Of a DNA stretch of 64,000 bases, positions 1 to 64,000 are shown one piece after another. Source of the stretch: Ferrovibrio sp. MS7. Lineage in GTDB: Bacteria; Pseudomonadota; Alphaproteobacteria; Ferrovibrionales; Ferrovibrionaceae. The notes under the pieces are model-generated. The model saw only the letters and a list, made by a program, of their open reading frames with translations, was not told the DNA's origin and searched no databases. Numbering within the stretch: position 1 is the first letter of the stretch; each line of letters begins with the position of its first letter. Location: assembly GCF_038404985.1 (NCBI RefSeq), contig NZ_JBBKBA010000004.1:62001-126000 (forward strand), written 5' to 3'. The position numbers were made by a program, and so were the translations under genes.

Positions 1-37
1 GTGCTGCCCCGCCACGCGGCACGAAGATGGCCGCGTC

Positions 38-51
38 TTGATCTGAGTCAA
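38..51 (+). promoter_or_regulatory. FNR/FixK-type activator box
   Basis: The sequence TTGATCTGAGTCAA matches the FNR/FixK consensus TTGAT-N4-ATCAA with one mismatch. Its centre at 44.5 lies exactly 41.5 bases before a predicted start at 86, which fits a class II activator site with TAACCT (74-79) as the -10 element. The small membrane gene at 115 is the only gene it could drive to the right. Binding is inferred, not shown. Confidence 0.6.
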
Positions 52-114
52 TGCCGCCGGATCTGCAGCGGCCTAACCTGCATCCATCAACAGTCAGTAC
101 CCAGGATGCAGATC

Positions 115-219
115 ATGACCACGTTCGAGACATTTTATCTTTGTGGTGTTGTTGCGGCTTTCACGCTGTTCGCAGCTACCCTGGCTTTCGCCAGCATCAC
201 TTCCGGCTCTCGCCACTGA
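115..219 (+). CDS. small single-pass membrane protein (34 aa)
   Basis: A 34-residue protein that is almost entirely one hydrophobic helix (about residues 7-27) with a short polar tail ending in Arg-His. The ATG at 115 is chosen because AGGA at 103-106 sits at ribosome-binding distance. An in-frame ATG at 106 overlaps that AGGA, and the open frame back to base 1 has no support. I do not recognise a named family. The size and topology are those of accessory subunits of membrane complexes. An FNR/FixK-type box 64 bases upstream suggests induction at low oxygen. Function is unknown. Confidence 0.6.
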   Translation: MTTFETFYLCGVVAAFTLFAATLAFASITSGSRH

Positions 220-535
220 TCTGGTCCGATTGAATTTCAGACTACGATGGCTTGGCCTCCGCCATGCTGTCGAAGGCGAGCGGCGTCGGCAGTCTCACCC
301 CCTGCCGCGCCGCGAGCGCTTTTTCCGCCGGGCATCGGCGGTGCCGCCCGAATGATCCTCACCCAGAGCGCATAATTCCTGGGCAGAGTGGCGCAGATTC
401 CACCGCCGCCCCCGAGACTTAGGCCAAATTTCCCGGTTCAGCGCAGATCATAGCTTGGCACGCTTTGTGCTACCCGCTATCCTACACATACCTGTATAGA
501 CCAATTTTGATGGCTGGCAGATAGGTGGGGGACCG
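220..535. other. intergenic region with promoter signals only
   Basis: No convincing gene is seen in these 316 bases. The short frames here lack ribosome binding sites and family resemblance. The right half becomes more AT-rich and carries a sigma-54-like promoter (456-471). The sequence AGGTGGGGG at 520-529 supplies the ribosome binding site for the gene at 536. Confidence 0.6.
456..471 (+). promoter_or_regulatory. sigma-54 (RpoN) -24/-12 promoter
   Basis: TGGCACGCTTTGTGCT matches the RpoN consensus TGGCACG-N4-TTGCW at every defined position but one. GG and GC have the required spacing. Transcription would begin near 482, leaving a leader of about 54 bases before the ATG at 536. RpoN promoters need an enhancer-binding activator; no clear NtrC site was found by eye. 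Confidence 0.65.
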
Positions 536-1396
536 ATGAGTGGCGTGAGCGCATTGCCGACCAATGACAAAAGCCCCGGGGGTGAACAATCTCCTGTGAG
601 CGAGCAGGATATCGCCAACTTCCAGAAGGATGGCGTCATCGTCGTACGCGGTGCCTTCCGTGACTGGATCGCGCCGCTGCAGGCCGGCACCGCCGCATTG
701 ATGGCCAATCCGAGCCCGCTGGAGCGCACCGTGAAGCCGGAAGACGGTTCGGCGCCGTTCTTCCAGGATCTCTGCAACTGGCAGCGCATTCCGCAATTCC
801 AGGATTTCGTGCTGCATTCCGGCGCCGCCAAGCTGGCCGCCGCTCTGATGCGTTCGAACACCGCGCGCTTCTTCCACGATCATGTGCTGGTGAAACAGCC
901 GGGCGGCAGCACGGTGACGCCCTGGCACCAGGACCAGCCATATTACTGCGTCGAAGGCAAGCAGAGCGTCAGCTTCTGGATCCCGCTCGACCCGGTGCCG
1001 CGCGATGTGGTGATGGAATGCGTGCGCGGCTCGCATCTGTGGGGCAAGGATTTCCGCCCGATGCGCTTCAACGGCACGCGGCTCTATGAGAATGACAATT
1101 TCGAGGTAATGCCGGATATCGAGGCGATGCGCGGCGAACTCGACATCGCCGGCTGGGACATGCAGCCCGGCGATGCCATCGCTTTCAATTTCCGCACCGT
1201 GCATGGCGCACCGGCCAACAACTCGCCCCGCATGCGCCGCGTCTTCTCCGCCCGCTGGGTCGGCGACGATGCCGTCTATGCCGAGCGTGCCGGCAAGGGC
1301 TCGCCGCCCTTCACCGGCCTCACCATGGCCGATGGCGATGCCTTCGACGCACCGATCTTTCCGGTCGTCTACGACTCCACTGCTTCAGTACGTTAA
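536..1396 (+). CDS. phytanoyl-CoA dioxygenase (PhyH) family protein
   Basis: An Fe(II)/2-oxoglutarate-dependent oxygenase of the PhyH fold, 286 residues, cytoplasmic. The iron facial triad is visible: H131 and D133 in WHQDQ and H223 in TVHGAP. Arginines at 232-235 are suited to binding 2-oxoglutarate. Family members hydroxylate substrates from phytanoyl-CoA to ectoine and 2-aminoethylphosphonate, so the substrate cannot be read from the sequence. A strong AGGTGGGGG ribosome binding site precedes the ATG, and a sigma-54-like promoter lies upstream. An ABC importer follows beyond a terminator, so oxidation of an imported nitrogen- or sulfur-containing compound is a reasonable inference. Confidence 0.88.
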   Translation: MSGVSALPTNDKSPGGEQSPVSEQDIANFQKDGVIVVRGAFRDWIAPLQAGTAALMANPSPLERTVKPEDGSAPFFQDLCNWQRIPQFQDFVLHSGAAKLAAALMRSNTARFFHDHVLVKQPGGSTVTPWHQDQPYYCVEGKQSVSFWIPLDPVPRDVVMECVRGSHLWGKDFRPMRFNGTRLYENDNFEVMPDIEAMRGELDIAGWDMQPGDAIAFNFRTVHGAPANNSPRMRRVFSARWVGDDAVYAERAGKGSPPFTGLTMADGDAFDAPIFPVVYDSTASVR

Positions 1397-1405
1397 GTCC
1401 GCCCT

Positions 1406-1434
1406 GCCCCGGTCAATCGACCGGGGCGTTTTTG
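1406..1434 (+). terminator. Rho-independent terminator after the PhyH gene
   Basis: The nine-base stem GCCCCGGTC/GACCGGGGC (1406-1414, 1419-1427) with an AATC loop is followed by GTTTTTG. It lies 9 bases after the PhyH stop codon and before the transporter genes, so the latter probably have their own promoter or rely on read-through. Confidence 0.85.
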
Positions 1435-1461
1435 TTTCCACCTACCCACACGGAGACCTCG

Positions 1462-2427
1462 ATGTTGCGATCCACCAAGACCCTCGGCGCCCTGATCGGC
1501 ACCGCTTTTGCCGTCACCGCCTCGCTGGCGCAGGCCCAGGAAACCAAGGTCGGGATCGGCATTTCCGGCTGGACCGGCTTTGCCCCGATCACGCTGGCCA
1601 AGGAAGCCGAAATCTACAAGAAGAACGGCCTCGACGTGACGATCCGCAAGATCCCGCAGAAGGACCGCCACCTGGCGCTGGCCTCTGGCGACATCCAGTG
1701 CGCCGCCACCACGGTGGAAACCTGGATCGTGTGGAACACCAACGGCATCGCCACCACCCAGTTGTTCAAGATGGATCAGGGCATGGGTTCGGACGGCATC
1801 GTCGCCCGCAACTCGATCACCAAGGTCTCCGACCTGAAGGGCAAGACCGTGGCCGCTTCGGCGCCTGGCACCAACCCGCATTTCACGCTGGCCTGGATTC
1901 TGAAGAAGAACGGCCTGAAGCTCAGCGACGTGAACCTGATCACCCTGGAGCCGGCACCGGCCGCCAATGCCTTCGTTGCCGGCACCGGCAACCTGGATGC
2001 CGCCGTGACCTATGAGCCGTATCTCAGCCTGGTGCGCGACAAGCCGGAGAGCGGCAAGCTGATCGCCGACAGCCTGCAGTATCCGATGGTTTTCGACAGC
2101 TTCGGCTGCACCCCGAAGTTCATCAAGGAGAACCCGAAGGCCGTGAAGGCGCTGGTGGAGAGCTATTTCCAGGCGCTGGACATGATTGCCAAGGAAAAGA
2201 CCAAGGCCTTCACCATCATGGGCGCCGACGTGAAGCAGACCGCCGAACAGTTCGAGAAGTCGCAGTCCATGATCAAGTGGGCTGACCGCGAGGCGAACAA
2301 GAAGTTCTTCAACGGCGAAATCCAGGCCTTCAACAAGGAAGCTGCGGCACTGCTGCTGGAGATCGGCGTGATCAAGACCATGCCGACCAACATGGACAGC
2401 CTGTTCGACACCAGCTTCCTGAACTAA
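1462..2427 (+). CDS. ABC transporter substrate-binding protein (taurine/nitrate/NMT1-like)
   Basis: A periplasmic binding protein of 321 residues in the SsuA/TauA/NMT1 group. A Sec signal peptide of about 24 residues ends in AQAQ, followed by two alpha/beta lobes. The ATG at 1462 is preferred: GGAG lies ten bases upstream and the signal peptide begins there. An earlier in-frame ATG at 1432 lies in the tail of the terminator. The permease and ATPase follow directly. The group binds sulfonates, nitrate, thiamine precursors and aromatic acids, so the ligand is open. Confidence 0.88.
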   Translation: MLRSTKTLGALIGTAFAVTASLAQAQETKVGIGISGWTGFAPITLAKEAEIYKKNGLDVTIRKIPQKDRHLALASGDIQCAATTVETWIVWNTNGIATTQLFKMDQGMGSDGIVARNSITKVSDLKGKTVAASAPGTNPHFTLAWILKKNGLKLSDVNLITLEPAPAANAFVAGTGNLDAAVTYEPYLSLVRDKPESGKLIADSLQYPMVFDSFGCTPKFIKENPKAVKALVESYFQALDMIAKEKTKAFTIMGADVKQTAEQFEKSQSMIKWADREANKKFFNGEIQAFNKEAAALLLEIGVIKTMPTNMDSLFDTSFLN

Positions 2428-2488
2428 GCACCATAATGCCCACAGCCCGAGTGAATCCGATGATGCAACGCATGCCTGGCAGGTCTGT

Positions 2489-3265
2489 ATGAAGCTGCTC
2501 GTTCCGGTGTCGCGCGAAAGCCGCACCATTCTTGGCATCGCCTTCTTCGTTGGTTTTGTCGGGCTGTGGGCCCTGCTTACCTGGTCCGGCTCGGTACCGA
2601 AGCATTTCCTTGCTTCGCCCTGGCAGACCTTGAAGACCGGCATCTTCCTCTTCACCGACCAGAAATTCGCCTACGATGTCGGCATGACGATCTGGCGCGT
2701 GGTCGGCGGCTTCCTCATCGCCGCTGCCATCGCCGTGCCGCTCGGCATCAGCATGGGCGCCTACAAGCCGGTGGAGGCTTTCTTCGAGCCTTTCGTCTCC
2801 TTCGCCCGCTATCTGCCCGCTTCCGCCTTCATCCCGCTGCTGATCCTGTGGGTCGGCATCGGCGAAGCGCAGAAGCTCACCGTGATCTTCCTCGGCTGTT
2901 TCTTCCAGCTCACGCTGATGATCACCATGATCGTCGCCGCCACGCGCCGCGATCTGGTGGAAGCCGCCTACACGCTCGGCTGCAAGGATACCGGCGTGAT
3001 CCGCCGCGTGCTGCTGCCGGGTGCGGCGCCGGAAATCGCCGAGGCCCTGCGCCAGGTGCTGGGCCTGGGCTGGACCTACATCATCGTTGCCGAGCTGATC
3101 GGCGCCTCGTCGGGCATCGGCCATATGATCACCGACAGCCAGGCGCTGATGGCGACCGACAACATCATCGCCGGCATCGTGGTGATCGGCCTGGTTGGCC
3201 TGGTCACAGACTTGGTGTTCAAGAAAGTCAACCAGCACCTGTTTTCGTGGAGTCTGTTGCGGTGA
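2489..3265 (+). CDS. ABC transporter permease (SsuC/TauC type)
   Basis: An inner-membrane permease of 258 residues with about six hydrophobic helices. A conserved EAA loop starts near residue 158 (EAAYTLGCKDTG...LLPGAAP) and docks the ATPase. It lies 61 bases after the binding-protein gene, and its stop codon overlaps the start of the ATPase gene (GTGA), so the pair is translationally coupled. The ribosome binding site is weak (AGGT at 2481), also consistent with coupling or low expression. It would transport the ligand of the upstream binding protein. Confidence 0.9.
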   Translation: MKLLVPVSRESRTILGIAFFVGFVGLWALLTWSGSVPKHFLASPWQTLKTGIFLFTDQKFAYDVGMTIWRVVGGFLIAAAIAVPLGISMGAYKPVEAFFEPFVSFARYLPASAFIPLLILWVGIGEAQKLTVIFLGCFFQLTLMITMIVAATRRDLVEAAYTLGCKDTGVIRRVLLPGAAPEIAEALRQVLGLGWTYIIVAELIGASSGIGHMITDSQALMATDNIIAGIVVIGLVGLVTDLVFKKVNQHLFSWSLLR

Positions 3266-4044
3266 GCCGGCTGTCGATCAAGAATGTCACCAAGGTGTTT
3301 CCCGGCGTGAAGCGCAACGCGCCGCCGACCCAGGCATTGCTGCCGGTGGATCTCGAAGTCGGCGACAACGACTTCATCACCGTGCTCGGTCCCTCGGGCT
3401 GCGGCAAGTCCACCCTGCTGCGCCTCGTCGCCGGCCTGGAAACGCCGACAACCGGCCAGATCCTGCTGGATGGCGAGCCGATCAGCGGCCCCGGCGCCGA
3501 CCGTGGCGTGGTGTTCCAGAGCTACACGCTGTTTCCCTGGCTCACCGTGCAGCAGAATATCTGCTTCGGCCTGCGCGAAAAGGGCATGCCGGTGAAGCAG
3601 CAGAACGAGATCGCCGGGCGCTTCATCGCCCAGGTCGGCCTGCGCGGCTTCGAGAGCCATTATCCAAAGCAGCTTTCCGGCGGCATGCAGCAGCGCGTCG
3701 CCATTGCCCGTGCGCTGGCCAACGACCCGAAGATCCTGCTGCTCGACGAGCCCTTCGGCGCGCTGGACAACCAGACCCGCGTGCTGATGCAGGAATTGCT
3801 GCTTGGCATCTGGGAGCAGGCGCAGAAAACGGTGATGTTCGTAACCCACGACATCGATGAGTCGATCTTCATGGCCAGCCGCGTGGTGGTGTTCTCCGCC
3901 CGCCCCGGCCGGATCAAGAGTGAAGCCATCGTCGACCTGCCGCATCCGCGCCATTACACGGTGAAGACGACGCCGGAATTCATGCAGCTCAAGGCCCGGC
4001 TCACGGAGGAAATCCGCGCCGAAGCCCTGGCCGCGGCGCACTGA
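3262..4044 (+). CDS. ABC transporter ATP-binding protein (SsuB/TauB type)
   Basis: A nucleotide-binding subunit of 260 residues. The Walker A motif GPSGCGKST is at 43-51, followed by signature LSGGMQQR, Walker B LLLDEPFGALD and the switch histidine in THD. Translation most likely starts at the GTG at 3262, which overlaps the permease stop. GGAG nine bases upstream supports it, and the protein then begins at the usual family position. The frame remains open far upstream, but that part is out-of-frame permease sequence. Confidence 0.92.
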   Translation: MSRLSIKNVTKVFPGVKRNAPPTQALLPVDLEVGDNDFITVLGPSGCGKSTLLRLVAGLETPTTGQILLDGEPISGPGADRGVVFQSYTLFPWLTVQQNICFGLREKGMPVKQQNEIAGRFIAQVGLRGFESHYPKQLSGGMQQRVAIARALANDPKILLLDEPFGALDNQTRVLMQELLLGIWEQAQKTVMFVTHDIDESIFMASRVVVFSARPGRIKSEAIVDLPHPRHYTVKTTPEFMQLKARLTEEIRAEALAAAH

Positions 4045-4055
4045 GCCGCACCGCC

Positions 4056-4901
4056 ATGCCCGCCAAGGCCAGCTCAACCCGCTCCCGCCCAGGCACACGA
4101 CCCGGCACACCGCGCAAGCCGGTGGCGAAGTCGGCGGCGAAGGCCACGCCGCTGCGGGTGGCGGCAAGCAATGGTGCGCCTGCCCTGGCGCTCTATGAGC
4201 AGATCAAGGAGCATATCCGGCGCAGGATTCAGGATGGATCATGGCCGGCCGGGCATCGCTTGCCCTCGGAGCAGGATCTGGTGGTGCAGTTCGGCGCCGC
4301 GCGCATGACCGTGAACCGGGCTTTGCGCGAGCTGGCGGAACAGGGCCGCGTGGTGCGCGTGGTCGGCGTCGGCAGCTTCGTTGCCGAGGACAAGCCGCAA
4401 TCGACGCTGTTGCAGATCGCCAATATCGCCGCCGAGATCCGCCAGCGCGGCCATGACTACCGCTGCGAGGTACAGTTGGCCGAGCGCGTGGCGGCACCGC
4501 CCGATATCGCCGCCTGGCTCGACCTGCGCGCCGGCGCTTCGGTGTTCCATGTCGTCTGCCTGCATCTCGAAAACGGCATCCCGGTGCAGCTTGAGGACCG
4601 CTATGTCAGCCCGGCCATGGCGCCGGATTTCCTGCGGCAGGATTTCGCCACCACACCGCCCGGCGAATACCTGGTGCGCCATGTGCCCTATGATCAGATC
4701 GAGCATGTGGTGGATGCGGTGCTGCCGAGCCATGAGCAGGCCGAGCGGCTGGCAATGCCGGCCGACGAGCCCTGCCTGCTGCTGACGCGGCGCACCTGGA
4801 ATCGCAACACCCCCGTCACCATGGTGCGCTGCCTGCATCCCTCCTCGCGCTATCGCCTCGGCTGCCGCTTCCCGGTCAACGGCAATCAGAGTTTCGGCTG
4901 A
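4056..4901 (+). CDS. GntR/HutC-family transcriptional regulator
   Basis: A winged-helix GntR regulator of 281 residues. A basic Ala/Pro/Lys-rich tail of about 40 residues is followed by the DNA-binding domain (about 43-110, with LPSEQDLVVQFGAARMTVNRAL). A UTRA ligand-binding domain runs to the end and contains the TTPGEYL-like stretch typical of HutC relatives. It starts 11 bases after the ATPase gene, so it is probably in the transporter operon and senses the imported compound or a product. Histidine-utilisation genes are not adjacent, so the name HutC is only a family label. Confidence 0.88.
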   Translation: MPAKASSTRSRPGTRPGTPRKPVAKSAAKATPLRVAASNGAPALALYEQIKEHIRRRIQDGSWPAGHRLPSEQDLVVQFGAARMTVNRALRELAEQGRVVRVVGVGSFVAEDKPQSTLLQIANIAAEIRQRGHDYRCEVQLAERVAAPPDIAAWLDLRAGASVFHVVCLHLENGIPVQLEDRYVSPAMAPDFLRQDFATTPPGEYLVRHVPYDQIEHVVDAVLPSHEQAERLAMPADEPCLLLTRRTWNRNTPVTMVRCLHPSSRYRLGCRFPVNGNQSFG

Positions 4902-4906
4902 CCCGC

Positions 4907-5323
4907 ATGCTTATCCGTCCCTATCAGGCAGCCGACCGTGCGGCGGTGATCGCGCTATGGCAGGCATGCGGCCTCACCCGGCCCTGGAACGATCCCGGCC
5001 AGGATATCGACTTCTGCATTGGCTCGAAGGAAGCCATCCTGCTGATCGCCGAACAGGATGGCGCGGTGATCGGCAGCGCCATGGTGGGGCATGATGGCCA
5101 CCGCGGCTGGGTCTACTATCTTGCCGCCGCACCGGCGCAGCAGCGCGGCGGCCTCGGCCGCCGGCTGATGCAGGCCGCCGAGGACTGGGCGCGGGCACGC
5201 GGCGTGCCGAAGCTGATGCTGATGGTGCGACCGGAGAATGAGCGCGTGCGCGCCTTCTACGAGCGCCTGGGCTATATCGAGGAGCCGCGCATCATCTTCT
5301 CGCGGCGCCTCGACGGGAAATAG
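4907..5323 (+). CDS. YpeA-like GNAT acetyltransferase
   Basis: A single-domain N-acetyltransferase of 138 residues. It shows the YpeA hallmarks: ALW..CGL.RPWNDP near the N terminus, GHDGHRGWVYYL in the core, and an acetyl-CoA pyrophosphate loop (QQRGGLGRRLM). The C terminus reads RAFYERLGY. The acceptor substrate is unknown for the family. It begins 5 bases after the GntR stop, so it is likely co-transcribed as the last gene of the transporter operon. The next gene is on the opposite strand and its stop lies only 8 bases away. Confidence 0.88.
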   Translation: MLIRPYQAADRAAVIALWQACGLTRPWNDPGQDIDFCIGSKEAILLIAEQDGAVIGSAMVGHDGHRGWVYYLAAAPAQQRGGLGRRLMQAAEDWARARGVPKLMLMVRPENERVRAFYERLGYIEEPRIIFSRRLDGK

Positions 5324-5331
5324 CCGCCCTC

Positions 5332-5838
5332 CTACTGTCCCCCGAGGAAATCCATCTTGCCGAGCGGCACGCCCTTGTGGCGCAGGATGCCGTAGGCGGT
5401 GGTGACGTGGAAATAGAAGTTCGGCAGGGAGAAGCCGAGCAGGAAATTCGCCCCCTTGAAATGCAATTCGCGCGCCCGCGTCTTGAGCACGATGTCGCGG
5501 TCGGCGGCCGTGTCGAAAGCCTTCGGGTCCAGGCCTTTGAGAAATGCCACGGTCTTGGCGATACGCGCATGCAATTCCGGGAACGTGGTCTCGGTATCCG
5601 GCATGCTCGGCGGCTCCAGGCCGGCCAGACGGGCGCCGCCGCCCTTGGCCGCGTCACTCACCGACTGCACCTGACGGATCAGCGAATACATGTCCGGCGC
5701 CAGCTTCGCCTCGGCCAGTTCGGCCAGCGGGATGTTATTGGCGGCGGCGAATTCCTCGCCCTTGGTGAGAAAATAATCCACACGGTCGAGGCCGCGCAGA
5801 TAGACCGGTACCGAAGCCTGGTAGATGGATAGCGACAT
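5332..5838 (-). CDS. DUF1993 domain-containing protein
   Basis: A soluble helical protein of 168 residues that aligns by eye with the DUF1993 family, a DinB-like four-helix type of unknown activity. Cues are the start SLSIYQASVPVYLRGL and the C-terminal region FLLGFSLPNFYFHVTTAYGILRHKGV. The ATG at 5838 is chosen for its excellent GGAGGAAA ribosome binding site; an upstream in-frame start at 5895 has none. The gene is convergent with ypeA-like and is separated from the upstream hydrolase gene by a REP-like repeat. Confidence 0.85.
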   Translation of the reverse strand: MSLSIYQASVPVYLRGLDRVDYFLTKGEEFAAANNIPLAELAEAKLAPDMYSLIRQVQSVSDAAKGGGARLAGLEPPSMPDTETTFPELHARIAKTVAFLKGLDPKAFDTAADRDIVLKTRARELHFKGANFLLGFSLPNFYFHVTTAYGILRHKGVPLGKMDFLGGQ

Positions 5839-5937
5839 GGTTTCCTCCGCTGCTTGAGTTAGGCGCGGAGATAGGTCGCGAGCGGTGGAAGTCAATCAGA
5901 ACAACGCCACAGAAATCGTCATGCCCCAGCAACAAGT

Positions 5938-6011
5938 CGTCATGCGCGGACTTGATCCGCGCATCTCATGCCAATCTGCGAAAGATGCCCGGGTCAAGCC
6001 CGGGCATGACG
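5938..6011. repeat. REP-like imperfect inverted repeat
   Basis: Two 28-base arms (5938-5965 and 5984-6011) are near-perfect reverse complements, beginning CGTCATGC and ending GCATGACG. Each arm is also internally palindromic around a TTGA/TCAA core. A further CGTCATGCCCC fragment lies at 5918-5928. The element fills the gap downstream of the FAH hydrolase gene. Such palindromic units are common between genes in alphaproteobacteria and may stabilise or end transcripts. Confidence 0.7.
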
Positions 6012-6024
6012 AAGCCTTAATACA

Positions 6025-6873
6025 TCAACCCGCGTAAGCCTTCACGTTCTGCCGCTGCTCGCCGAGGCCGGCGATCCCGAGATGCACCTTGTCGCCCGGC
6101 TTGAGGTAGAGCGGCGGCTTCTGGCCCATGCCGACGCCTGGAGGCGTGCCGGTCGAGATCACGTCGCCCGGCTGCAGGCTCATGAACTGGCTGAGATAGC
6201 TGATCAGATAGCGCACGCCATAGACCATGGTCTTGGTCGAGCCATTCTGGAAACGATGGCCGTTCACATCGCAGAACATGGCGAGATTCTGCGGGTCCGG
6301 CACCTCGTCGGCGGTGACCAGCCAGGGGCCGATCGGGCCGAATGTGTCGCAGCTCTTGCCCTTGGTCCACTGGCCATGGCGCTCGATCTGGAAGGCGCGT
6401 TCCGACACGTCGTTGATGGTGCAATAGCCGGCGACATGGTTCATGGCATCGGCTTCGCTGACATAGCGCGCCACCTTGCCGATCACCACGCCGAGTTCGA
6501 CTTCCCAGTCGGTCTTGACCGAATTCTTCGGGATGATCAGGTCATCATCCGGCCCCATGATGGCGGAGGTCGCCTTCATGAAGATGATCGGCTCCGGCGG
6601 CACGGTGGCGCCGGTTTCGGCGGCATGGTCGGAATAATTGAGGCCGATGCAGATGAACTTGCCAATGCCGGCAACGCAGGCGCCGATGCGTGGGTTGCCG
6701 GCCACCTTCGGCAACGCATTCACATCCACGCCACGCAGCTTGGCCAGCGCTTCAGGCTGCAAGGTGGCGCCATTGATATCGCCGACCACGCCGGAAAGAT
6801 CGCGGATCGCGCCCTGGGCATCGAGAATGCCCGGCTTTTCCTGGCCCAGCGGACCGTAACGCAACAGTTTCAT
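6025..6873 (-). CDS. fumarylacetoacetate hydrolase family protein
   Basis: A metal-dependent FAH-fold hydrolase of 282 residues. The N-terminal FAH cap runs to about residue 70 and is followed by the catalytic core with CIGLNYSDHA. The metal-ligand segment WEVELGVVIG and the C-terminal STGTPPGVGMG loop are present. It closely resembles the ureidoglycolate lyase-like / 2,4-diketo-3-deoxy-L-fuconate hydrolase group, which releases pyruvate from acylpyruvates. It starts 23 bases after a BDH2-like dehydrogenase that would supply a 2,4-diketo acid, so the two form a likely operon. Confidence 0.88.
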   Translation of the reverse strand: MKLLRYGPLGQEKPGILDAQGAIRDLSGVVGDINGATLQPEALAKLRGVDVNALPKVAGNPRIGACVAGIGKFICIGLNYSDHAAETGATVPPEPIIFMKATSAIMGPDDDLIIPKNSVKTDWEVELGVVIGKVARYVSEADAMNHVAGYCTINDVSERAFQIERHGQWTKGKSCDTFGPIGPWLVTADEVPDPQNLAMFCDVNGHRFQNGSTKTMVYGVRYLISYLSQFMSLQPGDVISTGTPPGVGMGQKPPLYLKPGDKVHLGIAGLGEQRQNVKAYAG

Positions 6874-6896
6874 CTACTCAGTCTCCGTTGTTGAAC

Positions 6897-7820
<924 letters not shown>

Positions 7821-7860
7821 TTAAGCTTGAAATACAGGCATTTTACAAAGGGAGCTGCCG

Positions 7861-8370
7861 ATGACTGCCGAGATCGCCGCCTACTGGCCGCAAGTGCTGA
7901 AGATGCTTACCTCGTTCGGCGGTGCGATACTCATATTAATCGGCTTCTGGATTGCCGGCGGCATCGCCCGCACCGTGCTCTATCGCGTCGCGGAGCGCGA
8001 CAAGCAGCGCAAGGACGTGCTGGAACTGCTGGCCTCGGCGGCGCGCTGGGGCATCATCGGGTTTGGCGCCATCACCTCGCTCGGCACGCTCGGCGCCGAT
8101 GTCACCGGCCTGATCGCCGGCCTCGGCCTCACCGGCTTCGCGCTTGGCTTTGCGCTGAAGGACATCCTCTCCAGCCTGATGGCGGGCATGCTGATCCTGC
8201 TGAACCGTCCGTTCGTCAGCGGCGACCGCATTATCGTCACCGGTATCGAAGGCCGCGTGGCGAAGATCGACCTGCGCTATACTGAGGTGGTGGATGATGC
8301 CGGCAAGCGCAACCTGATTCCGAATGCCAATGTGCTTGGCAACGTCGTGACCGTGCTGCCGGTCGCTTAA
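7861..8370 (+). CDS. short MscS-family mechanosensitive channel protein
   Basis: A membrane protein of 169 residues with a first helix (about 18-38), a second (about 60-80), and the MscS pore helix rich in Gly and Ala (about 85-110: GLIAGLGLTGFALGFALKD). The start of the beta domain follows (FVSGDRIIV...GRVAKIDLRYT). It stops just after NVLGNVVT, so the large alpha/beta cage of E. coli MscS (286 residues) is missing. Strong GGGAG ribosome binding site. Either a genuine minimal channel or a shortened relative. The AsmA-like gene follows after 30 bases. Confidence 0.85.
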   Translation: MTAEIAAYWPQVLKMLTSFGGAILILIGFWIAGGIARTVLYRVAERDKQRKDVLELLASAARWGIIGFGAITSLGTLGADVTGLIAGLGLTGFALGFALKDILSSLMAGMLILLNRPFVSGDRIIVTGIEGRVAKIDLRYTEVVDDAGKRNLIPNANVLGNVVTVLPVA

Positions 8371-8400
8371 GCCGGTTCAGCCAACAGGAGGAGACGGAAA

Positions 8401-9201
8401 ATGGTGAAGAAGGTAGCCCTGGCCCTGGCCGTGATCGTGCTGATCATTGCCGGCGGCGTCTATTACCTGTTCTCCAATCTCGACAGCCTGGTGAAGGTGG
8501 CGATCGAGACCTACGGCACCGAGGCCACCCAGGCCCGCGTTAGCGTCGGCAAGGTGACCATTGGCCTGCGCGAAGGCAGCGGCACCATCACTGACCTAAA
8601 GGTCGCCAACCCGAAGGGCTTCAACACCCCGGAAGCACTCAGCCTCGGCGACATCTCGCTGAAACTGGATACCGCGACGCTGCAGCAGAATCCCATCGTG
8701 ATCAAGGAAGTGACCATCACGCGGCCGAAGGTGACCTATGAGTATGCCTCTGGCGGCGGCAATCTGGAGACAATCCAGAAGAACACCCAGGCTTATGCGC
8801 AGAAGATGGGCGCCGGCGGCTCGAAGCCGAATGGTGCCGCCACGCCGCAGAAGGATGGCAAGGCCGAGACCAAGGTGATCATCGAACGCCTGGTGGTGAG
8901 CGGCGGCCAGATCGCCATGAGCCATGCGGCTTTGCAAGGCCGCGAACTGAGCGCCGCCTTGCCAACCATCACGCTCACCGATATCGGCAAGAGCCAGGGC
9001 GGCGCCAGCCCGGCGGAAGTGGCCGAGAAGGTGCTGGGCACCATCAGCCAGCAGGCCGCCCGCGTCGCCAGCGGCGAATTGCAGAAGCAGCTCGGCGACC
9101 AGCTCAAGGGCGCCATCGGCGGTGCGGCGGGCGCTGCCGGCGGTGCTGCTGGGGCGGCCGGCGGTGCGGCCGACAAGCTGAAAGGCCTGCTCGGCAAGTA
9201 G
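8401..9201 (+). CDS. AsmA-like membrane-anchored protein
   Basis: A protein of 266 residues with one N-terminal membrane helix (about 3-25, lysine-flanked) and a large periplasmic part. The segment VSVGKVTIGLREGSGTITDLKVANPKGF...LSLGDISLKLD is typical of the AsmA/DUF748 repeat region. The C terminus is a low-complexity Gly/Ala run (about 240-258) with repeated GGAAGAA units. AsmA relatives are implicated in envelope lipid transport. AGGAGGAGA is the ribosome binding site. The gene probably forms an operon with the MscS-like gene; precise function is unknown. Confidence 0.75.
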   Translation: MVKKVALALAVIVLIIAGGVYYLFSNLDSLVKVAIETYGTEATQARVSVGKVTIGLREGSGTITDLKVANPKGFNTPEALSLGDISLKLDTATLQQNPIVIKEVTITRPKVTYEYASGGGNLETIQKNTQAYAQKMGAGGSKPNGAATPQKDGKAETKVIIERLVVSGGQIAMSHAALQGRELSAALPTITLTDIGKSQGGASPAEVAEKVLGTISQQAARVASGELQKQLGDQLKGAIGGAAGAAGGAAGAAGGAADKLKGLLGK

Positions 9202-9267
9202 CCCTGCCGAGGGTAAGGGCGTAGACTGGCACCAGTCTCGCCCCGCCCCTGGCCCAAATATAACAGA

Positions 9268-10431
9268 ATGACCCTGACGCGTTTCCTGCTCGGCGCCCTG
9301 CCGGGCACAGCGGCTTTGCTAATCGGCATCGGCATGGCCCGTTTCGGCTACACGCCGCTGATTCCGGCGCTGATCCAGGATGGCTGGCTGCAGGCCTCGG
9401 AAGCCGTCTATCTCGGCGCCACCAATCTCACCGGCTACCTGTTCGGCAGCATGCTGTCCTACCGCCTCGCCACCCGCTTCGGCGCCGGGCCGATGGTGCG
9501 GCTGGCGCTGGTGCTGACCACGCTCAGCTTCATTGTCTGCGCCCTGCCGCTGGGCTTCTGGTGGTTCGTGCCCTGGCGCTTCATGGCCGGCTTCACCGGT
9601 GCCATGCTGATGATCATAGCCTTGCCGATCATTCTGGTGCGCATGCCGCTGGACCGCCGGGCGCGGGCCGCTGGTGTGGTGTTCACCGGCGTCGGTATCG
9701 GCGTCGCCGCCAGTGGCAGCCTGGTGCCGAGCCTCGCCGCCTTCAGCGTCAGCGCCGTGTGGCTCGGCATGGCGCTGGTCTCAGGCAGCCTCACGCTGAT
9801 CACCTGGAAAAGCTGGGTCCAGGCCGCAGCACCTGTCGCGGCGACAAGCGAAGAGCCTTCAGGCAAGCTGCTGTCGCGGCCCATCGTGCTGCTGCTGCTG
9901 GCTTATGGCTTCGATTCTTTCGGCTTCGTACCCCATACCGTGTTCTGGGTCGATTTCGTGGCGCGTGGCCTTGGCCGTGGCCTCGCGGAAGGCGGCTTCT
10001 ACTGGGTCTGCTTCGGTGTCGGTGCGCTCTGCGGGCCGCTCGCCGCCGGCTTCACCGCCGAGAAACTCGGCTTCCACCGCGCGCTGATCATCGCCTTTCT
10101 GCTGAAATCCTTCGGCATCTTCCTGCCGCTGCTCAGCACTTCGGTGCCGGCGCTGATGCTCTCACCCTTCCTCGCCGGTGCTTTCGCGCCCGGCATCTCG
10201 GCGATCCTCTCGGGCCGTGTCGCCGAACTGGTCGGCCTCACGCGCCACCGCCAGGTCTGGGGCTGGATGACTGTGGCGGTCGGTGCGGCGCAGGCCTGCG
10301 GCGGCTACAGCCTGTCGTATCTGTTCACCCAGACCCATTCCTACATGCTGCAATTCCTCATCGGCGGCACGGCCCTCGCCATCGGCGCCGTGCTGGTGGC
10401 TTTGAGCGGCAGCAAGCCGAGGACGACCTGA
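9268..10431 (+). CDS. YbfB/YjiJ-family MFS transporter
   Basis: An inner-membrane transporter of 387 residues with about twelve hydrophobic segments. The start matches the YbfB/YjiJ group (IGIGMARFGYTPLIPALI), and helix 2-3 reads ATNLTGYLFGSMLSYRLA. The substrate of the group is unknown. The ATG at 9268 lacks a clear ribosome binding site but fits the family N terminus. Its stop is 1 base before the DUF1491 start, so the two are co-transcribed. Confidence 0.87.
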   Translation: MTLTRFLLGALPGTAALLIGIGMARFGYTPLIPALIQDGWLQASEAVYLGATNLTGYLFGSMLSYRLATRFGAGPMVRLALVLTTLSFIVCALPLGFWWFVPWRFMAGFTGAMLMIIALPIILVRMPLDRRARAAGVVFTGVGIGVAASGSLVPSLAAFSVSAVWLGMALVSGSLTLITWKSWVQAAAPVAATSEEPSGKLLSRPIVLLLLAYGFDSFGFVPHTVFWVDFVARGLGRGLAEGGFYWVCFGVGALCGPLAAGFTAEKLGFHRALIIAFLLKSFGIFLPLLSTSVPALMLSPFLAGAFAPGISAILSGRVAELVGLTRHRQVWGWMTVAVGAAQACGGYSLSYLFTQTHSYMLQFLIGGTALAIGAVLVALSGSKPRTT

Positions 10432-10432
10432 C

Positions 10433-10762
10433 ATGGACCCACGGCTGAAAGCGGAATTGCTGGTGCAGGCGATCCTGCGGCTCTACGACCACGAGATGAT
10501 CCCGGCCTATCTGCGGCGGCGCGGCGATGCCGATGCCGGCGCCGTTGCCGTGAAAATCTCTTTAAGCCGCGACAGCGCCGTGCTGTTCACACAGGCCCGC
10601 GACGGTGAAGGCCGCGCGGCCTGGTTCAAGACCGGGCCACAGGATGATGCCGCCGTGGAAGCCATGCTGGCCAAGGCGATCAGCCGCGATCCGGACCTGT
10701 GGATCGTGGAAGCCGAGGATGGCAAGGGCCGCTTCCCGCTGGATGGCCCCATCATCGGCTGA
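10433..10762 (+). CDS. DUF1491 family protein
   Basis: A small soluble protein of 109 residues matching the alphaproteobacterial DUF1491 family. Cues are the internal RRGDADAGAVAVKI stretch and the C-terminal DPDLWIVEAEDGKGRFPLD. Function is unknown. It begins one base after the MFS stop codon, with GAGGACG in the MFS 3' end as ribosome binding site. Co-occurrence with this transporter may be incidental. Confidence 0.82.
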   Translation: MDPRLKAELLVQAILRLYDHEMIPAYLRRRGDADAGAVAVKISLSRDSAVLFTQARDGEGRAAWFKTGPQDDAAVEAMLAKAISRDPDLWIVEAEDGKGRFPLDGPIIG

Positions 10763-10796
10763 TAGACTCAGCCATAATCAATTCAGGGAGGCCATC

Positions 10797-10943
10797 ATGG
10801 TCGGACCGCTTATTCTCATCGGCCTTGGCGCCCTGCTGCTGGCGAACAACTTCGACATGCTGTCGCTCGCCTTCCTGAATCAATGGTGGCCGGCCATCCT
10901 GATCATCCTCGGCGTCGGCATGCTGTTTCAGCGACGCCGCTAG
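10797..10943 (+). CDS. LiaI/LiaF-like two-helix mini membrane protein (48 aa)
   Basis: A 48-residue protein of two hydrophobic helices (about 4-16 and 30-44) joined by an NNFDMLSL...NQWWPAIL loop and ending in Arg-Arg-Arg. This is the layout of the LiaI-LiaF transmembrane region/DUF5668 group. The ATG at 10797 has GGGAGG at optimal spacing; the frame is open further upstream, but that part overlaps DUF1491 in another frame. Possible role in envelope stress, by family only. Confidence 0.72.
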   Translation: MVGPLILIGLGALLLANNFDMLSLAFLNQWWPAILIILGVGMLFQRRR

Positions 10944-10950
10944 TCCGTCA

Positions 10951-12237
10951 TCAAGCAGGCTGCACCACCGCCTTGGCGCGTTGCTGGCGCACCAGCAGCA
11001 CGATTCCAGCCGCCACGATGCAGGCGGCACCCGCCAGGAAGAAAGCCGGCGTATAGCTCTGCGTCGTGGTGCGCACCAGGCCGGCGCCATAGGCTGCCGT
11101 GGCGGCACCAAGCTGATGCGCGGCGAATACCCAGCCGAACACCATGCCGACCTTCTGCGGCCCGAATATCTGCCCGGTGAGCTTCACCGTCGGCGGCACC
11201 GTGGCGATCCAGTCCAGGCCATAGAACAGCGCAAACAGCGACAGGCCATAGAGCGTGAAATCGGAATACGGCAGCCACATCAGCGAGAGGCCGCGCAGGC
11301 CGTAATACCAGAACAGCAGCTTGCGGTTATCGTAGCGGTCGGAGAGCCAGCCCGAGAGAATGGTGCCAACGACATCGAAGGCACCCATCATCGCCAGCAC
11401 CGACGCCGCCGGCACGGCGCTGAGGCCGAAATCGCTGCACAGTGCGATGAAATGCGTCTGGATCAGGCCGTTGGTGGAAAGGCCGCAGATGAAGAAGCTG
11501 CCCGCGAGAATCCAGAATACCGGCTTCTGCGCTGCTTCCCACAGCACCACGAACGGCGTCGCCAGACTCGGCAGCGGTGCGGGCGCCGCAGGCGCCGCCG
11601 GCGCGGTTTCGCCATAGGGTGCCAAGCCGAGATCGCTCGGCCGGTTGCGCATCAGCAAAGCCGCCAGCACCAGCGCGGCGCCACAGGCAATCACCACCGG
11701 GAAAACCGCCGAGCGCCAGCCCCATTGCTCGATCATCCAGGCGGCAATCGGCAGGAAGGCCAATTGTCCGGTGGCGGAACTGGCGGTGAGCAGGCCAACC
11801 ACCAGGCCGCGCCGCGTGGTAAACCAGCGATTGGCGACCACGGCGCCAAGCACCAAAGCGGTCATGCCGGTGCCCAAGCCCAGCACCAGGCCCCAGAGCA
11901 GGAAAAGCTGCCACAGGCTTTGCACCTGCGTCGCCATCGCCATGCCGGCACCGACCAGCAGCACCGCCACCGTGATCACCTGGCGCAGGCCGAAACGCTC
12001 CATCAGCAACGCCGCCATCGGCCCCATCAGGCCAAACAGCGCGAAGCGGAATGCCAGGCTGGAAGCAATCTCATCGGTGGTCCAGCCGAATTCCTTGCCC
12101 AAAGGCAACAGCATGGCGCCAGGTAGGCCGAGTGCCGCCGACATCACCAGCATGGTGAGGAAAGTGACGGCGGCGATCACCCAGGCATAGTGGATGCCAC
12201 GGCGTTGCAGCCACGGCGCGAGAGCGGATGCCAGCAT
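10951..12237 (-). CDS. MFS transporter (OFA/MCT-like)
   Basis: A twelve-helix major facilitator protein of 428 residues. It begins GIHYAWVIAAVTFLTMLVMSA, and the linker between halves is rich in Ala and Pro (APAAPAAPAPLPSLA, about 235-250). The pattern resembles oxalate/formate or monocarboxylate-type MFS proteins. The ATG at 12237 lies 2 bases after the thiolase stop, with GGAG inside the thiolase end as ribosome binding site. It is therefore the last gene of an aldo-keto reductase - thiolase - MFS operon and may import the acid degraded by them. Confidence 0.85.
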   Translation of the reverse strand: MLASALAPWLQRRGIHYAWVIAAVTFLTMLVMSAALGLPGAMLLPLGKEFGWTTDEIASSLAFRFALFGLMGPMAALLMERFGLRQVITVAVLLVGAGMAMATQVQSLWQLFLLWGLVLGLGTGMTALVLGAVVANRWFTTRRGLVVGLLTASSATGQLAFLPIAAWMIEQWGWRSAVFPVVIACGAALVLAALLMRNRPSDLGLAPYGETAPAAPAAPAPLPSLATPFVVLWEAAQKPVFWILAGSFFICGLSTNGLIQTHFIALCSDFGLSAVPAASVLAMMGAFDVVGTILSGWLSDRYDNRKLLFWYYGLRGLSLMWLPYSDFTLYGLSLFALFYGLDWIATVPPTVKLTGQIFGPQKVGMVFGWVFAAHQLGAATAAYGAGLVRTTTQSYTPAFFLAGAACIVAAGIVLLVRQQRAKAVVQPA

Positions 12238-12239
12238 GA

Positions 12240-13403
12240 TTAGGCGGCCTCCAGCACGGTGGCGACGCCTTGGCCGCCGCCGATGCATTGTGTCGCTACG
12301 GCGTAACGCTTGCCCTCACGCTTGAGCAACTGCGCCGCCTTGCCGGTGATGCGCGCGCCGGTGGCACCCAAGGGATGGCCGATGGCAATGGCGCCGCCAT
12401 CAAGATTGACCTTTGCCGCATCGACACCGAGTTCGCGCAGGCAGGCAATCGCCTGGCTGGAGAAAGCCTCGTTGACTTCGAACAGGTCGATGTCGTCCAC
12501 GCTCAGGCCGGCGCGCTGCAATGCCTTGCGCGTCGATGGCACCGGGCCCATGCCCATGATTTCCGGCGCGCAGCCAGCCGTGGCAACGGCGCGGACCAGC
12601 GCCAGCACCGGCAGATTATGCTTCACCGCGAAAGCCTCGGAACAGACCAGCGTGGCCGCCGCGCCATCAGTGAGCGGCGAGGCAGTGCCGGCGGTAACGG
12701 TGCCATCGAAAGCCGGCTTTAGCGCGGCAAGACCTTCCAGGGTCGTCTGCGGCCTGAGGCAGCCGTCACTGTCCACCGTACCATCCACAGTCTCGACTGG
12801 AATGATTTCACCCATCAGCCTGCCGGCATTGAAAGCCGCCGCCGCCTTTTGCTGTGACACCAGCGCGAAAGCCTCCTGTTCGGGGCGCGACACGTTGAAC
12901 TGCGCCGCGACATTTTCCGCCGTGCGGCCCATGGAGATATAGGCCTCGATGCCGATTTCGGCATTGGGATGCTCTGGTGACTTGAAGCGCGGATTGGCTG
13001 AGAAGTTGAAACCGCCCTGCGGCACCATGGTCATCGATTCTACGCCGGCGCAGAGGAAGGCATCCCCTGCCCCGATGGCGATCTGGCCGACGGCATAATG
13101 GATGCCGGTCATCGAGGAACCGCAGAAACGGTTGATGGTGCCGCCGCTGACGGTGTTGGGAAAACCGGCCAGCAGCGAGGCAATGCGGGCGATATTGTTG
13201 CCTTGCGCCGATTCCGGATAGGCACAGCCCATCAGCACATCCTCGATCAGCACCGGATCGAGGTCGAGCCGGTTCACCAGCCCCTTGATGGCGGTGGCAG
13301 CGAGATCGTCCGGCCGCACATTGGCCAGCCGGCCCTTCTTGGCGAAGTGGAACGGGGTGCGGGCATAACCCGCGATCACTGCCCTGGAATGACTATTGGT
13401 CAT
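12240..13403 (-). CDS. thiolase (acetyl-CoA C-acyltransferase)
   Basis: A thiolase of 387 residues that cleaves or forms beta-ketoacyl-CoA. The nucleophile C94 is in NRFCGSSM, the conserved H343 in GGAIAIGHPLGATGARI, and C373 in QCIGGGQG. Full length for the family. AAGGAG precedes the ATG. It lies 11 bases after the aldo-keto reductase and is followed by an MFS gene, suggesting a small acid-degradation operon. Whether it acts in biosynthesis or degradation cannot be told. Confidence 0.92.
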   Translation of the reverse strand: MTNSHSRAVIAGYARTPFHFAKKGRLANVRPDDLAATAIKGLVNRLDLDPVLIEDVLMGCAYPESAQGNNIARIASLLAGFPNTVSGGTINRFCGSSMTGIHYAVGQIAIGAGDAFLCAGVESMTMVPQGGFNFSANPRFKSPEHPNAEIGIEAYISMGRTAENVAAQFNVSRPEQEAFALVSQQKAAAAFNAGRLMGEIIPVETVDGTVDSDGCLRPQTTLEGLAALKPAFDGTVTAGTASPLTDGAAATLVCSEAFAVKHNLPVLALVRAVATAGCAPEIMGMGPVPSTRKALQRAGLSVDDIDLFEVNEAFSSQAIACLRELGVDAAKVNLDGGAIAIGHPLGATGARITGKAAQLLKREGKRYAVATQCIGGGQGVATVLEAA

Positions 13404-13414
13404 GGTCTCTCTCC

Positions 13415-14473
13415 TTAAGCCACCGGCAGCGCCGGCAGGTCCAGCTTGTCCAGCACGCCACCAGCCAGGCGCGGCAGCGAAGCCTGCAACTGCTCATGCG
13501 GCACCCCAAGCGGCACGGCGCTGACAGCATCCAGCGCGGCGACCTGTGCGGCATCGAGCTGTAAGGACAGCGCACCGAGCGTGCCATCGAGGTGCGCCCG
13601 CGTGCGCGGCCCCAGGATCGGGATCAGGCTGGTGCTGGAGCGCGCTGCTTTGGCCCGCAGCCAGGCAATCGCCACATGGGTGGCCGGGGCGCCGACTTCC
13701 GCCGCCACCGCCAGCACGGCATCGAGCAAGGCAGTCTCGCGTGCCGACTTCTCGGTATGCACCAGCATGCCGAGTTTGGTCAGGCGCGAGGCCTCCTGCT
13801 GCTCGCGGTATTTGCCGGTGAGGAAGCCGCCACCGAGCGGCGACCAAAGGGCGGCGCCGAGGCCCAATGCTTCCGCCATCGGCAGCAATTCGCGATCCGG
13901 TGTGCGCTCGGCAAGGCTGTATTCCACCTGGATGCCGGCGAGCGGCAAGGTGTTGCGCAGTTCGGCCAGCGTGGCGGCGCGCGAGATGCGCCAGGCCGGG
14001 AAGTTGGACAGGCCGGCATGCAGGATCTTGCCGCTGCGCGCCAGATCGTCGAAGCCGCGCAGGATTTCCTCCATCGGCGTCAGGCCATCGGCCATATGGG
14101 CCCAGAGCAGGTCGATGCGGTCGGTCTTGAGCCGCTTCAGGCTGTCCTCGACGGCGCGGATCATGGTCTTGCGGCTGTTGCCGGTACGGGCCAAGTCGGC
14201 TTTCGGGCCGGCACCCAGCGTGTATTTGGTCGCCAGCACGAAATAGTCGCGGTCGGCGGCAATGAAGTCGGCCAGCATCGCTTCGGACTGCCCCACCTGA
14301 TAGGTGTCCGCCGTGTCGATGAAATTGCCGCCGGCCGCGACATAACCATCGAATATCGACTTGGCCTCGTCGCGCTCGGCGCCATGGCCCCAGCCGGTAC
14401 CGAAATTGCCGGTGCCGAGCGCCAATTCCGACACACGCAGGCCCGTATGGCGCCCGAAAAGTTTGTACCGCAT
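13415..14473 (-). CDS. aldo/keto reductase
   Basis: An NADPH-dependent TIM-barrel reductase of 352 residues with catalytic D53, Y58 and K83 (FIDTADTY...ATKY). The middle part reads LLWAHMADGLTPMEEIL and VEYSLAERTPDRELLP, typical of the group-11 type AKRs. The ATG at 14473 is chosen over a GTG at 14476 because the GGAG spacing (seven bases) is better. It is first in the operon with thiolase and MFS and faces a TetR gene across a 93-base gap with two overlapping palindromes, so it is probably repressed by that TetR. Confidence 0.9.
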   Translation of the reverse strand: MRYKLFGRHTGLRVSELALGTGNFGTGWGHGAERDEAKSIFDGYVAAGGNFIDTADTYQVGQSEAMLADFIAADRDYFVLATKYTLGAGPKADLARTGNSRKTMIRAVEDSLKRLKTDRIDLLWAHMADGLTPMEEILRGFDDLARSGKILHAGLSNFPAWRISRAATLAELRNTLPLAGIQVEYSLAERTPDRELLPMAEALGLGAALWSPLGGGFLTGKYREQQEASRLTKLGMLVHTEKSARETALLDAVLAVAAEVGAPATHVAIAWLRAKAARSSTSLIPILGPRTRAHLDGTLGALSLQLDAAQVAALDAVSAVPLGVPHEQLQASLPRLAGGVLDKLDLPALPVA

Positions 14474-14490
14474 CACGCCGCTCCGTTTAG

Positions 14491-14520
14491 ATGATGATCA
14501 TCATGTATTGACATACATGA
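14491..14520. promoter_or_regulatory. overlapping palindromes between AKR and TetR genes
   Basis: TCATGTAT-TGAC-ATACATGA (14501-14520) is a perfect inverted repeat. ATGATGATCATCAT (14491-14504) is a perfect palindrome overlapping it. Their place between divergent starts (14473 and 14567) makes them the likely operator of the TetR protein encoded at 14567. Confidence 0.6.
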
Positions 14521-14566
14521 CGCACGTCATTTATCTTGTCAAGCAGGCGTTACAGGAGAATGTGCC

Positions 14567-15139
14567 ATGCGGGTCAGCAGGGAACAGGCAGCGGAAAACC
14601 GCCAGCGCATCGTGACGACGGCGGCAAGGCTGTTTCGCGAAAAGGGCTTCGACGGCATCGGCGTTGCCGACCTGATGCGCCAGGCCGGCCTCACCCATGG
14701 CGGCTTCTACGGCCATTTCGACTCCAAGGAAGACCTGATGGCCGAGGCTTCCGATATGGTGCTGCGGCAATCGCTGCAACGCTGGCATGAGCGCATCGCG
14801 CGCCATCCGGAAGATCCGCTCGGCGCCGTGGTACACGCCTATCTGCGGCCGCAGCATCGCGACGAACCGGGCGGCGGCTGCGCCTTCGCCGCGATGGGCT
14901 CCGAACTGGCGCGGCAGCCGAAAAGCCTGCGCCGCCCGATCACCGAGACGCTGCGCGGCTTTTTCGACATGCTCGGCAACCTGATCGGTGGCCGCGGCGC
15001 GGCAGCCAAGCGCAAGCAGGGCATGTATGCCTACAGCGCCATGGTCGGCGCTATCGTGCTGTCGCGCATCGCGGATGACGACGAATTGTCGCGCGAAATC
15101 CTCGCCGCCGTAGCCGAGGGCATCACGGCCCGGCAATAG
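14567..15139 (+). CDS. TetR-family regulator
   Basis: A TetR/AcrR-type repressor of 190 residues. The N-terminal helix-turn-helix (about 15-60) reads GVADLMRQAGLTHGGFYGHFDSKEDL, the form seen in regulators of reductase and oxidoreductase genes. The C-terminal ligand domain contains GGGCAFAAMGSELARQP. ACAGGAGAA precedes the ATG. It is divergent from the aldo-keto reductase operon and probably represses it and itself through the dyads at 14491-14520. The inducer is unknown. Confidence 0.9.
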   Translation: MRVSREQAAENRQRIVTTAARLFREKGFDGIGVADLMRQAGLTHGGFYGHFDSKEDLMAEASDMVLRQSLQRWHERIARHPEDPLGAVVHAYLRPQHRDEPGGGCAFAAMGSELARQPKSLRRPITETLRGFFDMLGNLIGGRGAAAKRKQGMYAYSAMVGAIVLSRIADDDELSREILAAVAEGITARQ

Positions 15140-15210
15140 CCGCCGCAATAGGCCGGCATCGGCCTTAAAACCTTCCGATACCAGCTTTCCTGGCGGATTT
15201 CCGCCACTTT

Positions 15211-15249
15211 AGATATATTTCTAGATATATCTTGAATCACGATATATCT
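15211..15249. promoter_or_regulatory. PadR-type operator repeats
   Basis: The perfect inverted repeat AGATATATC-N9-GATATATCT (15223-15231, 15241-15249) is preceded by a further direct copy AGATATAT at 15211-15218. The three half-sites lie 74-112 bases upstream of the PadR start and are AT-rich in a GC-rich setting. Autoregulation by the PadR protein is the natural reading. Confidence 0.6.
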
Positions 15250-15322
15250 CGATCTATTTTTCAGACTGTGAGGCACGGCCTAGCCGTACGCCTCGCATCA
15301 GTCCAAGAAAGGATAAAAAAAC

Positions 15323-15898
15323 ATGATCCACAAATTGTTCGGCCATCGTGGCCGCCGCCATCGCGACGAAAGCGCCGGCATGGAGGGCGGCGAGCATGAG
15401 CATCGCGGCCCGTTCGGCCATCGCCGCCACGGCCATCGCGACGGTCGCCGCCTGTTCGACTATGGCGAGCTGCGCCTGCTGCTGCTGGCGATGATCGGCG
15501 AAGCGCCGCGCCACGGCTATGAACTGATCAAGGCCATCGAGGAACGCTTCGGCGGCAGCTACAGCCCCAGCCCAGGCGTGATCTACCCCACGCTCGCCTG
15601 GCTCGACGACATGGGCTATGCCCGCATCGAGGCCGAGGAAGGCAGCCGCAAGCGCTATCACATCACGCCGGAGGGCGAGAGCTTCCTCACCGCGAACCGC
15701 GCGGCCGTGGATGCGCTGCTCAGCCGCCAGGGCGGCAGCGAAGGCCGTGGCGGCGTGCCGGCCCCTGTGCTGCGCGCGATGGAAAACCTGAAACTGGCCT
15801 TGCGCCTGCGCCTGCGCCAGGGCTCGATCGACGCGGCAGCGGCGGAGAAGATCGCGGCGGTGCTGGATGCCGCGGCCCAGACGGTGGAGCGGAGCTGA
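15323..15898 (+). CDS. NfeR (YqjI)-like PadR-family regulator
   Basis: A PadR winged-helix regulator of 191 residues. Residues 1-40 carry eight histidines (3, 8, 13, 25, 27, 33, 36, 38) among Arg and Gly. The core then reads FDYGELRLLLLAMIGEAPRHGYELIKAIE and SPSPGVIYPTLAWLDDMGY. Both the His-rich head and this core match E. coli YqjI/NfeR, a nickel-responsive repressor of a ferric reductase gene. Unlike YqjI, the head has no cysteine. A purine-rich AAAGGAT ribosome binding site is present. The usual siderophore-interacting reductase is not adjacent, so the target is unknown. Metal sensing is inferred from the head. Confidence 0.85.
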   Translation: MIHKLFGHRGRRHRDESAGMEGGEHEHRGPFGHRRHGHRDGRRLFDYGELRLLLLAMIGEAPRHGYELIKAIEERFGGSYSPSPGVIYPTLAWLDDMGYARIEAEEGSRKRYHITPEGESFLTANRAAVDALLSRQGGSEGRGGVPAPVLRAMENLKLALRLRLRQGSIDAAAAEKIAAVLDAAAQTVERS

Positions 15899-15915
15899 TC
15901 CGCTCCCCTCCTCTC

Positions 15916-16269
15916 CTACTTGACCGACTTGGCGTAGACCTCCGGCTTGAAGCCGGCGAGCGGCGGCTTGCCACCGCCTTGCTCGAGGATCGGCCGCTTG
16001 ATCATGCTCGGCTGCGCCAGCATCAGCTTGATCGCCTTGGCTTCGGTCAGACTCTCGCGGTCAGCCTCCGGCAGCTTGCGGAACGTGGTGCCGGCGCGGT
16101 TCAGCACCGTCTCCCAGCCCAAAGCCTTGCACCAACGTTCCAGGCTCGCCTTGTCAATGCCGGCGGCCTTGTAGTCATGGAAGGCATATTGCACGCCCTG
16201 GCTGTCCAGCCAGGTGAAAGCCTTCTTCATGGTGTCGCAATTCTTGATGCCGTAGACGGTGACAGGCAT
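15916..16269 (-). CDS. ArsC/Spx-family reductase (YffB-like)
   Basis: A thioredoxin-fold protein of 117 residues in the YffB branch of the ArsC family. The active-site Cys11 is in YGIKNCDTMKKA, followed by FHDYK and, near the end, MIKRPILE. The family uses glutathione, but physiological substrates are unclear; arsenate reduction is not established for YffB. The ATG at 16269 with AAGGAAG is preferred over the longer open frame. The gene is convergent with the PadR gene (17-base gap) and divergent from the transglutaminase gene. Confidence 0.88.
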   Translation of the reverse strand: MPVTVYGIKNCDTMKKAFTWLDSQGVQYAFHDYKAAGIDKASLERWCKALGWETVLNRAGTTFRKLPEADRESLTEAKAIKLMLAQPSMIKRPILEQGGGKPPLAGFKPEVYAKSVK

Positions 16270-16396
16270 GGGTTTCGCTTCCTTGATACTACCAACGGGG
16301 ATGAAAGCCGACTTCGCGGTATCACGCAATATCGCCACCCTCCCTGCATGACACCGGCAGGCCTGGTTCCGCCGCGCTGGCTTGGCGGCGAGATAG

Positions 16397-17392
16397 GTGG
16401 TAGCTTCCATTTTCTCCTCCCCCCAGCCGACGGTGAATGTACTGGCCTTGAGCTATCCTGACGGCCATGCCCCAACCCGCCTGCTTACGGTCAGACACGC
16501 CACCGTATACCGCTATTCCGAGCCAGTGCAGCTTGGCGAACACCGGGTGATGTTCCGCCCGCGCGAGAGTCATGACCTACGCCTGCTGCAAACCAGCCTG
16601 ATGATCCAGCCGCGGCCGGCCGATCTCTACTGGATTCACGACATATTCGACAATTCCGTTGCCGTAGCGACATTCAGCGGCGAGACCACCGAGTTGCGTT
16701 TCGAGAGCACGGTAATGATCGAGCATATCGAAGCAGCCAGCCCGGAATACCGGCTGGAGAATGCCGCCAGCTACTATCCGTTATACTACAGCGACACTGA
16801 ACGCACCGATCTCGCGCAATGCCTGCAGCAGCGCTATCCCAGCACCGAATTGTGGGAATGGACTCAGAGCTTTCTGCGCTTGCCGGTCTCAGGCCACACC
16901 ATGGCCCTGCTGCGCGCTATCACCGCAGCAATCAATGAAACCTTCTACTACAGCCGACGGGCCGAACGCGGCGTGCAAACGCCGGACGAGACACTGGCAT
17001 ATCGGCGAGGCACCTGCCGCGATTTCGCCCTGCTGATGATCGAGGCGGTTCGCTCACTGGGTTTTGCGGCCCGCTTCGTCAGCGGCTACATCTTCGTACC
17101 CGGCGCCGGCACTGACCTGATCGTGGACGATGGCGCCACCCATGCCTGGCTTCAGGTCTATCTACCGGGAGCTGGCTGGGTCGATTTCGATCCAACCAAC
17201 AAGATCGTCGGCAACCGCAACCTGATTCGCGTCGCAATGGCCTGGGATCATGCCCAGGTACTGCCACTCTGGGGCACCTTCGTAGGCAGGCCCTCCGCCT
17301 TCCTGAGCATGGATGTTGCCGTCAGCGTCCTTGAGCAGAGTGCGGCGCCACAGTTCAGCGGCCAGAACAACTCATTCCAGACGCATAACTGA
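16397..17392 (+). CDS. transglutaminase-like protein with full catalytic triad
   Basis: A COG1305-type protein of about 331 residues. An N-terminal beta domain is typical of bacterial transglutaminase-like proteins (VRHATVYRYSEPVQLGEHRVMFRPRESHDLRLL) and is followed by the papain-fold core. C207 is in GTCRDFA, H249 in ATHAW and D265 in DFDPT. Probably a cytoplasmic protease or amide-processing enzyme. The start is uncertain: no good ribosome binding site precedes the ATG at 16397, and GTG at 16433 or TTG at 16448 would give a family-typical N terminus. It is first of a tandem pair with the next gene. Confidence 0.85.
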   Translation: MVASIFSSPQPTVNVLALSYPDGHAPTRLLTVRHATVYRYSEPVQLGEHRVMFRPRESHDLRLLQTSLMIQPRPADLYWIHDIFDNSVAVATFSGETTELRFESTVMIEHIEAASPEYRLENAASYYPLYYSDTERTDLAQCLQQRYPSTELWEWTQSFLRLPVSGHTMALLRAITAAINETFYYSRRAERGVQTPDETLAYRRGTCRDFALLMIEAVRSLGFAARFVSGYIFVPGAGTDLIVDDGATHAWLQVYLPGAGWVDFDPTNKIVGNRNLIRVAMAWDHAQVLPLWGTFVGRPSAFLSMDVAVSVLEQSAAPQFSGQNNSFQTHN

Positions 17393-17428
17393 AGATGCCT
17401 ATTTTCCCCATTCGCAAGGATACCAGCC

Positions 17429-18244
17429 ATGCAAATTCGTCTCGGCTATGAACTGATCTACGAATGTCCGCAGCCCACCCCGATGATCCTGGCGTTGAGC
17501 GTCCACTATTCGCGGGCCTCCGATATTGTCATCCCCGACCTTATGACAACTAACCCGCGCGTGCCGATTTCCGCTTATCGCGACCAGTTCGGTAATTGGT
17601 GCACCCGGCTTACCGCGCCGCCCGGCCGTACCCGCATCGCCGCCACCGGCGTGGTGCGCGATAGCGGCCTGCCCGACGAAGTTGTGACCTCGGCCCACCA
17701 GCATCTCATCGAGGAATTGCCCGAGGAGGTCCTGGTTTTCCTGCTCGGCAGTCGCTACTGCGACACCGATCACCTGACCAACGCAGCCTGGGGCTTGTTT
17801 GACCGCTTCCCACCAGGCTGGGCGCGCGTGCAGGCGATCTGCGATTTCGTCCACAACCACATCACCTTCGGCTACGAACATGCCTCCGCCAGCAAGACCG
17901 CTGCCCAGGTGTTCCAGGATCGCCGGGGCGTGTGCCGCGACTTCGCGCATCTCGCCGTGGCCTTCTGCCGCTGCATGAACATCCCGGCCCGCTATTGCGC
18001 TGGCTATCTCAGCGACATCGGCATTCCGCCGCCCTACGGCGTGATGGATTTCGCCGGCTGGTTCGAAGCCTATCTCGGCGGTCGCTGGTATACCTTCGAT
18101 CCGCGCAACAACATGCCGCGCATCGGTCGGGTACTGATTGCACGCGGTCGCGATGCTGCCGATGTCGCGATCAGCAGCACGTTCGGCCCCAATAAGCTGG
18201 TCAGCTTCCTGGTCGATTGCGACGAGATCACAGAGCCTCATTGA
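17429..18244 (+). CDS. transglutaminase-like protein, catalytic His not conserved
   Basis: A 271-residue COG1305 relative. The N-terminal domain reads RLGYELIYECPQPTPMIL, and the core has C169 in RRGVCRDFAHLA and D224 in YTFDPRNN. Where a catalytic HAW would be expected the protein reads DFAGWFEAYLGG (A209-G210-W211), so the usual histidine is absent. This may be a subfamily trait rather than decay, since the rest is intact. AAGGA precedes the ATG. It follows the first transglutaminase by 36 bases and its 3' end overlaps that of the convergent amidohydrolase gene by 17 bases. Confidence 0.85.
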   Translation: MQIRLGYELIYECPQPTPMILALSVHYSRASDIVIPDLMTTNPRVPISAYRDQFGNWCTRLTAPPGRTRIAATGVVRDSGLPDEVVTSAHQHLIEELPEEVLVFLLGSRYCDTDHLTNAAWGLFDRFPPGWARVQAICDFVHNHITFGYEHASASKTAAQVFQDRRGVCRDFAHLAVAFCRCMNIPARYCAGYLSDIGIPPPYGVMDFAGWFEAYLGGRWYTFDPRNNMPRIGRVLIARGRDAADVAISSTFGPNKLVSFLVDCDEITEPH

Positions 18245-19019
18245 ATAGTAATTCGGCACGTCCCAACAGCCGCGCCAACCGTTCGGCCCAGATCGCCAGA
18301 CCGGTTTCGTCGGCCAGCAGGTCCTGGCGTATTTCGAGTGCGACATGCGGCAATGCCCGCTGCTCGCCATGAATGGGAATGGTGTAATCAGTCTCATCGT
18401 CGATGGAATAGGGCTGGTTGTCACCCACCACCAACCCGCCCTCGGCACGCAGCAGGTCGAGCAGGATATGGCCAAGCCGGGCATCGCGGTGATAAAGCAC
18501 ACCAGCCTGCCATGGGCGATGCTCGTTGAGATAGACCGGCGTGAAACTGTGCAACGCCACCAGGATCGTTGGCTGGTGCGCTGCAGCGCGGGCATCGAGT
18601 TCAGCGGTAATGCGGTCGTGGTATGGCGCGAAGATATCACGCCGCCGTGCCGCTGCATCCGCTGACGCGAGATCCAGGTTGCCGGGAATCACGGTCGCCT
18701 CGCTTTGTGATGCGATAGCCGCCGCAGACAGAGGCGGTCGGTTGCAGTCGATGACAAGACGGGAGTACGGCTGCACGATCAGACAGGCATCAAGCTTCTG
18801 GGCGAGTTTGACCGCTAACGCCGCCGCCCCAATATCCCAGGCAATGTGGCGTTCCAGTTCGGCTGCATCGAGGCCAAGACCGCCGACTGCGCGCGGCAGC
18901 CGGTTGCCACCATGATCGCAGACCAGCAGAAAGGCCGAACGGCCATGCTCGTAATGTACTTGGCAGGCCGGCAGTTCATCGGCGTGCAGCAAGGGGGCGC
19001 CGGTAGCGATGCTTTTCAT
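18228..19019 (-). CDS. N-formylglutamate amidohydrolase family protein
   Basis: A 263-residue FGase-family protein with LLVCDHGGNRLP near the N terminus, AWDIGAAALA, SRLVIDCNR, and VALHSFTPVY mid-protein. The family hydrolyses N-formylglutamate or related N-acyl amino acids; E. coli-type HutG function cannot be assigned without other hut genes. The ATG at 19019 has AGGAG; the open frame continues upstream without a site. It overlaps the transglutaminase gene tail-to-tail by 17 bases. Confidence 0.87.
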   Translation of the reverse strand: MKSIATGAPLLHADELPACQVHYEHGRSAFLLVCDHGGNRLPRAVGGLGLDAAELERHIAWDIGAAALAVKLAQKLDACLIVQPYSRLVIDCNRPPLSAAAIASQSEATVIPGNLDLASADAAARRRDIFAPYHDRITAELDARAAAHQPTILVALHSFTPVYLNEHRPWQAGVLYHRDARLGHILLDLLRAEGGLVVGDNQPYSIDDETDYTIPIHGEQRALPHVALEIRQDLLADETGLAIWAERLARLLGRAELLFNEAL

Positions 19020-19193
19020 GATCCGCTCCTGGCTGTTCCGGGCGGAGCAACGGGCCTCTCCGCTTCTCCGCGCTCCGCAAGGCGGGAAGCAGCCCGCCAT
19101 TGTGGCAGGACGGCCACGAAATAGCCCGTCAATTCAGGCTGTCGCGCGACACCTTGGAATCAGCGATACAGCCAGTCACTACCAGGGGCGCGG

Positions 19194-20375
19194 TCAGCCT
19201 TTGTAGATGATCTTCACCTTGTCTGCAGCGGCCTTGGCGGCAGCACGGGCCTGGTCGGTGGTGCCATCGCGCAGCAGGGCCAGCGCCACGCCCATGCGGC
19301 GATAGGGCCGCGTCGTCGGCTTGTTGAAGATACGGATATCGAGGTCAACGCCGGCAGCAGCCGGCTTGAGCGCCTCGGCGACACCCTCGAAGCCGAATTC
19401 GGTGGCATCGCGGTCGGCCAGGATCACGGCCGAGGCGCTGGCGCCATGTTGCGTGATGCTGGGGATCGGCAGGCCGAGGATGGCACGGGCATGCAGGTCG
19501 AACTCGGTGAGGTTCTGCGAGATCAGCGTCACCATGCCGGTGTCATGCGGGCGCGGCGATAGCTCGGAGAAGATCACCGCATCGTCCTTGACGAAGAATT
19601 CGACGCCGAACAGGCCATAGCCGCCGAGATTGTCCACCACCGCCTTGGCCTGGCGCTGCGCCTCGGCCACCGCCTTGGCCGACATCGGCGTCGGCTGCCA
19701 GCTCTCCTGATAGTCGCCGCGTTCCTGGCGATGACCGATCGGCGGGCAGAACACCACGCCATCGCGGGTGCGGATGGTAAGCAGCGTGATTTCATAATCG
19801 AAGGCGATGAAACCCTCGACGATCACGCGCTTGCGGTCGCCACGCATGCCGGCCACGGCATAATCCCAGGCCTTGTCGACTTCCGCATCCAGCCGCACCG
19901 TGCTCTGGCCCTTGCCGGATGACGACATCACCGGCTTGACCACGCAGGGCAAACCGATCTGGGCCACGGCCGCGCGCATCTCATCGAGGCTTTCGGCATA
20001 GGTGAATTTCGAGGTCGGCAGGCCGAGTTCGTTGGCGGCGACATCGCGGATACGGTCGCGGTTCATAGTCATCACCGTGGCGCGCGCCGAGGGGACGATC
20101 TTCTGGCCCTTCTCCTCGTAATCCTTCAGCACCTCGGTACGGATCGCCTCGACCTCGGGCACCACGAAATCCGGCTTGTGCTTGTCGATGGCCGCCGAGA
20201 GCGCCGCACCATCCAGCATCGAGAAGACCTCGAACGCGTCCGCCACCTGCATCGCCGGCGCCTTCGGATAGGAGTCGCAGGCGATCACATAGGCACCCAG
20301 CCGCTTGGCGGAAATCACGAATTCACGGCCCAGTTCACCCGAACCGAGCAGCAGTATCTTGGCAATCGGCGTCAT
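19194..20375 (-). CDS. purT: formate-dependent phosphoribosylglycinamide formyltransferase (GAR transformylase 2)
   Basis: An ATP-grasp enzyme of 393 residues that makes formyl-GAR from GAR, formate and ATP in purine synthesis. The N terminus KILLLGSGELGREFVISAKRLG, the ATP-binding region VVKPVMSSSGKGQS, and SELSPRPHDTGMVTL near residue 280 are diagnostic of PurT. Full length; GGGAG ribosome binding site. It appears to be transcribed alone, with a MarR-family gene upstream on the same strand after an 80-base gap. Confidence 0.95.
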   Translation of the reverse strand: MTPIAKILLLGSGELGREFVISAKRLGAYVIACDSYPKAPAMQVADAFEVFSMLDGAALSAAIDKHKPDFVVPEVEAIRTEVLKDYEEKGQKIVPSARATVMTMNRDRIRDVAANELGLPTSKFTYAESLDEMRAAVAQIGLPCVVKPVMSSSGKGQSTVRLDAEVDKAWDYAVAGMRGDRKRVIVEGFIAFDYEITLLTIRTRDGVVFCPPIGHRQERGDYQESWQPTPMSAKAVAEAQRQAKAVVDNLGGYGLFGVEFFVKDDAVIFSELSPRPHDTGMVTLISQNLTEFDLHARAILGLPIPSITQHGASASAVILADRDATEFGFEGVAEALKPAAAGVDLDIRIFNKPTTRPYRRMGVALALLRDGTTDQARAAAKAAADKVKIIYKG

Positions 20376-20455
20376 CGCATGGCTCCCAGAATTTGGCCCG
20401 CCAGGAATAGCCCAGGCCCCATCCTGTCGCCAGTCGCCGGGAGCCGGCGGGGCGC

Positions 20456-21001
20456 TTAATCCACAGGCTTTTCAGCCAGACGCGCCTCCACGGCGAGGTT
20501 GAGTTCACGCAGCAGGGCCGCGAGTTGGGCACGCTTGCGCGGCTCAAGTGTTGCCATGAACGACGCCTCGTTCGCCATATCCTGGCGGAAGGCCGCTTCG
20601 GCGCGGTGCTGGCCTTCGCTGGTCAATTCTACCACCAGGCTGCGGCCATCCTGCTGGGACGGCACGCGACGCACCAGCCCGGCCTGCTCCAGCCGGCTCA
20701 GGCGATGGGTCAGGCTGCCGGATGCGATCATCAAGGTGCGATACAGTTCGGTTGGTGTCAGCCTGTATGGAGGCCCGGCCCGGCGCAACGTAGCAATGAC
20801 ATCGAATTCACCGCGATCCAGGCCATAGGCAGCAAAAGTCGCCTCGATGGATGGCGTCACCAGCCGGGCCAGCCTGTAGGCCCGCCCCAGTACCTCCATC
20901 GGCGCCGTATCCAGGTCAGGCAACTCGCGCGCCCATTGCTGACGGATACGGTCGACATGGTCCCTCGATGCGGTTTCATCACTGGCTGGCTGGCGGCTCA
21001 T
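20456..21001 (-). CDS. MarR-family regulator
   Basis: A MarR-type winged-helix repressor of 181 residues. An N-terminal dimerisation stretch is followed by the DNA-binding core LTPTELYRTLMIASGSLTHRLSRLEQAGLVRRVPSQQDGRSLVVELTSEG (about 90-140; shown here only by its start and end features ASGSLTHRL and DGRS). The ATG at 21001 has GAGGAC; the upstream open frame runs into the operator. It is divergent from an EamA-family permease gene across a gap with two dyads, so it probably controls that efflux gene and itself. Confidence 0.88.
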   Translation of the reverse strand: MSRQPASDETASRDHVDRIRQQWARELPDLDTAPMEVLGRAYRLARLVTPSIEATFAAYGLDRGEFDVIATLRRAGPPYRLTPTELYRTLMIASGSLTHRLSRLEQAGLVRRVPSQQDGRSLVVELTSEGQHRAEAAFRQDMANEASFMATLEPRKRAQLAALLRELNLAVEARLAEKPVD

Positions 21002-21024
21002 GGCGTCCTCGCGGGTCACGAATT

Positions 21025-21073
21025 TATCTTGACATGAAGATATATCCAGGACAAGTATCTTCACATGAAGACA
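21025..21073. promoter_or_regulatory. two tandem MarR-type operators
   Basis: TATCTT-GACATG-AAGATA (21025-21042) is a perfect inverted repeat. A second copy, TATCTT-CACATG-AAGACA (21056-21073), lies 31 bases on, about three helical turns, and covers the EamA start codon at 21065. This places binding over both the promoter region and the translation start. Confidence 0.65.
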
Positions 21074-21961
21074 ATATCAAGCCCGCCCCTGTTGCTGCAA
21101 ATGCTGGTCTGCTCCTTTCTTTGGGCCAGCGCCTTCATCCTGATGAAACTGGCCGGGCTGTCACTATCACCGGCAGCATTGGCAGCAATCCGCGGCCTGA
21201 CAGGTGGCCTGCTGATCGGGCTGTGGATCGTCACCATCGCCCGCCTGTCGGTGCTGCCGCGCGGCCGCGACCTGCGCGACTGGCTGGTGCTCGGCCTGCT
21301 TCAAGGCGTGATCCCGAATACCCTTACGGTCTATGCGCTGATGCGTATTCCGGCCGGCCTCACATCGATGATTCAGGCTTCGACGCCGCTGATCGTTGCG
21401 GTGCTGGCGCAATGCCTGTTCGCCAGCGAGAAAATTACGCCACGCCGCCTGCTCGGCATCGGCATCGGCTTTTCCGGCATGGTCCTGCTGCTGGGACCGA
21501 ATGCTTTCAGCAATGCGACACAGCAGAGCGTCGACATGGCCGGCGCAGCGGCAATGCTGATCGTTGCTGTCAGCTACGCGCTCGGCAATGTCTATGTCCG
21601 CTATATCCCATCGCCGGAACCGATCCGCCTCGCCTTCGGCCAGCAGCTTCTCTCTGGCTTGCCCTGCCTGGGCCTGGCCCTGTGGCAAGGCGGCACTGCT
21701 GCATTTACGCCAGCACTTGAATCCTGGCCGTTGCTGCTGTTGCTGGGCGTGTTCGGCACGGCGCTGCCGATTGTTCTGTACATGCACATACTGCACAAGG
21801 CAGGGCCGACCATCGGATCGATGAATGGCTATTTCTTGCCGCCCTGGACCATCATCCTCGGCTTCCTGCTGCTGGGCGAAGCAATCAGCCCGCGCGAGGT
21901 GATCGCCACCGCCATTGTGCTGACCGGCGTAGCCATCGTGTCGCGGCGGCCTGCCGGCTGA
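21065..21961 (+). CDS. EamA-family drug/metabolite exporter
   Basis: A ten-helix DMT-superfamily permease of 298 residues made of two EamA repeats. The first is WASAFILMKLAGLSLSP and the second runs from about residue 155 (AAAMLIVAVSYALGNVYVRY). It ends GEAISPREVIATAIVLTGV. The ATG at 21065 falls in the second MarR dyad; an in-frame ATG at 21101 is a less likely alternative because it would lose the first helix. Substrate unknown; control by the divergent MarR gene is likely. Confidence 0.85.
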   Translation: MKTISSPPLLLQMLVCSFLWASAFILMKLAGLSLSPAALAAIRGLTGGLLIGLWIVTIARLSVLPRGRDLRDWLVLGLLQGVIPNTLTVYALMRIPAGLTSMIQASTPLIVAVLAQCLFASEKITPRRLLGIGIGFSGMVLLLGPNAFSNATQQSVDMAGAAAMLIVAVSYALGNVYVRYIPSPEPIRLAFGQQLLSGLPCLGLALWQGGTAAFTPALESWPLLLLLGVFGTALPIVLYMHILHKAGPTIGSMNGYFLPPWTIILGFLLLGEAISPREVIATAIVLTGVAIVSRRPAG

Positions 21962-21973
21962 TCAGCCCGAATC

Positions 21974-23170
21974 CTAACGCAGGCCGAAACGCTGCCAGGC
22001 CATGGAGAGCAGCGCGAAGCCGCCGCCGAGCAGGCAGACCGCATTCCAGCCGCCCTGCTGCCAGGCGAACATGCCGGCCATCGAACCGATGGAACCGCCG
22101 ACAAACATTGTCGCCATGAACAGCGTGTTGATGCGGCCGCGCGCCTCGGGCCGCAGGGCGAAAATGATATGCTGGTTGCTGATCAGCACCGCCTGCATGG
22201 CGAAATCCAGCAGCAGCACGCCGATCACCAGCCCCGGCACGGCCAGCCAGAGGCCGAAGAAAGCCCAGGAGAGCAGCGCGCCAAACCCGCCGACCAGGAT
22301 CACCGGGTGCGGGCCATGTTTGTCGGCGATGCGGCCAGCAATGGGTGCCGCCGCCACGCCGATGACTCCGGCAACGCCGAACAGGCCCGCCGCTTCCGGC
22401 CCAAGGTTATAAGGCGGCTGCGCCAGATACAGCGCCAGCACGGTCCAGAAGCAGGAGAAGGCCGCGAACAGGCTGGCCTGGGTGAAGGCGGCACGGCGCA
22501 ATGCCGGCAACTCGCGCCACAGGCCGATCATCGAGAGCAGCAAGCGGCCATAGCTCAGGCGGCTGTCGCCCCGGCTTTGCGGCAGCATCAGCGCCAGCCA
22601 CAGCAAAGCCAGCAAGGCCAGTGGCACGCCGAGCAGGAACATGGCACGCCAGCCAAAATGCGTGGCGACATAGCCGGCCAGGGTGCGGCTGAGCAGGATG
22701 CCGCAAAGCAGGCCCGCCATCACATTGCCGACAATGGCACCGCGCTTTTCCGGCGGCGCCAGATGCGCGGTGAGCGGCACGATCTGCTGCGCCACCGTGG
22801 CCATCAGGCCGATGGCGAAGGAAGCGACGATCAGCACGAAACCGGCCGGTGCCCAGGCGGCCAGCCCCAGCCCCAAGCAGAGAAAACCGAACTGCGCCAG
22901 GATCAGGCGCTTGCGTTCCACCATGTCGCCGAATGGCACCAGCAGCAGCAGGCCCATCGCATAGCCGAGCTGCGTCACCGTCGGCACCAGGCCGCCGGTG
23001 CTGACACCGAAGCTCTCCTCGATCAGGCCGAGCATCGGTTGGTTGTAGTAGATATTGGCAACGCCAAGGCCGGCGCCTGTGGCCAGCGCGAAAATCAGCA
23101 GGGGCGGCATCGCAGGTACAGGGGCGGCAGGGACAGGCGCGGCAGGCGCAGCCGTTTCCGGGGTAGTCAT
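21974..23170 (-). CDS. MFS transporter (YfiS/YnfM-like)
   Basis: A twelve-helix transporter of 398 residues with the helix 1 signature GLGVANIYYNQPMLGLIEESF and TVTQLGYAMGLLLLVPFGDMVERK, which place it with drug- or sugar-efflux MFS proteins of the YnfM kind. The N-terminal tail has a repeated PAAPVPAAPVPA segment before the first helix. The ATG at 23170 has GGAGACC. It is convergent with the EamA gene (12-base gap). No regulator is adjacent. Confidence 0.86.
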   Translation of the reverse strand: MTTPETAAPAAPVPAAPVPAMPPLLIFALATGAGLGVANIYYNQPMLGLIEESFGVSTGGLVPTVTQLGYAMGLLLLVPFGDMVERKRLILAQFGFLCLGLGLAAWAPAGFVLIVASFAIGLMATVAQQIVPLTAHLAPPEKRGAIVGNVMAGLLCGILLSRTLAGYVATHFGWRAMFLLGVPLALLALLWLALMLPQSRGDSRLSYGRLLLSMIGLWRELPALRRAAFTQASLFAAFSCFWTVLALYLAQPPYNLGPEAAGLFGVAGVIGVAAAPIAGRIADKHGPHPVILVGGFGALLSWAFFGLWLAVPGLVIGVLLLDFAMQAVLISNQHIIFALRPEARGRINTLFMATMFVGGSIGSMAGMFAWQQGGWNAVCLLGGGFALLSMAWQRFGLR

Positions 23171-23295
23171 GGCAGGTCTCCATCGCAGCAGGATGAAGCA
23201 CCCCACCAACGCAGTTCAGATTGCGGTATTCCTCCCTGGATTTCCGAGTATATAGCGTGGTGTTGGCGCCAAGGCCATGGCGGCGCCGCTTTTTC

Positions 23296-24510
23296 TCAGG
23301 CTGGCATGGTGGCCGGCTGCCGCTGTACCGGCTTGAAGGTCATGGCGATGAGAAACGCACCGATGCCAAGGGCCCAGGCGCCGGCATAGAGCCAGGTGTA
23401 GCTTTGCAGCGAGTCGAAGATCAGGCCGCCGATCAGCGGGCCGGTTGCCATGCCAAGGCTGCCGGTCATGGCGATACCACCAATCACCGTGCCCATCAGG
23501 CGCAGCGGGAAATTCTCGCGCGCGATCACCGCATAAAGCGGCATCACCCCGGCATAAACAAAGCCGAACAGGGCCGCCACGGCATAGAAGCCGCCCAGTT
23601 CGCGGGCGAAGATGAACGCCGCCGCCGCGAAAGCCTGCACCAGCAGGCCGGCAGCCAGCACGCGCCGCGCGCCGAAGCGGTCGCCGAGCAGGCCGAAGGC
23701 GATGCGGCCGCCAAGGCCGGCGAGGCCCTCGACGCTGTAGATCGTCACCGCCGAGAGCAGCGGGATGCCGCAACTCAAAGCGTAGCTGACAGTGTGGAAG
23801 ATCGGCCCGGCATGGGTGGCGCAGCAGAAGAAGTTGGTCAGCAGCAGCACGATGAAAGCCAGCGAGCGCACCACTTGTTGCAAGCTCATATCGCCACCGG
23901 CATCGGCAGCCGGCGTGTCCACTTCTGCTGCCGCCGCTTCCAAGGCCGGCGGGCGGCGCACCAGCAGGGCCGCCGGAAACATCAGCAGCGCGGCAAGGCC
24001 GGCGATTATCAGCATGGCGCTGCGCCAGTCATGCACCGAGACCAGCCAGGCGGCGAGCGGCGACATGGTCATCGGCGCGATACCCATGCCGGCGGAAACC
24101 AGCGACACCGCCAGGCTGCGCTGGGTATCGAACCAGCCGGTGACACAGGCCATCATTGGTGCGAAGGTGGCTGCAGTACCCAGGCCGACCACGATGCCGA
24201 ACAGAATCTGGAACAACAGCAAAGACTGCACTTGGCTCGCCAGCGCCAGGCCGAGGCTGAGCATGGCGGTACCAAGCAGCAGCACGACACGCGGGCCGAA
24301 GCGGTCGGAAAGATTGCCCCAGACGATGCTGCCCACCGCCATTGCCAGGAAAGCGGCGGTCATGGCACCGGAAATACCGGCCACCGACCAGCCGGTATCC
24401 TTGGCCATGGTCTGCAGGAAAATCGGCAGCGAGAACAGCGAGCCCACCGCAACACAGCAGATCAGGCCGCCGGCGGCGACGATCACCCAACGATAACGCG
24501 ATTGTTCCAC
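23296..24510 (-). CDS. MFS transporter (OFA-like)
   Basis: A major facilitator of 404 residues. It begins YRWVIVAAGGLICCVAVGSLFSLPIF, with ISGAMTAAFLAMAVGSIVWG in helix 2 and a NLSDRFGPRVVL loop. The best match is the oxalate/formate antiporter-like group. A GTG at 24510 preceded by GGGAAGG gives a family-typical N terminus; the open frame runs 66 codons further but overlaps the DUF899 gene end. Substrate unknown. Confidence 0.84.
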   Translation of the reverse strand: MEQSRYRWVIVAAGGLICCVAVGSLFSLPIFLQTMAKDTGWSVAGISGAMTAAFLAMAVGSIVWGNLSDRFGPRVVLLLGTAMLSLGLALASQVQSLLLFQILFGIVVGLGTAATFAPMMACVTGWFDTQRSLAVSLVSAGMGIAPMTMSPLAAWLVSVHDWRSAMLIIAGLAALLMFPAALLVRRPPALEAAAAEVDTPAADAGGDMSLQQVVRSLAFIVLLLTNFFCCATHAGPIFHTVSYALSCGIPLLSAVTIYSVEGLAGLGGRIAFGLLGDRFGARRVLAAGLLVQAFAAAAFIFARELGGFYAVAALFGFVYAGVMPLYAVIARENFPLRLMGTVIGGIAMTGSLGMATGPLIGGLIFDSLQSYTWLYAGAWALGIGAFLIAMTFKPVQRQPATMPA

Positions 24511-24562
24511 GTCGCTTCCCTTCCCCACTTCTGAAGCCGTGCAGCAGCCAGCCATGCCGTGA

Positions 24563-25348
24563 TCAGCGGCAGCAGGAGGCAGCCGGGCTTTGCACCATGC
24601 TTTCATACTCGCCCCGGCGGCGCCACCAGATGCCGCTTTCATTGCGGCCCTTAGGTGCGCGATCCAGCCATTGATACGCGCCCCACAGGACATCCATGCC
24701 GCGCGCATACGCCGAGTAGGTGTGATAGATCACGCCATCCTCCAGCACGAAGGCGCTCATGCCCGGGCGGTCCTGGATGAAGGTGGGGCCATCGGTGCCA
24801 CAGCGCGCCGCGATCTGCAGCACAGGCTCGGGCAATGCATCGAGCGGAATGGCAGCAGACTGGTAATTGTATTCACCAGCGCCGCTCTGCTGCTGCGCTT
24901 CCGAGAAATAGACATTGAAATCGGCGTTGAAATCGCTGTCGCCGGCAGAAGCCCAGGGGAAACTCCAGCCCATGCGCTGGCGGAAGCTAAGCAGCTTCTG
25001 CAGCGGCGCACGCGACACCGCCCACAGCATCACATCATGCTGTGCCAGATGTTCGGTGAAGCCATTGAAGCCATCCGCGATCATCGAGCAGGACGGGCAG
25101 CCGGCCGCGTAATTGGTGCCGAACATGAAATGATAGACCAGCAATTGCGAGCGGCCCTGGAACAGATCCTTGAGCGTGGCTGTGCCGGCCTCGGTATCAA
25201 AGCGATAGCTCTTGTCGATCCGCACCCAGGGCAGCGCCTGGCGCTGCACGGCCAGCGCATCGCTCTGCCGCGTCAGCGCCTTCTCGGCCAGCAGCAGCTC
25301 GCGCCGCGCGGCGAGCCATTCTTCCCGTGATGCAATGCTATGTGACAT
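24563..25348 (-). CDS. DUF899 family thioredoxin-like protein
   Basis: A soluble protein of 261 residues typical of DUF899: EEWLAARRELLLAEKALTR at the start, LLVYHFMFGTNY, and a C84-P-S-C87 motif where thioredoxins have CxxC. The C terminus ends in a Ser-Cys-Cys-Arg tail. Redox or peroxiredoxin-like activity is suggested by the motif but unproven for the family. GAGGAGAG precedes the ATG. It lies 87 bases downstream of an ArsR-SRPBCC pair on the same strand, a grouping often seen in proteobacteria. Confidence 0.87.
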   Translation of the reverse strand: MSHSIASREEWLAARRELLLAEKALTRQSDALAVQRQALPWVRIDKSYRFDTEAGTATLKDLFQGRSQLLVYHFMFGTNYAAGCPSCSMIADGFNGFTEHLAQHDVMLWAVSRAPLQKLLSFRQRMGWSFPWASAGDSDFNADFNVYFSEAQQQSGAGEYNYQSAAIPLDALPEPVLQIAARCGTDGPTFIQDRPGMSAFVLEDGVIYHTYSAYARGMDVLWGAYQWLDRAPKGRNESGIWWRRRGEYESMVQSPAASCCR

Positions 25349-25435
25349 CGTCTCTCTCCTCGCTCTGGCGCAGTTTCCCATCCGCTGCCAGCGGCATTGC
25401 CGGCAGCCCGATGGAGTACGGATGAAGGCTTGAAC

Positions 25436-25915
25436 TCAGTCTGGCTTGTCGACGACGCCGGCCAGACGTTCCACACAGGTCTTCCAGCCCTTGCCCATGC
25501 TGGTGAAGGCAGTGTCATTGCGCGGCAGCACGAAGCCGGCATGCACCAGCTTCAAGCGCGTGCCGATCTCAACCGGTGTCAGCGTGAAGGTGACGACGGT
25601 ATCGAGCGGCGCGCCATAGCCGACATTTCCTTTGTCGCCGCTGCGCCAGGCATAGACCAGGCGCTGCAACGGCACGACTTCCAGCATGGTGCAGCGGATG
25701 GTGCCATCCCAGGCGCCTGCCGGCGTGGTCTGGAAGGTGAATTCCTTGCCCACCACGGCCTCAAAGCCCTGCGGCTGCATCATCCAGCGGTTTATCAGCG
25801 CACCATTGGTCAGCGCCTGCCACAGCACTTCCGGGCGGTGCGGAAACACCTCGTCGATGATGATCGACTGGGTTTCCACCGCATCCGGCGCGGCGTTGAG
25901 CAGAGTTTCGGTCAT
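25436..25915 (-). CDS. SRPBCC (AHSA1/ActivatorHsp90-like) protein
   Basis: A START-like fold protein of 159 residues. The first strand IIIDEVFPHRPEVLWQALTN is followed by LINRWMMQPQGFEAVVGKEFTF and, at the end, GMGKGWKTCVERL-like residues. Members bind hydrophobic ligands in an internal cavity; no activity is established for this branch. Its ATG overlaps the ArsR stop by four bases (ATGA), so it is translationally coupled and presumably repressed by that ArsR. Confidence 0.87.
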   Translation of the reverse strand: MTETLLNAAPDAVETQSIIIDEVFPHRPEVLWQALTNGALINRWMMQPQGFEAVVGKEFTFQTTPAGAWDGTIRCTMLEVVPLQRLVYAWRSGDKGNVGYGAPLDTVVTFTLTPVEIGTRLKLVHAGFVLPRNDTAFTSMGKGWKTCVERLAGVVDKPD

Positions 25916-26256
25916 TGGTCGATTTCCTTCAGCAGGTCGCGCAGGCCGTCGAGGCGGTCGCGCCAGAAGATGCGGTAATAGCTGATCCAATCGACCAGCG
26001 GCGCCAGCCCATCGGGCTGCACGCGGTAGAACACGTTGCGCCCCTCCGGCCGTTCGGCCACCAGTCCGGCCTGCTTCAGCGTCTTGAGATGCTGCGAGAT
26101 GGCGCCTTGCGTCACGCCGCTGCCGCGCGTCAGCTCCGCCACCGTGATCTCGGACGCAGCGGCCATGCGCTCGAACAGCGCCCGGCGCGTCGGGTCGGCA
26201 AGCGCCCGCATGATCAGGGTGACGGGAAGATTGGGAATGGTGGCTGGCTCGAACAT
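25912..26256 (-). CDS. ArsR-family regulator (SRPBCC-linked)
   Basis: A small winged-helix repressor of 114 residues with RALADPTRRALFERMA and the recognition region GVTQGAISQHLKTLKQAGLV. The C terminus FYRVQPDGLAPLVDWISYYRIFWRDRLD is typical of ArsR proteins coupled to SRPBCC genes. It lacks cysteines for metal binding, so an organic signal is likely. The ATG at 26256 has no clear ribosome binding site; ATG at 26211 would truncate the N terminus. A perfect dyad lies 27 bases upstream. Confidence 0.88.
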   Translation of the reverse strand: MFEPATIPNLPVTLIMRALADPTRRALFERMAAASEITVAELTRGSGVTQGAISQHLKTLKQAGLVAERPEGRNVFYRVQPDGLAPLVDWISYYRIFWRDRLDGLRDLLKEIDQ

Positions 26257-26282
26257 GGCAACACATTAGCCGACACTTATTC

Positions 26283-26298
26283 ATTAGTCAACACTAAT
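26283..26298. promoter_or_regulatory. ArsR operator dyad
   Basis: ATTAGT-CAAC-ACTAAT is a perfect inverted repeat in the gap before the ArsR gene. A related half, ACATTAGC, lies nearer the start at 26261-26268. This is the expected form and place for autoregulation. Confidence 0.55.
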
Positions 26299-26422
26299 TC
26301 AATAATCCGCCAGCCTATTCGCCGATTTTTGTCGGCTTTTTTATCCCGGCGCGGGTATCCGGCACCGCAGCCTGCGTTATATCAGGCCAAATACCACCAG
26401 CAGCGCCGCCCAGGGGAGCCAC

Positions 26423-27301
26423 ATGACCGATACCGCCTACACGCCGCCGAAAGTCTGGACCTGGAACAAGCCGAGCGGCGGCCATTTCGCCAGCATCAAC
26501 CGCCCCATCGCCGGCCCTACCCATGACAAGGAGCTGCCGGTCGGCAAGCATCCGCTGCAGCTCTATTCGCTGGCGACGCCGAATGGCCAGAAGGTCACCA
26601 TCCTGCTCGAGGAATTGCTCGCGCTGGGCAAAACCGGCGCCGAATACGATGCCTGGCTGATCCGCATCAACGAGGGCCAGCAATTCGGCAGCGGCTTTGT
26701 CGCGGTCAATCCCAATTCCAAGATCCCCGCCCTGCTCGACCGTTCCGGGCCGAAGCCGGTGCGCGTTTTCGAGTCCGGCTCGATCCTGGTCTATCTGGCG
26801 GAAAAGTTCGGCGCCTTCCTGCCCACCGAACCGGCGGCGCGCGCCGAATGTTTCAACTGGCTGTTCTGGCAGATGGGCAGCGCGCCCTATCTCGGCGGCG
26901 GCTTCGGCCATTTCTATGCCTATGCCCCGACCAAGATGGAATACGCCATCGACCGCTTCGCCATGGAAACCAAGCGCCAGCTCGATGTGCTGGACCGCCG
27001 CCTGGCCGAAAGCCCCTATCTCGGCGGCGCCGACTACACGATTGCCGATATCGCCGTGTTCCCCTGGTATGGCGGCCTCGTGAAAGGCTGGCTCTATGGT
27101 GACTCGGCTGAATTCCTCTCGGTGCATGAATACAAGCATGTGCTGCGCTGGGCCGATGCCATCCTGGAACGCCCGGCGGTGAATCGGGGCCGCATTGTCA
27201 ACCGCGTCACCGGCAATCCGGCGAGCCAGCTGCACGAACGCCACGACGCCAGCGACTTCGATACCAAGACGCAGGACAAGATCGCGGGTGCCGCGCAATG
27301 A
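26423..27301 (+). CDS. yghU: YghU-like glutathione S-transferase (disulfide reductase)
   Basis: A GST-fold protein of 292 residues of the Nu-class YghU type. The N-terminal extension WTWNKPSGGHFASINRPIAGPT is diagnostic, and the thioredoxin-like domain reads LYSLATPNGQKVTILLEEL. The C-terminal helical domain carries GGGFGHFYAYAP. E. coli YghU binds two glutathiones and reduces organic disulfides. AGGGGAG precedes the ATG. Its stop overlaps the start of the next SDR gene (ATGA), so they are coupled. Confidence 0.92.
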   Translation: MTDTAYTPPKVWTWNKPSGGHFASINRPIAGPTHDKELPVGKHPLQLYSLATPNGQKVTILLEELLALGKTGAEYDAWLIRINEGQQFGSGFVAVNPNSKIPALLDRSGPKPVRVFESGSILVYLAEKFGAFLPTEPAARAECFNWLFWQMGSAPYLGGGFGHFYAYAPTKMEYAIDRFAMETKRQLDVLDRRLAESPYLGGADYTIADIAVFPWYGGLVKGWLYGDSAEFLSVHEYKHVLRWADAILERPAVNRGRIVNRVTGNPASQLHERHDASDFDTKTQDKIAGAAQ

Positions 27302-28140
27302 CCACGCAAGATGGGACCGGCCAGGGCATGACTATCAAGGGCAAGCGCGCGCTGATCACCGGTGGCTCCAGCGGCATCGGCTTCGCCATCGCCCAAGCCC
27401 TGCTCGCCAAGGGCGCCGCCGGCATCGCCATCAGCGGCCGCCGCGTTGCGGTGGTGAATGATGCCGTGCAGCAGTTGAGCAAGGCCGGCGGCGGCAAGGT
27501 ATTCGGCATCGCCGCCGATGTGGGAACGGCGGAAGGCCGCGCGGCGACGCTGGATCAGGCCCTGGCCGCCCTGGGTGGCCTCGACATCCTGATCAACAAT
27601 GCCGGCGGCGTGCGCGCTGGCAGGTTGGAGCAGATGCCGGAAGCCGACATCCTGAAGATGATCGAGGTCGATCTGGCGGCGCCGATCCTGCTCACCCGCG
27701 CCGCCCTGCCCGCGCTCCGCGCCAGCGGCGATGCGGTGGTGATCAATGTTTCCTCCGGCCTCGGCCTGGTCGGCGCGCCCTTCTATGCCGCCTATGGTGC
27801 GGTGAAGGCAGGCCTCGGCCATTTCGGTGAATCACTGCGCCGCGAACTCAAGGGCGAAGGCATCCATGTGATGACCGTCTATCCTGGCGGCACCGACACG
27901 CCAATGATGAAATCCAGCCGTGCCGGCGCCGAACTCGGCGTTACCCGCGAGCCGGCCTCGGCTGTGGCCGATGCTACCATCGACGGTATCGAACGCGGCG
28001 CCTTCGATGTCATCCGTGGAGGCGAAGCCCGTGCGCAATCCATCGCGCTGAACCGCAGCAATCCGGCGGCGCTGGACGAACGCTTCCTCGGCCTCAAGCC
28101 CGCCTTCGAGGCAGCGGTGAAGGATCACTCGGCGCTATAG
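27298..28140 (+). CDS. short-chain dehydrogenase/reductase
   Basis: An SDR of 280 residues with cofactor motif TGGSSGIG (21-28), NNAGG, and the catalytic YxxxK in YAAYGAVKAG after VSSGLGLVG. It continues into an extended C-terminal region (SNPAALDERFLGLKPAFE) found in SDRs near lipid or alcohol metabolism. The start at 27298 overlaps the yghU stop by four bases; an ATG at 27328 is a possible alternative. Substrate unknown. The link with a glutathione enzyme hints at carbonyl or aldehyde detoxification. Confidence 0.88.
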   Translation: MTTQDGTGQGMTIKGKRALITGGSSGIGFAIAQALLAKGAAGIAISGRRVAVVNDAVQQLSKAGGGKVFGIAADVGTAEGRAATLDQALAALGGLDILINNAGGVRAGRLEQMPEADILKMIEVDLAAPILLTRAALPALRASGDAVVINVSSGLGLVGAPFYAAYGAVKAGLGHFGESLRRELKGEGIHVMTVYPGGTDTPMMKSSRAGAELGVTREPASAVADATIDGIERGAFDVIRGGEARAQSIALNRSNPAALDERFLGLKPAFEAAVKDHSAL

Positions 28141-28197
28141 CGCCTATCCCACCATCGGCTGCCAGGCTAGCATTGCGGCACCAGCACAGGAGCCGCC

Positions 28198-28665
28198 ATG
28201 CCCGTCATCACGCCGGATCGCCGCATCATTGAGCGCAACACTGCCGACGATATCTGCGGTGCCAGCCAGACCGAATGGATCAGCGAGGCCGGCGGCCTCA
28301 GCCAGTTCGGCGCCTTCATCGAAACACTGGAACCCGGCTCGCGCTCGGCGCTCAAGCACTGGCATAGCGGCGAAGACGAGATGGTCTATGTGCTGGAGGG
28401 CGAAGTGACGCTGATCGAGGGCGACAGCGAAACCCTGCTCCGGCCCGGCGATGCCGCCACCTTCCGCGCCGATGATCCGGTCGGCCATTGCCTCGCCAAC
28501 CGCAGCGCGTCGCCGACCCGCTACCTGGTGGTCGGCACCCGCGCCCCGCTCGACCGTATCACCTATCCAGACCATGACCGCGTCTGCATCCGCGACCGCG
28601 AGAAGCCGCATGACGTATGGACCGATGGCGCCGGCAAGCCGGCGCGGAATCCCTATAGCGGGTGA
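28198..28665 (+). CDS. cupin-domain protein
   Basis: A 155-residue single-cupin protein. Motif 1 has KHWHSGEDEMVYVLEGE with the metal-ligand pattern H-x-H...E, and motif 2 is GDAATFRADDPVGHCLAN with a matching His. The residues for one metal site are therefore present. An additional C-terminal segment, IRDREKPHDVWTDG, follows. An AGGAG ribosome binding site precedes the ATG. It lies 57 bases after the SDR on the same strand and may share its transcript. Family members are isomerases, dioxygenases or sensors; no role can be assigned. Confidence 0.86.
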   Translation: MPVITPDRRIIERNTADDICGASQTEWISEAGGLSQFGAFIETLEPGSRSALKHWHSGEDEMVYVLEGEVTLIEGDSETLLRPGDAATFRADDPVGHCLANRSASPTRYLVVGTRAPLDRITYPDHDRVCIRDREKPHDVWTDGAGKPARNPYSG

Positions 28666-28684
28666 GATTTCCTGCTTCCGATAT

Positions 28685-28723
28685 CGCCGGCCTGGAGAGG
28701 TTCATCTTTTCCCCAGGCCGGCG
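28685..28723. terminator. hairpin between convergent genes
   Basis: Inverted repeat CGCCGGCCTGG (28685-28695) and CCAGGCCGGCG (28713-28723) with a 17-base loop. It sits between the cupin gene (+) and the monooxygenase gene (-). There is no T-run, so termination is plausible but not certain. Confidence 0.4.
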
Positions 28724-28736
28724 TTGATCGCGGAAA

Positions 28737-29174
28737 CTACTGCGTGTTGCCGCGCAACTGCATGTGCGTGACTGTCACGCCGCCCTCGGCCAGCTCAGGC
28801 AGGCGTGCGAACCATGCCTGGACATGCGGTGTCGCGTTATGCGCTTTGAAATCCGCTTCCGAGGCGAAGATTTCGTAGAACACGAAATGCCCGGGCGCGG
28901 CACGATCCTCATGCAGGAAGTAGACGATGTTGTTCGGCTCGTTGCGGACTTGCGCGACGAGCGGCAAGGTCGCCTCGCGCAGCTCGTTCACTTTGCCGGC
29001 CTTGGCCCGGACTTCCGCGACGACTGCATAGGCCCCGGCCGGAATGGCGCCATAGCGGACGGATGCCTCGCTCGCGGCGATTTGGGGTTCAGCACGGCTG
29101 ACCAAAGCGGGAGCCGAGACCGCGCCCGCCGCGACTGCAATCGCGGCGGCGAACTTGAGTGATGTAGAGGACAT
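28737..29174 (-). CDS. exported antibiotic-biosynthesis-monooxygenase (YgiN-like) domain protein
   Basis: A 145-residue protein. A Sec-type signal peptide (about 1-28, alanine-rich, ending SRA) is followed by one ferredoxin-like ABM domain: AVVAEVRAKAGKVNELREATLPLVAQVR, then FYEIFASEADFKAHNATPHVQAW. YgiN relatives are cofactor-free quinol monooxygenases and are normally cytoplasmic, so export is unusual. AAGGAG precedes the ATG. It follows a Tat-exported VOC protein gene by 57 bases, across an 18-base tandem repeat, and the pair faces a TetR gene. Confidence 0.85.
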   Translation of the reverse strand: MSSTSLKFAAAIAVAAGAVSAPALVSRAEPQIAASEASVRYGAIPAGAYAVVAEVRAKAGKVNELREATLPLVAQVRNEPNNIVYFLHEDRAAPGHFVFYEIFASEADFKAHNATPHVQAWFARLPELAEGGVTVTHMQLRGNTQ

Positions 29175-29190
29175 GGTGATTTTCTCCTTG

Positions 29191-29226
29191 TAACTTCAGG
29201 TTTCTGGGTAACTTCAGGTTTCTGGA
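29191..29226. repeat. 18-base tandem duplication
   Basis: TAACTTCAGGTTTCTGG followed by G (29191-29208) is repeated as the same 17 bases plus A (29209-29226). It lies between the VOC protein stop codon and the monooxygenase start, just upstream of the latter's ribosome binding site. Confidence 0.85.
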
Positions 29227-29231
29227 TCATT

Positions 29232-30113
29232 TCAGATGGTCCGGCGCGCATCGCGCGCATTGTCGAACAGGCGCTTGACCGGACCCAGAGCCTGGACGAA
29301 TTCGAGCTGTTCGCCCTCGGGGCCCTTGCAATAGATCAGGCGCCAGCCATTCGACTGGCCTTCCGTGATGCCGTTGCTGTTGGCTTCGAGTGGCGTCGCC
29401 AGGCGCTCCGGCTCGGAGGTGACCGTAACCACCCGGTTGGCCTTGACCTGGGTCATACCGCGCCGCGCGGCTTCCGCTTCGAGGTCGGCGATGAAGCGAT
29501 TGAAATCGACATCGTCGCGGATATGGAAGCAGATATGCATCATGCGCGGGAAAGCCGGGCTCATATGGTCGAGCGGCTCGGCGAAAGCGTTGCCGCTGCC
29601 CGCCGGTTGGGTCGCATCGCGATACTGCAGCAGTTCGATCACGACATTGTCGAACTGGATGAAGCGCACATCCAGGCGCTGCGCACCGCTGCGCAGGTCG
29701 GGAATGCCGATGGTCTGCGGATTGACGCGGCGGGCGCGGGCTTCGATGTCCTGGTCGGTCAGCAGCGTGTTGTGGATGCGGTCGCCGTAGAAGTCGCCGT
29801 CGCGCATCACCTCCGTGCCGCCCAGCACCTCGGTGTAGAAGGCATAGGCACGGTCCATGTTCTGTACCGTGAGGCCGAAATGCTGCACGCCCTGGAGCCG
29901 GGCACCCAGCGGCGCGGCATCCCCCGCCCCCTGCTGCATACCGCCTTGGCGTGCGGCCTGGGCGGTTGCCTGGGCAACAGCTGGCTGGGCAGCAGCCGGC
30001 TGGGCGGCGGCCACTCCCAGGCCACCGCCAAAGCCGCCGATGAGTACTGCGCCGGTGCCCTGGAGCACCATGCGGCGGTCGACGGCTGTTTCATTGTTGA
30101 ACTGATTGGTCAT
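29232..30113 (-). CDS. Tat-exported VOC-family (glyoxalase-like) protein
   Basis: A 293-residue protein. Residues 14-40 form a twin-arginine-like leader (DRRMVLQGTGAVLIGGFGGG) followed by an Ala/Gln/Pro-rich linker (about 42-75). Two VOC beta-alpha modules follow, beginning GVQHFGLTVQNMDRAYAFYTEVLGG, with MMHICFHI in the second half and EGEQLEFVQ at the end. Metal-dependent lyase, isomerase or dioxygenase activity is typical of the fold. The ATG at 30113 has AAGGAA. It is first in an operon with the exported monooxygenase and divergent from a TetR gene. Confidence 0.85.
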   Translation of the reverse strand: MTNQFNNETAVDRRMVLQGTGAVLIGGFGGGLGVAAAQPAAAQPAVAQATAQAARQGGMQQGAGDAAPLGARLQGVQHFGLTVQNMDRAYAFYTEVLGGTEVMRDGDFYGDRIHNTLLTDQDIEARARRVNPQTIGIPDLRSGAQRLDVRFIQFDNVVIELLQYRDATQPAGSGNAFAEPLDHMSPAFPRMMHICFHIRDDVDFNRFIADLEAEAARRGMTQVKANRVVTVTSEPERLATPLEANSNGITEGQSNGWRLIYCKGPEGEQLEFVQALGPVKRLFDNARDARRTI

Positions 30114-30198
30114 GTGACATTCCTTTCTTTGCGGATGGCGGCCCGTGTCAGCCTGTGACGCGAAACCAGCCGGTTTGACGAAATCACCATCATTCCTG

Positions 30199-30263
30199 AT
30201 GTGATGGCATATCACATACACCGGATTGACTGGGGTCAATAGAAATGTTATGACCTATCACAT
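30199..30263. promoter_or_regulatory. two 19-base TetR operator copies
   Basis: ATGTGAT-GGCAT-ATCACAT (30199-30217) is a perfect 7-5-7 inverted repeat. ATGTTATGACCTATCACAT (30245-30263) matches it at 16 of 19 bases and overlaps the likely start codon of the TetR gene. TTGACT at 30226-30231 between them can serve as a -35 element. Confidence 0.65.
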
Positions 30264-30831
30264 GAAAAAGCTGGCGACCAAAAGCAAACGTGATGCCTAT
30301 CACCATGGCGACCTGCGCCGCACCCTGCTGGAAGCGGCGCGCAGCGAAATCGCCGCCCATGGCGCGCAAGACCTGTCGCTGGCTTCGCTGGCGCGCCGGG
30401 CCGGCGTGGCGCAATCGGCGCCGTATCGTCATTTCGCGGACCGCGGCGAGCTGCTGACCGCGGTGGCGATCCAGGGCTTCCGGGTTTTCACGGACACACT
30501 GCGGGCCGCATCCGAGGCTGGCCCCAAGACTGGCGCGATCAAGCGGATCGGCGCCGCCTATCTCCGCTTTGGCGAGGAGAATACGCAGCTCTACCGCTTG
30601 ATGTTCGCCTCCAGCCTTGTCGCCAATGCTGCCGAGGACAGTGAATTACGGGAAGCGGCCTGGGCGAGCTTCGAGCCCCTGCTGAGCCGCGTCGCGGATG
30701 GCGGGTCTGTGAAACAGCCCCGCCTCGCCGCCTATGCCATCTGGGCGCAGTTGCACGGCTTCGTCATGCTGCAGGCCGATGGCCTGCTCGCCGAGCCGTC
30801 CGAAGAACTGCTCAAGGGCCTGATTCTCTAG
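30262..30831 (+). CDS. TetR-family regulator
   Basis: A TetR/AcrR regulator of 189 residues with YHHGDLRRTLLEAARSEI and the HTH SLASLARRAGVAQSAPYRHFADRGELL near the N terminus. A WHG-type C-terminal domain follows (AAYLRFGEENTQLYRLMFAS). ATG 30262 is preferred: ATG 30250 and TTG 30226 lie in the promoter/operator and none has a ribosome binding site. With -35 TTGACT at 30226 and TATGAC at 30249, the transcript would start at about the ATG, so it may be leaderless. It probably represses the VOC/monooxygenase operon. Confidence 0.85.
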   Translation: MKKLATKSKRDAYHHGDLRRTLLEAARSEIAAHGAQDLSLASLARRAGVAQSAPYRHFADRGELLTAVAIQGFRVFTDTLRAASEAGPKTGAIKRIGAAYLRFGEENTQLYRLMFASSLVANAAEDSELREAAWASFEPLLSRVADGGSVKQPRLAAYAIWAQLHGFVMLQADGLLAEPSEELLKGLIL

Positions 30832-30859
30832 CCAGCGCGGCGCAGAAAGCGCTGCCGCG

Positions 30860-31513
30860 TCACGCCGTCTCCGCCGCCCGAAGCCGCAGCAATAGCGGAT
30901 TGGGCTGCGGCTCGGCCACCTTCACCAGCCGGTTCACATCGCGGTGCCGGAACAATTCCGTGCGGCCGCGCACCATCAGCATGGTGTCGGAAACGTATTT
31001 CCAACTGCCATCCTCGCTGAAGCTGATTTCCAGCCGGTATGAGTCGGTACGGAAGGCATATTCCAGGAAGTCGGTGGAACAGATGCCGTAATTGGTCTGG
31101 CCGCGCGTCGCTTCCACCACCAGGCTCATGTCGTCGGGCTTTGCCTGACCAACAGCCAAGGCAGTCTGCCCGCGCGGGATCGCCAGCGTCTGCATCACCA
31201 GGCCCGTGGCCGGCTCCCACAGCCAATAGCCGACCTGATCATGGAAGGTGATGTCTTCCTCGGGCGTATTGATATGCACGTGATAGCGCAGGCCGTAGAG
31301 CAGTTGCGGGCCATTGGCCTGCGGATCAATCGGCTGCATCTCGATCCGCTCAAGATATGCTCGGCGCTCCGGGCCATCGGCTTTCGGATTGAGGTCGATG
31401 CCCTTGAGGCCTTCCCACACACCGGCCAGCCGGCGCAGCGGCCCCAGATTGGCCAGGGTGTCGGGGTCGACATCCGCCGGTTCGGTGAAGATGTCTTCCG
31501 GAAACGGATTCAT
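30860..31513 (-). CDS. nitrobindin-like haem-binding beta-barrel protein
   Basis: A 217-residue protein of the FABP-like/THAP4 haem-binding domain family (PF08768). GPLRRLAGVWEGLKG starts the barrel, and HDQVGYWLWEPATGLVMQTLAIPRGQ is the central conserved block. The expected C-terminal haem-ligand region (FRHRDVNRLVKV) is present. Family members bind ferric haem and react with nitric oxide or peroxynitrite. The ATG at 31513 has AGGGGG. Upstream on the same strand is the ABC-F gene, 109 bases away. Confidence 0.8.
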   Translation of the reverse strand: MNPFPEDIFTEPADVDPDTLANLGPLRRLAGVWEGLKGIDLNPKADGPERRAYLERIEMQPIDPQANGPQLLYGLRYHVHINTPEEDITFHDQVGYWLWEPATGLVMQTLAIPRGQTALAVGQAKPDDMSLVVEATRGQTNYGICSTDFLEYAFRTDSYRLEISFSEDGSWKYVSDTMLMVRGRTELFRHRDVNRLVKVAEPQPNPLLLRLRAAETA

Positions 31514-31622
31514 GCTGCCCCCTGCTCGCGACTCGAGATAGCCCAGATTGGCGCCCTGCTGTGGCTTCCGCAACATGCAGGCGCAACGGATGTCTGACCT
31601 GCTGTCACACAAAAGGTATAGA

Positions 31623-33251
31623 CTATCCGCCCGGATGCAGCCCCGGCGCTTCCTGGCCGGTGCGTTCGACATATTCGGTATAGCCGCCGGTGAACTGGTG
31701 CACGCCTTCGGGCGTCAGTTCCAGCACGCGGTTGGAAAGCGCGGCGAGGAAGTGGCGGTCATGCGACACGAACAGCATGGTGCCCTCGAAGGCCGAGAGC
31801 GCCGCCACCAGCATTTCCTTGGTCGCCATGTCGAGATGGTTGGTCGGCTCGTCGAGCACCAGGAAATTCGGCGGGTCGAACAGCATCTTGGCCATCACCA
31901 GCCGCGCCTTCTCGCCGCCTGAGAGCACGCGGCAGGTCTTGTCGATGTCGTCACCCGAAAAGCCGAAGCAGCCGGCCAGCGTGCGCAATGTGCCCTGCCC
32001 TACCTGCGGGAATGACTTATCAAGCGTTTCAAACACCGTGTCGTCGCCGTCCAGCAGGTCCATGGAATGCTGGGCGAAATAGCCCATCTTCACGCTGCTG
32101 CCGAGGCTGACTGTGCCCTGGTCCGGCACGGTATCGCCGGCGATCATCTTCAACAGCGTCGATTTGCCGGCGCCATTGGCCCCCAGCACGCACCAGCGTT
32201 CCATGCGGCGGACCTGGAAATCCAGCCCGGCATAGATCGAGTGGCTGCCATAGCCCTTATGCACATTCTTGAAGCTCGCCACATCCTCGCCCGAGCGCGG
32301 TGGGGAGCGGAATTCAAACTGCACCGCCTGGCGCCGCCGCGGCGGTTCGACGCGTTCGATCTTATCGAGCTTCTTCACCCGGCTCTGCACCTGGGCGGCA
32401 TGGGAAGCGCGCGCCTTGAAGCGTTCGATGAACTTGATTTCCTTGGCCAGCATCGCCTGCTGCCGCTCGAACTGCGCCTGGCGCTGCTTCTCGTTCAGCG
32501 CCCGCTGCTGGTCGTAGAAATCATAATTGCCGGAATAGGTGGTGAGCGTGCCGCCGTCGATCTCGACGATCTTGCCGACAATGCGGTTCATGAACTCGCG
32601 GTCATGCGAGGTCATCAGCAGCGCGCCGTCGTAATTCTTCAGAAAGGCTTCGAGCCAGATCAGGCTTTCGAGATCGAGATGGTTGCTCGGCTCATCCAGC
32701 AGCATGGCATCGGGCCGCATCAGCAGGATGCGGCCAAGCGCCACGCGCATCTTCCAGCCGCCGGATAAAAGCCCGACATCGCCATCCATGCGTTCCTGGC
32801 TGAAGCTCAGGCCCGCCAGCACCTCGCGCGCCTTGGCTTCCAGGGCATAGCCATCCAGTTCCTGAAAGCGGCCCTGCACCTCGCCATAGCGTTCGATGAT
32901 GGCATCCATCTCATCGGCACGGCCCGGGTCGACCATCGCCGCCTCAAGCTCGGCCATCTCGGCGGCCAGCGCGCTCACCGGGCCGACGCCATCCATCACC
33001 GCCGCCACCGCGCTCTGGCCCGACATCTCACCGACATTCTGATTGAAATAGCCAATCGTCATGCCGGTATCGATGGAGACCTGGCCGTCGTCGGGCTTCT
33101 CCTCGCCGGCGATCATGCGGAACAGCGTGGACTTGCCGGCACCGTTCGGCCCGACCAGCCCGGCTTTCTCGCCCTTCTGAAGGCCCATCGAGGCATCGAT
33201 GAACAGAATCTGGTGGCCGTGCTGCTTGCTGATGTTATCGAGGCGAATCAT
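31623..33251 (-). CDS. ABC-F family ATPase (ribosome-associated)
   Basis: A 542-residue soluble protein with two ABC domains and no membrane part. Walker A is GPNGAGKST in the first and GANGAGKST in the second. Signatures are LSGGWKMR and LSGGEKAR, and Walker B motifs are LLLDEPSNHLD and LVLDEPTNHLD. Between them lies a charged, coiled-coil-like linker (FERQQAMLAKEIKFIERF), the P-site tRNA interaction motif of ABC-F proteins. Closest in feel to YheS/Uup types; not a resistance determinant by sequence. The ATG at 33251 is the family start; the open frame extends through a terminator upstream. Confidence 0.92.
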   Translation of the reverse strand: MIRLDNISKQHGHQILFIDASMGLQKGEKAGLVGPNGAGKSTLFRMIAGEEKPDDGQVSIDTGMTIGYFNQNVGEMSGQSAVAAVMDGVGPVSALAAEMAELEAAMVDPGRADEMDAIIERYGEVQGRFQELDGYALEAKAREVLAGLSFSQERMDGDVGLLSGGWKMRVALGRILLMRPDAMLLDEPSNHLDLESLIWLEAFLKNYDGALLMTSHDREFMNRIVGKIVEIDGGTLTTYSGNYDFYDQQRALNEKQRQAQFERQQAMLAKEIKFIERFKARASHAAQVQSRVKKLDKIERVEPPRRRQAVQFEFRSPPRSGEDVASFKNVHKGYGSHSIYAGLDFQVRRMERWCVLGANGAGKSTLLKMIAGDTVPDQGTVSLGSSVKMGYFAQHSMDLLDGDDTVFETLDKSFPQVGQGTLRTLAGCFGFSGDDIDKTCRVLSGGEKARLVMAKMLFDPPNFLVLDEPTNHLDMATKEMLVAALSAFEGTMLFVSHDRHFLAALSNRVLELTPEGVHQFTGGYTEYVERTGQEAPGLHPGG

Positions 33252-33287
33252 GGGGTCCGACTGACTGGGAAGCGCTGGAGGATGGGC

Positions 33288-33319
33288 ATAAAAAAACCGG
33301 GCCGCATCAGCAGCCCGGT
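33288..33319 (-). terminator. Rho-independent terminator of the epimerase gene
   Basis: Read on the minus strand, ACCGGGC (33319-33313) and GCCCGGT (33302-33296) form a stem with a 10-base loop followed by a run of T (33296-33291). It separates the epimerase-like gene from the ABC-F gene. Confidence 0.8.
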
Positions 33320-33393
33320 GATGCCCTATCAGGACCGGTGGCAAATATCCAGTCGCATTCCCGGTTGCCGCGCGAAAGCCCCCTTCAGCCCAT

Positions 33394-34464
33394 TCAGGAT
33401 GCGGCTGGCATCGGTATCGAAGGCGCCAGACCGGTCGCCGCCTGCCCGGAATGGCTGCCGCGCCCCATGGCCGAGATCCCCTCGGCGAAGCTCACGCGCG
33501 GCTGATAGCCAAGGTCGGCGCGTGCCTTGGCAATGCTGATGGTGAAGGACTTGCCAATCAGGCGTAGCATCTGGCGCGTGATCGGTGGCTCGCCGCCGCG
33601 CCCCAGCATGCGCCAGGCCGCACCCATGATGCCGGCCATGATCCAGGCCAGGCGGAACGGCACGGCCCGGTCCTTCGGCACGATATCGCGCGTGGCCAGC
33701 AGCGCTGAGATGACGCCCTTCAGCGTGCCGTTCTCGCCGTCAGACACGAAGTAGGCTTCGCCGCCGCGACCATGGTCGGCGGCCAGCAGCAATGCCTCGC
33801 AGAGATTATCGACATGACAGGTGGACATGGCCTGACCGCCGCCGCCGACCCACTGGAAGCGGCCAGCCCGCACGGTTTCGACCATGTGGTCGAGGGTCGG
33901 CATATCGGCACCCCAGATAAAGGGCGGGCGGATGGCGATGGTCTCGAAGCCAGGACGGCGGCCATTGGCTGCCAGCAGCAAACGCTCGCCTTCGGCCTTC
34001 GAGGATGAATAAGGCGCGAAGGCGCGGGTCTGGAGCGGCAGGCTCTCATCCGCCTCAAGCATCGGTTCCGGGTCGCCCATCACCACCGCCGCCGCACTGA
34101 CGGCAATAACCCGGCGCAAGCCACGGGTCGCGATCGCAGCTTCCACCAGCGCGCGGGTGCCCTCGACATTGATACGGTCGAAAACGCTGCGCGGACCCCA
34201 GAGTTTGAAATGCGCGGCGGCGTGGAAGACGACAGCGCAGCCCTCCATGCCGAAGCGCAGGGCCTGGGCGTCGGTCATATCGCCCTGGACCGGCATGGCA
34301 CCGACCCGCTGCACGGCGGCGATTGCAGCCGGACTGCGCGCCAGCGCCCTGACCTGCCAGCCACGGCTGACAAGCAGTGAGATCAGGCGGGAGCCGACGA
34401 AGCCTGAGCCACCGGTGACGAAGGCGGTTCGTGATGCCGTGACAGGCTGGGCACTGAGTTGCAT
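33394..34464 (-). CDS. NAD-dependent epimerase / 3-beta-HSD-like protein
   Basis: An extended SDR of 356 residues with the Rossmann motif TGGSGFVGSRL (about 17-27), VVFHAAAHFKLWG, the catalytic YSSSK (in AFAPYSSSKAEGE), and AIRPPFIWG. Closest to 3-beta-hydroxysteroid or dihydroflavonol reductase-like enzymes; hopanoid-linked HpnA relatives are similar, but no hopanoid genes are near. GGAGG precedes the ATG. It faces a TetR gene across an AT-rich gap with an extended dyad, so TetR control is likely. A strong terminator follows. Confidence 0.86.
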   Translation of the reverse strand: MQLSAQPVTASRTAFVTGGSGFVGSRLISLLVSRGWQVRALARSPAAIAAVQRVGAMPVQGDMTDAQALRFGMEGCAVVFHAAAHFKLWGPRSVFDRINVEGTRALVEAAIATRGLRRVIAVSAAAVVMGDPEPMLEADESLPLQTRAFAPYSSSKAEGERLLLAANGRRPGFETIAIRPPFIWGADMPTLDHMVETVRAGRFQWVGGGGQAMSTCHVDNLCEALLLAADHGRGGEAYFVSDGENGTLKGVISALLATRDIVPKDRAVPFRLAWIMAGIMGAAWRMLGRGGEPPITRQMLRLIGKSFTISIAKARADLGYQPRVSFAEGISAMGRGSHSGQAATGLAPSIPMPAAS

Positions 34465-34511
34465 GGAAGCCTCCGGGTTAGGGCGTTGCTGCGGCTCACC
34501 ATAGCCCAATT

Positions 34512-34549
34512 CGAACAATATACAATGAACATTTTATATATTTTGTTCG
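34512..34549. promoter_or_regulatory. AT-rich dyad between epimerase and TetR genes
   Basis: CGAACAA (34512-34518) and TTGTTCG (34543-34549) are perfect reverse complements flanking a 24-base AT-rich core that holds candidate -10 elements (TATATA at 34535). The long centre suggests two bound dimers or a wide protein. Confidence 0.45.
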
Positions 34550-34587
34550 TCGTTGCATTTTTATAGGCGTTGCCTTAAAGTTCCAGC

Positions 34588-35229
34588 ATGGAAATGCCCG
34601 CCCTCACCGCTGGCGAAGACCCCTCGTTCCGAGGCCAGATTCTCGAGGCTGCTCGCGCTCAGTTGCGGCGGTTCGGCGCCGCGAAGACCAATGTCGTCGA
34701 TATCGCCCGCGCGCTCGGGACGTCGCATACCACGATCTATCGTCACTTCCGCTCGAAGGCGGACATCTTCGATGCCGTGGTCGCGGAAGCCATGCGCGAC
34801 GAAGAGGAAGCGGCACGCCGTTTCGTGCATGTGGATGGGCCGGCGGCCGAACGGCTTGAGGCCATGGTGCTGGCCCTGCACGCCCGCAAGCGCGAGCGTT
34901 TCGCCGGCGACCCGGAGGTCTACCAGCTCTATCGGCGCATCGTTGAGGAACGGCCAGACATCATAGCCGCCTATGCCCGCGCGATGACAGCGCTCATCGC
35001 CGAGATCATTGCAGACGGCGTCAAGCGGCGGGAGTTCAAGGTCGATGACGTCGCGGCCGCGGCCGGCGTGGTGCGGGATGCCGTCACCGTCTTCGTGCAT
35101 CCGGCGCATGTCGAGGCAGCCGTAAAGGCGGGTCTGCCGGTCGAGACGATGGCAAGTAATGTGATCCGCAGCCTAATCGCCGCCTTCGGCACCGGCATGC
35201 AATACCGGCAGGCTAGCCCGGAAAGCTAA
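34588..35229 (+). CDS. TetR-family regulator
   Basis: A TetR regulator of 213 residues. The HTH is NVVDIARALGTSHTTIYRHFRSKADIFDAVV (about 35-65), and the C-terminal domain contains QLYRRIVEERPDII and a tail ending QYRQASPES. It resembles the TetR_C_7 (AefR-like) proteins. No clear ribosome binding site precedes ATG 34588 or the in-frame ATG at 34594. Divergent from the epimerase-like gene, its probable target. Confidence 0.88.
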   Translation: MEMPALTAGEDPSFRGQILEAARAQLRRFGAAKTNVVDIARALGTSHTTIYRHFRSKADIFDAVVAEAMRDEEEAARRFVHVDGPAAERLEAMVLALHARKRERFAGDPEVYQLYRRIVEERPDIIAAYARAMTALIAEIIADGVKRREFKVDDVAAAAGVVRDAVTVFVHPAHVEAAVKAGLPVETMASNVIRSLIAAFGTGMQYRQASPES

Positions 35230-35268
35230 CCGCCGGCTTGGCGCAGCCGCAAAGATGCCCGGCTGAAA

Positions 35269-36828
35269 TCACTCCCACTCAATCGTGCCGGGCGGCTTCG
35301 ACGTGATGTCGTAGGTGACGCGGTTGACGCCACGCACTTCGTTGATGATGCGGGTGGCGACGCGGCCGAGGAATTCGTGCGGGAACGGGAAGTAATCCGC
35401 CGTCATGCCATCCGTCGAGGTGACGGCGCGCAGCGCGCAGGCCTGATCATAGGTGCGGCCATCGCCCATCACGCCAACGGTGCGGACCGGCAGCAGCACG
35501 GCAAAAGCCTGCCAGATGGTGTCGTAAAGCCCCGCCTTGCGGATTTCATCGATATAGACCGCATCGATGTTGCGCAGCAGGTCGAGCTTTTCCTTGGTGA
35601 TATCGCCCGGAATACGGATGGCGAGGCCCGGACCGGGGAAAGGATGGCGCCCCACCAGCGTTTCCGGCAGGCCGAGTTCGCGGCCCAAGGCGCGGACTTC
35701 ATCCTTGAAGAGTTCGCGCAGCGGCTCGACCAGCTTCATGTTCATGCGTGCCGGCAGGCCACCGACATTGTGATGCGACTTGATGGTGACGCTGGGGCCG
35801 CCATGGAAGCTGACGCTTTCGATCACATCCGGATAGAGCGTGCCTTGCGCCAGGAATTCGGCGCCGCCGATCTTCTTGGCCTCCGCCTCGAACACATCGA
35901 TGAACAGGCCGCCGATGGTCTTGCGCTTCACTTCCGGATCGGTGATGCCGGCAAGCTTGCTGAGGAACAGGTCAGACGCGTCGCTATGCACCAGCGGGAT
36001 ATTGTAATGCTCGCGGAACAGGGTGACGACCTCGTCGGCCTCGTTCTTGCGCAGCAGGCCGTGATCGACAAAGACGCAGGTAAGCTGATCGCCGATGGCT
36101 TCATGGATCAGCACGGCGGCCACGGAAGAATCGACACCGCCGGAAAGGCCGCAGATCACCCTGCCCTTGCCGACCTGGGCACGGATCTTCTCGATGGCTT
36201 CCTGGCGATAGGCCTTCATGGTCCATTCGCCCTGGCAGCCGGCGACATTGCGCACGAAATTGCGCAGCAGCTTGGCGCCATCGGGGGTATGCACCACTTC
36301 CGGGTGGAACTGCACGCCGTAGATGCGGCGCTCGTCATTGGCGATGGCCGCGAAAGGCGCGCCCTCGCTGGTGGCGACGACGCGGAAGCCATCGGGGATG
36401 CGCGTCACGCGGTCGCCATGGCTCATCCATACCTGATGCTTCTCGCCCTGGCCCCAGATGCCCTCGAACAGCGCGCAGGTTTCCTTGATCTCGATGAAGG
36501 CGCGGCCGAATTCGCGGTGATGGCCGGCTTCCACCTGGCCGCCCATCTGGGCGCAGATGGTCTGCTCGCCATAGCAGATGCCGAAGACCGGCAGGTTCAT
36601 GCCGAACAGCATCGCCGGGGCGCGCGGGGAATCGCCTTCAATGGTGGAGGCTGGCGAGCCGGAAAGGATGACGCCCTTCAGCACGCCATGCGGACTTTCG
36701 GCCTTCAGCGCCTCTTCCGCCTTCTGGAACGGCACGATCTCGCAATAAACGCCGGCCTCGCGCACCCGGCGCGCGATCAACTGGGTAACCTGGGAACCGA
36801 AATCGACAATAAGAATACGCTCAGCCAT
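35269..36828 (-). CDS. guaA: GMP synthase (glutamine-hydrolysing)
   Basis: A 519-residue enzyme that converts XMP to GMP using glutamine. The N-terminal class I amidotransferase has the nucleophile Cys in GICYGEQ and the His/Glu pair in [11 protein letters not shown]. The ATP pyrophosphatase P-loop is SGGVDSSV, and the C-terminal dimerisation domain ends in PPGTIEWE. Full length. It is the last gene of the long minus-strand run containing guaB, so both steps from IMP to GMP are encoded together. Confidence 0.97.
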
Positions 36829-36890
36829 CGGCGCCGCTTGCCTTTCTTCACAAATGCCAACGGCGCCGGGGGTCTACCGGCACGGCACCG

Positions 36891-37376
36891 TCAGCTCGGT
36901 TTGGCTGCCTTGTAGGCAGCGATCTTGTTCTTCAGTTCGGTATATTCGGCGCAGCCGAAGGCACACAGGCTGTCGAGCCGCTTCAAATGCTCTTCCGCCT
37001 TGGCCAGGTCGTTCACCTTGAGATAGGCCTCGCCGATATATTCATGGGCGCCCTTGTGGCGCGGATCGATCTTCAGCGCCTCGTTATAGGCGGCGAAGGC
37101 GGCGGTATAGTCGCCATTGTTGCGCTGGGCATAGCCAAGCCAGTTGAAGGCATCGGCATTCTTGGCATCCTTCGCCACCACAGCCTGGAACAGCGGCACG
37201 GCGGCGGCCCAGTCCTTGCGGTCGATGGCTTTCTTGCCTTCGGTGAAATTCGGATCGACCGGCTTGGCGGCTTCGGTCGGCGCGCTGGGGCTGGGGCCCA
37301 TGGCGAGCACGGGCATGGCAAGGCCCAAGGCAACAGCCAGAGTGGCAGCGGAGGTAAGACGGGAAATGCGGCGCAT
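36891..37376 (-). CDS. exported tetratricopeptide-repeat protein
   Basis: A 161-residue protein. A signal peptide (about 1-25, ending VLA-M) precedes three TPR-like units covering about 40-145 (AVPLFQAVVAKDAKNADAFNWLGYA; YNEALKIDPRHKGAHEYIGEAYL; AEEHLKRLDSLC). A Cys pair (SLCAFGCAEY) lies near the C terminus. A scaffold role in the periplasm is inferred. The ATG at 37376 gives a proper signal peptide; an ATG nine codons upstream (37403) is possible. It sits between rsmB and guaA on one strand. Confidence 0.82.
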   Translation of the reverse strand: MRRISRLTSAATLAVALGLAMPVLAMGPSPSAPTEAAKPVDPNFTEGKKAIDRKDWAAAVPLFQAVVAKDAKNADAFNWLGYAQRNNGDYTAAFAAYNEALKIDPRHKGAHEYIGEAYLKVNDLAKAEEHLKRLDSLCAFGCAEYTELKNKIAAYKAAKPS

Positions 37377-37434
37377 GAGATGGGCCCTTTCAGCTTCATC
37401 CATTATATCCGCCCCCATGGTCCTGCCACCACCA

Positions 37435-38709
37435 TCAGCCGCGCCGCTGCAGCACGGCGGCGAAAAAGCCATCCGTACCATGCCGCAACGGGGTCAGCGC
37501 CAGACGGTCGCCGGCCAGGGGACAGGCTGTGGATAAGCCTTCCTCCCAGGCCTGCGCCAGGGGAATCGGCGTCACTTCGCCGTGAGCCAGGATGTCGTCC
37601 ACGGGAGCGTCATTCTCCGGCGGCAGGATCGAGCAGGTGGCATAGACCAGCCGCCCGCCCGGCTTGAGCAGCTTCACCCCTTGTGCCAGCAGGCCGCGCT
37701 GCGCCGCCTGCAGGTCGTCGAGCGCCGCCGGGCCGAAGCGCCAGCGGGTTTCCGGGTTGCGCCGCCAGGTGCCGCTGCCCGTGCAGGGCACGTCCAGGAA
37801 TACCCGGTCCGCCTGCCCCTCCATGGCTTCCAGCAGAGCCGGCAGCTTTTCCGCCGCCGCCGTCTCGACAATACCGATGCCGGCCCGCGCCAGGCGGGGT
37901 TTCAGCCGGTTGAGGCGGCGGAAATCATGGTCGGCAGCCACCAGCCGGCCGCGATTCTTCATCTGCGCCGCCAGTGCCAAGGTCTTGCCGCCAGCCCCGG
38001 CGCAGAGGTCGATCACGGTTTCGCCGGGCCTGGCGCCAAGCAGCAGCGCGGCGATCTGCGCCGCCTCGTCCTGCGGTTCGATCAGGCCATCGAGGTAGAG
38101 CGGGTGCTGCTCCAGCCGCACCTGCTGCTGCAGCCGGATGCCGAGCGGCGACAGCGTCGTCGGCGCGGCTTCGATACCTTCCGCCTGCAACTGCCGCAGC
38201 ATTTCATCGCGGTTGGTCTTGAGCGTGTTGACGCGCAAGTCCAGCGGCGCGCGGCCATTCAAGGCCTTGAGTTCGGCTTCCGCTTCAGAGCCGAAACGTG
38301 CCTCGCAGAGCGCGGTGAGTTCCGGCGGCAGGTTGACCCGCGCCCAGAGCGGTGCGGCATCATTGGCCGGCAGGCGTTGCAAAGCGGCGATCTCGTCGTC
38401 GCTCAATTGCTGCGGCGCGTATTTCGAACTGTCGCACAGCGCCTGCCATTGTTCCGGCGATATGGCGGGATCGGCCATGGCGAAAAGGCGTGGCGTCAGC
38501 GGCGCCTCGGCCTGCTGCAAGCGCCAGCGCCGCATGCCCTGCTCGCGCAGGGCGGTATACACGGCTTCCGCGATGGCGCGGCGATCCTTGGCGCCGGCAT
38601 AGCGGTTCTTGCGCTGCCAATCCAACAGCAGGCGGTCCGCCGCCTGATTCGAGCCCAGCACGCCGCCGAGGATTTCGATGCTGGCGGCGAGGCGGGCGGC
38701 CGGCGTCAC
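37435..38709 (-). CDS. rsmB: RsmB/NOP-family RNA (cytosine-C5) methyltransferase
   Basis: A SAM-dependent methyltransferase of 424 residues. A helical NusB-like N-terminal domain is followed by the Rossmann core with VIDLCAGAGGKTLALA. The two catalytic cysteines are in DVPCTGSGTWRRNPE and YATCSILPPEN, as expected for m5C enzymes acting on rRNA (16S C967 type) or tRNA. GTG start at 38709, four bases after guaB, with AGGAT inside the guaB end. Exact target base is inferred from the family only. Confidence 0.9.
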   Translation of the reverse strand: MTPAARLAASIEILGGVLGSNQAADRLLLDWQRKNRYAGAKDRRAIAEAVYTALREQGMRRWRLQQAEAPLTPRLFAMADPAISPEQWQALCDSSKYAPQQLSDDEIAALQRLPANDAAPLWARVNLPPELTALCEARFGSEAEAELKALNGRAPLDLRVNTLKTNRDEMLRQLQAEGIEAAPTTLSPLGIRLQQQVRLEQHPLYLDGLIEPQDEAAQIAALLLGARPGETVIDLCAGAGGKTLALAAQMKNRGRLVAADHDFRRLNRLKPRLARAGIGIVETAAAEKLPALLEAMEGQADRVFLDVPCTGSGTWRRNPETRWRFGPAALDDLQAAQRGLLAQGVKLLKPGGRLVYATCSILPPENDAPVDDILAHGEVTPIPLAQAWEEGLSTACPLAGDRLALTPLRHGTDGFFAAVLQRRG

Positions 38710-38713
38710 TGGA

Positions 38714-40904
<2,191 letters not shown>

Positions 40905-40966
40905 AGGGAGACTCCGTTGTTCCTTGCCGCGGAGGATATAAGCCGGTTTCCGGCTGCCGTAAAGCG

Positions 40967-41674
40967 CTACTCTTGCGGATTCGCATTTCCCCGGTAACCC
41001 ACGGCAACGACATAGCTTTCAGCGCTGTCGGCGCGGCTGGCGGGGGGTTTTACATGGCGCACGGTGCGATAATCCCGCTTCAAACCGGCGAGAAGCTGAT
41101 TCTCCGTGCCGCCGCGCAGCACCTTGGCGACGAAGCTGCCGCCTGGCGCCAGCACCCGGCGGGCCAGATCCGCCGCCGCCTCGCAGAGCAGCATGATGCG
41201 GATATGGTCGGTCTGGCGGTGGCCGGTGGCTGGTGCCGCCATATCGGACATGACCAGATCGACCTGGCCGCCAAGCAGCTCCATCACCTTGGTATCGGCG
41301 CCTTCGGAGAGGAAATCGAGCTGGATCACCGTGGCGCCGGGCAATTCCTGCATCGGGCTGATATCCACGGCCAGCACCGGCGGGCCTTCCTTCTTGCCGC
41401 TTTTCACGCGCTCGACCGCCACTTGCGTCCAGCCACCCGGGCAGGCACCAAGATCGACCACGCGGGCACCGGGTTTCAGGAAGTGAAACTTGTCGTCCAG
41501 TTCGATCAGCTTGTAGGCGGCGCGGCTGCGATAGCCCTGCGCCTTCGCCGCCTGCACATAAGGATCGTTGAGCTGCCGCTCCAGCCAATGCTGCTGCGAC
41601 ACGGTGCGGCCGCGCTTCTTCTTCAGCGACACATGCGTGCGGTTCTGGCCCGGGCCGGAGGAACGCGTGGTCAT
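40967..41674 (-). CDS. rlmE: 23S rRNA (uridine-2552-2'-O)-methyltransferase
   Basis: A FtsJ/RrmJ-type SAM methyltransferase of 235 residues that 2'-O-methylates U2552 of 23S rRNA. SAM-binding [15 protein letters not shown] and the K-D-K-E tetrad are visible: [28 protein letters not shown] and [10 protein letters not shown]. Its ATG overlaps the ppx stop by four bases (ATGA), giving translational coupling. An N-terminal extension of about 25 basic residues may help RNA binding. Confidence 0.94.
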
Positions 41675-42756
41675 GCCCCGCCCCTTTGCTGGCGCATCAG
41701 TTCTAGCAGCACGCCCTCGCGCACGCCGCGATCCGCCACGCGCAGGCGCGGCGCCGGCCAGAAGCGGTGCAGCGCTTCCAGAATGGCGCAGCCCGCCACC
41801 ACCAGATCGGCACGTTCCTCGCCGATGCAGCCATGCTTGGCGCGATCCGGCACACTCATGGCAGCCAGTTTTTGCGACTGGTCGATCACGGCGGGGAATT
41901 CCAGCCAGCAGCCATCCACCAGGCGGCGCTCGTAGCGCGGCAAGCCAAGCAGCACACCGGCCAGCGTGGTGACGGTGCCGGACGTGCCGAGCACCTGCAC
42001 CTTGCCGGCGCGCATGGCGGGGCCGAGATTATGCCGCGCCTCGAAGGGTTCGAGCTTGGCGGCGACCTCGTTGATCATGCCGATGTAGGAGCCGGATTCG
42101 GTATCGCCGGCGCCCCAGCGTTCGGTGAGGTTCACCACACCGAAAGGCAGCGAGATCCAGTCCAGCACCTCGGTGCGGCGGCGCGGACCGACGCGCGCCC
42201 ACATCACTTCCGTGGAGCCGCCGCCGATATCAAACACCACCGCCTGATTATGACTCGGCTCCAGCAGCGGCGCGCAACCGGCCAGCGCCAAGCGAGCCTC
42301 CTCGGCGGTGGAGATGATGTCGAACTGGATGCCGGTGACAGCCTTCACTTCATGCATGAACTCGATGCCGTTCTCGGCACGGCGGCAAGCTTCGGTGGCA
42401 ACCGCGCGGGCAATGGTGACACCGCGCCGCGCCATCTTCTCGGAGCAGATTTTCAGCGCCGCGATGGTGCGCGCCATGGCGGCATCGGACAGCCGCCCGG
42501 TAGCCGCCAGCCCCTCGCCCAGCCGCACGATGCGCGAGAAGGCTTCGACGACGCGGAAATTGTCGCGGTTCGGGCGCGCGATCAGCAGGCGGCAATTGTT
42601 GGTGCCCAGATCCAGCGCAGCATAGACCGGGGCCGAGCGCGGCGCGGTGCCGGCGCCCGCCTCTTGCCGTGCGCCCCCGGCAAACACTCCGGGAGCGGAA
42701 TTCCTGTTGCTCGACTTGTCCACAGAGTGATTGTAGCGCGACAGGCCAGCCAGCAT
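41671..42756 (-). CDS. ppx: Ppx/GppA phosphatase family protein
   Basis: A 361-residue exopolyphosphatase/pppGpp phosphatase-like protein with the actin-like ATPase fold. Phosphate 1 motif is [13 protein letters not shown] (about 47-60), then [11 protein letters not shown], phosphate 2 [10 protein letters not shown], and [13 protein letters not shown]. The N-terminal 45 residues are a variable basic extension. It is the alphaproteobacterial short form without the C-terminal HD domain. The stop overlaps the rlmE start by four bases. Confidence 0.9.
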
Positions 42757-42824
42757 AAGTGCCGGGCCAGTTACGATGATAGCTGGCCGCGATAACGGCC
42801 AGCCCGGAAAACCAGCAAGGTTTT

Positions 42825-43862
42825 CTACTGCTTCGGCTTCGGCGCGGCGCCGCTGCTACCGGCAGCGCCCGGCGGCACGGCAAAGATCTGGCCCGGATAG
42901 ATCAGGTCCGGGTCCTTGATCTGGCTGCGGTTGGCTTCATAGATCTCGGTGTATTTCGGGCCATCGCCGTAAACACGGCGGGCGATGCGCCACAGGCTGT
43001 TGCCCGGCTGCACCACCACGCTGCCATCGGACAGCTTGATATCTTCCGGCGAGGCGCGCTGGAACGGCATTTCGAGCCGCGATGCAACCCGGCCGCCGGC
43101 CTGCTCCACCTGATCGACCCGCATCGAATAGATGCCCGGTTCCACGCGCTCGGTGGGGCGCAGCACCCATTTGCCACTCGAATCCGCCGTGGCGACGCCG
43201 ATCGGCGCGTTGTTGAGATAGACCTGCACGGTGGCGCCGGGCTGGGCGCGGCCGGAGAGAATCAGGTTGCCGTCCTGATCATACTCGATGGAATCGAGCG
43301 ACAGGCCCTTGCGCGCCGGGTCGAGCGGACCGGCCACCGGGCCTTGCAGCAGACGGCTGGCACCTTTCAGCGGCGTCAGCACGGCGATGGCCTGCTCGCC
43401 GCTGGCATTGGGATCGCATTCCGGCACCACGGCGACCACGGAGGCTTCGGCCCTTACAACCTCCTGTCCAGGAAACTGGGATTCAAGAGTGAATTCCTGG
43501 TTGCCCTTCTCCAGCGGCAGATCAGGCACCAGCACCCATTCGCCACGGCTATCGGCGGTAACGCGGCCAAGTTCGCGCGCACCGGTCTTCACCACCACAA
43601 CGGCACCGGCCAGCGCACGGCCGGCAAACACGGCAGCGCAATTGCGGCTGATGCGCACGACATCGAAACTGGGCGGCACGCGGCGGGCATCGGGCGGCGG
43701 CGGCGCGGGCGCAGGTGCGGGCGGCGGCAGCGGCGGCGCGGAGCCGACCACCTGCTGCGGCGTGACTCCGCGCTTGTTCGGATCGTCGGCGAAAAAGATC
43801 ACCGCCAGAATGCCAAGGATGGCGAGCCCGAGTAGCGTGAAGAAGAACTTACTGCCCCGCAC
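42825..43862 (-). CDS. LysM domain envelope protein
   Basis: A 345-residue protein. An N-terminal membrane anchor (about 6-25) is followed by a Pro-rich linker (about 42-60), bacterial Ig-like repeats (segments LSGRAQPGATVQVYLNNAPIGVATADSSGKWVL are typical; only key residues GATV and GKW cited as diagnostic), and a C-terminal LysM. The LysM runs from VQPGNSLWRIARRVYGDG to IYPGQIFAVP and would bind peptidoglycan. It ends with a Gly/Ser/Ala tail. The start is a GTG at 43862 with GAGG upstream. It probably heads the ppx-rlmE run. Confidence 0.85.
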   Translation of the reverse strand: MRGSKFFFTLLGLAILGILAVIFFADDPNKRGVTPQQVVGSAPPLPPPAPAPAPPPPDARRVPPSFDVVRISRNCAAVFAGRALAGAVVVVKTGARELGRVTADSRGEWVLVPDLPLEKGNQEFTLESQFPGQEVVRAEASVVAVVPECDPNASGEQAIAVLTPLKGASRLLQGPVAGPLDPARKGLSLDSIEYDQDGNLILSGRAQPGATVQVYLNNAPIGVATADSSGKWVLRPTERVEPGIYSMRVDQVEQAGGRVASRLEMPFQRASPEDIKLSDGSVVVQPGNSLWRIARRVYGDGPKYTEIYEANRSQIKDPDLIYPGQIFAVPPGAAGSSGAAPKPKQ

Positions 43863-44011
43863 AGCGCGCCTCGCACGAAAGTTTGATCAATCAGCGGCTT
43901 AACTTAATCGCCGCCACCCCGGTCAGGGAGATTAAGACCTCGCCAAGATACCCGCAACTGCCTAAGCTTAAAGCAACCACAAATCATCCTGCCTGCATTC
44001 ATGAGCCTCGC

Positions 44012-44695
44012 ATGACTGATCAGTCAACCACCCCAACCCTCTCCGTTCCGGTATGGGACCTGCCGACCCGGCTGTTCCACTGGGTCCTGGTCATCGCGGT
44101 CTGCGTGCTGTTCTACACCGGCCTGCAGGGCAAGCTGGACCTGCATATGAAATTCGGCCAGTTCGTGCTCGGCCTGCTGCTGTTCCGGCTGATCTGGGGT
44201 TTCATCGGGAACCGCCAGGCCCGTTTCAGCGACTTCATCGCCGGCCCGGCTGCTGCCATCGCCTATCTGCGCGGCCTGTTCGGCAAGGGCGGCCCGAAAT
44301 ATCTCGGCCATAACCCGGTGGGCGGCTATGCCGTACTGCTGATGCTGGCTTTGCTGCTGGTACAGGCCAGCACCGGCCTGTTTGCCAGCGACGACATCGC
44401 CACTGACGGGCCGCTCTATTCCAAGGTCTCCAGCAGCCTCAGCGCCCGGCTTTCCACCCTGCACCGGCTGGGTTTCGACGCCCTGCTGGTGATCATCCTG
44501 ATCCACCTGGCGTCCAACGCCTTCTACCTGCTGGTGAAGCGGGAAAACCTGATCACCCCGATGGTGACAGGGAACAAAAGCGTTGCGGAAACGCTGCCGG
44601 CCCCGGTGAAGGCTGCCGGCCCGATCACCGCGCTGGTGATCTTCGTGGTCTGCGAAGCGGTGGTGTTCGGCGGCATTGCCTGGCTGGCGAAATGA
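44012..44695 (+). CDS. cytochrome b561-type di-haem membrane protein
   Basis: A 227-residue b-type cytochrome with four to five helices. VWDLPTRLFHWVLVIAVC carries the first haem-ligand His, FRLIWGFIGNRQARFSDF follows, then GHNPVGGYAVLLMLALLL and HRLGFDALLVIILIHLASN with further histidines. Such proteins pass electrons between quinol and soluble cytochromes. The ATG at 44012 has only a weak ribosome binding site. The cytochrome c' gene is adjacent and convergent, suggesting a common electron-transfer or NO-related role. Confidence 0.88.
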   Translation: MTDQSTTPTLSVPVWDLPTRLFHWVLVIAVCVLFYTGLQGKLDLHMKFGQFVLGLLLFRLIWGFIGNRQARFSDFIAGPAAAIAYLRGLFGKGGPKYLGHNPVGGYAVLLMLALLLVQASTGLFASDDIATDGPLYSKVSSSLSARLSTLHRLGFDALLVIILIHLASNAFYLLVKRENLITPMVTGNKSVAETLPAPVKAAGPITALVIFVVCEAVVFGGIAWLAK

Positions 44696-44696
44696 C

Positions 44697-44724
44697 AAAA
44701 AAGGGCGCGGCATGCCGCGCCCTT
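44697..44724 (-). terminator. Rho-independent terminator of the cytochrome c' gene
   Basis: A perfect 24-base palindrome (44701-44724; AAGGGCGCGGCA and its complement) is followed on the minus strand by TTTTTT. It ends the cytochrome c' transcript and may also stop transcripts from the cytochrome b gene. Confidence 0.8.
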
Positions 44725-44745
44725 CCTGTCGTCTCAGCCCTGGGG

Positions 44746-44775
44746 CTTAGTCGTTGCGGCCCTTAGTCGTTGCGG
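44746..44775. repeat. 14-base tandem duplication over the cytochrome c' stop codon
   Basis: CTTAGTCGTTGCGG occurs at 44746-44759 and again at 44762-44775, a 16-base period. On the minus strand the second copy holds the last codons and TAA stop of the cytochrome c' gene; the first repeats that ending downstream. Confidence 0.85.
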
Positions 44776-45221
44776 TAGGCGCGATGGCAGGCGCCGCAGG
44801 TGCCGCCGAGCGCGCCGAAACCGGCCTTCACGGCATCCATGTTGCCGGCCTGGGCAGCGGAGGCGAGCGCCGTGGCGGCATCTTCCGCAGCCTTCATCTT
44901 GGCGGTGAAATCGGCCATGTTGGCCCAGATTTCGGCCTTGGCCTTGGTCTCGCCCTTGTCCGAACCGGCGGGGAAATGCGCCACCTGCTTGCCAGCCTGG
45001 CCGGCAATGGCCTGGGCCGGGGCAACGGCATTGGCGGCCGGACCGTTATCGTCCACCACCTTCTTGATCGCCCCCATCGACACGCGGAAGACCTGGAAGC
45101 CGTCCTTGCGGGCCTTGATCGCGTCAGCCTGGGCAAAGGCATCGCTGCCAACCAGACCGCCAAACGCAGCAAGTGCGCCGCAAATCGCCGCGGCAAGCGC
45201 GGCCTTACGCCAAATAGCCAT
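44763..45221 (-). CDS. cytochrome c' (periplasmic, NO-binding type)
   Basis: A 152-residue periplasmic cytochrome. A Sec signal peptide (about 1-31, ending DAFAQA) is followed by a four-helix bundle with the C-terminal haem motif C142-G-A-C145-H146 in GGTCGACHRAYR. Residues such as FPAGSDKGETKAKAEIW are typical of the family. Cytochromes c' bind nitric oxide and CO and protect against NO. GAGAGGGA precedes the ATG. It is convergent with the cytochrome b gene. Confidence 0.93.
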   Translation of the reverse strand: MAIWRKAALAAAICGALAAFGGLVGSDAFAQADAIKARKDGFQVFRVSMGAIKKVVDDNGPAANAVAPAQAIAGQAGKQVAHFPAGSDKGETKAKAEIWANMADFTAKMKAAEDAATALASAAQAGNMDAVKAGFGALGGTCGACHRAYRND

Positions 45222-45450
45222 TGTTTTCCCTCTCTGTTCCCCGGCTGCTGGTCCGAGTCCGGCGGACTATAACAAACTGCCGCCATTGCCCGCCCTGGCA
45301 GTTTTGTGAAGTCACGAAAAATTTAGCCGGGAATAAACCGCCGCCTCGATTGTCTGTAGCGATTGTCCAGGTTCGCCCGGCTACTGGCATGCCGGGGCGA
45401 AATGGGCTAGGCAACGGGCTACAGCCCCAGCCTGAAATGCGGTGCCCGCC

Positions 45451-46032
45451 ATGTCGATCCGTTCCGTCTGCGTCTATTGCGGCTCCAGCCTCGGTGAGAG
45501 CCAGTCCTACCAGGCCCAGGCCGAAATCCTCGGCCAGTTGCTCGGCAAGAACGGCATCCGGCTGATCTATGGCGGTGGCCGCATCGGCCTGATGGGCGTG
45601 GTGGCCGATGCAGCCATGAAGGCCGGCGGCGAGGTGGTGGGCATTATCCCGCACCACCTGCATGACTGGGAGGTCGGCCATACCGGCCTGACCGAACTGC
45701 ACGTGGTCGACTCCATGCATGTGCGCAAGCAGATGATGGTGGAGATGAGCGATGCCTTCATTGCCATGCCCGGCGGCATGGGTACGCTGGACGAGCTGTT
45801 CGAGGTGATCACCTGGAAGCAGCTTAAACTGCACGACAAGCCGATCCTGGTGCTGAACGTGGAAGATTACTGGCACCCGCTGCTGGCGCTGATCGACCGC
45901 GTGATGGAGCGAGGCTTCGCCCGGCGCGGGGCGCGCGGCTTCTTCGACGTGGTGGAAGATGCCGAGGCGGCCCTGAAGCTGCTGCAGGCGGCGCCGGAGC
46001 CGCAGCGCCCGGACCGTGCCGAGAAAATCTAG
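45451..46032 (+). CDS. LOG-family phosphoribohydrolase (TIGR00730)
   Basis: A 193-residue Rossmann-fold enzyme of the LOG family, which releases cytokinin-type bases from nucleoside 5'-monophosphates or hydrolyses other nucleotides. Diagnostic parts are SVCVYCGSSLGE at the start, IYGGGRIGLMG, and PGGMGTLDELFEV with the catalytic Glu. The ATG at 45451 is chosen over an in-frame GTG at 45442, although neither has a strong ribosome binding site. No neighbour explains it; a nucleotide-salvage role is likely. Confidence 0.9.
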   Translation: MSIRSVCVYCGSSLGESQSYQAQAEILGQLLGKNGIRLIYGGGRIGLMGVVADAAMKAGGEVVGIIPHHLHDWEVGHTGLTELHVVDSMHVRKQMMVEMSDAFIAMPGGMGTLDELFEVITWKQLKLHDKPILVLNVEDYWHPLLALIDRVMERGFARRGARGFFDVVEDAEAALKLLQAAPEPQRPDRAEKI

Positions 46033-46210
46033 GGCCGAGAAGATTTAGAAACCGGGGCAGCGCCCGTAAAAGCCGAGCTTTTCTCAACCAGGGTGCATCA
46101 AATCTCAAGCCCGGAACGGCGCTTTCGGGCCTTTCCCGTCCGGGCCGGGAAGTGTTAGTTTCCCGCCACTCCTTTTCCACCCGCTTGTATAAGCCCAAAC
46201 GAGGACCGCA

Positions 46211-47422
46211 ATGGCGAAAATCAAGGTGAAGAACCCCGTCGTCGAGCTCGACGGCGACGAGATGACCCGCATCATCTGGAAGTTCATCAAGGAGAAGCTG
46301 ATCCTCCCCTATCTTGATGTCGACCTGCTCTACTACGATCTCGGCGTCGAATACCGCGACCAGACCAACGACCAGGTGACCATCGATTCCGCCCATGCCA
46401 TCCTGAAGCATGGCGTCGGCGTGAAATGCGCCACCATCACCCCGGACGAACAGCGCGTCGAAGAGTTCAAGCTCAAGGAAATGTGGAAGTCGCCGAACGG
46501 CACCATCCGCAACATCCTCGGCGGCACCATCTTCCGCGAACCGATCATCTGCAAGAACGTGCCGCGCCTGGTGCCGCACTGGAACGACCCGATCGTGGTC
46601 GGCCGCCATGCCTTCGGCGACCAGTACCGCGCCACCGATTTCCGCTTCCCCGGCAAGGGCGTGCTGACCGTCAAGTTCGTCGGCGAAGACGGCAGCGTGA
46701 TCGAGAAGGAAGTGTTCAAGGCCCCGGGTTCGGGCGTCGCCATGGCGATGTACAACCTGGATGACTCGATCCGCGACTTCGCCCGCGCCTCGATGAACTA
46801 CTCGCTGGTGCGCGGCTGGCCGCTGTATCTCTCCACCAAGAACACCATCCTCAAGGCCTATGACGGCCGCTTCAAGGATCTGTTCGAGGAAGTCTACAGC
46901 AAGGAATTCGCCGACCAGTTCAAGAAGGCCGGCATCACCTACGAACACCGCCTGATCGACGACATGGTGGCCTGCGCCATCAAGTGGAGCGGCAAGTTCG
47001 TGTGGGCCTGCAAGAACTACGACGGCGACGTGCAGTCCGACGTGGTGGCTCAAGGGTACGGTTCGCTCGGCCTGATGACCAGCGTGCTGATGACCCCGGA
47101 TGGCAAGACCGTGGAAGCGGAAGCGGCGCATGGCACCGTGACCCGCCACTACCGCGAACACCAGGCTGGCCGCGAGACCTCGACCAACCCGATCGCCTCG
47201 ATCTTCGCCTGGACCCGTGGCCTGATGCATCGCGCCAAGCTGGACAACAACCCGGACCTGGATAAGTTCGCGCACACGCTGGAGAAGGTCTGCGTCGAGA
47301 CGGTGGAAGCCGGCTTCATGACCAAGGACCTGGCGATCCTGATCTCGAAGGATCAGCCCTGGCTGACCACCCAGAAGTTCCTCGACAAGATCGACGAGAA
47401 CCTCAAGGCGGCGCTGAAGTAA
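46211..47422 (+). CDS. icd: isocitrate dehydrogenase (NADP+)
   Basis: A 403-residue TCA-cycle enzyme converting isocitrate to 2-oxoglutarate. [19 protein letters not shown] at the start and [19 protein letters not shown] (substrate loop) identify the eukaryote-like homodimeric NADP type found in alphaproteobacteria, rather than the E. coli type. [14 protein letters not shown] and [14 protein letters not shown] are in place. A GAGGACC ribosome binding site precedes the ATG. It is transcribed alone and ends in a strong terminator. Confidence 0.96.
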
Positions 47423-47470
47423 GCCTATCCAACTTCACGTCTGGCCCGCCCCACGGGCCAGTAGACAAGA

Positions 47471-47501
47471 ACGCCCCGGCCGCAAGACCGGGGCGTTTTT
47501 T
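47471..47501 (+). terminator. Rho-independent terminator of icd
   Basis: Stem ACGCCCCGG/CCGGGGCGT (47471-47479, 47488-47496) with an 8-base loop and TTTTTT. It is 48 bases after the icd stop codon and close in sequence to the terminator at 1406. Confidence 0.88.
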
Positions 47502-47515
47502 GTTGGCACACCTGG

Positions 47516-48679
47516 TTATGCCGCGTCGCGGCCATCAGCATCCAGGCCAAGCGCCAGACGACCTGCAAGACGCTGCTGCGGCAATTGGGTGAACGGGTGA
47601 TACCGTGCTGCCTGCAGGTCACGGAACAGTCGTTCAATGCGGTTGGCGCGGTAGAAGGCACTCCCTCCGGCAGCATCCAGCGCCAGACTGGCAGCATCGA
47701 GCAGATGCTGGGTCATCACGCGCTTCAGCGTCAACACTTGCGCCGAGGTTGCGGGCGCTGGCCGAGCGTTGTCGCCCAGTTCCAGCAGGGCATCATGCGC
47801 TGCCGCCATGCCGGCCATGGCAGCCCCCAGTGCCCCGATCTGCAGCTGTGTATCAGCATCGGCGCGGCGCTTCACCGCCATGTCGATCACCTCCTGCTGC
47901 AGCCGCTCGGCAACGCCACGATAGACGCTATAGATCAGCGGGAACGCGATCTTGGTGACGAGGTGGAAAAACGGATGCCACTGCCCGGCAGTACGGCGCA
48001 CAGCAATCGCCGCCTCCGGCACGAACACATTTTCCAGCACCACATCCTGCGAGCCGCTGGCGCGCATGCCGAGCGTCTGCCAGGTGCGCTCGATACGCAG
48101 GCCTTCGCTCCGCATCGGAATCGCAGCATGCAATACTGTGTCCCCAGTCACGGCCATGGTCATCAGCAGATCGCCGGCTTCTGCGCCGCTGACAAAACGC
48201 TTGCGGCCGGAAATCCTGAAACCGCCCTCCACTGCCTTCGCTTCGCCGGACCCGTTGAGCCAGTCGTTGCCGCCGGTCGAGAGCAGCATCAGTTGCTCGG
48301 AGGCAATACGCTTGAGCAGGCCATCAACCGGTGCCTTCTCATGCTGCCAGCGCCAGACGGCAGCCGCCATCGGGTGCATGTGCATGGCCAGCGCCAGCGC
48401 GGTGCCGCTGCAATGGCGGCCCAGTTCGCGCAGGCAATCGGCAAGGTCACGGTAACTGGCGCCACCACCGCCGAGTTCAAGCGGCACACCGGCGGACAGC
48501 ACCCGAGCGGCCTTCAATGCGGCGAAGTTATCGGCCGCGAAGCGATCCCCGGCGTCAAGATCAGCGGCCCGGCGGGCAAAGTCGCGCCCCAGCTCTGACG
48601 TGCAATCGAATAGGGCCTGCCCCGCCAGCGCCGAGCCAGTCACGGTTGACTTGTGTTGATTCAAATTCGCAATACTCAT
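47516..48679 (-). CDS. acyl-CoA dehydrogenase family protein
   Basis: A 387-residue flavoprotein of the acyl-CoA dehydrogenase fold. The N-terminal helical domain includes LGGGGASYRDLADCLREL, and the mid beta domain has SGRKRFVSGAEAGDLL and TLGMRASGSQDVVLENVFVP. The C-terminal helices include AGGSAFYRANRIERLFRDLQAARYHP, as in the DszC/HpaB-like oxygenase branch. It may be a flavin-dependent monooxygenase rather than a true dehydrogenase. The ATG at 48679 has AAGGACC. It faces an HxlR-family regulator, its likely repressor. Confidence 0.87.
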   Translation of the reverse strand: MSIANLNQHKSTVTGSALAGQALFDCTSELGRDFARRAADLDAGDRFAADNFAALKAARVLSAGVPLELGGGGASYRDLADCLRELGRHCSGTALALAMHMHPMAAAVWRWQHEKAPVDGLLKRIASEQLMLLSTGGNDWLNGSGEAKAVEGGFRISGRKRFVSGAEAGDLLMTMAVTGDTVLHAAIPMRSEGLRIERTWQTLGMRASGSQDVVLENVFVPEAAIAVRRTAGQWHPFFHLVTKIAFPLIYSVYRGVAERLQQEVIDMAVKRRADADTQLQIGALGAAMAGMAAAHDALLELGDNARPAPATSAQVLTLKRVMTQHLLDAASLALDAAGGSAFYRANRIERLFRDLQAARYHPFTQLPQQRLAGRLALGLDADGRDAA

Positions 48680-48745
48680 GGGTATCTGGTCCTTATGGGA
48701 ATGGTTACGGGCGCGGGACATTGGCCGGGAGTCGGCTCGCGCTAA

Positions 48746-48762
48746 AGTTCAAATTTGGAACT
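48746..48762. promoter_or_regulatory. HxlR operator candidate
   Basis: AGTTC-AAATTTG-GAACT is a perfect five-base inverted repeat around an AT core between the divergent acyl-CoA dehydrogenase and HxlR genes, 36 bases before the latter. Confidence 0.5.
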
Positions 48763-48797
48763 AGGCACGGCTGGCGGTTCGCGATAAATGTGGCAGC

Positions 48798-49532
48798 ATG
48801 GCCATGCGATACGGAACATTCTGCCCGGCGGCGAAAGCCGCCGAGGTGATCATGGGGCGTTGGACTCTGCTGATTCTCAGCGAGATGATGCTCGGCAGCG
48901 AGCGCTTCTCGGATATTCAGCATGGTGTACCGCTGATGCCGCGCAGCCTGCTGGCGCGGCGGCTGAAAGAGCTGGAGCAGAATGGCCTGATCCGACGCGA
49001 GGCGATCACAGGTGGCCGTGGCAACCGCTACCTGCTCACCCCTGCCGGCGATGGCCTGCGGCCACTGATCGATCAATTGGTGAATTGGGGACAGGAATGG
49101 CGGATGCCATTTCTGGACAAGCGCGACCGCAATGTCAGCTATCTGATGTGGAGCGTGCGGCGCATGGTGCTGGCGCAGTTGACGCCGCAGGATAATGCGG
49201 TGATCGGCTTCGAATTCACCAACCTGCCGCGCCGCGACCATAAGCTGCGGCAATGGTGGCTGGTGTTGCGCGAGGGCAATGCCGATCTCTGCATTACCGA
49301 TATGGGCTTCGAGCCGGGGCTGATGCTGCATGCCGATCTCGAGGCATTCACCCAAGTGGTGATGGGCCTGGCCAGCCTGGCTGAAGCGCGGCGGCAAGGC
49401 AGCATTCGGATCAACGGCGATGCCGGCCTGATGGCGCGGCTGGCCGGCTGGCTGCGCCTCGCCGAACCGCCACGGCCGAATTTTCCGGTCTTCTCGCGCC
49501 CGGATGACGACAGCAAGGCTTGCGTTGCCTGA
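48798..49532 (+). CDS. HxlR-family regulator with C-terminal SCP2-like domain
   Basis: A 244-residue regulator. Residues 1-100 form the HxlR winged helix (FCPAAKAAEVIMGRWTLLILSEM...GSERFSDIQHGVPLMPRSLLARRLKELEQNGLI in parts). The remainder is a sterol-carrier-like ligand domain (LCITDMGFEPGLMLHADLEAFTQVVMG). This fusion is common in proteobacterial regulators of small redox genes. Two ATGs (48798, 48804) are possible. The regulator probably controls the divergent acyl-CoA dehydrogenase-like gene. Confidence 0.88.
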   Translation: MAMRYGTFCPAAKAAEVIMGRWTLLILSEMMLGSERFSDIQHGVPLMPRSLLARRLKELEQNGLIRREAITGGRGNRYLLTPAGDGLRPLIDQLVNWGQEWRMPFLDKRDRNVSYLMWSVRRMVLAQLTPQDNAVIGFEFTNLPRRDHKLRQWWLVLREGNADLCITDMGFEPGLMLHADLEAFTQVVMGLASLAEARRQGSIRINGDAGLMARLAGWLRLAEPPRPNFPVFSRPDDDSKACVA

Positions 49533-49582
49533 ACCCCGGCAAGCGACAGACAGCCCAGAGCAAAAAACAGGCAAACAAAAAA

Positions 49583-49610
49583 AGCCCGGCGGGATCGCTC
49601 CCGCCGGGCT
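49583..49610. terminator. bidirectional Rho-independent terminator
   Basis: The 12-base stem AGCCCGGCGGGA/TCCCGCCGGGCT with a TCGC loop is flanked by a T-rich tail on the plus side and a long A-run on the other, so it can end both the HxlR transcript and the cold-shock gene transcript. Confidence 0.88.
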
Positions 49611-49639
49611 CTTATTTTTCAGCGCGAGGCTGAAGCGGC

Positions 49640-49846
49640 TTAGAGCAGCTTCAGGTTCGCGGCCGAGGACTTGCCACGCTCCGTGACAATGTCATAGCTC
49701 AGCTTCTGACCGTCCTTCAGACCGGTCAGGCCAGCGCGCTCGACGGCCGAGATATGAACGAACACGTCGCTGCCGCCAGCTTCCGGCTGGATGAAGCCGT
49801 AGCCCTTGGTGCCGTTGAACCACTTGACCGTGCCTTTGTTGGACAT
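49640..49846 (-). CDS. cspA: cold-shock domain protein
   Basis: A 68-residue single-stranded nucleic acid chaperone of the CspA family with RNP1 KGYGFI and RNP2 VFVHI and the classical start KGTVKWFNGTKGYGFIQPE. AAGGAGA precedes the ATG. The 267 bases upstream are gene-free and may include a long regulated 5' leader, as in other csp genes. Which paralogue it is cannot be told; some members are not cold-induced. Confidence 0.94.
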   Translation of the reverse strand: MSNKGTVKWFNGTKGYGFIQPEAGGSDVFVHISAVERAGLTGLKDGQKLSYDIVTERGKSSAANLKLL

Positions 49847-50046
49847 GGTGTCTCCTTAATCGTCTCGTGTTAAAGGGCGCCAGGCAACTCTGCCTGCCGC
49901 GTCATACGTCATGTAGGGTAGGGTAGGCTCGGCGCTCGATCAGAGCGTTTGGAGAGCAGGCCGAACCGGTAGAGCGGAATGACCTCATCACAATCGCCTC
50001 TGCCGGCAACAATTTCAAGTGCTTCGCTGCCGGCAAAAAAAGTATT

Positions 50047-50067
50047 TGAGAATGATTTGCAATTTCA
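50047..50067. promoter_or_regulatory. Fur/Irr-like box
   Basis: The 21-base stretch beginning TGAGAATGATTTGC matches the classical Fur consensus at 16 of 21 positions, with the best fit in the left half. It ends 46 bases before the start codon of the gene at 50114, within a locally AT-rich promoter region. Confidence 0.5.
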
Positions 50068-50113
50068 TGTGAGCGGCGTATGATCGGGCTCCCACCCACC
50101 CGAGGGAGTCGCC

Positions 50114-50629
50114 ATGCCGATGCCGTTCATCGAACCGAGTTACCCGGTCAACACCGAGGTCGCCGCGTTGCGGACGGCGGAATTATTCGGCATGGCGGCT
50201 TTCCGGCTGTGGGCCGCCCCCTACCTGGAACCCGAGCTCGAGCATCCCGACTGGCGCCAGGGCTTCGCGGCCGCCGGTATCGGCTGCGGCGGCTTAGGGG
50301 GATTCGACACCCTGATGCTGCTGCTCACTTCCGCCGTCGTGCGGCCACTGGAAGCGCGCTGCCTGACCTGCAAATCCTTGAGCGGCGACGAGGGCCTGTT
50401 CCTGCAACTGCTCTCCCACCTGCAGCAAAGCCGCGCCGACCTGGCCGCCGCCGTGCTGGGGCAATGGCTGCCGCCCGCCGCCGTGCGCGTGGCGCTGGAA
50501 CCGGCCGAGGCGCTGGCCGAGGCCATGGCCGGCGCCGGCCTGATGCTGCCGCGCCGCCGTGCGCTTGATGCAACGGATCAGGTGCTGCACAGCCTGCATG
50601 CTGGGCCGCAGCTCGTCTGGGTACATTAG
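50114..50629 (+). CDS. uncharacterised 171-aa protein, possibly iron-regulated
   Basis: A soluble, helical, 171-residue protein that I do not recognise. It has a Gly-rich patch (GIGCGGLGG, 55-63), a C83-L-T-C86 pair, and a leucine/alanine-rich C-terminal half (about 92-150) with no signal peptide or membrane helix. GGGAG gives a good ribosome binding site, so it is probably real. A Fur/Irr-like box upstream suggests expression under iron limitation. It could be a haem- or iron-related accessory factor, but that rests on the promoter alone. Confidence 0.7.
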   Translation: MPMPFIEPSYPVNTEVAALRTAELFGMAAFRLWAAPYLEPELEHPDWRQGFAAAGIGCGGLGGFDTLMLLLTSAVVRPLEARCLTCKSLSGDEGLFLQLLSHLQQSRADLAAAVLGQWLPPAAVRVALEPAEALAEAMAGAGLMLPRRRALDATDQVLHSLHAGPQLVWVH

Positions 50630-50650
50630 ATTTATGCAATAAAATTATTA

Positions 50651-50681
50651 AATTCATATATTTATTATAAATATATGAATT
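50651..50681. repeat. perfect 15-base AT-only palindrome
   Basis: AATTCATATATTTAT (50651-50665) and its exact reverse complement (50667-50681) flank a single T. It lies between two convergent genes (ends at 50629 and 50693). There is almost no G or C, in a GC-rich genome. It may be a transcription barrier or cruciform. Confidence 0.85.
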
Positions 50682-50692
50682 GATGAATTACT

Positions 50693-51601
50693 TTAAGACG
50701 ACGTGCCTTCGAGCAGGCCGCGGGCCTCCGCGAAGCCCTCACCTATCAGATCAAAGAAGGCCCGCACCCGGGCGGTGCGGCGCAGATCGGTATGGGTGAC
50801 GATCCAGAGTTCGCGGCCCAAAGCGGCCACGGGTGCCTCGGTCAGCCGGGCCAGATCCGGCTCCGGATCGCCGAGATAGCAGGGCAGCACCGCCACCCCC
50901 ATGCCGGCTTTGACGGCGACGAACTGGTTCAGCAGGCTGGATGACCGGTAGACGAAGGCGGCTTCCGGCGCCCGTGCGTTGAGCCAATCGGCGGCGTTGA
51001 TACCGCTCATCCCCTGCTCCCAGCCGATCAGCGGCAGGCCTTCCAGGCTCTCCGGCTCCGGGCCCAGCCGGGGCAGCCCGGCCACCAGCTCGCGCTTGCC
51101 AAACAGGGTCCAGCCGATGGTGCCGAGCCGGCGGCCATGCAGGTCGCCCTCCCTGGGGCGCAGCGCCCGAAGCGCCACATCGGCCTCGCGGCGGGAGAGA
51201 CTTAAGATCCGGTTGTCCACCGCTAGTTCCACCTGGATGCCGGGATGCAGGCAGCGGAAGCGGCCGATCAGCGGGGTGAGGATGCGGAAGCCCAGCGTCT
51301 CGGAAGCCGTCACCCGCAGCCGACCGGTGAGCTGCTGGTCATGGCCAAGGATCTCGCGGTCCAGCGCCGCCGCCTCGGTCTCGATCCGCTCGGCGCTGGC
51401 CGCCATGCGCTCGCCGGCCTCGGTGGGGGCATAGGCGCCGGCCGGCAGCCGCTCGAACAACCGCACGCCCATTTCCTCCTCCAGGGCGGCCAGCCGGCGA
51501 AACGCCGTGGAATGGTTCACCCCCAGCGCCTTGGCCGCCCCGGTCAGGTTGCCTGCACGGACCACCGCCAGCACCAGCCGCAGATCATTCCAGTCCTGCA
51601 T
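50693..51601 (-). CDS. LysR-family regulator
   Basis: A 302-residue LysR regulator. The N-terminal winged helix (LRLVLAVVRAGNLTGAAKALGVNHSTAFRRLAALEEEMGVRLFER in part) and the effector domain beginning LTGRLRVTASETLGFRILTPLI place it with LysR proteins of the AphB/DsdC-like kind. The ATG at 51601 has GAGGGG; the open frame extends 18 codons further without support. Divergent from a DoxX gene, with a dyad between them. Confidence 0.9.
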   Translation of the reverse strand: MQDWNDLRLVLAVVRAGNLTGAAKALGVNHSTAFRRLAALEEEMGVRLFERLPAGAYAPTEAGERMAASAERIETEAAALDREILGHDQQLTGRLRVTASETLGFRILTPLIGRFRCLHPGIQVELAVDNRILSLSRREADVALRALRPREGDLHGRRLGTIGWTLFGKRELVAGLPRLGPEPESLEGLPLIGWEQGMSGINAADWLNARAPEAAFVYRSSSLLNQFVAVKAGMGVAVLPCYLGDPEPDLARLTEAPVAALGRELWIVTHTDLRRTARVRAFFDLIGEGFAEARGLLEGTSS

Positions 51602-51627
51602 ACCCCTCACCCCACCCAAATGGCTTG

Positions 51628-51643
51628 CTTGCATATACGCAAG
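51628..51643. promoter_or_regulatory. LysR-type box
   Basis: CTTGC-ATATAC-GCAAG is a perfect inverted repeat with an AT-rich centre, 27 bases upstream of the LysR start. It lies on the side facing the DoxX gene, as expected for a LysR autoregulatory and activation site. Confidence 0.55.
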
Positions 51644-51748
51644 TATAGTTTCCAAATTTGTCGATGGATTTGCAAGATTATCCGCCCTTATTTGAGGTCA
51701 TCGAGTTCACCCCCACCCGTTCAAGCCCCCCCTTCAAGGAGACCTGTC

Positions 51749-52186
51749 ATGCTCAGCTTCCTGCAAAACCCCACTCCCGCCCAGCGCGAAGCCGGCATCG
51801 GCCTGCTGCGCATCAGCCTCGGCGTCATGTTCCTGGCCCATGGCCTGCTGCTGAAGGTGCTGACCTTCGGCATGGCCGGCACCGCCGGCTTCTTCGTTTC
51901 GCTCGGTCTGCCGGCCTGGACCGCCTATGCCACTGCCGGCGGCGAGATCATCGGCGGCGTGCTGCTGATCCTCGGGATCCTGACCCGCCCGGTGGCGCTG
52001 GCCCTCACCCCGATCCTGCTCGGCGCCCTGGTGGTGCATGCCGGCAATGGCTGGGTGTTCAGCGCGCCGAATGGCGGCTGGGAATATCCGGCCTATCTGG
52101 TGGTGCTGACCCTGGCCCAGGCCCTGCTCGGCACCGGCGCCTTCGCCGTCAGCTTCGGCCGCGCCAGCCGCCCGGTCACGGCCTAA
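51749..52186 (+). CDS. DoxX-family membrane protein
   Basis: A 145-residue protein with four hydrophobic helices. LLRISLGVMFLAHGLLLKVLTFG at the start, GLPAWTAYATAGGEIIGGVLLILGI, and LVVHAGNGWVFSAPNGGWEYPAYLVV are diagnostic of DoxX. Members are linked to thiosulfate:quinone oxidoreductase or to redox homeostasis. AAGGAG lies at the proper distance from ATG 51749. It is probably controlled by the divergent LysR protein. Confidence 0.9.
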   Translation: MLSFLQNPTPAQREAGIGLLRISLGVMFLAHGLLLKVLTFGMAGTAGFFVSLGLPAWTAYATAGGEIIGGVLLILGILTRPVALALTPILLGALVVHAGNGWVFSAPNGGWEYPAYLVVLTLAQALLGTGAFAVSFGRASRPVTA

Positions 52187-52206
52187 GGTTCGTCCTGCAA
52201 TAAAAA

Positions 52207-52235
52207 AAGACAGCGGCTTTCAAAGCCGCTGTCTT
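52207..52235 (-). terminator. hairpin terminator between DoxX and the HEPN-like gene
   Basis: A 14-base stem (AAGACAGCGGCTTT and its complement) closes over a single-base loop. The long A-run at 52202-52208 becomes a T-run on the minus strand, so it best serves minus-strand transcripts but can also hinder read-through from doxX. Confidence 0.65.
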
Positions 52236-52400
52236 AAGCTATTCAGTCACCGGCCCTGTGCCAGTGCTTATTAAAGGCCTAGATAAACTTGTTAATGCTC
52301 CCGAATGAGCTAAAGACCATATAAAAAATCCATCCAACTAAATAAAACTTGTATGTACGGAAATACAGTCCTCCGAGACTGCCTTCCCAATCATCTTTTC

Positions 52401-52967
52401 TTATTCGGATGATAGTTTCTGCGCATTGAGCCCCTTCTTAACAAGAGCAACAAAATCATCTTTCAATTTCTGAATATTATTCGCAAGAGTAATTAAATCC
52501 TTCGTTGGCATATCAACCCGCAGGTAGCGAAGAGTCTTCTTTGCTGTCACTTCAAACCTGGTTGGCTGTTGAGCATTTTCTAAGTGCCAAACATCATGCA
52601 CGGCTCGGTTTCTCTGTTCGCTAAGGCCTATCACTCTTTCCTTGAAAAATTTTTCCAACTCTTTGCAGGCTTTTGAATCGAAAGAGGTCTGCTTCATCAA
52701 TGAGAGCAGGGCATTTGATTTTGGTCCAACGCCAATCATTTGTGCGGTGAAGCAAGCAGCTATTTCTTCATCGAGATCGGCTATGAAGGCGCTTGTTACA
52801 TCTATCGCCGCTTCAAATTCGTTCCAATTCGCAGCTACCCGACCAATAGCAGCATAATGGGCTGCCCTATCTAGACCGTCAGCCATGCTTTTGAGTATTG
52901 CGGGGTCAGTTGGCGCGATTTGGCTTAATAGAGTTGGCGGAAACTCTCCTTGATCGTTGTGTGTCAT
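52401..52967 (-). CDS. HEPN-like protein of unknown function (188 aa)
   Basis: An all-helical 188-residue protein in markedly AT-rich DNA. The stretch IGRVAANWNEFEAAID...CFTAQMIGVGPKSNALLSLM and SEQRNRAVHDVWHLE matches a widespread uncharacterised family. R119-x4-H124 (RNRAVH) is the Rx4-6H motif of HEPN ribonucleases. HEPN proteins often act as toxins or in phage defence. There is no nucleotidyltransferase partner next to it. GGGGAAAAG precedes the ATG. A tiny zinc-ribbon ORF upstream overlaps its start. RNase activity is inferred only. Confidence 0.68.
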   Translation of the reverse strand: MTHNDQGEFPPTLLSQIAPTDPAILKSMADGLDRAAHYAAIGRVAANWNEFEAAIDVTSAFIADLDEEIAACFTAQMIGVGPKSNALLSLMKQTSFDSKACKELEKFFKERVIGLSEQRNRAVHDVWHLENAQQPTRFEVTAKKTLRYLRVDMPTKDLITLANNIQKLKDDFVALVKKGLNAQKLSSE

Positions 52968-53073
52968 TATGTCTTTTCCCCATCGAGTCTGACAAAGAAT
53001 ACAACGATGCGCACTTCTTAGTGCACCAATGTTCAGTATTGGGTACCACTCGATTGCAATTAAGGCACTGCAT
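52906..53073 (-). CDS. possible 55-aa zinc-ribbon protein overlapping the HEPN-like gene
   Basis: A short ORF whose first 21 residues have C3-x2-C6-x10-C17-x3-C21 (CLNCNRVV...WCTKKC). This is the knuckle pattern of a treble-clef/zinc-ribbon, followed by a basic Ser/Arg/Asn-rich tail. It overlaps the first 62 bases of the HEPN-like gene in another frame. The Cys pattern is unlikely to arise by chance, but no ribosome binding site precedes the ATG at 53073. It may be a partner of the HEPN protein or a remnant. Confidence 0.35.
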   Translation of the reverse strand: MQCLNCNRVVPNTEHWCTKKCASLYSLSDSMGKRHNDTQRSRRVSANSIKPNRAN

Positions 53074-53189
53074 TTTGCGTGTGCAAAATTCTACGCCTAA
53101 AAATGCAAAAAACGATAGAGAACTGAAAGTGTCATTGAAATCATTGAGATGTGTACTGATTTGAAGATTACGCCCTTTTCTTTTGCGTT

Positions 53190-54365
53190 TTAGGTCGTCG
53201 GCACGCCGTCCGCCCGCTCCTGCTGTCGGGCAATGGCGACGCGGTTGATCTGCTCGCGGATATCGGGGTGGATTTCCAAGAGCCGCTCGAATTCCGCCAC
53301 CCCAAGCGCGAGCAGCCGGCATTCCGTCAGGCTGCGCACGGTGGCGGTGCGGCGGGTATGGCGCAGCAGCGCGACCTCGCCGAAATGCTGGCCCTCGCTC
53401 AGCACCACCGGGTTGGGCTTGATATCGACCTCGACCTCGCCGGCCATGATGAAGAACATCGCCTCGGCGCGATCATCCTTGCGCACAATCACCGTGCCGG
53501 CTGGCACCACCTGGGGCCGCAGCAGGCCGGCAATCTCGGCGATGTTGGTGGCATTGAGATGGGCGAAGATCGGCAGGGCAGCCACGGCGCGCCAGGTGAC
53601 GATGAATTCGCGCCGCTTGATCTCTTCCGCGAAACCGGAGGCAAGCAAACCGGCGGGGATGGCGAACATGGCGATGCCGAGCAGCATGACGAAGCCACCG
53701 AACAATTTGCCCAAGGCCGTCACCGGCACCATGTCGCCATAGCCGACCGTGCCCATGGTGACGATGCCCCACCACAGCGCATGCGGGATCGAGGCGAAGA
53801 TCTGCGGCTGTGCCTGGCGCTCGAGCACATACATGACGCAGGAAGCCATCACCAGCAGCACGCCCAGTGCCAGGAAGCCGGCGATCAGCGGCCGTGCCTG
53901 GCCGCGCAGCACGGTGGCGACCAGGGCCAGGCCCGGCACATAGCGCACCAGCTTGAACAGGGTGAGCATTTCCAGCACCAGGAACCAATCCTGCGGCAGC
54001 GGGATGATCAGGTTGATCCAGAACGGCAGGATCACCAGCAGATCGACGATGCCGGCCAGCGAGCGCAGGTAGCGCAGCCGCATGGTGCGGTCCTGAATGC
54101 GCAGCTCGCCGGCATATTCCGGCGCCACCCAGATGCGCAGCAGATATTCGATGGTGAACAGCAGGTCGGTGGCTTCGCGGGCACGATCCAGCAGCGCAAT
54201 GGCGCGCGCATCCATTTCCGGCATCGTCACCAGCAGGATGGCGATGGCGCAAGCCAGCACCGCCACCAGGATGAGCGTGGAAATAATGCGATGCCCAGCC
54301 GAGGGCATCTCCCGGCCATCGGCCAGAAGATCGAAACAGCGCCGACGCCAGGTCAGCGCCGTCAT
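53190..54365 (-). CDS. cyclic nucleotide-gated potassium channel (MlotiK1-like)
   Basis: A 391-residue channel subunit. Six membrane segments (about 25-235) include a voltage-sensor-like domain with Arg residues, the K+ selectivity filter TVGYGD in HALWWGIVTMGTVGYGDMVPV, and an S6 helix. A C-terminal cyclic-nucleotide-binding domain (about 275-375) has GEVEVDIKPNPVVLSEGQHFGEVALLRHTRRTATV in part. This is the architecture of Mesorhizobium MlotiK1. The ATG at 54365 is chosen; a GTG at 54377 is possible. It lies 37 bases downstream of alaS on the same strand. Confidence 0.9.
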   Translation of the reverse strand: MTALTWRRRCFDLLADGREMPSAGHRIISTLILVAVLACAIAILLVTMPEMDARAIALLDRAREATDLLFTIEYLLRIWVAPEYAGELRIQDRTMRLRYLRSLAGIVDLLVILPFWINLIIPLPQDWFLVLEMLTLFKLVRYVPGLALVATVLRGQARPLIAGFLALGVLLVMASCVMYVLERQAQPQIFASIPHALWWGIVTMGTVGYGDMVPVTALGKLFGGFVMLLGIAMFAIPAGLLASGFAEEIKRREFIVTWRAVAALPIFAHLNATNIAEIAGLLRPQVVPAGTVIVRKDDRAEAMFFIMAGEVEVDIKPNPVVLSEGQHFGEVALLRHTRRTATVRSLTECRLLALGVAEFERLLEIHPDIREQINRVAIARQQERADGVPTT

Positions 54366-54402
54366 GGCGTTACGCACCCATCACGTTATGCACCCCAATT
54401 CG

Positions 54403-57048
<2,646 letters not shown>

Positions 57049-57343
57049 ACGCTTCCCCTGATCCCAAAATCCCGATAGCTGCACCTGCGGGTGCCGGCCG
57101 GGCCGGTTCCGCCCTGCCCCGGCACTCAAGCCGAGAGGACGCAACTGCCGGAACGGCAACGCTTTTTCCGCTGCCGGCAGCCCCAATGGGCAGCCCGCAG
57201 CCGGACCGCAGTTTTTACCGCTTCAAGACAACACCTGTCCAGGGCAAATGTTCCGGGAGTGTTTCGGGTGGGAACGGGGGGGCAGTCCCTATAAGTTAAT
57301 TATTCGATCTTTATCAAACTACCTACGGCGAGGAGAGAACTAA

Positions 57344-57940
57344 TCACTTCGACCGATCTCGCGCTGCATTCAGCCCCTTGAACTGATTTGCGCCTCTTCT
57401 TAGCCAAAGCTTTGCCGCTCTCGCACCAACATGAATATCTCTGTGCGACGTAGTTCGTGTGTATGGGTTTAGGATAATGACATTAAAATTTTCCTTAGAG
57501 TACTCAACTGATAACGGATCAAGTTCGTAGTCGATCCAATGTTCTTTCGGAATGGCGATCAACGGAAGTTGCCGTGACATTTCGGGAAACACTTTGTTTT
57601 TGTCTTGTCGCCCCCAAGTGGGAATTATGCCGTCGGCTGCGGCCTGCCGAATGCCTTCACATAAATCCAGAAGCTCAATACTCTTTGGGCTAAAGTCCCA
57701 ACCACTTTTTTGAGCGAGAATGTAAAGCTCTTTAATTGGCAGTCTTGTGCTTGGTGAAAAAAAAGCATCCCAATGAAATGAAACTACAGCCCATTGTCCT
57801 ATGCTCCAAAGGATCAAAAACAACCCAATAAGAAACAAAACTTGCCACAACCAGATCGGGACGCCCGGAAATGCTTGTGGTGCTGCTAGTGCGATAACAT
57901 CTAGTCCTAAGCCTGATGGCAATCCCACTCTTGGCTGCAT
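57344..57940 (-). CDS. uncharacterised membrane-anchored protein in an AT-rich islet
   Basis: A 198-residue protein with one strong hydrophobic segment (about 29-53: PIWLWQVLFLIGLFLILWSIGQW in part). A soluble part of about 145 residues follows with FSPSTRLPIKELYILAQKSG...GIIPTWGRQD. I do not recognise a named family, though lpi-kely-a-k-gw segments occur in accessory proteins of rhizobia. Base composition is clearly more AT-rich than alaS and the TPR gene on either side, pointing to acquisition. Purine-rich AAGAAAAG precedes the ATG. Confidence 0.6.
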   Translation of the reverse strand: MQPRVGLPSGLGLDVIALAAPQAFPGVPIWLWQVLFLIGLFLILWSIGQWAVVSFHWDAFFSPSTRLPIKELYILAQKSGWDFSPKSIELLDLCEGIRQAAADGIIPTWGRQDKNKVFPEMSRQLPLIAIPKEHWIDYELDPLSVEYSKENFNVIILNPYTRTTSHRDIHVGARAAKLWLRRGANQFKGLNAARDRSK

Positions 57941-57991
57941 AGTTCTTTTCTTTGCAAATTATTCCATTTCCACTTTTTTGCTCACCACTCT

Positions 57992-60900
57992 CTAATTAAT
58001 CGCCGTGATCCCGCCCCTCGCCACGCGTTCACGGTAGCGGCTCATGAAGGCTTCGTATTGGCCGATCTGGGCGATGGCGGCGGCGAGTTCGCGCGGGTCG
58101 CCGCTGCCGCGTGCAATCGTTGAGGCGATGACGTTGAAGCTTTCGGCGTCCGGCGTGCCGGCGAGCTTGTCCTGGTATTTCTTGCGCAGGTCTTCGAGGC
58201 CGGCGATGTCGTTGGTGAGCGACAGCGCGACGCCGAGCTGCAGCACCTGCTTGCGCTCCTCGGGCGCCAGCGGCGCCGGATCGCTGTAGCGGCTGCCGAG
58301 ATTCTGGTTCAGCACGCGGGCGGCGGCGACCCAATCCTTGGCCCGCCAGTGGATATCGGCGCGCAGGCCGCGCGCTTCCTGGCTCTGGTCGTTGCCGAGC
58401 AGGTTGAGGGCTTCGGAGAAACGGTCGAGATCGGCCAGGGCGCGCACCTGCAGCAGGCGGCGCTCCTGCACCAGCGTGGCCGGCAGATTCGGACCATCGG
58501 TGCCCTGCAAGGCTTTCAAGGCTGCATCGGGCTTGCGGTCGAGCAGGTTGACCACACCAAGGCGGGCGCCGGCGCGGGCGCGGTCCTCGCCGCGCAGGCG
58601 GTATTGAATCTGGTGTTCGAGCAATTCGGCGGCGCGGTTCAGCAGGTCGACGCCGACCAGGCGGTCGGCCAGCTTGCCGATGATCTCGTCGCCTTCCGGG
58701 CCAGCCGGGGTGAGTTCGCGGTAATCGTAATACAGCGCCAGGGCCGCGAGCGGCGGCATCGATTGCGCGCCGCCATCGAGGAACAGGCGGGCGAATTCAT
58801 CGCTCATCTGCTTGGTGAGCAGCGGGATGTCAGCCGATTTCGGGAAGTATTTCACCAACTGGCGGAAGGTGCCGATGCCGGCACGCAGATCGCCGCTGGC
58901 GAACTGCAATTCCCCTAAGCGCCGCAGCAGGTTGAATTCATACGGATCGCCGCGCCAGGCGAAGCGCAGGCCATCCAGGCGGTCGATGGCCTCCTGCGTG
59001 TTGAGCTGCTTGCGCGCCAGCAGGAATTCGATCTTGGCATAATCGGCATAAGCACGCGCCTTGCGGTCGCCGCTGGCGATCGCGTAATCGAATTGCCGGA
59101 TGGCATCTTCCGGCTTGTTCTGCGCCTGCGCCAGGAGGCCGCGCACATAGGAAGCCTCGGCCTGCTGGCCGCGGTTCAGCGTGTCGTTTTCCAGGGCCTT
59201 CACTTCCGCTTCGGCGCCGGACAGGTCGCCGCCCGAAAGCCAGGCACGCGCCATCGCCAGCCGCAAAGGCGCGCGGATATCGGGCGGGAAGCGGGACACC
59301 GCCGCACCGGCCTGGCTGAACGCCTTGCGCGCCGAGGGCCAGTCATCGCGCTGCGCCGCCAGCAGGCCGCGATAGGCCAGCATGTCCGGATCGTCGTCGA
59401 AGACGCGGGAATCGATGTCGTTGGCGGCCTCGTTGATGCGGCCCATCTTGAGATTGGACACGCCTCGCATGGCGCGGAAACGCTTGTCGCGCTCAAGCTC
59501 GGGATTATCCTGCCGCGCCTTGGCCAGCACGCCGAGCGCCTCGGCATGCAGATCATTGGCGAAGTAGAACTGCGCCAGTTGCATGCGCGCCGCCGGGCGC
59601 TGCGCCGGCGAGGCCATGGAGACGCGGTATTGCATATTCTGCTTCTGCTCGAGGATGGTCTTGCCATCCGCCTTGCGCCATTCGGTGTAGTCGAAGATCT
59701 CGCTGTTGGCGCGGCGCGGATCGGCACCGCGCGGCGCGGACAGCGACAAGCCATTGGACGACGCCAGTTCGATGCCGCGCGGATAGCGCCGCACTTCCAG
59801 CGCCTCGGCCTTCTTCTCCAGCGCCAGGCCCTGGAAACTCGGCAGCACGGTGGCTTCGACGAATTCGCGCCGCTCCGGCACGCCGCCATTGGCGCCGGCA
59901 AACGGCACCACGGTGATGCTGTCGCCAACGTCGGGATCGGGCACGATCAGCGGCGGCGATGGATCATTGGCGGCGAAGAACAACCGCGCGCCGGTATCGG
60001 TATCGAGCAGGCGGCGCACATCAATCGGCGGCGGCCGGCCGCTATTGCCCGGCGTCGGCGCCTGGGGCTGCGCCTGCCCCTGCTCGCCCTCGGCATCGCT
60101 GCGCACCTGGTCCGGCTGCACGGTGTTGAGCGCGATGGACCAGCCGGCATTGCGCCGCGCGAAGGCCGTGGTGGTGCCAGCCGGCACGGCAAGGCGCAGC
60201 ACGGTCATGTTCGGGATCGGCAATTGCTCGATATCGCTGATCTGGCCGTTCCAGTCGCGCGTGGTGATCGGCCGCAGGTCGACCACCGAAGCCCGGTCGA
60301 AGACCAGCCAGAGATAGCCATTGCGCATGAAGGCGGCAGCGGCGGCGGCACGGGTGAACGGGAAGATCAGCAGCGGCCCGGTGCGGCTGGAATCCACCAC
60401 CGGCACCAGCGGATCGCCGCTCAGCGGCCCCGTCGGGCGCGGCGGCATCAGGCTGGCGCTATCGGCAACACCGACCGGCAGCACCGGCGAAGCAGCCGGC
60501 ACGCCGGCTGAAGCGGGAAGCTGCGGCGCCTGCTGCGCGAAAGGCATGGTGGGGGCCACCGGCGCCGGCATGGCGGCAGGATTTTGCGCAGGCGCGGCAG
60601 GTGCCTGCGCTTGAGCCGGTGCCGGGGCGGGTGCTTGGGCCGGGGGAGCAGCCGGGGCACGCTGCGCCTGCTGTGGCGCGGGCGGTTGCTGCTGGGCAGG
60701 CGCTTGTTGCTGGGCAGCTTGGCGCGGCGGCTGTTGTGCCGGCGCTGCCGGTACTGGCGCTGGCGCGGCCGGCGCAGCAGCAGGCGCCTGCTGCGGTCGC
60801 GGCGCGGCAGCCTGGGGCGCCGGGGCCTGGGGCGCAGCTTGCGCAGCCTGCGACGGGGCGGCGATATCCACCACCACCTTGCCGCCATCGCGCCAATGCT

Positions 60901-61495
60901 TCACGCCGGAAGTATCGGGGGTGGTGAAGCGCACCACGCTGCCGCCATTCTCCGCAGCCGTGGACAGGCCGGAGACAAAGCGCGGCGGGCGACGGGCGAG
61001 TGCGCCCAGATCAATCGCGGCAGGCGACTGGAAACGCAGCGTGGTGGCGCCGCCTTCGCGCTCCAGGCTGTATTCCGTGCGCTGCGGGAAGTCGAATACC
61101 AGGCGGGTATAGTCAGGGTGCTCGCCGCTGCGCAGGCGCACCGCGCCAGCCTGTTGCGCCTGAGCGGCTTGGGGCTGAGCGGCTTGCGGCTGGGCGGGAG
61201 CCTGGGCTGGCGGCTGCGCGGCCGGCTGTGCTGCAGGCTGTGCTGCCTGGGGCAGACGCTGTGGCGTGCCAACCGGCGCGGGAGATGAGCCTGGTGCTTG
61301 CGCCGGGCCGGGCGGCGCACCAATCGGCGGCGTGTTGCCCTGTGGCACCTGAGCATATGTTTGGGGCAGCAATGCGCCAGCCAGCCAGGGCGACACCAGC
61401 AGGGCAAGCAGCAGCGGCCGCGAGCGCCATGGCGCCCCTGCCGGTTTCTGCTTCGCTGCTCCGTGCCCTGCCACGTTCCGCCGCCACTCGCTCAT
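57992..61495 (-). CDS. large exported TPR protein of the flagellar region
   Basis: A 1167-residue protein. An N-terminal leader (about 25-50, RPLLLALLVSPWLAGALLPQTYAQ in part) leads into a very long Ala/Pro/Gln-rich region (about 50-340) interrupted by an AMIN-like beta block (GAVRLRSGEHPDYTRLVFDFP, VDIAAPSQAA). A middle beta region (about 360-560) and C-terminal tetratricopeptide repeats (about 640-1150) follow. Probably a periplasmic scaffold. Its place next to flagellar genes suggests a motility or envelope role. Confidence 0.8.
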   Translation of the reverse strand: MSEWRRNVAGHGAAKQKPAGAPWRSRPLLLALLVSPWLAGALLPQTYAQVPQGNTPPIGAPPGPAQAPGSSPAPVGTPQRLPQAAQPAAQPAAQPPAQAPAQPQAAQPQAAQAQQAGAVRLRSGEHPDYTRLVFDFPQRTEYSLEREGGATTLRFQSPAAIDLGALARRPPRFVSGLSTAAENGGSVVRFTTPDTSGVKHWRDGGKVVVDIAAPSQAAQAAPQAPAPQAAAPRPQQAPAAAPAAPAPVPAAPAQQPPRQAAQQQAPAQQQPPAPQQAQRAPAAPPAQAPAPAPAQAQAPAAPAQNPAAMPAPVAPTMPFAQQAPQLPASAGVPAASPVLPVGVADSASLMPPRPTGPLSGDPLVPVVDSSRTGPLLIFPFTRAAAAAAFMRNGYLWLVFDRASVVDLRPITTRDWNGQISDIEQLPIPNMTVLRLAVPAGTTTAFARRNAGWSIALNTVQPDQVRSDAEGEQGQAQPQAPTPGNSGRPPPIDVRRLLDTDTGARLFFAANDPSPPLIVPDPDVGDSITVVPFAGANGGVPERREFVEATVLPSFQGLALEKKAEALEVRRYPRGIELASSNGLSLSAPRGADPRRANSEIFDYTEWRKADGKTILEQKQNMQYRVSMASPAQRPAARMQLAQFYFANDLHAEALGVLAKARQDNPELERDKRFRAMRGVSNLKMGRINEAANDIDSRVFDDDPDMLAYRGLLAAQRDDWPSARKAFSQAGAAVSRFPPDIRAPLRLAMARAWLSGGDLSGAEAEVKALENDTLNRGQQAEASYVRGLLAQAQNKPEDAIRQFDYAIASGDRKARAYADYAKIEFLLARKQLNTQEAIDRLDGLRFAWRGDPYEFNLLRRLGELQFASGDLRAGIGTFRQLVKYFPKSADIPLLTKQMSDEFARLFLDGGAQSMPPLAALALYYDYRELTPAGPEGDEIIGKLADRLVGVDLLNRAAELLEHQIQYRLRGEDRARAGARLGVVNLLDRKPDAALKALQGTDGPNLPATLVQERRLLQVRALADLDRFSEALNLLGNDQSQEARGLRADIHWRAKDWVAAARVLNQNLGSRYSDPAPLAPEERKQVLQLGVALSLTNDIAGLEDLRKKYQDKLAGTPDAESFNVIASTIARGSGDPRELAAAIAQIGQYEAFMSRYRERVARGGITAIN

Positions 61496-61585
61496 GGGTT
61501 AGCGCCCCGCCTTGGCTCCGGCGAGGTCCGATTCGCCCCAATGTACCATGGATTCCAGGCTATTACGCAGGGGTTAAGAGAAGGT

Positions 61586-61981
61586 TCAGAAGGCCCCGAG
61601 CACAGCCTGCAGCTTGGCCTTGAGCTGGGCCGCATCGAACGGTTTGGCGATATAGCCGGAAACCCCCGCCGCCTTGGCCGCCAGCACGTTTTCCGGCGCC
61701 ACTTCTGCGGTTACCAGGATGAAAGGCGTCGCGGCATTGGTGGGGTCGGCGCGCACGCTGCGCAGCAGGTTCAGGCCGCTGATCGGTGCCATGTTCCAAT
61801 CCGAAAGGATCACCCCATAGCGCCGCCGCTTGAGCCGCGCCAGCGCCGCCGCCGGATCCTGCTCGGTTTCCACATCCTGGAACCCGAGGCCCTCGAGCTG
61901 GGCCGCCACCAGCCGCAACATCGGGCGGTGGTCATCAATCACCAGGATGGGTTGGCTCAGAATCGCGTTGCGCGTGGTCAA
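61586..61981 (-). CDS. single-domain response regulator (CheY-like)
   Basis: A 131-residue receiver domain with no output domain. The acidic pair D16-D17, phosphoacceptor D61 (LSDWNM), T91 and K113 (IAKPF) are all present, so it should accept phosphate. The only possible start codon in frame is a TTG at 61981, 9 bases after the DUF1217 stop codon, with no ribosome binding site. Translation is therefore probably coupled to that gene. A chemotaxis or flagellar-biogenesis role is inferred. Confidence 0.88.
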   Translation of the reverse strand: MTTRNAILSQPILVIDDHRPMLRLVAAQLEGLGFQDVETEQDPAAALARLKRRRYGVILSDWNMAPISGLNLLRSVRADPTNAATPFILVTAEVAPENVLAAKAAGVSGYIAKPFDAAQLKAKLQAVLGAF

Positions 61982-61990
61982 GACGACGGG

Positions 61991-63394
61991 CTAGCCGAAC
62001 AGGTTCAGCAGGTAGCTGCCCTTGTTGCCCGAGGTTTCCGCCGCCTTGTTGTTCAGGTAGCGGATCACCATTTTGTCGACCTCGGTGGCGTCCTTTAACT
62101 TCTTCACGTCGACCTTGCGCTCCAGTGCCGTGACCTGGGCATCAACTTCCTGCACGGCAATCTGCTTCGGGATGTTGTTGGCCACCGTCACCACTTCGCG
62201 CAGCACGGAATCGCCGAGCAACTGCACAGTCTGCGTCACATCCTTGGCGCGGCGCTTGAACTCGATGGCGGCCCGCACACCGGGCGCCTGCTCGTCCAGC
62301 GACTGCTCGTACTTGACGCGCTCATACTTGGTGACGATGTTGTCCACCGTCGATTGCGAGGTGAGCTTGCTCACCTTGGCACCGAAGAAATTCAGGTCCT
62401 GCGCCAATTGCTTGAAGCGCGGGTCCTGGAAACGATTGGCCAGCGAGTCGACATCGGACAGATCGCTTTCCAGGATCTTGCGGATCTTGCCGGTATTGGT
62501 CAGTTCGCTTTCCAGGTCATAGGCCGAGAGCACGAAGCGCATGATGCGCTTGTCGGCGAAGAAATCATCCACCGACTTCAGGTTCTTCACATTGGCCTTG
62601 AAATACTCTTCCTCGCGCTGGATATCGGCGCGGCCACGGAAACGCTGGAATTCCGGGCTGTCGAATTCATAAACCTTGCTGGTGTTATTGGCCGGCAGGG
62701 TCAGTTCCTTTTCCGGCGTCTTGGTCACGGCCTTGGTATAGGCGTTGGCAACGGCATTGGGCAGGTTGCCGCTGGTCAGCACGCTGCCATCGGTGTTCAG
62801 CGCCACCTGGCCGGAATTGTTGATCACCAGATTCTTGATCTTGGCGAGGCCGGGCTCAAGCGGCGAGCCGGTGCCATCGTTGCGCACCTTGCCGTTGACA
62901 TCGATGGTGATGGCATTGCCGTTGGTATCCGCGAGCGCGCCGGTGGCGCCGAGATCGAACTTGCGCGCCAGCTCCAGTTCCTTGGTGGTGCCACGGCGTG
63001 CCACCGAATTCGGATCGTTCAGATCGCTCAGCAGCACATCCTTGAGGCGCTGCTTGTTGAAGCTATAGAGATCGGTAACGCCAAAGGCACGGGCCAACAC
63101 CCGCAGCACACGGTCATCATTGACCAGCTCATTCACCGTGGTGGCGCTGTTCATCCGGTTCTGCACATAGGCGGCATCGGAAACCGCCAATGCGTTGTCG
63201 GCCTTGATCTGCACATTGCGGATGCGGATCTGGGTGTTCTTGATATCCATCAGCTGCTTGGCCAGCGCATCCTGGGTGGAGGATTGCTTGGCCGAGCCGG
63301 CATTCTGCTCTGCCGTCTGCTGCAGACGGCGATACAGCACGAACGGCGACATGCCGGTGCTGGATGATGAGGGGATATCAATCGAGGTAACCAT
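61991..63394 (-). CDS. DUF1217 flagellar-associated protein
   Basis: A 467-residue protein containing two DUF1217-like repeats: VNELVNDDRVLRVLARAFGVTDLYSF near 75-100 and EEYFKANVKNLKSVDDFFADKRIMRFVLSAYDLE (cited by KSVDDFFADKRIM) mid-protein. DUF1217 genes sit in alphaproteobacterial flagellar clusters, and the product is thought to be secreted or structural. No signal peptide. AGGAGG precedes the ATG at 63394. The receiver gene follows within 10 bases. Confidence 0.86.
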   Translation of the reverse strand: MVTSIDIPSSSSTGMSPFVLYRRLQQTAEQNAGSAKQSSTQDALAKQLMDIKNTQIRIRNVQIKADNALAVSDAAYVQNRMNSATTVNELVNDDRVLRVLARAFGVTDLYSFNKQRLKDVLLSDLNDPNSVARRGTTKELELARKFDLGATGALADTNGNAITIDVNGKVRNDGTGSPLEPGLAKIKNLVINNSGQVALNTDGSVLTSGNLPNAVANAYTKAVTKTPEKELTLPANNTSKVYEFDSPEFQRFRGRADIQREEEYFKANVKNLKSVDDFFADKRIMRFVLSAYDLESELTNTGKIRKILESDLSDVDSLANRFQDPRFKQLAQDLNFFGAKVSKLTSQSTVDNIVTKYERVKYEQSLDEQAPGVRAAIEFKRRAKDVTQTVQLLGDSVLREVVTVANNIPKQIAVQEVDAQVTALERKVDVKKLKDATEVDKMVIRYLNNKAAETSGNKGSYLLNLFG

Positions 63395-63592
63395 TTCAGC
63401 CCGCCTCCTGCGGTGTCCGAAGGTCCTGTGTCCGCGTTGCCTGCCGCACCCACCATTCTGGGGCGCCGCGTGCCGGCAACAATATTACCACGGACGGTAA
63501 ATGCTACAACCAGGATAGTCGCCCGGGTCCTAAGAAAAGGTTAACAACCGGGGTTGAAACGCGGGGCCGACCGGGGAACCCGGCTCACTGGC

Positions 63593-64000
63593 TCAACCAC
63601 CCGGACGTTGTGCCGGATTCGCTGCCGGAGCCTGGGCCGCCGGGGCCTGGGCCGGGCGAGCCTGGCCGGCTGCCGGCTGGTCGTTGGCCGCGGCCCGCAG
63701 ATTGGCCGGCAGTTGCTTCCGGGTAGCCATGCGCACGGTCAGGCTCTGCGCCATTGCCGGCTCCATCTTGGCCATGACGGCGGCCACCTTGGCCTCCTTC
63801 ATGCGCTCGATGACATTGAGCAGCACATTGGCGTCAAGCTCGGCAAAGATGCGCGCCGCCTCTTCCGGCTTCATGGTCTCGTAGATCTTCACCAGACCAC
63901 GCAGGTTCTCGTCTTCCTGCTTGTCGGTGCTCTGCACCGCCTGCTTGATGCTGGCTTCCAGCTTCTTCAGCTCGGCGATGCGTTCGTCGATCCGCTTCTC
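63593..64000 (-). CDS. MotE-like flagellar protein (5' end outside window)
   Basis: The reading frame is open to the right edge of the window, so this is a partial gene (135 codons visible). The visible part has a coiled coil (RIDERIAELKKLEASIKQAV) followed by VKIYETMKPEEAARIFAELDANVLLNVIERM and VAAVMAKMEP, which is the MgtE-N/MotE fold. The tail is Ala/Pro/Gln-rich. MotE chaperones the MotC component of the flagellar motor in rhizobia. An internal GTG at 63937 is not a credible start. Confidence 0.86.
   Translation of the reverse strand, partial: EKRIDERIAELKKLEASIKQAVQSTDKQEDENLRGLVKIYETMKPEEAARIFAELDANVLLNVIERMKEAKVAAVMAKMEPAMAQSLTVRMATRKQLPANLRAAANDQPAAGQARPAQAPAAQAPAANPAQRPGG

Follow-up and report, generated by a model that had tools for sequence, protein, structure and literature searches.

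In Pseudomonas, HutC binds the motif TGTA-N2-TACA, and at hutU the region protected by HutC overlaps the sigma-54 site (available text of PMC12977541); the same gene is activated by NtrC and CbrB, according to the available text of PMC8871633. The HutC regulons of Proteobacteria include a predicted ABC importer of histidine, HisXYZ (available text of PMC5343134).

Here we describe a related arrangement in a 64,000-nucleotide stretch of DNA from Ferrovibrio sp. MS7, which was analysed as a whole and is called the window below. As shown in Table 1, a -24/-12 element precedes genes for a PhyH-family dioxygenase, the three components of an ABC importer and a HutC-family repressor. We consider it probable that this element is the sigma-54 promoter of an RpoN-activated, HutC-repressed PhyH-importer-HutC operon (536-4901), which would feed a histidine-related nitrogen compound into catabolism.

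Table 1. Features predicted at the PhyH operon, in coordinates of the window
Feature	Coordinates	Strand	Basis
Sigma-70-like candidate promoter, TTGGCA-N17-TATCCT	455-483	+	Hexamers 9/12, 17-base spacing; shares bases with the element at 456-471
Predicted sigma-54 (-24/-12) promoter element, TGGCACGCTTTGTGCT	456-471	+	Consensus match, exact spacing, conservation
Predicted HutC/GntR-type operator, TGTATAGACC	493-502	+	Conserved GTMTAKAC, shared with hutH
PhyH-family Fe(II)/2-oxoglutarate dioxygenase, 286 aa	536-1396	+	PF05721 97.4 bits, cut-off 22
Terminator-like hairpin followed by a T run, between PhyH and the binding-protein gene	1405-1428	+	
ABC importer substrate-binding protein, NMT1/SsuA/TauA-like	1462-2427	+	PF13379, PF09084; TIGR01728
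ABC importer permease	2489-3265	+	PF00528
ABC importer ATPase	3262-4044	+	PF00005
HutC-family GntR/UTRA repressor	4056-4901	+	TIGR02018 312.6 bits, cut-off 220

The -24/-12 element and its conservation

The element carries GG at 457-458 and GC at 469-470, ten bases apart (GG-N10-GC), and agrees with 11 of the 12 defined positions of TGGCACG-N4-TTGCW, which we take to be the consensus, the sole mismatch being the first T of TTGC (G in the window). It is separated by 64 bases from the start of the PhyH-family gene. The original prediction had claimed an RpoN-consensus 16-mer, one position off and with exact spacing, and downstream of it a PhyH-family gene; both were found as stated, the gene product passing PF05721. 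As a single site the element is not significant: TGGCACNNNNNTTGCW with up to two mismatches gave 37 matches in the window (four of them with one mismatch) for 41.4 expected from shuffles.

The genome encodes RpoN, NtrC, NtrX and FlbD, each of which passes a curated NCBIfam cut-off. Across this genome TGGCAYNNNNNTTGCW was found at 18 sites and its reverse at 3, and the looser class that includes the site of the window at 58 against 16, the reversed pattern being an imperfect control because its dinucleotides change. Seven of the 18 TGGCAYNNNNNTTGCW sites are followed, 5-57 nt further on, by an open frame of 252-481 aa, and some of these frames look, by eye, like flagellar and periplasmic binding proteins.

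A scan of contigs confirmed at least 578 PhyH relatives, the best 80 of which (L024-L103) were used for comparison. The 16 with 73-85% identity to the window PhyH (L024-L039) were taken as the orthologue set; by record title, most are Alphaproteobacteria, among them Reyranella, and two carry the label Variovorax. The order of the importer genes after PhyH is conserved as far as the contigs extend. A HutC gene with 65-74% identity is present in 11 of these 16 loci; among the five where it is missing, the contigs of L028, L032, L033 and L039 end early, and L031 is a real exception. At E <= 1e-15, L024-L103 gave no match to the GNAT gene at 4907 or to the DUF1993 gene next to it, so that the conserved unit ends at 4901. 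Further downstream, a stretch at 5938-6000 was noticed by eye for its resemblance to dispersed repeats of Alphaproteobacteria. Within the genus of the window, an orthologue at E <= 1e-60 was present in a same-species genome and in none of eight other genomes, therefore the operon has a patchy distribution there and is probably transferred horizontally.

The region searched for the promoter reached from 200 nt before the projected PhyH start to 60 nt after it. The pattern TGGCAY-N6-TGCW was found upstream of PhyH in 15 of 17 operons (the window and the 16 orthologues), the Markov background being 0.0011 per 200 nt, and each other spacing tried, TGGCAY-Nk-TGCW with k from 0 to 13, occurred in at most one of the 17. 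The two exceptions are L024, which has TGGCATCCTTTTTGCG in place of the element, deviating at the last base, and L030, where no sigma-54 element was detected upstream of PhyH. None of the 64 more distant PhyH loci has the pattern. The sequence flanking the element is poorly conserved, with a mean upstream information of 0.27 bits per column; column information is circular at the defined positions, because the sites were picked by pattern, and the spacing control is not. Clustering of the orthologue upstreams by ungapped identity produced 12 groups, a procedure that splits some near relatives, and about 8 independent upstream backgrounds were counted by eye. In a separate class-wide search, 385 genomes yielded 29 new PhyH loci (L184-L212), all of which were scored, and the element was present in two of them, L184 and L185, the only ones with at least 75% identity. 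L184 is a further, new orthologue with the element; L185, with a 200-base stretch identical to that of L038, does not count as independent.

Conservation upstream of orthologues had been proposed as one of the checks on a sigma-54 promoter 5' of PhyH. With the element kept in 15 of 17 operons, and at one spacing only, the promoter was not refuted, and these alignments support that the element at 456-471 is a real, conserved sigma-54 promoter element, as judged from sequence. A chance match, for which the background-level statistics of the single site and the 58 looser-class sites of the genome could be invoked, was rejected despite those statistics, as its recurrence in 15 of 17 operons at a single spacing makes it hardly credible.

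The HutC-family repressor gene, a predicted operator and an overlapping sigma-70 candidate

A second layer of predicted control, formed by a repressor gene at the end of the operon and an operator just 3' of the sigma-54 element, was no part of the original prediction. The product of 4056-4901 passes the HutC model TIGR02018 (Table 1), scores 238.3 with the narrower model PRK14999, below its cut-off of 424, and matches PDB 2pkh, 'Histidine utilization repressor', with an E value of 2.1e-38. Compared with TGTA-N2-TACA, the left half of the predicted operator is exact and two bases differ in the right half. Its core, GTMTAKAC, was found upstream of PhyH in 15 of the 17 operons for 0.1 expected, in 8 of the 64 more distant PhyH loci for 0.3 expected, and in 5 of the 29 class-wide loci. 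L031, with a full flank, has neither a HutC gene nor an intact operator, and on the short contig of L039 no operator was detected. Counted from the initial T of the element, the core starts at a distance of 24-26 nt in 13 orthologues and of 38 nt in the window, where the operator thus lies 12-14 nt further downstream.

The sequence TGTATAGACMR occurs three times in the 4.58-Mb genome: at the PhyH operon, about 43 nt before hutH in the orientation opposite to this gene, and at C1:1779244, near what looks to us like a priA-like region. The genome has a second HutC gene (G000:C1:1220633-1221310, L128), located next to hutU and preceded by a perfect TGTATATACA, and this second protein could be the one acting at the PhyH operator. 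The two paralogues are 45% identical, and their operator flavours differ (TGTATATACA versus TGTATAGACM).

The overlap of the element with a sigma-70-like promoter (Table 1), likewise absent from the original prediction, raises the question of which of the two is constrained. At the -10 hexamer of the sigma-70 candidate, the other 15 aligned elements match at two or fewer of the six positions, the window being the only one of the 16 with more than two. A conserved sigma-70 promoter was rejected on this ground, as orthologues do not keep the -10 hexamer; since the N6 element is kept in 15 of 17 operons and the -10 is not, the constrained feature is, by this comparison, the -24/-12 element. A different situation could hold in the window species, with transcription starting from TTGGCA-N17-TATCCT under HutC repression and the sigma-54 element left as a relic without a role. 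This would agree with hexamers that match at 9 of 12 positions with a 17-base spacing, with the singular -10 and the extra spacing before the operator in the window, and with the hutH of the genome, where, by eye, TTGACG-N17-TAGGCT appears to be the promoter in use, immediately followed by the operator. We hold it unlikely, as the sigma-54 element of the window has its TGGCA and TGC cores intact, and it is these positions, not the -10, that the orthologues retain. No sigma-54 element of this type was found within the 20 kb read around hutH.

The dioxygenase, the importer and their gene neighbourhood

The predicted structure of PhyH is confident (pLDDT 90.1). Its closest solved relative by sequence is MysH (E 9.9e-31), which is also the closest fold (Z 30.7, 2.0 Å over 235 residues, 32% identity), followed by SnoK/SnoN and, further down, by the proline hydroxylase H11. 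Residues H131, D133, H223 and R234, which by motif we expect to be the ligands of iron and 2-oxoglutarate, do not vary among 47 sequences (the window protein and 46 relatives, a subset of those found, from which L042, L048 and L051 were excluded because their stretches run through stops), in such a way that the active-site set H-x-D...H, R appears intact in the alignment.

The original prediction of an adjoining SsuA/TauA-type importer stands as a likeness at the family level, the importer being closest to SsuA/TauA/SaoP-type models, and does not extend to the curated sulfonate and taurine models, as the binding protein scored 108.8 with TIGR01728 (cut-off 163.5) and 61.1 with TIGR01729 (cut-off 304.25). 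Among five solved relatives, the nearest to it are taurine- and sulfonate-binding proteins. In the PhyH-importer gaps of the 16 orthologues (9-101 nt) no obvious hairpin was seen by eye, unlike in the window (1405-1428), so here the expression of PhyH may exceed that of the importer.

Genes near PhyH were assigned at E <= 1e-20 and at least 35% identity (40% for HutC) in the best 80 of at least 578 PhyH loci. HutU, HutH or HutI was found near PhyH in 20 of these 80 loci, HutC in 19, and a hut enzyme or HutC in 31, while the remaining 49 had neither within the flanks available; as the flank available ranges from about 0.1 to 6 kb, these counts, and that of HisC below, are lower bounds. In the orthologous loci, hut enzymes are close in 9 of 16. 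PhyH lies directly 3' of hutU in, e.g., L080, L086 and L087, and in our reading TRAP-type and branched-chain-type importers replace the window-type importer in L044 and L087. A HisC-like (histidinol-phosphate transaminase-type) aminotransferase is near PhyH in 14 of the same best 80 (L048, L052, L057, L063, L066, L070 and others), which suggests imidazole-pyruvate chemistry. In L029, a locus with hutU, hutH and hutI, the gene after HutC (10188-11258) looks TauD-like and has no NCBIfam match at E <= 1e-15.

Pyrimidine degradation, like that of histidine, is a nitrogen-source pathway, and six orthologues (L032, L034-L038) carry a divergent rutA. The product in L034 was tested as RutA (TIGR03612 558.6 bits, cut-off 498.3), and the other five are 96-97% identical to it. 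In all six, an antisense consensus -24/-12 element, TGGCATGNCGCTTGCT, is located about 29 nt before the rutA start. In these six loci, the sigma-54 elements for rutA and for the PhyH operon stand back to back, at a distance of 38 bp in L034.

These data also bear on whether the conserved TGGCAY-N6-TGCW box might be the binding site of another regulator and no promoter at all. No NtrC-like site above random was detected in the 16 upstream regions scanned, and such a reading could draw on this lack of an activator site. The agreement with the -24/-12 consensus and its spacing, the closeness to the start codon, the distance of 24-26 nt to the operator fixed in 13 orthologues and the second such element at the divergent rutA make it very improbable.

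As for the substrate, the operon could take up and oxidise a sulfonate (taurine-like) or another non-imidazole compound, its HutC being a paralogue with a changed effector. The type of importer and the solved relatives of its binding protein point in this direction, as do five plasmid-borne regions with distant PhyH relatives (of 44 matching records), whose neighbours are diverse and uninformative, with other transporters and regulators and no hut genes in their annotation tables. Against it, the scores for the sulfonate and taurine models stay below their cut-offs and that for HutC exceeds its own, 9 of the 16 orthologous loci have hut enzymes close by, and the operator is common to the PhyH operon and hutH; on balance we find it fairly unlikely, and a histidine-related compound is the substrate that we favour.

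That PhyH replaces a missing early Hut step was rejected, as hutH, hutU, hutI and hutF are all in the genome, and a side entry into the Hut pathway is therefore more likely than a replacement. The reaction can be guessed at as a hydroxylation or an oxidative N-dealkylation of a modified histidine.

Proposed regulation and comparison with known systems

We infer RpoN dependence, NtrC as activator, the acting HutC, the inducer, the substrate and the reaction as follows. The RpoN polymerase would sit at 456-471 as a closed complex, to be opened under nitrogen shortage by an enhancer-binding ATPase, for which NtrC is the most likely candidate. Until a urocanate-like inducer arrives, transcription would be blocked by a HutC-family repressor, probably that of the operon itself, bound to the operator downstream, in the region of the start site. 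The importer would then take up a histidine-related (imidazole) nitrogen compound, which PhyH would oxidise, and the compound or its product would enter the Hut pathway. Points that weigh against this scheme are the overlapping sigma-70 candidate and the shifted operator in the window, the 16 upstream regions in which no NtrC-like site rose above random, the missing sigma-54 element in the 20 kb around hutH, the orthologues that depart from the pattern (L024, L030, L031 and L039), the 49 of 80 PhyH loci with neither hut enzyme nor HutC in the flanks available, and the second HutC of the genome.

The original prediction had derived nitrogen-source scavenging from RpoN control next to the importer. 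RpoN control alone is no proof of such a role, because some perfect -24/-12 sites of the genome precede flagellar-looking genes; the HutC repressor and operator, the hut linkage and, in six orthologues, the divergent rutA with a sigma-54 element of its own do support it, and the proposed link to nitrogen is probably correct, on better grounds than those first given. A broader proposal, which we find possible though short of probable, is that the PhyH family is an unrecognised oxidative entry into Hut catabolism, turning modified histidine or imidazole compounds into Hut substrates with interchangeable importers and under HutC control and, in one clade, under an RpoN nitrogen control that has been transferred between classes of Proteobacteria along with its promoter. 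If true, this would give a concrete and testable function, nitrogen nutrition by way of histidine-related compounds, to a family whose annotation usually stops at 'phytanoyl-CoA dioxygenase family protein'. Among open-licence PMC articles, judged by titles and abstract openings, no paper was found linking phytanoyl-CoA dioxygenase to HutC, urocanate hydratase, RpoN or histidine utilization, and the literature on catabolism of methylhistidine, hercynine, ergothioneine and imidazole propionate, judged by listings, gave no lead.

Among enzymes with solved structures MysH, the nearest by sequence and fold, is like the window PhyH an Fe/2-oxoglutarate dioxygenase, and differs from it in its role, the synthesis of mycosporine-like amino acids; we know of no hut or importer link for MysH. 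Regarding the regulon, the HutC regulons with HisXYZ have in common with this operon the predicted extension of HutC control to an ABC importer, and neither PhyH nor dioxygenase occurs in the main text of that survey (PMC5343134, available text). The closest counterpart of the promoter is that of hutU in Pseudomonas, where a sigma-54 site and a HutC operator likewise share one promoter in a histidine-linked, nitrogen-controlled operon (PMC12977541 and PMC8871633, available text). In contrast to hutU, the window promoter would drive PhyH and an SsuA-like importer instead of hutU/hutH, with an operator that is an imperfect TGTA-N2-TACA and with no NtrC site found. If true, the combined sigma-54 and HutC control of Pseudomonas hutU recurs on different genes in other bacteria.
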